Below, one piece after another: positions 1 through 34,274 of a stretch of 34,274 nucleotides of DNA. This stretch comes from a virus, in the IMG/VR virus record IMGVR_UViG_3300025652_000250, positions 1-34,274 of that record, one strand, 5' to 3'. The stretch's first letter is position 1, and every line of letters begins with the position of its first letter. The notes beneath the pieces were generated by a model that was given only the letters and a program-made list of their open reading frames with translations, did not search any database and was not told the origin of the DNA. The translations under genes and the position numbers were made by a program.

Positions 1-450
1 GAAGAAAGCCCCGACTCCCACGATCAATTTGTATCAATTTTAGTTGACATGGGGCTGTCAGCAGAACAAGCTGAAGCTGTGCATACGATGGCTATGGACT
101 TAATCGATGCAGGCGAAGGCGAAGAAATCACAGAAGAAGTGAGTGAAGAAGTAAAAGTCGAGGCTTCACGCCAACGACGAAACCGACGAAGCCGACGAGC
201 AGAATTTTCTCGTGGGCGTTCACAACGGCCTATGCGCCGTGAACTATCCGCTACGGAGGAAATGGAACAACGATTGAATCGCTTGGAGCGTTCTAACCGT
301 GCTTTGCGTAGTCAGCTACGCGAATTCGGGGCAGCACCTGCTACCCGTGGAGTACGAACTGCGCCAACGCAATTGTCTGAATCCAAGGTTAAACCAAATC
401 TTACTGCACCAACAGCGGCTGCATTGGAGATGATTAATAACTACCGATAA
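1..450 (+). CDS. Scaffold-like head assembly protein, left copy (5'-truncated)
   Basis: The reading frame is open from base 1, so the start lies outside the window; the first in-frame Met is at 49. The right copy (28923-29477) is full length at 184 aa. The visible part has an acidic stretch (EGEEITEEVSEEVK), an Arg-rich patch (RQRRNRRSRRAEF), a short coiled coil (MEQRLNRLERSNRALRSQL) and a conserved C-terminal end (ALEMINNYR). Charge segregation, a coiled coil and a place directly before the capsid gene suggest a scaffolding protein, but I recognise no named family. It overlaps the capsid start (TAATG). The first 127 nt are identical to 29028-29154 and the copies diverge after that. Confidence 0.6.
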   Translation, partial: EESPDSHDQFVSILVDMGLSAEQAEAVHTMAMDLIDAGEGEEITEEVSEEVKVEASRQRRNRRSRRAEFSRGRSQRPMRRELSATEEMEQRLNRLERSNRALRSQLREFGAAPATRGVRTAPTQLSESKVKPNLTAPTAAALEMINNYR

Positions 451-1487
451 TGCAACATAATTATCCAACAGTACAAAATCGCGCAGTACGCCGTCGATTT
501 GCTAACGATGGGCCAACGGTTAATCCTACTACTACGTATGCAGGTGTGCTTGCTGCGCCTTTCGTTGCCCCAGCCCTTAAATTGGCTGACACGTTAAACA
601 AAGGTTTTGTACGTCAGATTGACGGAATCCAAAACAAAGCAGTAATTTCTAGCTTGTCATCTACAGGTGTAATTCAAGCTGCTAACTGTGCATGGAATGA
701 CAATGATTCCTTGACTCTTGGTGAGCGCGTTCTTGAACTAACAGACCTTGCAGTTATGGAGGCTTTGTGCCGTGGTACTTTGCTTCCAACGTGGGCAGGT
801 ATGACAGGCGCACGGGAGACTATGACAGCGGGATCACCTGAATTTGTAAACTTCACTATGGCAACCGTTGCAGGCTATGCTGCACAGGGTGTTGAAGTTG
901 GTATTTGGCAAGGAGCAATGACAACAGGTCAAAAAGGCTTTTTGTCAAATGATGGGGTTTTGGATGCCGCAGGATACGCTGCGTCAATTTTAGGCGGTGC
1001 AACGGCTACCAATGAAGAAGTAGTTACGGCTGCTGGTTTTGATGCAGCTAATATTCTTGGTGCAGCTGGTGCATTTTCAGAAGTGTACAACAATGCGCTT
1101 ACAAACTGCCCTGCTATCTTAAATCGTACTGACGTTGCTTTCTACTGCTCGCCAAAAACAGCAGGTTCGTATATGCAAGGTCTGGCTCTTTCAGGTCAGC
1201 AACAAGGTGTGAATTTGCAGTCTACTAACCAAGCGTTTGATACATTGCAATACCTAGGTATTCCAATTTATGTATGTCCTGGAATGTTTGACGATGCTTT
1301 GATTCTTACTTATGTAGAGAACTTGGTAGTAGGTTCAAACTTGAACACGGATTACACGACTGCACAGTACATTGACGATTGGATGTATTCAGGTTCTGAC
1401 TTGGTTAAAATCGCTATGCGATTTGGAACAGGAATGCAGGTAGGAATTCCTGGTGATGTCGTAGTAGGTACTTATACTCTTGCTTAA
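450..1487 (+). CDS. Putative major capsid protein, left copy
   Basis: A 345-aa protein placed after a protease and scaffold-like gene and before virion and portal genes, the usual position of a major capsid protein. It has long hydrophobic and small-residue segments (VLELTDLAVMEALCRGTLL, YAAQGVEVGIW) and a conserved C-terminal part (ENLVVGSNLNTDYTTAQY), as in capsid-like proteins of Bacteroidota phages. The right copy at 29477-30499 is only about 70% identical by eye, much less than its neighbours, with differences spread over the N-terminus and residues ~150-290. The call rests on context and general resemblance, not on a decisive motif. The start ATG overlaps the upstream stop (TAATG). Confidence 0.7.
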   Translation: MQHNYPTVQNRAVRRRFANDGPTVNPTTTYAGVLAAPFVAPALKLADTLNKGFVRQIDGIQNKAVISSLSSTGVIQAANCAWNDNDSLTLGERVLELTDLAVMEALCRGTLLPTWAGMTGARETMTAGSPEFVNFTMATVAGYAAQGVEVGIWQGAMTTGQKGFLSNDGVLDAAGYAASILGGATATNEEVVTAAGFDAANILGAAGAFSEVYNNALTNCPAILNRTDVAFYCSPKTAGSYMQGLALSGQQQGVNLQSTNQAFDTLQYLGIPIYVCPGMFDDALILTYVENLVVGSNLNTDYTTAQYIDDWMYSGSDLVKIAMRFGTGMQVGIPGDVVVGTYTLA

Positions 1488-1497
1488 TAAGTAAAGT

Positions 1498-2037
1498 ATG
1501 GCTTGCGATATTTCAAGCGGACGGATAGTCGATTGTAAAGATCAAGTCGGCGGGATTAGCCGTGTATACATAGGCAACTATGCAGACATGATTAATAACG
1601 CTACGTGGACAGCAGCAACTAACGATACAGTTACTGCTATTGCTGCACAAGATTTTTATCAATTTGACGTTCGCCCCGAAACGAGTTCTATGACAGTCAC
1701 TTACGCAAGTGACCCTGCCGCAGGAACTACGTTTTTCGAACAAGCATTATCTCTGACATTTCAAAAGCTGGATGCTACAGATATTGCTGATATACGCGCG
1801 CTGTGCCAAGGGCGGCCTAACATTTGGGTTGAAGACAACAATTCCAATGTATGGTTGCTAGGTGCAGAATTTGGATGTAACGTAACAGGGGGCAACCTTG
1901 TTACGGGGACATCTTTTGCAGATTTGACGGGTTACACTATTGACTTCTCAGGACGAGAATCAAACCCTGTTTGGATTGCATCACCAGGTTCGGTGGGTAG
2001 TCCATTGAGTGGGGTAACGGGTGTAACTGTATTATAA
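1498..2037 (+). CDS. Conserved virion protein, possibly tail tube-like, left copy
   Basis: 179 aa. It starts CDISSGRIVDCKDQVGGIS and has a beta-rich body with FFEQALSLTFQKLDATD, IWVEDNNSNVWLLGAEFG and a Gly/Thr-rich C-terminal part. From memory, this pattern (CxSGxxxDCxDxVGGI, then a 'neglected Asn/Lys-WLLG' strand) is widespread in Bacteroidota phages next to capsid genes. A role as tail tube or other major structural protein is inference. The right copy at 30510-31049 differs at about 9 of 179 residues, so it is strongly conserved. An intrinsic terminator follows within 20 nt, which fits an abundantly transcribed capsid-plus-structural unit. Confidence 0.55.
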   Translation: MACDISSGRIVDCKDQVGGISRVYIGNYADMINNATWTAATNDTVTAIAAQDFYQFDVRPETSSMTVTYASDPAAGTTFFEQALSLTFQKLDATDIADIRALCQGRPNIWVEDNNSNVWLLGAEFGCNVTGGNLVTGTSFADLTGYTIDFSGRESNPVWIASPGSVGSPLSGVTGVTVL

Positions 2038-2051
2038 ATTTGGGTTAGAGG

Positions 2052-2091
2052 AAAGGGGGGGAAGGTTCTGCTTTGCCTTCCCCCTTTTTTT
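2052..2091 (+). terminator. Intrinsic terminator inside the head gene cluster (left copy)
   Basis: A G-rich arm (AAAGGGGGGGAAGG) and a C-rich arm (CCTTCCCCCTTT) form a strong hairpin with a loop of about 9 nt, followed by a run of seven T. It lies between the virion protein ending at 2037 and the gene at 2110. The same structure recurs at 31070-31108 with base changes in the loop and in the G-run, so it is conserved in both copies. Confidence 0.85.
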
Positions 2092-2109
2092 CATTACAAA
2101 AGACAGAAT

Positions 2110-2472
2110 ATGATACAACTTACCAACGATGCAGGTTACCAATCGTTCTATCTAAAGCTAGATGGATATGACACTACAGCATTAACGAACGTCAGGGTTA
2201 CAATCGTAAATCAATTGACTGGTAAGTTGACGGCTTTTGGATCGGTTACGCCTACGGCAGCCAACGGTAGGTATACGACCATTCAAATCGAAATAGCGGC
2301 TAGTCCAAAACTTGTTGAAGGTTTGTATTTGTTGACAGTCAAAAATGATGCAAACAATGTAACTTACGCTAAACGTCTTGCGTTTGTTTCAAGCACACCT
2401 GCCTTTGAAGAATCGACATACACGCCGTATGAAGAAAACGATACAGACGCATACAACGTATACGCACAATGA
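2110..2472 (+). CDS. Small beta-rich conserved phage protein, left copy
   Basis: 120 aa, predicted mostly beta strands (FYLKLDGYD, VRVTIVNQL, GLYLLTVKN, YAKRLAFVS), with a tyrosine-rich C-terminal tail (YTPYEENDTDAYNVY). No enzymatic motif. It is the first gene after the conserved terminator and overlaps the portal start by ATGA. The right copy at 31126-31488 is very similar. I know proteins of this kind from Bacteroidota phage head clusters but cannot assign a function; a small virion or connector accessory is possible. Confidence 0.6.
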   Translation: MIQLTNDAGYQSFYLKLDGYDTTALTNVRVTIVNQLTGKLTAFGSVTPTAANGRYTTIQIEIAASPKLVEGLYLLTVKNDANNVTYAKRLAFVSSTPAFEESTYTPYEENDTDAYNVYAQ

Positions 2473-4442
2473 ATAAGCAGAACTTCTCAATTTTACAGTA
2501 TCAAGCTACTAACGTTCCTCTTTTTCGAGAGAGTCAGAATAAGCTGTGGATTGATATGGGCGTTGACAATCTCTACCCACACTACTTAGAAGAACTTTTT
2601 GCTAGTTCAAGTATGCACGGTGCAATCATTAAAGGCGCAAGCGAAATGATTTATGGTGAAGGCTTGAATGCAATTGGAAAAGATAAACACGTTGACCAAT
2701 GGCTAAAGGTAAATTCTATTTTTGGCGATGGATCGTGTTTAAAGAAAGCTGCCTTTGACCTAAAGCTATACGGTCAATGCTACTTAAATATCATTTGGAG
2801 TCAAGACCGAACTACGGTTAGCCGTGTACACCATTTGCCAGCAGCGACTATCCGATGCGGCATAGCTGACGATGAAGATAATATCCCTTTGTTTTATCAT
2901 AAAAAGGATTGGGACAAACAGCAAGAAGAGCCTTTAGTCATTCCCGCTTTCAATACTAACGATAGAACTGCGCCTTCGCAATGCTTGCATATCAAAATGT
3001 ATACGCCGTTATCGTTTTACTATGGCGCACCCGATTATCAAGCAGGCACAAATTGGGCGCAAATAGCGTCTGATTTATCCGACTACCATCTTTCCACAAT
3101 TTCTCAGGGCTTCTTTCCTAGTACCATTATGTCTTTTTTTGGGGGCGTACCAACAGAAGAAGAACGTGCTGAATTAGAGCGATTAGTTTATAACAAGTTC
3201 GGAGGGGCGAACAACGCAGGTAAAATCTTGATGACGTTTAATGACTCACAAGACACCGCCCCAACTGTTGAAAGTTTTAATATATCCGATGCTCACCAAA
3301 TCTTTGACTATCTAAGTGAGCAATGCGATAAAAAAGTATTGTCAGCGCATAGGGTAACTTCTCCGTTGCTATTTGGTTTGCGCGATACAGGAGGGGGTTT
3401 TGGAAACAATGCTGATGAGATGAAAGAGTCGTATGACTTGTTCTATAACACAGTCATTTTACCTTTTCAACGTCTATTGCTTGACGGCTTACGTCCAGTC
3501 TTTGCAGCGAGTAACGTTACGCTTGAATTGTACTTTACACCTATGAAGCCTGCGTCATTTGTAGACGTAGATAATTTGTTTAATCCTGTAGCAGCAGGCG
3601 ATAGTTCAGATAAAGATGCGAGTTATGATGGCGGGCAAATCGGAAGCGCGGTTGATGTCTTAGTCAAAGTGCAAGAAGGGCTTATTACAGTTGATCAAGC
3701 TAAAGTATTCTTAGTGCAGATGTTGCAATTTACACCTGAAGTAGCAGATGCTTTGTTCAGGGAAGGCGTAGACGCAATCGAAGAAGTACAGAAGGAAGAG
3801 GTACAAGAAGAAGCAATTGCAGAAACGCAGTTAAAAAAAAAAGACTCTGAGTTAAAGAAGCGCATGAGGGCTTTGGATGCAAGGTTGGGCGATGATTACT
3901 ATCACGTAAAATCGGAGGCTGTAGGTAGCGATGGTATTGACGCGCTGTTACACGCTAAAAAACATTTTTTTTACGCGGAATATTCAGACGTAGAAAACGT
4001 TTCTGATTACGGGGATATTATAGGTAGAGATGGCTATCTGTTTGCCGTAAGGTATCGCTACGAAGAAACGGCTACGACACCTGCCCAAAGCAACGAGAGC
4101 AGGGACTTTTGCGTAGACATGATGGATTTATCAAACGCAGGTGTTATCTATCGTTATGAAGACATTGAAGAAATGTATGGTGAGAACGTTGAGTTTTTCC
4201 ATAAGCCTTCGATGCCTTACGATATTTTTGAATGGAAAGGTGGAATTTATTGTCGACACGGTTGGCAGCGGGAAATTTTTATTTACGCTCCTGATGGTGA
4301 GCCGCAAGAAATGGAGATGATAGAAATTGAGGGAAATTGGGATGATGTAATGGAACGAGTTGGAAACAACCCTGACATTGTACAAAAAGGAGAAGAATAT
4401 ATTGCACCGATTGACACACCATCAAGGGGCGCATACAACTAA
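2469..4442 (+). CDS. Portal protein with C-terminal Cys/His domain, left copy
   Basis: 657 aa. Residues ~1-400 look like a phage portal: WIDMGVDNLYPHYLEELF near the N-terminus, an IIKGAS core, the CLKKAAFDLKLYGQCYLNI segment, and the LSAHRVTSPLLFGLRDTGGG region typical of the portal stem and crown. After an acidic, charged linker (~430-470, EEVQKEEVQEE) a separate domain follows, with SRDFC (Cys548) and GGIYCRHGWQRE (Cys595, His597). That resembles Cys/His modules attached to portal or head-morphogenesis proteins of Bacteroidota phages (recalled, not searched). The portal makes the DNA entry/exit ring at one capsid vertex. It lies after the capsid rather than next to the terminase. The right copy is at 31485-33458. 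Confidence 0.85.
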   Translation: MNKQNFSILQYQATNVPLFRESQNKLWIDMGVDNLYPHYLEELFASSSMHGAIIKGASEMIYGEGLNAIGKDKHVDQWLKVNSIFGDGSCLKKAAFDLKLYGQCYLNIIWSQDRTTVSRVHHLPAATIRCGIADDEDNIPLFYHKKDWDKQQEEPLVIPAFNTNDRTAPSQCLHIKMYTPLSFYYGAPDYQAGTNWAQIASDLSDYHLSTISQGFFPSTIMSFFGGVPTEEERAELERLVYNKFGGANNAGKILMTFNDSQDTAPTVESFNISDAHQIFDYLSEQCDKKVLSAHRVTSPLLFGLRDTGGGFGNNADEMKESYDLFYNTVILPFQRLLLDGLRPVFAASNVTLELYFTPMKPASFVDVDNLFNPVAAGDSSDKDASYDGGQIGSAVDVLVKVQEGLITVDQAKVFLVQMLQFTPEVADALFREGVDAIEEVQKEEVQEEAIAETQLKKKDSELKKRMRALDARLGDDYYHVKSEAVGSDGIDALLHAKKHFFYAEYSDVENVSDYGDIIGRDGYLFAVRYRYEETATTPAQSNESRDFCVDMMDLSNAGVIYRYEDIEEMYGENVEFFHKPSMPYDIFEWKGGIYCRHGWQREIFIYAPDGEPQEMEMIEIEGNWDDVMERVGNNPDIVQKGEEYIAPIDTPSRGAYN

Positions 4443-4447
4443 ACAAC

Positions 4448-5032
4448 ATGGCAACTACACTATACATAAGTTCAAGCAAGCTAAAGCGAGATACAGCACT
4501 TGGAAGCACGGTTGATGACAACCTCTTGCAGCCTTACATAAAGATTGCACAGGACAGATGGATTTTACCTGCTTTAGGTACAGAACTAGAAAACAAAATC
4601 AGCGCATTGATTGATGCTGATGAAGTAGCAAATCCTGGTAACGAAGCCTACGCAACGCTTTTAAACGATTACATACAGCCGTGTTTGGTGCAGCTTGCTT
4701 TTACGGAAGTTGCCTATGTAGTGCGTATGAAGTTCGCAAACAATAGCGTAGTAGTAAACGGATCAGAACAAGGTTCTGCCGCAAGCCTTACAGACATTAA
4801 AGTTATTGTAGAGCAATCAAACGAAATCGGTATGTTTTACCGTCAGCGTATGATTACGTATCTTCAGTTTAACAGCGGTTCATTTCCTGAATACACATCA
4901 AATACAGGGGCTGACCTTTCACCATCTCAACGCAATTATTTTGGAGGACTCAACGTGTACCCAAGAATTCCCACGAACAATCAACTCAAAGCAGTTGCAA
5001 CAGCTTTGGGCATTAGATATTACAACGCGTAA
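4448..5032 (+). CDS. Head-tail connector protein, DUF6712-like, left copy
   Basis: 194 aa. The N-terminus ISSSKLKRDTALGSTVDDN is followed by a helical segment (LLQPYIKIAQDRWILPALG) and a long helix around residues 70-100 (NDYIQPCLVQLAFTEVAYV). This is the pattern I recall for DUF6712-type adaptor proteins of Bacteroidota phages, which sit under the portal and connect head to tail. The position right after the portal supports this. The right copy (33464-34048) differs at 11 of 194 residues, so it is strongly constrained while many codons differ silently. Confidence 0.65.
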   Translation: MATTLYISSSKLKRDTALGSTVDDNLLQPYIKIAQDRWILPALGTELENKISALIDADEVANPGNEAYATLLNDYIQPCLVQLAFTEVAYVVRMKFANNSVVVNGSEQGSAASLTDIKVIVEQSNEIGMFYRQRMITYLQFNSGSFPEYTSNTGADLSPSQRNYFGGLNVYPRIPTNNQLKAVATALGIRYYNA

Positions 5033-5061
5033 TCATTTGAAACTTCAGAAATACTTAAACG

Positions 5062-6471
5062 ATGTCAACCAAAGTAACCGACTTAACGGAGTTAGCAGCA
5101 ACGCCTGACAGTACAGACGTTTTACACATTGTAGACGTAGGCGATACTTCAGGAGGATCAGCAGGCACAAGTAAGAAAATTAAGGTCAGCAACCTTTTAG
5201 CTAGTGGGGGCGCGGTTGATTCTGTCAATGGACAAACAGGTGTAGTAGTTCTTGAGATGAATGATATAGATGATGTCAACGCAGCTGCACCTGCGGACAA
5301 TATCGTTTTATCATACGATACGGCTACAAGTAAGTACATAGCCGATACGCGACTAACTACGCTATACACAGAATTTAGAAATGGTACTGCGGTAAATGTA
5401 TATGCAGACGGAACAACTGCAACGCAAGGAAGAATCGAGTTAACGGCTACAGGGGCAAATCTAAAAACAGGCGTAACAGGAATTGACGTTACAGAAACGA
5501 GTCCAGGCGATATAGATTTTACTGTAGCTACGGATGCAACGGGTAGCACAACGTTTACTGCGCTTCACTTAGACGGAACGACAGTTGCAAACGAAGCCAA
5601 TCTAATTGTTAAGCTAGGATGTTTTTTAGCCATTGAAGGTACAAGCAATGCACAGGCTAAATTTCGCAGCACAAATTCAGGCAACACACTATACAACGTC
5701 CCTGCTTCTTCAGGAACTTTAGCTTTAACTAGTGATATTCCAAGCGTACCTGTTGATGATGTAACAGGCGGTACAGGAATTACAGCTAGTCCAACAACAG
5801 GAAACGTAGTTGTTACTTTAGACAACACAGCAGTTACACCAGGTAGTTACACGAGCGCAGATATAACAGTAGATGCACAGGGGCGCATTACGGCAGCAGC
5901 TAACGGAAGCGGTGGGGGCGGTAGCGGAATTAAATTTTCGACAGCGTTCGGTGGGCGGTGGGAATTTTCCACAAGTGAAACAGGCGCAACTAAATGGGTA
6001 AATTTAGGCGGTTACAACGGCATGAGTTTTTATAATTGGACTAATGGTCAAACGGCAACTTTGTCTGCTGACCCACCAACGGTTGGTTCATCTACTTTAA
6101 CTTTAAATTCATATTTCTACGGTAAATATGGGTGGATCACACCTACGGCAGGAACATTAAAAATTAACGCAACCTGTAGTTGGGACACAATGACTGCGGG
6201 TGGGGCTGGTGAGGTTATGGAATGGCTTTGTTTAAAAGTTCCTGGAACTGAGTTAAACGGGACTTTTCAAGGCTCAGTTGCAGGTACTGTTTGTGCTTAC
6301 GGCTCAGTTACTTGTCCATCAAGCAACCCAAATATTAGCCCAAATTCTCTTGCCATTACAGGAGGAAGTGTATCGGCAGGCGATGTTATAATGACATTAG
6401 CACGTTTTAAAAATGCTACATTTACTTCCACACAATATATTCAAAGTAACGTATCATTTACAGTAGAATGA
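5062..6471 (+). CDS. Putative fibre/appendage protein
   Basis: 469 aa. The N-terminus (KVTDLTELAATPDSTDVLHIVD) and a following GTSKKIKVSNLL segment are typical of virion-attached fibre proteins. The middle is Thr/Gly/Asp-rich and repetitive with beta-helix-like short strands (GTLALTSDIP, GTGITASPTTGNVVVTLDN). A Gly/Ser linker at ~285-295 leads to a compact C-terminal beta domain (~295-469), likely the distal head that binds the receptor or aids trimerisation. The partial right copy starts at 34078. Whether it attaches to the tail or the head cannot be read from the sequence. Confidence 0.65.
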   Translation: MSTKVTDLTELAATPDSTDVLHIVDVGDTSGGSAGTSKKIKVSNLLASGGAVDSVNGQTGVVVLEMNDIDDVNAAAPADNIVLSYDTATSKYIADTRLTTLYTEFRNGTAVNVYADGTTATQGRIELTATGANLKTGVTGIDVTETSPGDIDFTVATDATGSTTFTALHLDGTTVANEANLIVKLGCFLAIEGTSNAQAKFRSTNSGNTLYNVPASSGTLALTSDIPSVPVDDVTGGTGITASPTTGNVVVTLDNTAVTPGSYTSADITVDAQGRITAAANGSGGGGSGIKFSTAFGGRWEFSTSETGATKWVNLGGYNGMSFYNWTNGQTATLSADPPTVGSSTLTLNSYFYGKYGWITPTAGTLKINATCSWDTMTAGGAGEVMEWLCLKVPGTELNGTFQGSVAGTVCAYGSVTCPSSNPNISPNSLAITGGSVSAGDVIMTLARFKNATFTSTQYIQSNVSFTVE

Positions 6472-6620
6472 GCAATCACACAAAAACACCTGAACAAATG
6501 CACTCTTTGGTAGCTGATATGTTAGCGGCTCAAACGGATGCAGAAAAAATTGTTCTTATTGAAATATTTTTACAATCGTTTGTAGATGATTTTTACGCCT
6601 CTGAAATTGAAGAGCCATGA
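6468..6620 (+). CDS. Small 50-aa protein of unknown function
   Basis: Begins MSNHTKTPEQMHSLVADML and ends ASEIEEP; amphipathic, helical and acidic, with no recognised family. Its ATG overlaps the stop of the fibre gene (ATGA) and its stop overlaps the next start (ATGA), so it is translationally coupled on both sides. That coupling is the main argument that it is a real gene. Confidence 0.55.
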   Translation: MSNHTKTPEQMHSLVADMLAAQTDAEKIVLIEIFLQSFVDDFYASEIEEP

Positions 6621-6823
6621 ATTACGAATTGATTAGCGTAGCGGTGGGTGCAGTCGGTGGGATAATCGCAACTTATGTGAAGATGGAAAACGAACTGACT
6701 AAAGTAAAAAGCCGTTTGATTAGCTTAGAGAAACAAGAAACTAGGGTGCAACAATCCTTAGACGTTTTGCTAGAAGGCGTAAACGAAATCAAATTGCTAC
6801 TCGCTAAAAAAGGAATAGAATGA
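6617..6823 (+). CDS. Membrane-anchored coiled-coil protein, lysis cassette
   Basis: 68 aa. Residues 4-20 (ELISVAVGAVGGIIATY) form one membrane segment, followed by a charged coiled coil (MENELTKVKSRLISLEK... VNEIKLLLAKK). This layout resembles small phage membrane proteins next to endolysins, such as XhlA-like haemolysin or holin partners, but the order is reversed (TM first, coil second), so a spanin-like or anchor role is equally possible. It sits within the coupled chain leading to the amidase. Confidence 0.5.
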   Translation: MNYELISVAVGAVGGIIATYVKMENELTKVKSRLISLEKQETRVQQSLDVLLEGVNEIKLLLAKKGIE

Positions 6824-7183
6824 ATGCAGATTAAGATGTCTACTCGCTTAGTTGTTTTGACTAAAACAAAGGCTTTTAAAATTCCATTGGATCGCAGAGG
6901 ATGGTTGCAAGGAATAAACGAAGGGAAGGTTTGGAAGGATTACAAAAGAAGCGGTTATCTTGCTCCGTTGCTTTGGTCGTTTGGTGGGTTTGTTTGTATG
7001 CGGAGAATCGCACCTACTAACGAAATACCTTCGCAACTTGTTGCAATAATTAAAGCTACTATTCCCGCTTTCGACATAACTAACTGTGACTTGTACCGTT
7101 TAGAAAATTGGGGCGAGTATAGGGGTTCTCGTGTTCTTTTAGATTACGGTATCGACGAACGCATTTCAACAATGTACGCATGA
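6824..7183 (+). CDS. Conserved phage protein of unknown function in lysis region
   Basis: 119 aa with features I recall from Bacteroidota phage genomes: FKIPLDRRGWLQGINEGKVW, LAPLLWSFGGFVCMRR, and a C-terminal CDLYRLENWGEYRGSRVLL. Basic and globular, without a clear membrane segment or catalytic motif. An alternative start is ATG at 6836 (residue 5). It lies between two small membrane proteins, upstream of the amidase. No function can be given. Confidence 0.6.
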   Translation: MQIKMSTRLVVLTKTKAFKIPLDRRGWLQGINEGKVWKDYKRSGYLAPLLWSFGGFVCMRRIAPTNEIPSQLVAIIKATIPAFDITNCDLYRLENWGEYRGSRVLLDYGIDERISTMYA

Positions 7184-7269
7184 AACTACGAAGGCAATAT
7201 GAAGATAGTTTCTACTTGGTAGTAGTGGGTTTGGTTGGGTTGCTTTTATCTGTGCTTTATTTGCTATGA
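7180..7269 (+). CDS. 29-aa single-pass membrane peptide
   Basis: The peptide has a basic, polar N-terminus (MKLRRQYED) and one hydrophobic segment (FYLVVVGLVGLLLSVLYLL) running to the C-terminus. Start and stop overlap the neighbouring genes by ATGA on both sides (7180-7183 and 7266-7269), so it fits exactly between two genes without spare bases. Short, single-TM peptides next to endolysins can act as holins, antiholins or lysis regulators. That role is inferred from place and shape only. Confidence 0.5.
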   Translation: MKLRRQYEDSFYLVVVGLVGLLLSVLYLL

Positions 7270-7679
7270 GGCAGCTTAAAAAAATTATTCTGCATTGCAC
7301 GGCTACCAGGGAAGGGCAAGAATTAGACATAACAACCATTGACCATTGGCACAGAAAAAGGGGATGGTCAGAAATCGGTTATCACTACGTGATTTATGCT
7401 AATGGGTTTATAGCAACAGGAAGGGACATAAGAAAAAAAGGTGCGCACGTTAAAGGAGAAAATCATGATTCCGTAGGTGTCGCATACGTAGGGGGACTTG
7501 ATCAAAATTTAGTACCAACAGACACAATGACCATGAAGCAAGAACTAGCTTTTTTGCATTTAGTAAATTCCTTACGTGTCGTGTTTGGTGAACTATCTGT
7601 ACATGGACATAATGAGTATTCAAGCAAAGCCTGCCCTAGCTTTAACGTGCAGGAAAAATATAAATTCTTAAATAAATAA
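7266..7679 (+). CDS. Endolysin: N-acetylmuramoyl-L-alanine amidase (Amidase_2, T7 lysozyme-like)
   Basis: 137 aa, the size of a single-domain Amidase_2 enzyme. It cleaves the amide bond between muramic acid and the stem peptide. Matches to T7 lysozyme: KKIILHCTAT with zinc ligand His10, GYHYVIYANG with Tyr39 in the place of catalytic Tyr46, and HGHNEYSSKACPSF with zinc ligands His115 and Cys123 and catalytic Lys121. The spacing (His, then Lys +6 and Cys +8) equals that of T7. No signal peptide is seen, so release needs a holin, and candidate small membrane proteins lie on both sides (7180 and 7682). Confidence 0.92.
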   Translation: MRQLKKIILHCTATREGQELDITTIDHWHRKRGWSEIGYHYVIYANGFIATGRDIRKKGAHVKGENHDSVGVAYVGGLDQNLVPTDTMTMKQELAFLHLVNSLRVVFGELSVHGHNEYSSKACPSFNVQEKYKFLNK

Positions 7680-7681
7680 AG

Positions 7682-7846
7682 ATGGATTTTCTACTATCGA
7701 ACTGGAGCGAAATTGCGCTCATTTTAATCACGGCAGGATCAAGTTATACTGCCTTAACCGAAACAAAAGCTGACGATAAAATTTTTAATGTTTTGTCACG
7801 GATTTTGCAAGCGGTAGTTTTTGGAAAAAACCGAGGCAAGAAGTAA
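7682..7846 (+). CDS. Putative holin-like small membrane protein
   Basis: 54 aa. A hydrophobic segment around residues 9-20 (SEIALILITAGSSYTALTE) is followed by a short charged turn (TKADDKIF), a second amphipathic or hydrophobic stretch (NVLSRILQAVVFG) and a basic C-terminus (KNRGKK). The T.TK.DDKI motif after a membrane segment is familiar from small proteins beside Bacteroidota phage endolysins (from memory). It begins 2 nt after the amidase stop and is the last gene before the terminator at 7879. A holin role is inference. Confidence 0.6.
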   Translation: MDFLLSNWSEIALILITAGSSYTALTETKADDKIFNVLSRILQAVVFGKNRGKK

Positions 7847-7878
7847 CTTGTAAGCGTATTTTACGTGTTCTTTCTCTG

Positions 7879-7908
7879 AATCCCTGCCTAACGAGGTGGG
7901 GATTTTTT
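7879..7908 (+). terminator. Intrinsic terminator after the lysis cassette
   Basis: AATCCC pairs with GGGATT, with inner CC/GG pairs across a 2-nt internal loop, followed by six T. It closes the structural and lysis genes and lies just upstream of the candidate promoter at 7929, so the boundary of two transcription units is probably here. Confidence 0.75.
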
Positions 7909-7928
7909 GTGCCTAAATAATTCAAATG

Positions 7929-7959
7929 TTGCATTATTGATTACTTTACACTATATTGG
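7929..7959 (+). promoter_or_regulatory. Candidate Bacteroidota-type promoter for the early/replication genes
   Basis: TTG (7929-7931), a 20-nt spacer and TATATTGG (7952-7959), one mismatch from the TAnnTTTG element of Bacteroidota sigma-A promoters. It directly follows a terminator and precedes the first gene of the early region. The element ends only 4 nt before the ATG at 7964, so the transcript would be leaderless or nearly so. Confidence 0.55.
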
Positions 7960-7963
7960 CGTT

Positions 7964-8212
7964 ATGAAAAACAACACGATAGATATTTACAGAGAGTACC
8001 GATGGATTGATAGAACCGAGGTATTCTATGAATTGCACAAAGGTTTGAAAGAATCAGGTGATGACCCTGCAATGGAAGCAGAAGTAAAGGCCTTGCTTGA
8101 GAAATGCGAGGCTAAACTAGCAGACTATACAAAGCTACGACAAGTACACGCTAAGACGGTAGCAGACAATTTTATGCTAGGAGTACACAAATTAGTAGAA
8201 AGCATTAAGTAA
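7964..8212 (+). CDS. Small charged helical protein, first early gene, unknown function
   Basis: 82 aa (MKNNTIDIYREYRWIDRTEV...), mostly helical with many Lys/Glu residues (ALLEKCEAKLADYTKLRQVH), no known motif. The open frame extends upstream to a TTG at 7907, but that part overlaps the terminator and the promoter, so ATG 7964 is preferred. As the first gene of the early region it could be regulatory, but nothing in the sequence proves this. Its stop overlaps the next start (TAATG). Confidence 0.55.
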   Translation: MKNNTIDIYREYRWIDRTEVFYELHKGLKESGDDPAMEAEVKALLEKCEAKLADYTKLRQVHAKTVADNFMLGVHKLVESIK

Positions 8213-8451
8213 TGACACACTATATAGACGTAAGGGAAGGCACACATTTAGAAGTGTCTTATAATTATTATCGGTCAGTAACATCGAACGATTACGATGT
8301 GCCGCCTGACCCTGAAGAATTTGAAATAGAAAAAATAGAGTTAGTCAGCGATTCAGGCGTTCGCATGGATATAACCAGTTTGACGGAAGACTTGTTAAAC
8401 GTCTTGCGATGGGATAAAATCAACGAAGAAATCTTTAACCAACATAATTAA
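8212..8451 (+). CDS. Small acidic conserved phage protein, unknown function
   Basis: 79 aa: beta-rich N-terminal half (LEVSYNYYRSVTS), a proline-rich acidic loop (YDVPPDPEEFEIEKIEL) and a helical C-terminus (EDLLNVLRWDKINEEIF). The PPxPEEFEIE-type segment is common in small phage early proteins, but I cannot name the family. It lies between the first early gene and the SSB-like gene, so a DNA-metabolism link is only contextual. Confidence 0.5.
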   Translation: MTHYIDVREGTHLEVSYNYYRSVTSNDYDVPPDPEEFEIEKIELVSDSGVRMDITSLTEDLLNVLRWDKINEEIFNQHN

Positions 8452-8452
8452 A

Positions 8453-8899
8453 ATGAGCAAAATTATTCAAATGCAGTCGTGGGGCAAGCCTTGGAAAAAT
8501 GACCAAGGAGTTGATTGCTTCAATTTCGAAGTGCTGCTAGACGATCAACGTAGCGCAATTGTAACCGCACAAAGCGAAACACGATGGCAAGTAGGCAACG
8601 AATGCGAAGTGACCAAAGAATGGACAGATAAGCAAGGCAACAAACGTATGTCACTAAGCAAGCCCAAATCAGAATGGCAAAGCAAAGGAGGTGGGGGTAA
8701 GTCTGCTGAAGACCAGGTACGTATTGGCAGACAATGGGCTATCAATACATCAATTAACTATTTGCAACTTGTCGTTACGGCCACAGGTCAAATGACACCC
8801 GATGAAATTGCTAGGGCAGCACGTATGTTTATTGATATGCGCGATGGCTTAGATGACTTTAAGTACGACCAAGTAAATAATGATGACTTGCCTTTCTAA
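8453..8899 (+). CDS. Single-stranded DNA-binding-like protein
   Basis: 148 aa. Residues 1-75 are beta-rich with aromatic and charged residues (MQSWGKPWKNDQGVDCFNF, VTKEWTDKQGNKRMSL), consistent with an OB fold. A Gly-rich linker (GGGGK) leads to a helical part, and the protein ends in an acidic tip NNDDLPF, which matches the SSB C-terminal peptide (DDxPF) that recruits host replication and repair proteins. It is encoded with replication-initiator-like and NinG-like genes. The N-terminal fold is inferred; the tip is seen directly. Confidence 0.6.
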   Translation: MSKIIQMQSWGKPWKNDQGVDCFNFEVLLDDQRSAIVTAQSETRWQVGNECEVTKEWTDKQGNKRMSLSKPKSEWQSKGGGGKSAEDQVRIGRQWAINTSINYLQLVVTATGQMTPDEIARAARMFIDMRDGLDDFKYDQVNNDDLPF

Positions 8900-9207
8900 T
8901 GAATGAATTTATAACAACGCCTACATCTGAAGATAGGTATAATGACATCGTACATAATTTTTTTTTATGGCTTCAAAGACAGCCGCAGATGCGTAAGCAC
9001 ATGAACAAAGACAACGTGTCTACACTTGTTTTTCAATTAGGATATACGCTAGTAAATGGTAAGGACGGTGAGAAATTTTTGCACCCAACCAAAACAGCAA
9101 TTCAGCATGATTGTGATTTTCCTGCGTATTGGAAAGAGTTTGACAAGTCGGGTGACGTTAGCGACATAAAAGGATTTCGGAAACCAAAGAAGAAAAAAAA
9201 AGCATAA
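8899..9207 (+). CDS. Hypothetical early protein with Lys-rich C-terminus
   Basis: 102 aa: helical N-terminal half (NFFLWLQRQPQMRKHMNKD), central segment LHPTKTAIQHDCDFPAYWKEF and a C-terminal basic tail (KPKKKKKA) that could bind nucleic acid. No family recognised. The start overlaps the SSB-like stop (TAATG) and the gene ends 1 nt before the next start, so it is part of the early operon. Confidence 0.5.
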   Translation: MNEFITTPTSEDRYNDIVHNFFLWLQRQPQMRKHMNKDNVSTLVFQLGYTLVNGKDGEKFLHPTKTAIQHDCDFPAYWKEFDKSGDVSDIKGFRKPKKKKKA

Positions 9208-9208
9208 A

Positions 9209-9409
9209 ATGGGAAAACTAAAACAAAGCCTTGAAGACGGGCATATATTGGAATACAGGTATATACACGAGCCGTTGCCTGAAGATTTGAAATGGGCGGT
9301 AGGATGTGCATCAGCCTTTTCAGATAGCCCTGAAGAAACAAAGCAAAACGCTCTGTTATTGTTACAAACCTTAGACGAACTAAAAAATGACTTTAGAAAC
9401 TTTCATTAA
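9209..9409 (+). CDS. Small hypothetical early protein
   Basis: 66 aa, Met-Gly-Lys-Leu start, a beta-like part (GHILEYRYIHEPLPED) and a C-terminal helix (ETKQNALLLLQTLDELKND). No motif recognised. It overlaps the start of the HTH gene by 23 nt in another frame. Confidence 0.45.
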   Translation: MGKLKQSLEDGHILEYRYIHEPLPEDLKWAVGCASAFSDSPEETKQNALLLLQTLDELKNDFRNFH

Positions 9410-9617
9410 GATTAAGTTTGGCACACAGAACAAGCTGGGCGAAGCCTTAGAAGTAGGTCAAAATACCGTGAACAGATGGTATAATAACGATCCTAAAAAA
9501 TTCTTTACGCACGTACAGCAGCTTGCAAAATGGGGCGATGTGCCTGTTGAAGAAGTAGTAGATATGATTGAACAACGCTGTACGGATGTTCGACACTTAC
9601 AAGCTGTCCGTAAATGA
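9387..9617 (+). CDS. Small helix-turn-helix DNA-binding protein
   Basis: 76 aa with a Cro/CI-type helix-turn-helix at residues ~13-31 (TQNKLGEALEVGQNTVNRW): recognition helix GQNTVNRW, turn Gly, and a preceding helix with Ala-Leu contacts. It probably regulates phage transcription, as a Cro-like or repressor-like protein. With no integrase in the window, it need not indicate lysogeny. It overlaps both neighbours. Confidence 0.65.
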   Translation: MTLETFIKIKFGTQNKLGEALEVGQNTVNRWYNNDPKKFFTHVQQLAKWGDVPVEEVVDMIEQRCTDVRHLQAVRK

Positions 9618-9759
9618 ATTGCGTTTGCTTAGAAAGCAACTGTATTATCTCCATGCAGAAATGACTAAGTACAAGCGGCAAATGGTGACTGATGAATTAG
9701 CTACAATAAATCAGCGGTTACACGAGTTAACAGGAGAGCATAAATATCTACTCAAATGA
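9586..9759 (+). CDS. Small helical protein, unknown function
   Basis: 57 aa from ATG 9586 (MFDTYKLSVNELRLLRKQLY), nearly all helix and basic, likely a coiled coil (ELATINQRLHELTGEHKYL). The open frame reaches a TTG at 9568, but ATG 9586 is the better start. It overlaps the HTH gene by 32 nt and its stop overlaps the next start (ATGA). Confidence 0.45.
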   Translation: MFDTYKLSVNELRLLRKQLYYLHAEMTKYKRQMVTDELATINQRLHELTGEHKYLLK

Positions 9760-10400
9760 ACAACAGAGAATTTAAGGGCGTATGGATACCAGCGGATTTA
9801 TATCTAAATCAAGACTTGAATTGGACAACGAAATTAATAATCCTGGAAATTGATTCGTTTAGTCGTAACGGTTTGCCTTGCTTCATAAGTAATGCTCACC
9901 TGTGCAGTCACTTACAATGCTCACAGAGTACAGTTGAAAAAGCATTAAAGGCAGCAGAAGATGCGGGATTTATAACCCGTACACGAGAGATGATTGGAGA
10001 GCATACCCGTAGAATTTTACGGATGAATACCGTAATAAATGACGGGGTTAACCCGTCAAAAACTACGGCTACTACCCGTAAAAAAGTACGACATAATAAT
10101 ACAAGGAACAGTACAAGTAACAAACCAATGAAAACAAGCAAGCCTAATGCGCAAGAATGTTATTTGTACTTTGCAGAATTAGGAGTTGAAAATCATTACG
10201 ACGAAGCAGAAGCATTTAAAGATTGGTATGATCAAACTGGATGGACTTTAAAAGGAGGCAACAAGATAAAAGATTGGAAAGCAACAGCGCGTAATTGGGT
10301 GCGCAGACAAAAAAAACAAAGCGATGCAACAGCTACAAAAGGATTCAAGCAAACAAATTTCAACGCTGAGAACATTAAGTCTTTCGTTACTGAAGGATAG
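9756..10400 (+). CDS. Winged-helix replication-initiator-like protein
   Basis: 214 aa. Residues ~20-80 form a winged helix (LNWTTKLIILEIDSFSRNG, LQCSQSTVEKALKAAEDAG) like the HTH_36 N-terminal domains of phage and plasmid initiators. A low-complexity Thr/Asn/Lys linker (~95-130) follows, then a C-terminal module (ECYLYFAELG... DWYDQTGWTLKGGNKIKDW... NWVRRQKK), which I recall as the DnaT- or helicase-loader-like tail in Bacteroidota phage replication proteins. It probably binds the phage origin and helps load the host helicase. No origin iterons are obvious within the gene. Confidence 0.6.
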   Translation: MNNREFKGVWIPADLYLNQDLNWTTKLIILEIDSFSRNGLPCFISNAHLCSHLQCSQSTVEKALKAAEDAGFITRTREMIGEHTRRILRMNTVINDGVNPSKTTATTRKKVRHNNTRNSTSNKPMKTSKPNAQECYLYFAELGVENHYDEAEAFKDWYDQTGWTLKGGNKIKDWKATARNWVRRQKKQSDATATKGFKQTNFNAENIKSFVTEG

Positions 10401-10908
10401 CAGCATACAACTTAGCCCAACGCAAGCATGGGATGAAGGCACGAACATAAAGCAAGCCTTAGCGATTGCGCCTGAAATGGTTCGGGGTTGGATTGTGTCT
10501 GAGGTAGGGCGAATGATTAAAGAATTGAATTATAAGGTGACGATTCAGAGCGATGAAGAATTGATGTTTTGTTGCAGGTCAATTATCGAAGAGCATCCGA
10601 CTTTGAAGCTAGAAGAAATACGTGTGTGCTTTAACATGATACGCAAAGGCAAATACGGAAAGATGTTCGAACGCTTAAAGACTCCTGAGATACTGACGTG
10701 CTTGCAAACCTACCAGGGCGAAACACGCGCAGAAATTTTAGAGCAACGAGCGAAAAATAAAAAGCACGAAGCCACAGAAAAGACTGATGAGGTTTTGCAG
10801 CCTTTAGGTTTAGTGGAATTGTACGACAAGCTGCAAGTAAAAGAACACGTACCAACCAAAGAAGGCATAGGTACTAGACTAAAAAAGAAAAATGGATGGG
10901 ACAAATGA
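10324..10908 (+). CDS. Replication-associated conserved protein (DUF6633-like)
   Basis: 194 aa from ATG 10324; the only other in-frame Met near the N-terminus is much later (10477), so a 77-nt overlap with the initiator gene seems real. The core is helical: EELMFCCRSIIEEHPTLKLE, VCFNMIRKGKYGKMFERLKT, PEILTCLQTYQGETRAEIL. The GKYGKMxxRL..PEIL..L..Y..ER pattern is one I recall from Bacteroidota phage and plasmid replication clusters (DUF6633-like, from memory). Its function is unknown; partnership with the initiator is inferred from adjacency. Confidence 0.5.
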   Translation: MQQLQKDSSKQISTLRTLSLSLLKDSSIQLSPTQAWDEGTNIKQALAIAPEMVRGWIVSEVGRMIKELNYKVTIQSDEELMFCCRSIIEEHPTLKLEEIRVCFNMIRKGKYGKMFERLKTPEILTCLQTYQGETRAEILEQRAKNKKHEATEKTDEVLQPLGLVELYDKLQVKEHVPTKEGIGTRLKKKNGWDK

Positions 10909-11021
10909 ATGAATTAATAAGCAATTGTTGCGGCGCACCTAAATTTGGAGATTGGGAAATATGCGCTGAATGTCTAGAACACACAGACTTTATCGAAGAA
11001 GATGATGATCACGAAGAGTAA
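10905..11021 (+). CDS. 38-aa zinc-knuckle mini-protein
   Basis: Sequence features: MNELISNCCGAPKFGD followed by WEICAECLEHTDF and an acidic end (EEDDDHEE). Two Cys pairs (CC at 8-9 and CxxC at 20-23) form a zinc-ribbon-like site, as in small phage proteins with CCGAP...CxxC. The start overlaps the upstream stop (ATGA), and the stop lies within the next gene. Its function is unknown. Confidence 0.55.
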   Translation: MNELISNCCGAPKFGDWEICAECLEHTDFIEEDDDHEE

Positions 11022-11409
11022 AGCCAAAGTAAAACTTGACAAGGCTTTAAGCGACTACGTGAGAAAATCAAACGCAGATGAATTTGGGCAAGTAAATTGT
11101 TTTACGTGTACAGCGAGGAAAAATTGGAAGCTAGTTGATTGCGGCCATTTTATAACGCGATCTAAGATGAGTACCCGTTGGCTATATAAGCCTGAAGAGG
11201 GCATGGTCAATATGATGCCCCAATGTAAGCAATGCAATTTGACAGGCGGTCAACAGTATTTGTTTGCAAAGAGATTAGACGTAATTTACGGCGAAGGCAC
11301 AGCAGATAAAATACTGCGCAAGAGCAATGAAACCACAAAATTTAGCATAGCAGAACTACAAGAGATGACTGCATACTACAATGACTTGTTTCGAAAACTT
11401 CCTGGTTAA
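11002..11409 (+). CDS. NinG/Rap-like recombination nuclease
   Basis: 135 aa. The N-terminus KAKVKLDKALSDYVRKSNAD and the Cys/His pattern C33xxC36 (NCFTCTARK), C47xH49 (DCGHFITR), C75xxC78 (PQCKQCN) match lambda NinG (Rap), a Holliday-junction and branched-DNA endonuclease. STRWLYKPEEGMVNMMPQC and the LDVIYGEGTADKIL segment also fit. It probably processes recombination intermediates in phage DNA and works with the SSB-like protein. ATG 11005 is an equally good start. It overlaps the sigma-like gene by 29 nt. Confidence 0.8.
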   Translation: MMITKSKAKVKLDKALSDYVRKSNADEFGQVNCFTCTARKNWKLVDCGHFITRSKMSTRWLYKPEEGMVNMMPQCKQCNLTGGQQYLFAKRLDVIYGEGTADKILRKSNETTKFSIAELQEMTAYYNDLFRKLPG

Positions 11410-11887
11410 AGAATACGACACCTTAAAAAGGTATGGTGACCGTTTGGTTGGCGAGGCTTGGGGACAAGATTTGCTACACGATATGTCGATTACTTTTTTA
11501 AAGAAGGGAGATAAACTAGACAAGCTATGCACACGAAAAGAAATGCTGCCTTACATGAAACGGGCTATGCGTATTGCCAGTTGGCATGAACACGGCAAGT
11601 TTTACAAACAGTACAAAGAGTACGAAAAACGAAAAGCGAATTTAGATGTCGAGCAGGTTTTGATAAAAGAACACGAAGTAATAGAGTTAGAGAAAAAACA
11701 ACTTGGAACTGTATTCACTTTGCTTGAAGAGATAAATTGGTTCGACAGAGAGATATTTAAAGCCTATTTTTTACACAGTCACACACTACAAACATTAAGC
11801 GATGCCACAGGAATTAACAGACAAACAATCTACAGAAGCATTAGGAAAGCCCAAGCGCACATCAAAGCCAAGACGAAAGAAATCTAA
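11381..11887 (+). CDS. Phage sigma factor-like protein
   Basis: 168 aa. The N-terminal half (WGQDLLHDMSITFLKKGDK, CTRKEMLPYMKRAMRIASW) resembles a sigma region 2, and the C-terminal end (residues 135-160, TLQTLSDATGINRQTIYRSI) is a clear region-4 helix-turn-helix. Small proteins of this layout in phages act as sigma or sigma-like activators of late genes. The position just before the terminase and tail genes fits late control. Direct sigma activity versus a RinA-like activator cannot be decided from sequence. It overlaps the next gene by 86 nt. Confidence 0.65.
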   Translation: MTCFENFLVKEYDTLKRYGDRLVGEAWGQDLLHDMSITFLKKGDKLDKLCTRKEMLPYMKRAMRIASWHEHGKFYKQYKEYEKRKANLDVEQVLIKEHEVIELEKKQLGTVFTLLEEINWFDREIFKAYFLHSHTLQTLSDATGINRQTIYRSIRKAQAHIKAKTKEI

Positions 11888-12242
11888 AGGCTTAGGCGAT
11901 GACATTGAAAAGTTTACGGAAGCCACAGGCATTAAAAAAGTCGTGGAGAAAGTATCGGAAATTACGGGCAAAGACTGCGGATGTAAGAAAAGAAAGGAGT
12001 ATCTTAATAGAAGGTTTCCCCGTTATGATGGCATGAGCAAAGCCGATCAAAAAATATGGGTAGATGTATTGAAGCCTAAGTTTCAAGAAGGAGCGACAGT
12101 TTCATTGGCTTACCAGGAAACGTTCATTGACGTATACCAACGCACATTTGGAATCCGTTTGAAAAAAACGAATTGCGGAAAATGCGTATTAGAAAATCTA
12201 GAGCAACTAGAAAAGGCATACGCTATTAGCTGCGACAAATGA
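11802..12242 (+). CDS. Conserved phage protein with CxC and CxxC sites
   Basis: 146 aa. A basic N-terminus (KPKRTSKPRRKKSK) precedes KGLGDDIEKFTEATGIKKVV, then DCGCKKRKEYLNRRFP and a C-terminal NCGKCVLENL. From memory, GLGDxIEKxTKATGI...DCGCxxRxxxLN is a widespread Bacteroidota phage signature of unknown function. The Cys pairs suggest metal binding, and the basic tail nucleic-acid binding. No ATG/GTG/TTG follows within the sigma-like gene, so the 86-nt overlap seems genuine. The stop overlaps the next start (ATGA). Confidence 0.6.
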   Translation: MPQELTDKQSTEALGKPKRTSKPRRKKSKGLGDDIEKFTEATGIKKVVEKVSEITGKDCGCKKRKEYLNRRFPRYDGMSKADQKIWVDVLKPKFQEGATVSLAYQETFIDVYQRTFGIRLKKTNCGKCVLENLEQLEKAYAISCDK

Positions 12243-12604
12243 AGATACTATGTCCTGCTATACTTGACGGCTACCAACGCAGAAAGGATCGTAGCGTAAG
12301 TTTGCGCTTGCTTACCCAAGAGCAGACGAGCCAAGACCTAATGAACATTGACAGTTTGTTAGACACATTCGGCATACTGTACTTTAGGGCTGATGATTCG
12401 CCTGAAGACAGCGTACCGTTTGAAGAGTTAGACAGCATAGAGTTAGACTTGTACGATAAGAAGAAGACACAGAGCCAAAGGCTACGTGCCGTACTCTACA
12501 AGTTGTACAAGCAAGAGGGAGGGGAAGGAGAATTTAAAGACTACTACAAGGTAAAGACAGAGAAAATCATTGAACATTTTAAAAGCAGATTACAAGATGA
12601 GTAA
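12239..12604 (+). CDS. Conserved phage protein, unknown function
   Basis: 121 aa. It begins KILCPAILDGYQRRKDRSVS, has LLTQEQTSQDLMNIDSLLDT and FGILYFRADDSP, and ends with a helical, basic part (SQRLRAVLYKLYKQEGGEGE). This order is familiar from Bacteroidota phages, between sigma- or CGC-like genes and replication or methylase genes, but no function is known to me. No nucleotide-binding motif is seen. Confidence 0.55.
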   Translation: MKILCPAILDGYQRRKDRSVSLRLLTQEQTSQDLMNIDSLLDTFGILYFRADDSPEDSVPFEELDSIELDLYDKKKTQSQRLRAVLYKLYKQEGGEGEFKDYYKVKTEKIIEHFKSRLQDE

Positions 12605-12950
12605 AGCATCAATTTTAGCGCACGAAGAAATCAAGCCCAAGAAACTATCTATTGAACAACAGATATATTCTTACCTGGAAAACAATGGCGCAACTAGTCT
12701 ACAGATGATTGAGTTTCATTTGGGACTAAAGAATCAAACAGCGTCAGCAAGATTAAGCGAGATGCACGACAAAGGCATAGTATGTTTTGATGCCTACGGT
12801 TCATATCGGGTGACGCATGATGAAAGAGAAAAGAGGGAGGTAGAGTGGCTTCGAATGCGTGACAAATACGAAAAGTGGAAAAAGCAAGGTGTAAAGAATG
12901 GGTGGTTAATTAGTGACTTTGATTCCCGCACCCAAAAAAAAGCGGAATGA
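12597..12950 (+). CDS. Winged-helix protein, putative transcription regulator
   Basis: 117 aa from ATG 12597 (MSKASILAHEEIKPKK). The open frame begins at 12570, but ATG 12597 overlaps the preceding stop in the way typical here. Residues ~25-75 form a winged helix (IEQQIYSYLENNGATSLQM, NQTASARLSEMHDKG, IVCFDAYGSYRVT), MarR/ArsR-like in pattern, followed by a charged helix. The overlap with the methylase (ATGA) puts both in one operon. Confidence 0.55.
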   Translation: MSKASILAHEEIKPKKLSIEQQIYSYLENNGATSLQMIEFHLGLKNQTASARLSEMHDKGIVCFDAYGSYRVTHDEREKREVEWLRMRDKYEKWKKQGVKNGWLISDFDSRTQKKAE

Positions 12951-13942
12951 CACACGCAAGTTTGTTTAGTGGCATTGGAGGCTTTGACCTAGCAGCTCAA
13001 TGGGCAGGGTTTACTAATGTCTTTAATTGCGAGTGGGAAGAATTCCCTCGCAAAGTCCTCAAACACCACTTTCCCAATGCAGAACAATACGCAGACATAC
13101 ACGACTTCGACGCAACTAAGTATAATGGACGAATTGACATTCTTAGCGGAGGATTCCCATGTCAACCGTTTAGCGTTGCAGGAAAGCGAAAGGGATCAGA
13201 GGATGAACGCCACCTGTGGCCTCAGATGCTTAGAGTTATCGGAGAGTGTCAACCCCGTTGGATCGTGGGCGAGAACGTTCGCGGGCTTGTTAGTTGGTCG
13301 GACGGATTGGTACTCGAAACGTGTTACTCTGACTTGGAAAATCTTGGGTACTCCGTCCAATCGTTTATTATTCCAGCTTGTGCCACAAACGCTCCCCACC
13401 GACGCGACAGAGTTTGGATTGTTGCTCACTCCGACAACTTCAGAACCAGTTCACGACTTGGAGAAGTTCAAAGCAAGGATGGAGAAATACCCGAACGGAA
13501 CAACGATGCCAAACCTAGCGACACAAGTACACGGAATGCTCCCAACGCCGACAACGAAGAACGTAACGGGAGGTGCAGTCCAAGTGAACGAGAAAGGCAA
13601 GAGGCAGAACAAAGGGGGGACGGAATTTTCAGCGCAGCTGCACGACTTAGCAAAAAGCGGGATGCTTCCAACACCGACAGCGCAACAAGAACGAGCGAAC
13701 GCATCAATCGACAGGGGAAAGGGGAATTTATCAGACGAAGTAGCAACACGATTCCAGGTGGGTGGGAAGAGTTCCCAACTGTCTCCCCTGTTTGTGGAGG
13801 AGATGATGGGCTTCCCAAAGAACTGGACGGTATCACCCTTCCAAAGTGGAGAAGAGAATCAATAAAAGGATACGGAAATGCCATAGTGCCACAAGTAGCA
13901 CATCGTATATTTGAATCTATCAAAGAGTACGAACACCTGTAA
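12947..13942 (+). CDS. DNA (cytosine-5) methyltransferase
   Basis: 331 aa. It transfers a methyl group from AdoMet to C5 of cytosine in a target site. Motif I (FSGIGGFDLAA, residues 7-17), motif IV with catalytic Cys72 (GGFPCQPFS), motif VI (ENVRG, 109-113), motif VIII (APHRRDRVWIVA, 149-160) and motif X (GYGNAIVPQVA) are present in the right order. Residues ~161-270 are very hydrophilic and R/E/S/N/D-rich, an unusual target-recognition part, and this is where the nested gene (13125-13865) runs in another frame. No restriction partner is nearby, so it is probably an orphan methylase that shields phage DNA. Confidence 0.93.
   Translation: MTHASLFSGIGGFDLAAQWAGFTNVFNCEWEEFPRKVLKHHFPNAEQYADIHDFDATKYNGRIDILSGGFPCQPFSVAGKRKGSEDERHLWPQMLRVIGECQPRWIVGENVRGLVSWSDGLVLETCYSDLENLGYSVQSFIIPACATNAPHRRDRVWIVAHSDNFRTSSRLGEVQSKDGEIPERNNDAKPSDTSTRNAPNADNEERNGRCSPSERERQEAEQRGDGIFSAAARLSKKRDASNTDSATRTSERINRQGKGEFIRRSSNTIPGGWEEFPTVSPVCGGDDGLPKELDGITLPKWRRESIKGYGNAIVPQVAHRIFESIKEYEHL
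13125..13865 (+). CDS. Nested gene in the +1 frame of the methylase, LPTPT-repeat protein
   Basis: 246 aa from ATG 13125 (open frame from 13017), wholly inside the methylase gene in a different forward frame. It has SWARTFAGLLVGRTDWYSKR, LTWKILGTPSNRLLFQL and three repeats LLTPTTSEP / MLPTPTTKN / MLPTPTAQQ (short Pro-Thr segments), then a C-terminal FVEEMMGFPKNWT. I recall this architecture (LTWK..., repeated LPTPTA, final MGFPxxW) from proteins encoded beside or inside phage C5-methylase genes; it is not a shadow-like sequence. Its function is unknown; regulation of, or partnership with, the methylase is only a suggestion. The upstream part 13017-13124 looks like a shadow of conserved methylase codons, hence the later start. 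Confidence 0.65.
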   Translation: MDELTFLAEDSHVNRLALQESERDQRMNATCGLRCLELSESVNPVGSWARTFAGLLVGRTDWYSKRVTLTWKILGTPSNRLLFQLVPQTLPTDATEFGLLLTPTTSEPVHDLEKFKARMEKYPNGTTMPNLATQVHGMLPTPTTKNVTGGAVQVNEKGKRQNKGGTEFSAQLHDLAKSGMLPTPTAQQERANASIDRGKGNLSDEVATRFQVGGKSSQLSPLFVEEMMGFPKNWTVSPFQSGEENQ

Positions 13943-13961
13943 ATAACAGAAAAAAACAGAC

Positions 13962-14279
13962 ATGGCTAAGTACGATAAAGGACAATCGGGAAATCCTAAT
14001 GGAAGACCAAAAGGTGCTAAGGGCAAAATATCTAGCGAAGCACGGCAATTGTTTGTCCAGGTAATGGAAGGCGAGATGGATAACATTAAAGATTCATTGG
14101 GCATCTTGCGTGAGAACAGCGACGAGAAATACCTGAAGGCTTTAAGCAGCTTGATGCCATACTTTATGCCTAAGCAAGTAGAAACAGACGTAACCATTTT
14201 AGAGGCTATTAAGCCCCCTTCGTGGTTTGATGAGGTATTGGATAGGACAGACCAAGAAGATGAGAACCTGACTACGTGA
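13962..14279 (+). CDS. Putative terminase small subunit
   Basis: 105 aa. The N-terminal KGQSGNPNGRPKGAKGKIS is the DUF5681-like motif frequently found in phage small-terminase-type proteins, followed by helices (ARQLFVQVMEGEMDNIKDSL, YLKALSSLMPYFMPKQ) and an acidic C-terminus. It stands directly upstream of the large subunit and overlaps it (GTGA). It would recognise the packaging site and load the motor. The call is mostly from context plus the N-terminal motif. Confidence 0.65.
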   Translation: MAKYDKGQSGNPNGRPKGAKGKISSEARQLFVQVMEGEMDNIKDSLGILRENSDEKYLKALSSLMPYFMPKQVETDVTILEAIKPPSWFDEVLDRTDQEDENLTT

Positions 14280-15427
14280 AACAGCCTAAAGCGTACTACG
14301 ATGTAAAGGGAAGCAAGGCTCGTATCGTTTGCTTGCAGGGAGGGAGTCGAAGTGGCAAGACCTATTCAGTTTTGCATTGCCTGTGCGAATGGTGCTACAC
14401 GTACCAAAACTCGCAGTTTACTATAACTATCATACGCAGAAGTTTTCCTTCGCTTCGTGCTAGTGTAATGCGTGACTTCTTCAACATCATACAAGAGGCA
14501 GGGTGGTATCAAGAGAAGCACCATAACAAGACAGAGAACACGTACAATCTGTTTGGTAACCTAATACAATTTATAAGTGCCGATCAGCCCGACAAATTCA
14601 GGGGCGCAAAGCACCATTTTGTTTTTCTCAATGAGTGTACAGAATTAGCTAAAGAGGTTTTTGTCCAAATTTCTATGCGTACCCTGTATAAAATTTTCAT
14701 CGATTTTAACCCGTCAGAAGAGTTTCATTGGATTTATGATACGGTGATACCTAGGGATGACTGCGACTTTTTTAAGTCTACGTACCTGGACAACCCGTTT
14801 CTAAACAAAGAGGTAATAGATGAGATTGAGAGACTCAAAGACACAGACGAGAATTACTGGAGAATCTATGGACTAGGGGAAAGGGGCATAAGCAAGGAAA
14901 CTATATTTCAAACGCACGTCTACGACGAACTACCCGAGAACGCAAAGCACATAGCATACGGCTTAGACTTTGGATTCGCTGCTGACCCTGCGGCATTGGT
15001 TCGAGTTAGTCAAAGGGGAGATGAACTGTACATGGAGGAGTTGATATACAGCGGAGGCTTAACCAACCAAGATTTAGGAGAGAAGTTTAGGGCATGGAAT
15101 ATAGGGAGGCATGATGAAATCATAGCAGATAGCGCAGAACCAAAAAGCATAACTGAGTTATCGCGCATGAACTTTAACGTGAAGCCTGCGCGTAAGGGAG
15201 CAGACAGCATACGCAATGGCATTGACATAATGAGAAGGCACAAGCTGTTCATCAAGTCAGACAGCCTAAACTTGCAGAAGGAGTTTAGAAATTACAAGTG
15301 GAATACTGATCGTGATGGTCGTATACTTCCACAACCTAGGGACGCTTGGAATCATGGCATCGACGCTGTGAGATACTGCTGCCTTAACAAACTAGCACAC
15401 AGAAACCGTTCATACTACATAAGATGA
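14276..15427 (+). CDS. Terminase large subunit (Terminase_3/6 type)
   Basis: 383 aa, the size of a PBSX-like large terminase. N-terminal ATPase: Walker A GGSRSGKT (22-29), Walker B with catalytic Glu120 (HFVFLNECTEL). C-terminal RNase-H-like nuclease with acidic residues Asp231 (YGLDFGFAADPAA), Asp285 (IIADSAEPK) and Asp363 (HGIDAVRYC). It packages DNA into the prohead and cuts it. It starts with GTG (14276), overlapping the small-subunit stop. The portal is far away on the map, on the other side of the tail genes. Confidence 0.93.
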   Translation: MKQPKAYYDVKGSKARIVCLQGGSRSGKTYSVLHCLCEWCYTYQNSQFTITIIRRSFPSLRASVMRDFFNIIQEAGWYQEKHHNKTENTYNLFGNLIQFISADQPDKFRGAKHHFVFLNECTELAKEVFVQISMRTLYKIFIDFNPSEEFHWIYDTVIPRDDCDFFKSTYLDNPFLNKEVIDEIERLKDTDENYWRIYGLGERGISKETIFQTHVYDELPENAKHIAYGLDFGFAADPAALVRVSQRGDELYMEELIYSGGLTNQDLGEKFRAWNIGRHDEIIADSAEPKSITELSRMNFNVKPARKGADSIRNGIDIMRRHKLFIKSDSLNLQKEFRNYKWNTDRDGRILPQPRDAWNHGIDAVRYCCLNKLAHRNRSYYIR

Positions 15428-16050
15428 AAGTAAGCCTACCTGAAGGTTACCACGAAATAACCATAGAGCAATACCAAAACGTTTGGAAAGCATACGAAAA
15501 ATCTATGAATGCTCACGAGTCAGTACGACTAGCTATCGAGTGCTTAGGAGGACTAGAGCCTGGTTCGCTAAAAAATGCACAATGGCACGAGATAGAAAAG
15601 GCAGGAGAATTACTTGCATGGTTTATTGCTGACCCTGACGCTTCAACTATGAAGCAACCATTGCAACAAAAGGTTATGCTTGATAACAGATGGTATGGGT
15701 TTATTCCTAATTGGACTACGCTAACAGTAGGAGAATTTGCAGACCTTGATACGTATTGTAACCAAGGGATGTTTGATAACCTGCACGTCATTATGTCCAT
15801 TCTTTACAGACCAATTGTGCTTGAACGCCATGACAGTTACGAGATAGAAACATACGTCCCAAGCAAGGAACGAAAGGCAAAAATGCTTAACTTAAAAATG
15901 GATGTAGCTATAGGCGCATTGGTTTTTTTTTGCAACATCGAAAAGGAATTAGCCATCACTATGCAACACTCTTTGAGCAAAAAGGAGCAGACAAAAAAGC
16001 CAAAACAATTCACAGTAAATGGGGCTGGTTCTCAACTATCTACGAACTAG
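15424..16050 (+). CDS. Tail assembly chaperone, short form (gpG-like)
   Basis: 208 aa, helical: LPEGYHEITIEQYQNVWKAY, LTVGEFADLDTYC, LHVIMSILYRPIVLERH, and LKMDVAIGALVFFCNIEKEL before the end. These features are those I associate with tail assembly chaperones of Bacteroidota phages. At codons 167-169 (GTT TTT TTT, bases 15922-15930) it has a poly-T slippery stretch leading to a longer product (see 15924 and 15930). After the slip site the zero frame runs on for ~39 residues to its stop at 16050, giving the usual short/long pair. The chaperone helps the tape measure fold during tail assembly. Confidence 0.7.
   Translation: MKVSLPEGYHEITIEQYQNVWKAYEKSMNAHESVRLAIECLGGLEPGSLKNAQWHEIEKAGELLAWFIADPDASTMKQPLQQKVMLDNRWYGFIPNWTTLTVGEFADLDTYCNQGMFDNLHVIMSILYRPIVLERHDSYEIETYVPSKERKAKMLNLKMDVAIGALVFFCNIEKELAITMQHSLSKKEQTKKPKQFTVNGAGSQLSTN
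15924..15930 (+). promoter_or_regulatory. Slippery site T TTT TTT for -1 programmed frameshift
   Basis: The zero-frame codons are GTT TTT TTT TGC (15922-15933) within a run of nine T (15923-15931). A -1 slip moves the ribosome onto TTG CAA CAT (15930 on), the frame of the downstream chaperone part. The heptamer is a canonical X XXY YYZ site. A stimulatory structure was not folded. A real single-base assembly error in the T-run would mimic this. Confidence 0.75.
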
Positions 16051-16184
16051 CCGATGGTAACGTGTCAAACATGAATGCGGTAACAGAACTTTATATAGAA
16101 GATGTACTGACGTTCCTTTCTTATGAAAAGGATGTAGCAGTACAAAAAAACATAAGCATCGATGCAAACAATACAAGACATTAA
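15930..16184 (+). CDS. Tail assembly chaperone, frameshift extension (gpT-like)
   Basis: 84 codons in the -1 frame: LQHRKGISHHYATLFEQKG..., with KWGWFSTIYELADGNVSNMN and TELYIEDVLTFLSYEKDVAV, a helical pattern typical of the C-terminal part of the long chaperone form. It has no convincing start codon of its own (opens at TTG inside the T-run), which supports expression as a fusion of residues 1-169 of the upstream gene plus this part (about 253 aa). It overlaps the next gene (16162). Confidence 0.7.
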   Translation: MQHRKGISHHYATLFEQKGADKKAKTIHSKWGWFSTIYELADGNVSNMNAVTELYIEDVLTFLSYEKDVAVQKNISIDANNTRH

Positions 16185-16623
16185 CAACGCCTTACAAAAT
16201 ATTGTAGACAACCACGATCAGCTAAAAAGTTTTCATACGTATACCATCGATACGTTGGACATGGAAAAGTTGAACGTGACTGATTACCCGTTGCTGTATG
16301 GACAATGTACTGGAGCGACAATGGAAGGCGGGGCTACTGTTTTTACTTTCGAAATCATTGTAGGAGACTTAGTGATTGAAAAACAGCAGGAAGTCATGAC
16401 TGAAGTTTACACAGAAACGTATTTAATCTTGCAAGATGTTGTATCTCAGTTCGTGTTTAACGTTAGTCAAAGCAGCGAAATCTCTAATACTTGGAGTTTT
16501 GAATTGCCGTTAAACTGCACACCGTTTACAGCTAGGTTTGATAACCTGCTTACAGGTTGGAGTACGCAGTTTGATATTAAGCTACCTACGCCATTGAATC
16601 TCTGTATTGCCCCCTATGACTAA
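16162..16623 (+). CDS. Putative neck/tail completion protein
   Basis: 153 aa, helix at the N-terminus (IQDINNALQNIVDNHDQL) then mainly beta strands (ATVFTFEIIVGDLVI, SNTWSFELPLN), ending with LPTPLNLCIAPYD. The helix-then-sandwich layout and the position between chaperone and the HK97 gp10-like gene fit a tail-terminator or completion protein. Sequence motifs alone do not decide it. Confidence 0.45.
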   Translation: MQTIQDINNALQNIVDNHDQLKSFHTYTIDTLDMEKLNVTDYPLLYGQCTGATMEGGATVFTFEIIVGDLVIEKQQEVMTEVYTETYLILQDVVSQFVFNVSQSSEISNTWSFELPLNCTPFTARFDNLLTGWSTQFDIKLPTPLNLCIAPYD

Positions 16624-17227
16624 GTTAGAAGTGCAAATAAATGTAGGCGATAATACATACTTGCTCAAGATGCCTAAGTTTTTACGAGCCGTAAACGATT
16701 TGGGAGGAAGCGTTGTGTCAAGAGCAAGAAACATTTTGTCAGAAAAAGACAAGGTAGTTACGGGTGCTTTATCAGATTCGTTAGACTTTGAAATACTAGA
16801 AACATCAACGGGAATTACTTTGTCTTTTGGTGCTAGCGTCCCTTATTGGGATTTTGTAGAGCAAGGAGTTAAAGGCGCAGCTTCATCAGAAAAAGCACCT
16901 AACAGCGAATATCAATTTGGGAGTGGGACGGGTCAGAAGGGAGCGTTGAAGCCTGCTATTAGAAAATGGATAACGGATCGAGGCATAAGTAATCAATCCT
17001 GGAGAGATAAAAAAGGAAGGTTTTTGAGTTACGATGCTATGTCGCAAAGGATAGCAAGAAGCGTTTACTTGACAGGCATTAAGCCAACAGGTTATTACGC
17101 ACTAGCATTTGACCAAACCGAAAAACAAGCAGAACGAAAACTAGGCACAGCCTTAACAAACGATTTGCAAGTCTTTTATGAAAGCAACTTTGGCAAGGAA
17201 TACACAATCATTTACAATATCGGATAA
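16616..17227 (+). CDS. HK97 gp10-like neck protein
   Basis: 203 aa from ATG 16616 (MTKLEVQINVGDNTYLL); the open frame reaches TTG 16607. It has RAVNDLGGSVVSRARNILSE, a typical amphipathic helix, then TGALSDSLDFEILETSTGI and ASVPYWDFVEQG, as in HK97 gp10/gp37-type head-tail joining proteins (Tail completion). It would form part of the tail neck. The start overlaps the preceding stop by 8 nt. Confidence 0.65.
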   Translation: MTKLEVQINVGDNTYLLKMPKFLRAVNDLGGSVVSRARNILSEKDKVVTGALSDSLDFEILETSTGITLSFGASVPYWDFVEQGVKGAASSEKAPNSEYQFGSGTGQKGALKPAIRKWITDRGISNQSWRDKKGRFLSYDAMSQRIARSVYLTGIKPTGYYALAFDQTEKQAERKLGTALTNDLQVFYESNFGKEYTIIYNIG

Positions 17228-18579
17228 TGGCATATAACGTAAATCAGACAAGCACAGGGTTGCGCGGTTCGTATGATGATTTAATCTACGTGTTTCAAGA
17301 CACATTAAATACAGCAGAGCCTAAATACAGGTATGCTTGCTCCGTGAATATAGACGGTCAACCAAGAGCCATTCTTCGTCAGCTACCAAACAACGCAGAC
17401 TGTGCGGTATTTAATCCTCGAATCATTGCAGCGCAGTTTGTAAAGCCCGATGAGAACAAGTGGTTTCTAGGTCAATCAGCAAGTAATTTACTTAGCACAA
17501 ACACAAGTGCATTTAAGACAGTAACGATTATACCTGGCTATCAATACGCAACATCTGCAAATTTAGAACCTACCCTTACATTGCTTGGTGCTTCTTACCA
17601 TCAAACTGTGCAATTGGTGTCAGGCAATTTTACCTTACCTACGTCAACGGTAATTGAAACGACAGACAGCGCACAGTACATACCCGACGATTCTAATGCT
17701 TTGTTTCTTTCTGATGCGCCATTGGTAGCAGGCGTATATACAAACTACGTAGTTTACGACACAGGCAAAACGAATTGGGCAGCTTTAGCCTTTATCAATA
17801 CTTCCGCATCTACTGCAACCTATGTTAGAATTCGATACTTTAACAACGCAACTCAATTAAGTACAACTGAAATAGAAAATAGCGTTGCCAATGGAGGTGT
17901 GCCACCAAGTAGCGTAAGCGCAGATACAGAACGCCTACTGTACTTAGGTGTAGGTACAGCGAATTTAAATGGCTATTCAGGTCAATCATCACCAGCTAAT
18001 CCCGCCAATTTAAATTGGACTCATTATGAGATTACGCTATTAGACGGAGCAGGCGGTAACGCAGTATCAGCTACCTATAGGTTTGAGCGTTTAGACTGCA
18101 ACAAGTTCCAACAAGCAGGAGAGTTTTACACGTTGCATTGGTGGAATAGCAAAGGCGGCCTAGACAGTTTAGTGTTCAATGGCAAGTCGCAATTAAGCCA
18201 ATCAATTAAGCGAACGGAGTATAGGCAAATTGGAGGTAATAGCTATGATGCAAACGGAAACGGGGTTGATTACAACAAGTACAGCTACGAAGAAGGCAAG
18301 ACGCAATCAAACATCATAACGACTACAACCTTTAGTTTAAGTACGGCGTTTGGAAATCCTGAAGTTCTTAGTCCCTTAATGATGTCGCTAATGAATAGTG
18401 AGCGCGTATACATGACAGGCAGCAATGACTACGGCACGAATTCTACGGGAGCAGATAAAAACAAAGCGGTACGAGTTGCAGTTAGCGACACATCGTTTCA
18501 ACGCAAGACATCAGTTAGCGATGGTTTGACATCGTATCAAGTGCAGGTAGAAATTTCACGATTACGACCAACTAGGTAA
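17227..18579 (+). CDS. Putative tail structural protein
   Basis: 450 aa. Rich in beta strands with aromatic and Asn/Ser loops; RYACSVNIDGQPRAILRQL near the N-terminus and RFERLDCNKFQQAGEFYTLHWW, SKGGLDSLVFNGKSQ in the second half. I recall such 'LDC.K...Y.L.W.N..GG.D...F' segments from large Bacteroidota phage tail proteins. It is located before the large tail-tip gene with a TAATG overlap, so a distal tail or baseplate role is likely. Confidence 0.5.
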   Translation: MAYNVNQTSTGLRGSYDDLIYVFQDTLNTAEPKYRYACSVNIDGQPRAILRQLPNNADCAVFNPRIIAAQFVKPDENKWFLGQSASNLLSTNTSAFKTVTIIPGYQYATSANLEPTLTLLGASYHQTVQLVSGNFTLPTSTVIETTDSAQYIPDDSNALFLSDAPLVAGVYTNYVVYDTGKTNWAALAFINTSASTATYVRIRYFNNATQLSTTEIENSVANGGVPPSSVSADTERLLYLGVGTANLNGYSGQSSPANPANLNWTHYEITLLDGAGGNAVSATYRFERLDCNKFQQAGEFYTLHWWNSKGGLDSLVFNGKSQLSQSIKRTEYRQIGGNSYDANGNGVDYNKYSYEEGKTQSNIITTTTFSLSTAFGNPEVLSPLMMSLMNSERVYMTGSNDYGTNSTGADKNKAVRVAVSDTSFQRKTSVSDGLTSYQVQVEISRLRPTR

Positions 18580-21500
18580 TGGTACAATTAATAGCTACTT
18601 CTCAAGACGGAAGCGACCAGGTACAATTAGACACGCCTAAAGTACCGATTCAGTTAAACTTTCATTTCCAAGACCTAGCAAATCCCTTTGCTAACCGAAC
18701 GCCCTACAGCTTCAATTTTAAGCTGCCTGCTACTCGTGAGAACCTTAAGTTCTTTTCGTACTACTACGACTACAACGTTAGCTTAGGTACGTTTAAAGCA
18801 ACAAAGCGAACTAACGTAGATGTCTACGACAACGGCATTTTGGTAATGTCAGGTATCATGCAACTGTTGAGCGCAACAGAAGACGAGTATACCGTAGTAG
18901 TTTTTGAGGAGTTAGCTAAACTGTTTGAGACGATTAAAGACTTGTCGTGGGAGCAACTGTTTATCACAGAGGCAGGAACGGTAGATACTGATTTAGATCA
19001 CAGTCTAACGTGGACAAACATAATCGACAGTTGGACTCTAACGAATGATGTTACGTCAGGTAACGTAGGAAATGGTGTCATTGTTTATCCTCTTGCTGAC
19101 TACGGCCTAAACGCAACGAACAACGCAAACAACGAAGGAACGAGTACAGGCTTCACATACAATGGCCCTGGCACGGGTATGGATAACAATAGCAACTATA
19201 CTCAATCCTTAGCAGCTAAAAACTTTAAGCCTGCCATACGTATACAGTACCTAATTAAATACATTTTTGAATACGCAGGCTTTGTATACAACAGCACGTT
19301 TTTTGATAGCGCAGACTTTCAGAAGATTTATATGTTTCTTGCAACGGAAACAGAGCGCGTAAAATCAAGGGCTACATACGGATTTCGTACAGGGCTAACT
19401 ACTGCTTATGATATACCGATTGCTCAAGCGGGAATATGGCAAAGCCTTGTGTTCGATTATGAAACGGGTAGTCCCTACTATGACCCTGACGGGCTAGTAA
19501 CTAACGGAGTATTTACAGCACCCTATGACGGTTCGTACCTTTTAGCTACACGCTTATTCGTTAGAACAATTGCAACCACTAGTTCGACTGACTTTACAGT
19601 TAGAGTGCGTATGCAAGTAAACGGAGGGAATGCCACGAGCTATCCAATTTATTGTGACCCAACGGTAGTAAACACAGTTGATCATCAATACTGGCTAGAC
19701 CTAAACGCGGGTGATGTGGTTTCTGTTTCTGCTCTTTCAAACAATTCGTTTGATACAGTACAGATTACATCAGATGTCACTAATGGGCAATCGTTTTTTA
19801 ACCTCATTAATTTTTCAGGGTCAGTTGGTTTTGTCGATGTGTCTGCTAATTTTCCAAATGATGTAACCGTCGATAAGTGGTTGAAAGCCATATTCGAAAA
19901 GTTTAACTTACGCATGGTTACTGATCGAGATTCAGTAGGCACTATATATGTTGAGCCGTGGAATGATTGGTGGGACTCAGGAGAAAAAAAGGATTGGACA
20001 AACAAAGTAGACGCAGACAGCGTAACGATTGAGCCAACGACTAAGTATCAAAAAAAATCAATCACGTTTGCAGACGGCGAAGGCGATGACTTTTTGAATC
20101 AATGGTATCAGCACCATAACCAACGAGTAAAAGGAACGTACATATTTGAGAACGAAGACAATGATTTTTCTACAGGCGAAATGGAAACGAGCGATATTTT
20201 CCAGCCTTTACGCAATAGAAAAATATATACATGGATTCAAAATACAGGTACAAGTCAAGTACCTAACGTGCTTTGTCCTGCTTTTTGGGTTTGGTCTGAC
20301 GGGAGCAACGGGAGCATTTACATTAAAGAATCTGTAGCCTGTAAGCCTGTGCTTGCGTATTACAACGGATTGCAAAACATAGGCAACGGAGCGACATTTA
20401 ACTATGGAGGTACAGCGGGTACGACCTTTCCATATTTTGCTGAATACAATACATACGGAGTAACTACAGCTACTCAGTCTTTAAGGTGGGGCTATTCTTA
20501 CCCTGACAATTTAGAAATGCCTGCGGTAGGAGGATACACAAATAAATATCTGTTTACTACGTACTGGCTACGTATGATGAACGAAATCTATAGTGATCAA
20601 AGCCGATTGATGACCGCCAATTTTTCGCTGAACGCTACAGATATATATGATTTAAAGTTCAACGATTTCCTGTATATCGAAGGTGCATATTGGAAGCTGC
20701 TAAGTTTAAAAAACTTTACGCTTGACGGGGAGAAGCTATGCAATGCAGAACTAATCAAAGTCATTGATGCACCTGCTGCTAGAATCGATGGTAACTGCGC
20801 CTTACAAGTTGACTCATTTAATGATGATGGAACGGTCAATTTCATCGATGCTAAAACGGGAGTGTCAGCACCTGCTACTGCTGAATGCTGCACAATAAAT
20901 GGTTACGTTTGGAGCGAATCAGCGCAAGAATGTTTTATTTCACCAGGTAACGAAAATGGCGGCGGCGGCACAAATCCAATTGGAACTTACCCTGAACCTA
21001 TTAGCGGATTTATAAACGCACAAACAGGATTGGGTATAGGGACAAACGTTCCTGTGCAGGCTTTTAATTCTACTGAAATATCGGGCGGCACATATAGCTT
21101 AGAATTGTTTGCACAAACAACGAGTGCTTCAGCAGTTGCAGCTGCAAGTAATCAAGGGCTATCGTTGTTTAATGTAGGCGATGACAGCATAACGTATATC
21201 ACATACGACATTACGACAATTGAAGTAGGGGGAGGCAATGGAACGTTAGGAAACACAGCAAACTTTACGGCGCGTACAGCTATAGCTAACACAAGGTCAT
21301 CAGCCGCAGTAGGTTGTACTCTACGAACAATAGGCAACCCAACAATTATAAATAATGAGAGTGACGGAGGCACACACAGCACAATCAGCATTGGCATTAA
21401 TCAGCGATCGGCAGGTGCTACAGCTACGTATTCTTTGCAATGCACAGGCCAAGCAAATGTAATTGAGCAATGGTTTATCCGTGCAACAGTACAAGTAGTT

Positions 21501-23192
21501 CAAATCAATGATGCTGAAGTAGTTTTAGAAACGCCTGCTTACTTCAATTTGTCAAGCAATACGGCAATTACTTTAAATGTCAGCCCTACACAAACCTTAG
21601 CCTTTAACGGTGGAGGGAGTGCGCCGTCTCCTCCCCCTACCTTCACGGGGTTATTGAACGAGAGTTACGGAAGCGGAGCAGAAGCGGCATATTCCGTCAG
21701 ACGTTTGAACGGCAATATTACCGAGTGCATGGTGATTCGTAGGGCATCTGATTCTACTACTCAAACGATTGGGTTTGACGGTTCAGGAAACATCAACGAG
21801 GCAGATATTATTTCGTTCTGCACAGGCACAACTTGCACGGTAAGCGAGTGGAAAGATCAATCAGGAAACGGAAACGATGCGACAGCGGCGGCGCAAGCTA
21901 ACGAACCTACGATATACACGGGCGGGGCGTTGGTCAAGGAGAACGGAAAGTTGGCGTTAGACTTTGACGGGAGCAATGACGGATTCCCATTAGATACAAC
22001 CTCCTTAGATATTGGGTCGCTTTCTTCCTTTACTACTGGAAAATTCAACGCAACATCAGGCTCAGGAATGATGCTAGGCTTAAGCGGTGGAGGCTCAAAT
22101 AAACGTTGGTACGCTCCTTATTTAGCTAACACAAATTTTAATTTTGGATACGCGAACAGCGGAACGGCTGTAAATACAGGAGCCGATACGAATCGCCACC
22201 TGTTTACAATGATTGCGGGCACTACGTTAAACAGTATGCAAGCATGGGCAAGTTCTGCAAGTGTAGGGACGGCAACTTTAACAACGGGAATCGATAGCAA
22301 TAAAAACGGAATTGGTAATTTGAACGGAACGCTTTACGGAAATTGCAATGTGCAGGAAAGCATTTTTTACACTTCCGACAAATCGAGCGTTCGCACTTCC
22401 ATAGAATCCAACATAGCCGACTACTTCACCCAAAACACGCCACTACTCGACACGTATACAGGAGCGGCGGCTTGCTATTCTTTGCGATTGATGCGCACCG
22501 CCTACACGGGTGCTTTAATTCGAGTTAGACGCAGTAGCGACAATACAGAACTTGACATAAATGCGAACGTATTCGGTGAACTCGATACCGTTTCGCTTTT
22601 GGACTTCGCAGGTACGGGCGATGCGTTTTGCAAAGTTTGGTATGATCAAAGCGGAAACGCGAACGACGCGACGCAGACCAATACAGCGAACCAACCGAGA
22701 ATCGTTTCCAGCGGTGCGGTGGAAGTGGAGAACGGGAAACCCGCGGTTAAGTTTGCAATTGGTTCTGCAAGTACCCTAACGACAAGCGTGAATGTATCAA
22801 CCCCATTCACTTACAGTGCTATTTATATTCCATATCAAGGTTTTGCATTGGCTTTACCATCCCCTCAATTAGTTACCACAGGCTCCAACGAATGTATGGT
22901 TTTAGGTCAGATAACAAACCCAGGAGACAACGTACGGAACAAGCAGGTTGGAGTTATTGCGGTAGGAGATGGGGCAAGTTCTTCGGCTTCATCTTTTTAC
23001 GACACCGCGCAACCAACCGAGGTGACCTTTACTTACACATCCGCACTTGATGTCAGTTTTTTGGGCAATAGAAACGCCGGAACCACTGGCCGTTGCAGTT
23101 TACAAGAATTTATTGCTTGGCCTGTGAATCAAGACACAACAGAACGCACAGGAATTGAAAATAACTTGAACACTTTTTACAGCATCTACTAA
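18579..23192 (+). CDS. Tail tip/adhesin protein with two C-terminal arabinofuranosidase-like modules
   Basis: 1537 aa. The N-terminal ~800 residues (LNFHFQDLANPFANRTPYSF, NFKLPATRENLKFFSYYY, then VDVYDNGILVMSGIMQLL) match the pattern of Bacteroidota phage distal-tail or hub proteins. A Gly/Thr/Ser-rich beta part follows (~800-1020). From ~1024 and ~1288 come two related modules, each with YSxRxL near the start, ...RVRRSSDNTE or VIRRASDSTTQTIGFDG..., a WKDQSGNGNDATAAAQ / WYDQSGNANDATQT core, and a LamG-like tail, resembling the GH54 arabinofuranosidase-B-like (LamG-type) fold. These probably bind host surface glycans. The second module looks richer in GC and CG codons. Confidence 0.75.
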   Translation: MVQLIATSQDGSDQVQLDTPKVPIQLNFHFQDLANPFANRTPYSFNFKLPATRENLKFFSYYYDYNVSLGTFKATKRTNVDVYDNGILVMSGIMQLLSATEDEYTVVVFEELAKLFETIKDLSWEQLFITEAGTVDTDLDHSLTWTNIIDSWTLTNDVTSGNVGNGVIVYPLADYGLNATNNANNEGTSTGFTYNGPGTGMDNNSNYTQSLAAKNFKPAIRIQYLIKYIFEYAGFVYNSTFFDSADFQKIYMFLATETERVKSRATYGFRTGLTTAYDIPIAQAGIWQSLVFDYETGSPYYDPDGLVTNGVFTAPYDGSYLLATRLFVRTIATTSSTDFTVRVRMQVNGGNATSYPIYCDPTVVNTVDHQYWLDLNAGDVVSVSALSNNSFDTVQITSDVTNGQSFFNLINFSGSVGFVDVSANFPNDVTVDKWLKAIFEKFNLRMVTDRDSVGTIYVEPWNDWWDSGEKKDWTNKVDADSVTIEPTTKYQKKSITFADGEGDDFLNQWYQHHNQRVKGTYIFENEDNDFSTGEMETSDIFQPLRNRKIYTWIQNTGTSQVPNVLCPAFWVWSDGSNGSIYIKESVACKPVLAYYNGLQNIGNGATFNYGGTAGTTFPYFAEYNTYGVTTATQSLRWGYSYPDNLEMPAVGGYTNKYLFTTYWLRMMNEIYSDQSRLMTANFSLNATDIYDLKFNDFLYIEGAYWKLLSLKNFTLDGEKLCNAELIKVIDAPAARIDGNCALQVDSFNDDGTVNFIDAKTGVSAPATAECCTINGYVWSESAQECFISPGNENGGGGTNPIGTYPEPISGFINAQTGLGIGTNVPVQAFNSTEISGGTYSLELFAQTTSASAVAAASNQGLSLFNVGDDSITYITYDITTIEVGGGNGTLGNTANFTARTAIANTRSSAAVGCTLRTIGNPTIINNESDGGTHSTISIGINQRSAGATATYSLQCTGQANVIEQWFIRATVQVVQINDAEVVLETPAYFNLSSNTAITLNVSPTQTLAFNGGGSAPSPPPTFTGLLNESYGSGAEAAYSVRRLNGNITECMVIRRASDSTTQTIGFDGSGNINEADIISFCTGTTCTVSEWKDQSGNGNDATAAAQANEPTIYTGGALVKENGKLALDFDGSNDGFPLDTTSLDIGSLSSFTTGKFNATSGSGMMLGLSGGGSNKRWYAPYLANTNFNFGYANSGTAVNTGADTNRHLFTMIAGTTLNSMQAWASSASVGTATLTTGIDSNKNGIGNLNGTLYGNCNVQESIFYTSDKSSVRTSIESNIADYFTQNTPLLDTYTGAAACYSLRLMRTAYTGALIRVRRSSDNTELDINANVFGELDTVSLLDFAGTGDAFCKVWYDQSGNANDATQTNTANQPRIVSSGAVEVENGKPAVKFAIGSASTLTTSVNVSTPFTYSAIYIPYQGFALALPSPQLVTTGSNECMVLGQITNPGDNVRNKQVGVIAVGDGASSSASSFYDTAQPTEVTFTYTSALDVSFLGNRNAGTTGRCSLQEFIAWPVNQDTTERTGIENNLNTFYSIY

Positions 23193-23590
23193 TGGCGCAG
23201 TATATAATCGTACTCCCCGAAGGAACGCTAACAAGCGAACACCGAGCCAAAGCCATCACGCGCGAACTGTACAACATTACAGCGCCGTTGGTCACACAGG
23301 AACCCTATCAAAAAGACGGGACGGTTTTTGGCGTTATCGAACACCCTGACGGCATTCAATTCGCTTTGCAGGTTGACACGGAGTACACTATAGCTGTTAA
23401 CCCATTGGCTACGCTTGAAAAGCTCATCACGCTAATGCTCGAATTGAGCGAGGTAGAAATCCGACAGCTTTCGAGCTACGTTTTAAACGCGCAATCGTTC
23501 CCGTTTGGGGCAATCGTTCCCAGTACTACAACTGTACGTGACCAGGCGTATATGATTGAACATGGTTGGTTTCCTGAAAATCCCGAATAA
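23192..23590 (+). CDS. Small protein after the adhesin, unknown function
   Basis: 132 aa: beta strands then an alpha-rich middle (LATLEKLITLMLELSEVEIRQ) and AYMIEHGWFPENPE at the end. No known family. The start overlaps the adhesin stop (TAATG), and codon use resembles the adhesin's last part. A chaperone or tail-fibre accessory is a contextual guess. Confidence 0.5.
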   Translation: MAQYIIVLPEGTLTSEHRAKAITRELYNITAPLVTQEPYQKDGTVFGVIEHPDGIQFALQVDTEYTIAVNPLATLEKLITLMLELSEVEIRQLSSYVLNAQSFPFGAIVPSTTTVRDQAYMIEHGWFPENPE

Positions 23591-23754
23591 TGAAATATTG
23601 GATTAACGCGATAGGATATGGTATTCCCTCAGCTATACGTTTAGCGCAAGACGAAGAACAAAAGGGAAAAAAAATATGGTTGCATTGGTATGGTCGATAC
23701 GCCTTAAACGTTAGTGCGCTGAAAAAAATTAACTTAATACTGAAGAACCGATGA
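23590..23754 (+). CDS. 54-aa basic protein
   Basis: MKYWINAIGYGIPSAIRLAQ... ends with NLILKNR; basic, one amphipathic helix, no known family. Start and stop overlap both neighbours (TAATG and ATGA), which supports it as a gene. It sits between the adhesin accessory and the tape measure genes. Confidence 0.5.
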   Translation: MKYWINAIGYGIPSAIRLAQDEEQKGKKIWLHWYGRYALNVSALKKINLILKNR

Positions 23755-25610
23755 GCAAGAAAATGGACTTTGACCTAGTTGGTAAAGACAACGTTACAGG
23801 TGCTGTTGAAAAAGCTACAGAATCATTAGATGGGTTACAGGAAAAAGCAGAAGAAACAGGAAAGAAAGTTGGAAAAGGTGGTAAGAAAGCTCAAAAAGAT
23901 TGGGGGGGAGTAGCAGATTTATTTTCGGGTTTGTTGCCTAGGGGTTTAACCAAAACAATACGGCAATTTAAATCGACTCAGCGATCGGTTCAACGGTTGA
24001 GCAAGGGCTTTAAAGGATTGAAAAGTGCTATTGCTGCCACGGGGATTGGCTTACTCGTTGTCGCTTTAGGTACAATTGTAGGGTATTGGGATGAAATATC
24101 GGGAGCAATAACTAGTGCGTCCGATGAAACAGATAAGCTAGTTGAAGAAAACAAAGAGTTAGTGCAAGCTGCAAACGATCAGCTAGAAGCAATAAGTGCT
24201 ACTGAGAACATCTTAAAACTGCAAGGAGCGACAGAGGAGGACATCCTAGCACTTCGTATGGCAGCTACGGATGAGGCAATCGCAGCGCAAAGGGTCATGA
24301 TTGATTCGTTGAAGCAGCAAAAAGAAGAGCAAGTAAAAGCAGCGCAAACAGCCAGTGATGCGGTTAAAGGCATTCTGATGTTGCTTACAATACCTGTATC
24401 AGCAGCCTTAAAGGCTGTAGATCAAATAAGTGCAGGATTGGTAAGACTTGGCGTACTATCGGAGGCAACAAATTTTGCAGATGATTTCTACGGTGGTATT
24501 GGCGATATGCTGTTTGACCCTGAAGGTGTAGAAGAAGAGGGTCAAGAGGCAATTGATGAAGCAGAAAGGAAACTTCAGCAGTTAGAAAATACACGCGCAG
24601 GCTATCAATTACGAGCAAACAAAAACGAAGCAGACGCAGAAGCTAAGGCAAAAAAAGAACGAGATGATGCGGCTAAGAAAAAAGAAGATGATGCTCAATA
24701 CTTAGCAGATCGGTTACTTCAGATACAGCAAGATATGTATCTAGCAATGATTGAGGATGACATAACGCAACAAAAGGAAAGGCGCAGGTTGCAGTATGAA
24801 GCCGACCAAGCAGAACTAAAAGCTAGGGGTGCAACGTTAAGTCAGTTGTTAGTTCTAAAGCAACAGTATGATATGGATATTGCGGCTATAGACCAACAAG
24901 CACAAGACCAAAAGGACGCTAAAGAAAAAGAGCGTTTAGACAAAGAAGCACAACTGAGAGAAGAGTTACGGCAAAAAGACTTGACCGATAGGCAGCTAGA
25001 AGAAGAAGCGGCTTTTGCTGAATTTGAAAGAAGAGAAGAATTAGCAGGCACAAATGACGCTTTGGTACTTGAAGCATTTGAAGAATTTCAAAAGCAAAAA
25101 GATGCTATAGCAAAGAAGTATAATGAAAAAGAGATTCAAGACAGCCAAGAGGTAATTGACTTAGAGATTCAAGGCAGACAAGCCTTAGCTAAAGGGGTAA
25201 TGGGAATCGCTAAGCAAATGGGTAAGTTAAGTGAAGAGAATAGCCAACAGCAGAAAACATTGGCTGTGGCAGACATTCTGCTTAACCAAGCTATTTCAAT
25301 GGCTAACGCGGTAAGGGGAGCATCAGAAACAGCAAAAGACCCTATCTCTTTAGCCGTTCTTATTACTACTATGGTAGGCGGTGTGCTTAGTAGCTTTGCA
25401 AGTATTAAAGGAGTCTTAGCGCAAGCAGGGACATCGGGAGGTAGTGTAGGCGGCGGTGGTGGTCAAACACGCTCAGGCTTTGACACGCAAAGTACAGCAC
25501 CTATGCCTGCACGTTTAGAATCACCAGGGATGCAAGCCTACGTAGTACAAAGTCAATTAGAAGGGCAAGCAATGCAAGCATCACAATTAGCTTCTAAGAC
25601 TACCCTTTAA
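23751..25610 (+). CDS. Tape measure protein
   Basis: 619 aa. It has a conserved N-terminal start (DFDLVGKDNVTGAVEKATE), an Ala/Gly-rich membrane-like stretch at ~88-112 (AIAATGIGLLVVALGTIVG), long Lys/Glu/Gln-rich coiled coils (~120-480) and a C-terminal Gly-rich part (GGSVGGGGGQTR). The tape measure sets tail length; at ~1.5 Å per residue, about 90 nm. It comes after the tail-tip gene, the reverse of the usual order. Confidence 0.8.
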   Translation: MSKKMDFDLVGKDNVTGAVEKATESLDGLQEKAEETGKKVGKGGKKAQKDWGGVADLFSGLLPRGLTKTIRQFKSTQRSVQRLSKGFKGLKSAIAATGIGLLVVALGTIVGYWDEISGAITSASDETDKLVEENKELVQAANDQLEAISATENILKLQGATEEDILALRMAATDEAIAAQRVMIDSLKQQKEEQVKAAQTASDAVKGILMLLTIPVSAALKAVDQISAGLVRLGVLSEATNFADDFYGGIGDMLFDPEGVEEEGQEAIDEAERKLQQLENTRAGYQLRANKNEADAEAKAKKERDDAAKKKEDDAQYLADRLLQIQQDMYLAMIEDDITQQKERRRLQYEADQAELKARGATLSQLLVLKQQYDMDIAAIDQQAQDQKDAKEKERLDKEAQLREELRQKDLTDRQLEEEAAFAEFERREELAGTNDALVLEAFEEFQKQKDAIAKKYNEKEIQDSQEVIDLEIQGRQALAKGVMGIAKQMGKLSEENSQQQKTLAVADILLNQAISMANAVRGASETAKDPISLAVLITTMVGGVLSSFASIKGVLAQAGTSGGSVGGGGGQTRSGFDTQSTAPMPARLESPGMQAYVVQSQLEGQAMQASQLASKTTL

Positions 25611-25619
25611 TTTTACGGG

Positions 25620-25650
25620 TTGGTGTTACAGTCTTTTATATGTATATTAT
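25620..25650 (+). promoter_or_regulatory. Weak candidate promoter before the accessory array
   Basis: TTG (25620-25622), 20-nt spacer and TATATTAT (25643-25650), two mismatches from TAnnTTTG. The start of transcription would be ~25655, leaving about 12 nt before ATG 25668. Same spacing as the stronger candidate at 7929. It would let the array be transcribed apart from the tail genes. Confidence 0.35.
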
Positions 25651-25667
25651 AGACACAGAACAAAGTC

Positions 25668-25961
25668 ATGAAAAAAACAGAATTAGGTTATAACGGTTGG
25701 GCAAATCATGCTACTTGGCTTGTAGCCGTTTGGGAATACATCGATTTGTTTTCAGAAACTTATTTTGAAAATGGCGATAAGCCTGAAGATGTAAGCGAAC
25801 GAGATGTTGAAGAAATGTTCTACGATTATGTCGATAATGAAATTCCTAGTAGCGGTATTATTTCTGACATGGTAAGTAACGCAACGTCAACAATTGATTG
25901 GCGGGAAATTACAGAACACGTTAAGGATCAATTACAAGATAGGATTCTAGATAATTTCTAA
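25668..25961 (+). CDS. DUF7249-like accessory protein (GWANHATW motif)
   Basis: 97 aa, strongly acidic. The N-terminus GYNGWANHATWLVAVWEYI matches the GWxNxxTWxVALW motif that is widespread in phages and conjugative elements (DUF7249-like, from memory). The remainder is helical and acidic (SERDVEEMFYDYVDNEIPSS). Role unknown. Proteins with this motif are often found in small-ORF accessory clusters. It is the first gene after the candidate promoter; its stop overlaps the next start (TAATG). Confidence 0.6.
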   Translation: MKKTELGYNGWANHATWLVAVWEYIDLFSETYFENGDKPEDVSERDVEEMFYDYVDNEIPSSGIISDMVSNATSTIDWREITEHVKDQLQDRILDNF

Positions 25962-26227
25962 TGAACAAGAATCGTATTGTCATGGATTATTATGAGCAAT
26001 GGGGCGAAGGCTCTGAAGGCTTGGCTATGGCGATTAGTAACGTTCGCATGGATGATATAAACGCAGTAGGTCACTTAAATAAGCTGCTGAAAAACGCTGA
26101 AGAATACGCATACGATGGTAACGTATCTTACGTGGAAGATTTGCTTTATGATGCACACGCTCAGGCTATGCTTACTTCCGATCAAGAATGGATTGAGGCG
26201 TTGCTAAACCTTACGGAACAATTTTAA
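25961..26227 (+). CDS. Small acidic protein of the accessory array
   Basis: 88 aa, acidic and helical (GSEGLAMAISNVRMDDINAV, LNKLLKNAEEYAYDGNV, EDLLYDAHAQAMLTSDQEW). No named family. Unlike the next six genes it has no conserved leader; it is coupled to the previous gene by TAATG, so the two are probably translated together. Confidence 0.5.
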   Translation: MNKNRIVMDYYEQWGEGSEGLAMAISNVRMDDINAVGHLNKLLKNAEEYAYDGNVSYVEDLLYDAHAQAMLTSDQEWIEALLNLTEQF

Positions 26228-26239
26228 AAAAACAGAGAT

Positions 26240-26458
26240 ATGAGAACAACAGAACAGATTGCGCAACTTTTTGAAAACATGGGTTATGTAATTGATTACG
26301 TAGTAGGAAACACCATTGAAGTAGTAAAGGATGACGGCAGCGATTGGACAGACCGAGAATTGGATATGTTATATGATGAAGCAGGTATGTATGACAGCGT
26401 TCGAGTAAGTCAGATTTATAATGACCCTAGCGTTGCCCAAGTCGAAGTAGGGGTATAA
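26240..26458 (+). CDS. Array protein 1: small acidic, conserved-leader gene
   Basis: 72 aa, about 15 acidic to 4 basic residues. It starts with a helix (TTEQIAQLFENMGYV), then a strand (GNTIEVVKDDG), a helix (DRELDMLYDEAG) and a final strand (YDSVRVSQI). This helix-strand-acidic turn-helix-strand order recurs in its neighbours. The leader is a near-perfect copy of the 17-nt junction (one base longer, stop then AAAAAACAGAGAT before ATG). No known family; a DNA-mimic or anti-defence role is speculation. Confidence 0.5.
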   Translation: MRTTEQIAQLFENMGYVIDYVVGNTIEVVKDDGSDWTDRELDMLYDEAGMYDSVRVSQIYNDPSVAQVEVGV

Positions 26459-26469
26459 ACAACAGAGAT

Positions 26470-26706
26470 ATGGTAATAGACAGCATTGCAGACGATTTAG
26501 AATCACATGGCCTTGACGTTGAAGTTGCAACAGACATTTATATCGTAATTTTTAATGCCCAAGATTGGGTGCAAGATGTAGCGCACGATATACTTGATTC
26601 GTATGTGCGAAGGGGAAAAATAGATAACTACTTCTTTGACAACCCTAAAGACGGTGGGCTAATAGGATATGGGCCAAACGATCTGGGCGTACTTGTTAAT
26701 TACTAA
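26470..26706 (+). CDS. Array protein 2: small acidic, conserved-leader gene
   Basis: 78 aa, about 15 acidic and 4 basic residues. A helix (SIADDLESHG), strands (LDVEVATDIYIVIF), then QDWVQDVAHDILDSYVRRG (helix) and YFFDNPKDGG. The strand-turn-helix core resembles array proteins 1 and 3. The perfect 17-nt leader includes the upstream stop. Function unknown. Confidence 0.5.
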   Translation: MVIDSIADDLESHGLDVEVATDIYIVIFNAQDWVQDVAHDILDSYVRRGKIDNYFFDNPKDGGLIGYGPNDLGVLVNY

Positions 26707-26717
26707 ACAACAGAGAT

Positions 26718-26966
26718 ATGGATAGCGAAGTTTATGCAAACCCGTTTGAAGGAGAGTTACTAAAGGATTGGTGGGATGACGAAGGAAACCAGTTACTGCG
26801 TACTTACGGGTTAAAAGCCGCAATTGTTACAGGGTCAGGCGATGCTTATGTTACTATCAGACGGGATGACAATAGCTTTTCGTACAATGAGATGGATGAC
26901 ATTGTGATTGAGGTTGCAGAGAGTATGGAGGACTACGGGTTAACTGATGTTGGATACACCCTTTAA
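26718..26966 (+). CDS. Array protein 3: small acidic, conserved-leader gene
   Basis: 82 aa, 19 acidic and 5 basic residues, the most acidic member. Core: strand GDAYVTIRRDDNSF, then NEMDDIVIEVAESMEDYG (helix) and LTDVGYTL (strand). The ELDDI-helix-YGL-strand arrangement is shared with 4 and 5. Perfect 17-nt leader. No family known. Confidence 0.5.
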   Translation: MDSEVYANPFEGELLKDWWDDEGNQLLRTYGLKAAIVTGSGDAYVTIRRDDNSFSYNEMDDIVIEVAESMEDYGLTDVGYTL

Positions 26967-26977
26967 ACAACAGAGAT

Positions 26978-27235
26978 ATGGCAGTATACGAAGCCTTAAT
27001 AGCAACACCACGAAAAGAGCCATCGAACGAAAGCGAACACATTGCTTTAATTGATGACATCGCAAACATGGGTAACAACATTAGTTACCTAGAATCTACT
27101 ATGGGGGATTATGGTTACGCGTTTGAATTGCTTGTGCCAAACAATATGGATGAACGGGAATTGAAGGACGAACTGCGCGACATAGTTAATTACTATGGGC
27201 TTGTACTGACCGATTTGTATTTTTTGCATTACTAA
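26978..27235 (+). CDS. Array protein 4: small acidic, conserved-leader gene
   Basis: 85 aa, about 16 acidic to 5 basic. Helix HIALIDDIANMGNNIS, then strand YAFELLVPNN, helix MDERELKDELRDIVNYYG, strand LVLTDLYFLHY, again the shared order. Perfect 17-nt leader. Function unknown. Confidence 0.5.
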   Translation: MAVYEALIATPRKEPSNESEHIALIDDIANMGNNISYLESTMGDYGYAFELLVPNNMDERELKDELRDIVNYYGLVLTDLYFLHY

Positions 27236-27246
27236 ACAACAGAGAT

Positions 27247-27471
27247 ATGAAGTATTCAGTAGATATGTTTATTGGCAAAGAATCTGTAGATGATGTAATC
27301 GATTTGCTAATGATGACGAGTGATGGCTTGTATTGGGAAATGGTTGAAAATGTAGAGCGTTTTGACAATGGCGTAATCGTAACAACTAAAGATTTAAATC
27401 GTTACGACCGAGACGATTTATACGCAGTACTTGCTGAAGAGTATGGATGGAATGCGGTAACAGAATTGTAA
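27247..27471 (+). CDS. Array protein 5: small acidic, conserved-leader gene
   Basis: 74 aa, about 17 acidic to 6 basic. Helix ESVDDVIDLLMMTSDG, strand WEMVENVERF and GVIVTTKD, helix RYDRDDLYAVLAEEYG, end strand WNAVTEL. The C-terminal YG followed by a strand is shared with 3 and 4. Perfect 17-nt leader. Confidence 0.5.
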   Translation: MKYSVDMFIGKESVDDVIDLLMMTSDGLYWEMVENVERFDNGVIVTTKDLNRYDRDDLYAVLAEEYGWNAVTEL

Positions 27472-27482
27472 ACAACAGAGAT

Positions 27483-27755
27483 ATGAAGGTTTTAGAAAAT
27501 TTTTTAAGCGGTGCAACGCAAAGCGAAGCACTAGGTGTAGTTTATTCTTGTTTGGAAGATGCAAATGCGCATTCTGAAAACAGAAAATTAGAACAAGCAT
27601 TTGGGAACATTGATTATTCCTATATGCCCTACGACGCTGCGTCACACGTTACAAGTGCCGTTGGTTACAACATAGACGAAGTAATAGATGAACTAATCGA
27701 TGCTTTAGATATGACTGGCTTTAGAGATATAGCTGATTTTTTATCGCAATTTTAA
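27483..27755 (+). CDS. Array protein 6: small acidic, conserved-leader gene
   Basis: 90 aa from ATG 27483; the open frame runs upstream to 27447, but the conserved leader and the stop of gene 5 fix the start here. Mainly helical (SEALGVVYSCLEDANAHSEN, IDEVIDELIDALDMTGF), ending ADFLSQF; acidic. It lacks the strand core of 1-5 in an obvious form, so it may be of a different fold behind the same leader. Confidence 0.5.
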   Translation: MKVLENFLSGATQSEALGVVYSCLEDANAHSENRKLEQAFGNIDYSYMPYDAASHVTSAVGYNIDEVIDELIDALDMTGFRDIADFLSQF

Positions 27756-27758
27756 AAA

Positions 27759-28670
27759 ATGGAGCGCAAACTTGTTGAACTACTTATTGAAGAAGGTTCT
27801 ACTGCATGGGGAGTAGAGGCAATTAGCCTGGTAAAGTTTCCTGCAATCGAAGAGAACTTTGTTTTCTTTAGCAAGGACGGCAATACACGTGCCATGAGTT
27901 TAGCGGCTGTAGACGAAGACCAACGTACAGTAGTGGGTGCAGCTTTGATTCCTGACAAACACATTCCTAGGATTGACGAAAATACCGATGAAGAATACGA
28001 TGTGTACTTCAGTAAGGAAACAGTCAAATTAGCGAGTGAGTTGTTTCTAAAGCAGAACCGAACTAACGACCATACTAAAGAGCATCTTGAAAAAGTAGAC
28101 GATGTAAGCGTAGTGGAAAGTTGGATCGTAGAAGACCCTGAACTAGACAAAAGCAAAGTATACGGGTTTTCTGTTCCTGAAGGAACATGGATGGTAAAAC
28201 TTCAGGTAGCTAACGATGAAGTGTGGAGCGAGATTAAAGAAGGCAAGCTGCGAGGCTTAAGCATTGAGGGCTATTTCTCAGATAAAGTAGAAGAAATGAG
28301 TAAGTCGCTATCTATGAAAAAAGTATTTAAGAAATTGTGGTTTGCTGTCAAGCGTAAATTTTACCAAGAGGTGACGCTAAGTGAAGGCTTTACGATTGCT
28401 ACTGAAGATGAAAATCTTACGGCGGGAAGCGTAGTGTTTAAAATTGACGAAGAAGGATTGCCTGCTGAACTTCCTAACGGTAAGTACACTACTGAAGCAG
28501 GCGTAGAACTAGAAGTCTTTGAAGGCGTATTGACAGAGTACGATAACGAAGTAAAGGCAGTTGAAGATGCAGTCGAAGAAACGGAGATGGAAGTAGTAGA
28601 ATTAAATCAGCGTAAGGTCAAGTTCTATACAGCGTACCTAAAGCGTAAATACTACAACACCTACGGATGA
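27759..28670 (+). CDS. Prohead protease, XkdF-like (Peptidase_S78_2)
   Basis: 303 aa. Residues 55-175 match the XkdF-type serine protease: RTVVGAALIPDKHIPRID, EEYDVYFSKETVKLASELFL, TNDHTKEHLEKVDDVSVVE with candidate catalytic His105, SWIVEDPELDKSKVYGF, GTWMVKLQVANDEVW, and KLRGLSIEGYF with candidate nucleophile Ser168. The C-terminal ~100 residues are an acidic, beta-like extension that may act as scaffold or be cleaved. It matures the capsid and lies upstream of the scaffold-like and capsid genes. The start follows array gene 6 by 3 nt. Confidence 0.85.
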   Translation: MERKLVELLIEEGSTAWGVEAISLVKFPAIEENFVFFSKDGNTRAMSLAAVDEDQRTVVGAALIPDKHIPRIDENTDEEYDVYFSKETVKLASELFLKQNRTNDHTKEHLEKVDDVSVVESWIVEDPELDKSKVYGFSVPEGTWMVKLQVANDEVWSEIKEGKLRGLSIEGYFSDKVEEMSKSLSMKKVFKKLWFAVKRKFYQEVTLSEGFTIATEDENLTAGSVVFKIDEEGLPAELPNGKYTTEAGVELEVFEGVLTEYDNEVKAVEDAVEETEMEVVELNQRKVKFYTAYLKRKYYNTYG

Positions 28671-28933
28671 ATCCTTTAATCGATAGAATTTGGTCTACCT
28701 GGACAAACACGAGTCAAGAAGAATTGCTTTTAATGCTACGTGAATTTCGGTTCGACTATTTTTTTGAGGACAGTTTTTTACACGCTTTAGACATTGTGGA
28801 AGAAGCGATTTTAGAGGAAGACTACGAACGAGCAATGATTATTTTTCAGGAGATGAAGCCGTCAGGTATTCTTCTCCCGAGGGACTTTGACTTGTTTATG
28901 GAAATTTTAGACGAAGCCAATTATGGGTATTAA
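28667..28933 (+). CDS. Small acidic helical protein in the head cluster
   Basis: 88 aa, helical (LLLMLREFRFDYFFEDSFLH, IVEEAILEEDYERAMIIFQE) and acidic; ends EILDEANYGY. No family recognised. Start overlaps the protease stop (ATGA); its stop lies 11 nt inside the scaffold-like gene's longest reading. A head-assembly accessory is a guess from position. It has no counterpart in the left copy because the window starts after it. Confidence 0.5.
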   Translation: MNPLIDRIWSTWTNTSQEELLLMLREFRFDYFFEDSFLHALDIVEEAILEEDYERAMIIFQEMKPSGILLPRDFDLFMEILDEANYGY

Positions 28934-29477
28934 CAACCAACATATATTTAAAAAAATGCGTAACAGAAAATTCGCAGAAGACGAGGTAGTCGTTGAAGAA
29001 GAAACTACCGTGACTGAAGAAACCGTGGAAGAAAGCCCCGACTCCCACGATCAATTTGTATCAATTTTAGTTGACATGGGGCTGTCAGCAGAACAAGCTG
29101 AAGCTGTGCATACGATGGCTATGGACTTAATCGATGCAGGCGAAGGCGAAGAAACCACTGAAGAAGTGAAAGAAGAAGTAAAAGTCGAGGCTTCACGCCA
29201 ACGACGAAACCGACGAAGCCGACGAGCAGAATTTTCTCGTGGGCGTTCAGCACGACCAGAGCGTCGTGAACTATCTGTAGAAGATAAAATGGAGCGACGA
29301 TTGAATCGTTTAGAGCGTTCCAACCGTGCTTTGCGTAGTCAGCTACGCGAGTTTGGAGCAGCACCTGCTGCACGTGGTGTACGTACTGCACCTAATGTAG
29401 ATTCTAATTCTACACCAAAGCGAAATGTGAGCGACAGCACACAGGCAGCATTGGACATGATTAATAATTTTAAGTGA
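28923..29477 (+). CDS. Scaffold-like head assembly protein, right copy (complete)
   Basis: 184 aa from ATG 28923, which overlaps the upstream gene by 11 nt; ATG 28956, behind TTTAAAAAA, would give 173 aa and is almost as plausible. Order of parts: acidic region (EDEVVVEEETTVTEETVEE), a helix (VSILVDMGLSAEQAEAVH), acidic segment, Arg-rich patch (RQRRNRRSRRAEF), coiled coil (MERRLNRLERSNRALRSQL), conserved end (ALDMINNFK). Nucleotides 29028-29154 equal 1-127 exactly. As for the left copy, a scaffold role is inference. Confidence 0.6.
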   Translation: MGINNQHIFKKMRNRKFAEDEVVVEEETTVTEETVEESPDSHDQFVSILVDMGLSAEQAEAVHTMAMDLIDAGEGEETTEEVKEEVKVEASRQRRNRRSRRAEFSRGRSARPERRELSVEDKMERRLNRLERSNRALRSQLREFGAAPAARGVRTAPNVDSNSTPKRNVSDSTQAALDMINNFK

Positions 29478-30499
29478 TGAGTAACTATTTAACACGACGA
29501 AGGCAGTTTGCTAATCCCGAATTGAGTCCTGACCCGTCAACTTACGCAGGCGTACAAGCAGCACCTTATGTTGCACCTGCCCTAAAGTTGGCAAATACCT
29601 TGACTAATAACTATGTTCGTCAAATTGACGGCATCCAAAACAAGGCTGTAATTTCTAGCTTTTCTTCTGATACAGGAGTAATCCAAGCTGCAAGCTGCGA
29701 TTGGGCTGATGGCGATAACATGACTCTTGGTGAGCGAGTATTGGAACTTACCGATCTTGCAGTGATGGAGGCTTTGTGCCGTGGTACATTGCTCCCAACG
29801 TGGGCAGGTATGACTGGCGCACGGGAAACCATGACAGCAGGTAACCCTGAGTTTGTTACTTTCTCTATGGCAACGGTTGCAGGATATGCAGCACAAGGAG
29901 TAGAGAACGGAATTTGGACAGGCGGTATGGCATCAGGTCAGAAAGGATTCCTTTCAAATGATGGCGTATGGGATGGTGACGGTTATGCTGCTTCTATCTT
30001 GGGTCTTGCTACTGTAACTGAACAGGTTGTAACAGCAAATGGATTTACGGCAGCAAACATCTTGAAGACTACAGGTGCATTTCATGAAGTTTACCAAAAA
30101 GCAGTAGATACAGTTCCTGCTATTTTGAATAAGCCTGATATTGCTTTTTACTGCAATCCTAAGACAGCAGGAAACTATATGACTGCTTTAGCAATCTCTG
30201 GTTCTTTCCAAGGTGTAAATATGTCAGGAACAAATCAAGGCTTTGAGTCTTTGCAATACTTGGGTATTCCAATTCAGGTTTGCCAAGGTATGCCTGCTGA
30301 TGCTTTGATTTTGACGTACCGTGAAAACTTGGTGGTTGGTTCTAACTTGAACACAGACTACACAACTGCTCAGTACATTGATGCTTGGCAGTTTGACGGT
30401 TCAGACAACATCAAGATTGCTATGCGCTTTGGATGTGGTGTACAGGTAGGTGTTCCTGCTGATTGTGTCGTGGGTGCTTATACTGCCGTAATTGGTTAA
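29477..30499 (+). CDS. Putative major capsid protein, right copy
   Basis: 340 aa from ATG 29477 (a GTG at 29474 is in frame). It shares with the left copy the conserved segments VRQIDGIQNKAVISS, VLELTDLAVMEALCRGTLL, GARETMTAG, and NTDYTTAQYID, but differs in the first ~45 residues and at many places between ~150 and ~290, about 70% identity overall by eye. The start overlaps the scaffold-like stop (TGATG). Probable allele of the same locus in a second strain (see findings). Confidence 0.7.
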   Translation: MSNYLTRRRQFANPELSPDPSTYAGVQAAPYVAPALKLANTLTNNYVRQIDGIQNKAVISSFSSDTGVIQAASCDWADGDNMTLGERVLELTDLAVMEALCRGTLLPTWAGMTGARETMTAGNPEFVTFSMATVAGYAAQGVENGIWTGGMASGQKGFLSNDGVWDGDGYAASILGLATVTEQVVTANGFTAANILKTTGAFHEVYQKAVDTVPAILNKPDIAFYCNPKTAGNYMTALAISGSFQGVNMSGTNQGFESLQYLGIPIQVCQGMPADALILTYRENLVVGSNLNTDYTTAQYIDAWQFDGSDNIKIAMRFGCGVQVGVPADCVVGAYTAVIG

Positions 30500-30509
30500 T
30501 TAGTATAAG

Positions 30510-31049
30510 ATGCCGTGCGAAATTTCAAGCGGACGGATAGTCGATTGTAAAGATCAGATTGGTGGAATTAGCCGTGTATTCATAGGCAACTATGCAGACA
30601 TGATTAATAACGCTACGTGGACAGCAGTAACTAACGATACAGTTACTGAGATTGCCGCACAAGATTTTTATCAATTCGACGTTCGACCAGAAACAAGTTC
30701 TATGACAGTCACTTACGCAAGTGACCCTGCCAATGGGACTACGTTTTTCGAACAAGCATTGTCTTTGACATTCCAAAAATTGGATGCTACAGATATTGCT
30801 GATATACGCGCGCTGTGCCAAGGAAGACCAAACATTTGGGTTGAAGACAACAACTCTAACGTGTGGTTGCTAGGTGCAGAATTTGGATGTAACGTGACGG
30901 GTGGAAACCTTGTTACAGGCACATCCTTTGCAGATTTGACGGGTTACACTATTGACTTCTCAGGACGAGAATCCAACCCTGTATGGATTGCATCACCAGG
31001 TGCAGTCGGTACTCCATTGAGTGGGGTTACAGGTGTAACAGTCTTATAA
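30510..31049 (+). CDS. Conserved virion protein, possibly tail tube-like, right copy
   Basis: 179 aa, differing from the left copy at about 9 positions (for example A2P, D4E, V17I, Y24F), mostly conservative, while silent changes are frequent at the DNA level. That indicates purifying selection. The same terminator follows. Confidence 0.55.
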   Translation: MPCEISSGRIVDCKDQIGGISRVFIGNYADMINNATWTAVTNDTVTEIAAQDFYQFDVRPETSSMTVTYASDPANGTTFFEQALSLTFQKLDATDIADIRALCQGRPNIWVEDNNSNVWLLGAEFGCNVTGGNLVTGTSFADLTGYTIDFSGRESNPVWIASPGAVGTPLSGVTGVTVL

Positions 31050-31069
31050 ATTTGTTTGTGGGTTAGATG

Positions 31070-31108
31070 AAAGGGGGGGGAGGTTTTGCTTTGCCTTCCC
31101 CCTTTTTT
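31070..31108 (+). terminator. Intrinsic terminator inside the head gene cluster (right copy)
   Basis: AAAGGGGGGGGAGG pairs with CCTTCCCCCTTT across a TTTTGCTTTG-like loop, then six T. It keeps the stem of the left copy (2052-2091) despite changes in the loop and G-run. Confidence 0.85.
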
Positions 31109-31125
31109 AATGAAAGGAAAAGAAC

Positions 31126-31488
31126 ATGATACAGCTTACTAACGATTCAGGTTACCAGTCATTCTATCTAAAACTAGATGGGTATGATTCTACTAGTATA
31201 ACTAATGTTCGAGTTACGATAGTAAGCCAATTAACGGGGAAGTCTACAAATTTTGGATCAGTCACGCCAACAGCATCAAACGGTAGGTACACAACGATTC
31301 AAATACAAATAGCAGACAGCCCGAAAATCGTTGAAGGTTTGTATCTATTGACAGTTAAAAATGATGCAAACAATGTAACTTACGCAAAGCGACTTGCGTT
31401 TGTTTCAAGTACACCTGCGTTTGAAGAAGCAACCTATACACCGTATGAAGATACAGATGGAAACGCCTATAATGTTTACGCACCATGA
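31126..31488 (+). CDS. Small beta-rich conserved phage protein, right copy
   Basis: 120 aa, equal in length to the left copy. Differences cluster in surface-like positions (STNFGSVTPTASNG versus LTAFGSVTPTAANG) and in the Tyr-rich tail. It overlaps the portal start (ATGA). Function unknown. Confidence 0.6.
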   Translation: MIQLTNDSGYQSFYLKLDGYDSTSITNVRVTIVSQLTGKSTNFGSVTPTASNGRYTTIQIQIADSPKIVEGLYLLTVKNDANNVTYAKRLAFVSSTPAFEEATYTPYEDTDGNAYNVYAP

Positions 31489-33458
31489 ATAAGCAGAACT
31501 TATCAATTTTACAATATGAAGCTACTAACGTCCCTCTTTTTCGAGAGAGTCAAAACAAGCTGTGGATTGATATGGGTGTTGACAATTTATACCCACATTA
31601 CTTAGAAGAATTGTTTGCTAGTTCGAGTATGCACGGTGCAATCATTAAAGGCGCAAGCGAAATGATTTACGGTGAAGGCTTAAACGCAATTGGTAAAGAC
31701 AAACACGTAGAGCAATGGCTAAAGGTTAATTCTATTTTTGGTGATGGTACTTGTTTAAAGAAAGCAGCGTTTGACCTAAAGCTATACGGTCAATGTTTCT
31801 TGAACATCATTTGGTCGCAAGACAGAACTACTGTAAGTCGAGTATACCATTTGCCTGCTTCTACTATGCGTTGTGGTGTTGCTGATGATGAAGATAATGT
31901 GCCTTTGTTTTATCATAAAAAGGATTGGAGCAAGCAACAAGAAGAGCCTTTAGTTATTCCTGCCTATAACACTAATGATCGGACAGCAGCATCTCAGTGT
32001 CTACAGATTAAAATGTATACACCTTTGTCGTTTTATTATGGCGCACCTGATTACCAGGCAGGTACAAATTGGGCGCAGATAGCATCCGACTTATCAGATT
32101 ACCATCTCAGCACAATTTCTCAAGGCTTCTTTCCTAGCACTATAATGAGTTTCAACAGCGGTGTGCCGACTGAAGAAGAACGTGCTGAACTTGAAAGGTT
32201 AGTGTACAACAAGTTTGGGGGAGCAAGCAATGCAGGTAAAATCTTGATGACCTTTAATGACTCACAAGAAACAGCACCTACCATTGAAAGTTTCAACTTA
32301 ACTGATGCGCACCAAATTTTCGATTACCTCAGCGAACAGTGTGATAAAAAAGTATTGTCAGCGCATAGGGTTACAAGTCCATTGCTTTTTGGATTGCGTG
32401 ATACAGGAGGAGGATTTGGAAACAATGCCGACGAGATGAAAGAATCCTATGACTTGTTTTACAACACAGTCATTTTGCCTTTCCAACGTCTATTACTTGA
32501 TGGGTTACGACCAGTGTTTGCAGCAAGTAACATTACGCTTGAATTGTATTTTACACCTATGAAGCCTGCATCGTTTGTAGAGGTAGACAATCTGTTTGAC
32601 CCTGTACGAGCAGGGGATACTTCAGACAAAGATGCTAGTTACAACGGAGCGCAGATTTCAAGTGCTGTTGATGTGCTAGTTAAGGTGCAAGAAGGCTTAA
32701 TTACTACCGATCAAGCTAAAGTATTCTTAGTGCAGATGCTTCAATTCACACCTGAAGTAGCGGATGCTTTGTTTCAAGAAGGCGTAGACGCAATCAAAGA
32801 AGTTCAAAAGGAAGAGGTTCAGGAAGAAGCAATTGCAGAAACGCAGTTAAAAAAAAAAGATAGCGAATTACAAAAGCGTATGCGAGCAATAGACGCTAGG
32901 CTTGGCGATGATTACTATTACGTAAAATCTGAGTTAGTCGAAGATGATTATCTCGATGAAATGCTACACGCTAAGAAGCATTTGTTTTATGCTGAATACT
33001 CAAATGTAGAAGATGTTTCTGATTACGGAGATGTAATTGGGAAAGATGACTACCTGTTTGCAGTAAGGTATCGATACGCAGAAACAGCCACAACGCCTGC
33101 ACAGAGTAATGAAAGCAGGGATTATTGCGTAGAGATGATGGAACTGTCAGATGATGGGGTTATCTATCGCTACGAAGACATACAAGATATGTATTATGAA
33201 AACCCTGAATTCAATCATCCTGGCACTTCAGGTTTTGACAAGTTTACTTTAAAAGGCGGCATCTACTGTAGGCACGGATGGCAAAGAGAAATCTTTATTT
33301 ACGCTCCTGACGGAGAGCCAAAAGAAATGGAGATGATAGAAATAGAGGGGAATTGGGATGATGTAATGCGTAGGGTTGGAAACAATCCTGATATAGTACA
33401 GAAGGGAGAAGAATACACAGCACCTATTGATATGCCTAATAGGGGTGCATATAACTAA
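31485..33458 (+). CDS. Portal protein with C-terminal Cys/His domain, right copy
   Basis: 657 aa, same length as the left copy. The portal core (residues 1-430) is nearly identical to the left copy, while residues ~480-595 have many changes (for example MPYDIFEWKGG versus TSGFDKFTLKGG). The Cys/His motif GGIYCRHGWQRE and the SRDYC segment are both kept, which supports that they are functional. Confidence 0.85.
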   Translation: MNKQNLSILQYEATNVPLFRESQNKLWIDMGVDNLYPHYLEELFASSSMHGAIIKGASEMIYGEGLNAIGKDKHVEQWLKVNSIFGDGTCLKKAAFDLKLYGQCFLNIIWSQDRTTVSRVYHLPASTMRCGVADDEDNVPLFYHKKDWSKQQEEPLVIPAYNTNDRTAASQCLQIKMYTPLSFYYGAPDYQAGTNWAQIASDLSDYHLSTISQGFFPSTIMSFNSGVPTEEERAELERLVYNKFGGASNAGKILMTFNDSQETAPTIESFNLTDAHQIFDYLSEQCDKKVLSAHRVTSPLLFGLRDTGGGFGNNADEMKESYDLFYNTVILPFQRLLLDGLRPVFAASNITLELYFTPMKPASFVEVDNLFDPVRAGDTSDKDASYNGAQISSAVDVLVKVQEGLITTDQAKVFLVQMLQFTPEVADALFQEGVDAIKEVQKEEVQEEAIAETQLKKKDSELQKRMRAIDARLGDDYYYVKSELVEDDYLDEMLHAKKHLFYAEYSNVEDVSDYGDVIGKDDYLFAVRYRYAETATTPAQSNESRDYCVEMMELSDDGVIYRYEDIQDMYYENPEFNHPGTSGFDKFTLKGGIYCRHGWQREIFIYAPDGEPKEMEMIEIEGNWDDVMRRVGNNPDIVQKGEEYTAPIDMPNRGAYN

Positions 33459-33463
33459 ACGAC

Positions 33464-34048
33464 ATGGCTACTACACTATATATTAGTTCAAGCAAGCTAA
33501 AGCGTGACACGGCTTTAGGAAGCACCGTTGATGATAACCTGTTACAGCCTTACATTAAGATTGCTCAGGACAGGTGGATTTTGCCAGCTTTGGGTACGGA
33601 ATTAGAAAACAAGATTAGCGCATTAATTGACGCTGACACAGTAGGAGATGAAGGTAACGAAGCCTACGCAACTCTTTTAAACGACTACATACAGCCTTGT
33701 TTAGTGCAGCTTGCTTTCACAGAAGTTGCCTACGTAGTACGTATGAAGTTTGCAAACAATAGCGTAGTAGTAAACGGATCAGAACAAGGTTCAGCCGCAA
33801 GCCTTACGGACATTAAAGTCGTAGTAGAACAGTCAAATGAAATTGGTATGTTTTACCGTCAGCGGATGATTACGTACCTTCAGTTCAACAGCGGCTTATT
33901 TCCTGAATACACGTCAAATACTGGTGCTGATCTTTCACCTTCTCAACGAAACTACTTTGGAGGACTCAATGTTTACCCACGGATTCCCACTGACAATCAA
34001 ATCAAGTCAATTGCAACAGCTTTGGGCATTAGATATTACAACTCGTAA
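33464..34048 (+). CDS. Head-tail connector protein, DUF6712-like, right copy
   Basis: 194 aa; 11 differences from the left copy, mainly near residues 59-63 (EVANPG versus TVGDEG) and 173-180. Same function as the left copy. Start sits 5 nt after the portal stop. Confidence 0.65.
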   Translation: MATTLYISSSKLKRDTALGSTVDDNLLQPYIKIAQDRWILPALGTELENKISALIDADTVGDEGNEAYATLLNDYIQPCLVQLAFTEVAYVVRMKFANNSVVVNGSEQGSAASLTDIKVVVEQSNEIGMFYRQRMITYLQFNSGLFPEYTSNTGADLSPSQRNYFGGLNVYPRIPTDNQIKSIATALGIRYYNS

Positions 34049-34077
34049 CCATTGGAAACTACAGAAATACTTAGATA

Positions 34078-34274
34078 ATGTCAACGAAAGTAACAGATTT
34101 AACGGAGTTACAAGCAACACCTGATGATACAGATGTACTGCACATTGTAGATGTAGGAGATAATACAGGAGGCACAGCAGGGACAAGTAAAAAAATACAG
34201 GTAAGCAACCTGTTAGCTAGTGCAGGATCAGTTGATTCTGTCAATGGACAAACGGGTGTAGTAGTTCTTGATGT
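34078..34274 (+). CDS. Fibre/appendage protein, right copy (3'-truncated)
   Basis: The first 65 codons are present, starting MSTKVTDLTELQATPDD and continuing to the end of the window. They match the N-terminus of the left copy (5062) with a few substitutions. The rest lies outside. Confidence 0.6.
   Translation, partial: MSTKVTDLTELQATPDDTDVLHIVDVGDNTGGTAGTSKKIQVSNLLASAGSVDSVNGQTGVVVLD

Follow-up and report, generated by a model that had tools for sequence, protein, structure and literature searches.

The C5-cytosine DNA methyltransferase (MTase) gene described here appears to encode both halves of a single split and probably multispecific enzyme in two overlapping reading frames, a reading to which we assign a probability of about 0.83. 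The gene is found in a viral sequence of 34,274 nucleotides (IMG/VR record IMGVR_UViG_3300025652_000250), which over its whole length is referred to as the window. This reading is founded on the dual coding of the locus, the distribution of motif IX between the frames, the existence of in-frame equivalents, the two-ORF relatives, the modularity of the cassettes, and the precedents set by M.EcoHK31I and the Bacillus phage enzymes. The main frame would give rise to a catalytic subunit in which motifs I-VIII, for SAM binding and catalysis, are followed by a disordered linker and motif X. The +1 frame would give rise to a specificity subunit, with its own translation start near MTase codon 44, composed of a core domain, tandem target-recognition cassettes of 30-45 amino acids, and motif IX. 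The core domain probably docks on the catalytic subunit, and the two chains would then assemble as a heterodimer into one enzyme. Each cassette would recognise one DNA target, and by exchanging cassettes the phages could change their set of targets and so methylate their own DNA against the changing restriction enzymes of their hosts. The features of the locus are as follows.

12947..13942, + strand: C5-cytosine DNA methyltransferase, proposed catalytic subunit, 331 aa (PF00145, phrog_363, Foldseek/HMMER)
13148..13189, + strand: MTase motif IV GGFPCQPFSVAGKR, with the catalytic Cys (sequence; conserved in alignment A2)
13271..13285, + strand: MTase motif VI, ENVRG (sequence; conserved in alignment A2)
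13388..13435, + strand: MTase motif VIII region NAPHRRDRVWIVAHSD (sequence; alignment A2)
13433..13771, + strand: hydrophilic linker of the MTase frame, in place of a recognition domain (pLDDT; amino acid identity between cassette copies)
13871..13900, + strand: MTase motif X, YGNAIVPQVA, 3' of the nested stop (alignment A2; fourfold divergence)
13017..13865, + strand, +1 frame of the MTase: nested ORF, proposed specificity subunit (ORF list, PHROG_1008, relatives, fourfold sites)
13203..13418, + strand: nested N-terminal core MNATCGLRCLELSESVNPVGSWARTFAGLL...LTWK...NRLLFQL...ATEFG, lying over MTase motifs IV-VIII (alignment A1; fourfold constraint)
13419..13535, + strand: nested cassette A LLLTPTTSEPVHDLEKFKARMEKYPNGTTMPNLATQVHG (cassette clustering; type A in 33 of 49 loci)
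13536..13661, + strand: nested cassette E MLPTPTTKNVTGGAVQVNEKGKRQNKGGTEFSAQLHDLAKSG (cassette clustering)
13662..13778, + strand: nested cassette B MLPTPTAQQERANASIDRGKGNLSDEVATRF... (cassette clustering)
13779..13829, + strand: nested motif IX LSPLFVEEMMGFPKNWT (hhalign to the single-chain actinophage motif IX; absent from the MTase frame)

The methyltransferase gene and its nested frame

The MTase gene follows an upstream ORF (12570-12950) whose stop overlaps the MTase start codon (ATGA). In profile searches its product matches PF00145 (E=3e-50) and phrog_363 (E=4.9e-77), and its catalytic part also matches M.HaeIII and M.HhaI over around 165 columns with both Foldseek and HMMER. The frame contains motifs I-VIII and X, including I, IV (PCQ) and VI (ENV), which places the protein within the C5 MTases of PF00145, and the catalytic motifs form conserved columns in alignment A2. 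In C5 MTases, motifs I-VIII are followed by the recognition domain and then by motifs IX and X. Neither a recognition domain nor motif IX is found between VIII and X on the MTase chain of the window, and motif IX is missing from this frame across 124 family loci. Residues ~167-291 are instead predicted by AlphaFold to be disordered, with pLDDT values mostly of 30-45, in keeping with the unusually hydrophilic stretch that an earlier, sequence-only reading of this DNA had pointed out. An antisense ORF at 13468-13923 has no family match in Pfam or PHROGs.

The nested ORF remains open for 282 codons, or 290 from stop to stop. That it encodes a real protein was put forward in the sequence-only reading, and the claim holds: the product belongs to PHROG_1008 (E=2.8e-24, residues 4-273 aligned to positions 5-281 of 329), although it has no Pfam or NCBIfam match, and the elements described for it (WARTFAGLL, LTWK..NRLLFQL, three L(L/P)TPT repeats and MGFPKNW) are all present. 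The product size of 246 aa given in that reading corresponds to an inner ATG at 13125; a start at ATG 13077, yielding 262 aa, is likelier than this or the first open codon at 13017. ATG 13077 is favoured because constraint on fourfold-degenerate sites begins at about MTase codon 46 and because an ATG at MTase offset 130-148 is common to the relatives; for the start at 13125, the constraint would begin too early. Since divergence fluctuates among the fourfold bins next to the start (codons 52-57 give 0.49 and codons 70-75 give 0.62, for example), ATG 13077 is put forward as a best estimate only, and it has no obvious ribosome-binding site.

The PHROG_1008 label, 'DNA methyltransferase', hides the fact that the family represents the +1-frame product of C5 MTase genes and not a catalytic domain. 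Similarly, in locus L184 (KT997847, 2294-3130) the nested ORF is annotated as 'putative cytosine-specific methyltransferase' beside a truncated MTase ORF, and the two labels may share a cause, in that the nested ORF was the one picked by the annotators.

Selection on the two frames

An open second frame of this length could, in principle, arise as a by-product of biased codon usage or composition in the MTase gene and have no product at all. The repeats lend this idea something, since LPTPT and ADTDS interconvert by a shift of frame and repeats in one frame therefore force repeats in the other. However, when the MTase protein was held fixed and its codons were redrawn from the codon usage of the window in 20,000 trials, none of the simulated genes kept the +1 frame open over 13077-13862, and the longest simulated run was 232 codons, compared with the 290 observed. 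The reverse simulation, with the nested protein held fixed, likewise left the MTase frame open in 0 of 20,000. Canonical MTases, of which 30 were examined, are without the nested ORF. Moreover, fourfold sites are conserved only within the overlap, and the DNA of the cassettes varies like coding sequence when read in the nested frame but not when read in the MTase frame, as described below. A by-product is thus scarcely credible.

Stops in the nested frame were looked for among the relatives. In the viral set, made up of the best 80 of the 206 relatives found in a scan of viral contigs, the MTase and nested frames are both open, and in the same relative register, in 80/80 loci. The same dual-open arrangement is found in almost all of 57 loci from bacterial and archaeal assemblies, mostly of Bacteroidota; the exceptions (L123, L130, L133 and L135) have the appearance of disrupted, rearranged or truncated copies. 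Bacterial copies with broken or shortened frames (L123, L130, L133, L136 and L137) may represent decay, sequencing errors or rearranged variants, and in L133 motif X is found in the nested frame. Among sampled genomes of three phyla, PHROG_1008 matches occur in 17/299, 4/299 and 3/296, and these fall in the +1 frame of C5 MTase ORFs, barring weak or degraded cases (L160, without a nested match, and L161, with neither). The nested ORF is also found in phages of Paenibacillus, Lacticaseibacillus, Klebsiella, Escherichia, Synechococcus and Bacteroides. A contig labelled as a Heimdallarchaeota MAG (MEHH01000174, L084) encodes a nested C-terminal part that is 94% identical to that of the window over residues 178-262, and is probably viral DNA that ended up in an archaeal bin.

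Silent sites were compared in 49 dereplicated loci, using pairs with >70% identity and the fourfold-degenerate sites of the MTase frame. Upstream of the overlap, 54% of comparisons at these sites differ. The figure falls to 25% across motifs IV-VIII, is lowest in the variable region (10%) and at the nested end (11%), and stands at 59% further downstream. In finer bins, divergence falls at about MTase codon 46 and recovers just beyond codon 306, where the nested frame stops, reaching 0.64 at codons 310-314. This is the lowering of silent variation that a dual-coding locus, as proposed in the sequence-only reading, ought to display.

The cassettes allow the two frames to be compared more directly. 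Between copies of the same cassette, the three nested codon positions differ by 0.167, 0.108 and 0.458, and nested fourfold sites by 0.529, which is about the unconstrained level. Amino acid identity between such copies is 82.5% in the nested frame vs 47.5% in the MTase frame; the backbone identities of L079 in this comparison are spurious owing to a misplaced MTase start. The codon-position pattern and the two identities therefore mark the nested frame as the selected protein in the cassette region, in agreement with the earlier suggestion that constraint on this part of the MTase gene comes chiefly from the other frame. Selection in this region acts almost only on the nested frame, with the MTase frame as a passenger that merely stays open to reach motif X. 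By the measures of comparative sequence analysis, the nested protein is confirmed as real and the locus as dual-coding.

Motif IX, the cassettes and their in-frame equivalents

The distribution of motif IX was followed in the 124 family loci that have a detectable motif X. The motif is absent from the MTase frame in 124/124, the pattern hits FENFPT, ISFPK and FDNFPT having been judged spurious, and the same 124/124 have an (M/L)MG(F/Y)P motif towards the end of their +1 ORF. Thirty canonical C5 MTases from the sampled genomes display the reverse: their +1 runs extend for 28-120 aa with no motif IX, and a IX-like sequence precedes motif X in frame in 30/30, with 14 recognised by pattern and 16 by eye (for example, RLTPRECARLMGF). 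The nested segment SQLSPLFVEEMMGFPKNWTVSPF aligns to motif IX of the single-chain actinophage enzymes with E=4.4e-7 and a probability of 92.7 by hhalign, an alignment of 23 columns only.

Between the core and motif IX, the nested proteins are modular. The 49 proteins compared contain some 35 cassette types, a count that is approximate because boundaries were set by a text pattern and types by clustering at 60% identity. Each protein has 2-4 cassettes (three in 27, two in 21 and four in one), each cassette is 30-45 aa long and opens with L(L/P)TPT, and the order in the window is A-E-B. One cassette type can occupy different slots, and a reversed order of two types was not seen in the 49 loci. 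Cassettes are exchanged between closely related backbones, and their turnover is rapid: of 298 backbone pairs with at least 80% identity, just 2 share the same cassette set, and L068 and L073 have backbones that are 99.1% identical and middle cassettes that differ. The relatives of the window thus possess the tandem exchangeable modules of multispecific phage C5 MTases. The window departs from that class in that its modules are not on the catalytic chain, the cassettes being found in the +1 frame.

The same parts are found in other arrangements in 80 actinophage-type loci, which were collected by a tail search with Rhodococcus phage ReT1v-2 (L185), where motifs IX and X both lie in the MTase frame. 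ORF parsing of these loci gave 19 in which the catalytic motifs, at least two LPTP cassettes, IX and X are all in one ORF, 24 in which the catalytic motifs, IX and X are in one ORF and the cassettes in the +1 ORF, and 18, several of them identical copies and a few perhaps frame errors, in which the catalytic motifs are in a separate ORF. In L222, for example, one frame reads GSLFSGAGG...GGFPCQ...ENVRG...VFIVAH, then five LPTP cassettes, then PRLTAAFPEWMMGWPAGWVTE...IGNGVCPQQ. Such single-chain relatives have tandem modules between VIII and IX, as multispecific MTases do. In L216, the catalytic ORF stops just past motif VIII (...RRERLFFLLTDSSNI), and the core, two cassettes, IX and X are encoded by a +1 ORF that overlaps it; further two-ORF cases, each independent, are L241 and L254, with a catalytic ORF that ends after VIII and a +1 ORF with cassettes, IX and X. 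The catalytic half of these two-ORF relatives is therefore no complete enzyme alone.

Cassettes also match across frames. The +1 cassette LPTPTTGNATGTNERRGG of L185 is 78% identical to the in-frame cassette LPTPTVGNATGTNERRGG of L207 (E=4e-17), and +1 cassettes of Bacteroidota (L087, L098 and L128) match in-frame actinophage cassettes with E values of ~1e-10. Given these matches and the in-frame equivalents, the LPTP cassettes therefore sit in the slot of the recognition domain.

These arrangements bear on the possibility that the nested product is a separate functional protein, such as an anti-restriction or regulatory factor, that overprints the MTase gene and acts outside the enzyme. With the nested profile, a search of PDB sequences gave no hit at E values of up to 10, AlphaFold with 48 sequences gave only a poor model of the nested product (pLDDT 50.8, pTM 0.25), and Foldseek of this model against the PDB gave no match at E<=0.001, such that no solved or predicted structure ties the product to a recognition domain; the bare annotation of the nested ORF as 'g50 internal gene' in phage Redbud is also consistent with a separate protein. 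However, the nested ORF carries the very motif IX that is missing from its partner in every family locus, single-chain relatives have the cassettes and motif IX in frame, placed between VIII and X, the +1 ORF of two-ORF relatives also carries motif X, and no nested-type protein was found apart from an MTase in the loci of this analysis. We regard a separate protein as unlikely.

The actinophage loci with a single ORF (L198, L200, L207, L208, L222 and others) retain, beside the complete in-frame set, a +1 ORF that encodes the core and, as a rule, 1-2 cassettes. In 15/19 of these loci, exactly 6 nt separate the end of this +1 ORF from the first LPTP cassette read in frame. The cassettes seem to be handed between frames at a fixed junction. 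The persistence of this +1 ORF counts against a simple split-enzyme model, which leaves it unexplained.

The fixed 6-nt junction could also be used for a change of frame, as would be needed if programmed ribosomal frameshifting from the MTase start joined motifs I-VIII to the cassettes and motif IX in a single fusion. Yet conservation of the +1 frame begins at about MTase codon 46 and extends over motifs IV-VIII, which such a fusion needs in the main frame, and motif X would require a second shift back. Because of this conservation across motifs IV-VIII, a frameshift fusion is ranked below independent initiation of the nested frame, and we consider it highly improbable.

In two actinophage loci (L208:535-1371 and L263:616-1257), the +1 frame of an insertion in the MTase gene reads ...LAYVAGLIDGEGCVHL..., by eye resembling a LAGLIDADG homing endonuclease; an HNH insertion, likewise out of frame, has been described in phage methylases (PMC11855218) and is brought to mind by these loci.

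Known split and multispecific methyltransferases

The small chain of M.EcoHK31I is reported by Lee et al. (1995) to be encoded in another frame inside the gene for the large chain, and the nesting of the small-chain gene in the window follows the same plan. In M.EcoHK31I, motifs I-VIII and X are found on the large chain and motif IX only on the small chain (PMC3404938). The window shares with this M.EcoHK31I/M.EaeI type of two-polypeptide enzyme (YGGCCR) the location of motif IX solely on the small chain and of X on the large one. It differs, in a comparison of descriptions, in that the large chain of M.EcoHK31I is said to hold a predicted target-recognition domain (TRD), whereas that of the window has a disordered linker, and in that the nested family of the window has 2-4 exchangeable cassettes.

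In the multispecific MTases of Bacillus phages, modules of ~40 aa are found between motifs VIII and IX. The enzymes of SPbeta, phi3T and rho11s have several TRDs in one MTase, giving protection against many restriction systems (PMC12707154). The cassettes of the window are proposed to be, in the same way, recognition modules in a row. However, the Bacillus phage enzymes are single chains in one frame, whereas the modules of the window lie in the other frame and would belong to a separate polypeptide. M.AquI (CYCGRG) represents a further type of split enzyme, in which the first chain has motifs I-VIII and the second IX-X (PMC3404938). The actinophage two-ORF loci have this same division. In the window, by contrast, the catalytic chain retains motif X and the second gene lies entirely within the first.

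Searches of the open-access literature turned up no account of this nested family. An overview of Paenibacillus phages lists two cytosine MTase genes consecutively and, at that place in the text, without comment. What appears to be new, provisionally and relative to the open-access literature, is the existence of tandem, swappable modules in an alternative frame, in phages of several phyla, with the modules found in either frame. Beyond the window itself, we lean towards a wider system of combinatorial specificity, in which phages and prophages of several phyla would keep exchangeable recognition modules in the alternative frame of an MTase gene and swap them as dual-open cassettes that are usable from either frame, so that one segment would set the methylation repertoire.

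If the split-enzyme reading is correct, a large class of 'DNA cytosine methyltransferase' annotations would describe half an enzyme, with the half that chooses the target hidden in the other frame. This would explain why these MTases are without motif IX and a recognition domain, and would make any prediction of specificity from the catalytic chain alone misleading for this class. For methylation engineering, the cassettes would also be a natural supply of ready-made recognition modules, and the locus would be a rare case in which selection switches between two frames along one gene.

Finally, the two ends of the window resemble one another. Positions 1-5255 and 29028-34271 are ~82-92% identical at the nucleotide level by blastn and have matching series of ORFs, with no exact terminal repeat, and may reflect either a strain-chimeric assembly of a circular genome or a duplication.
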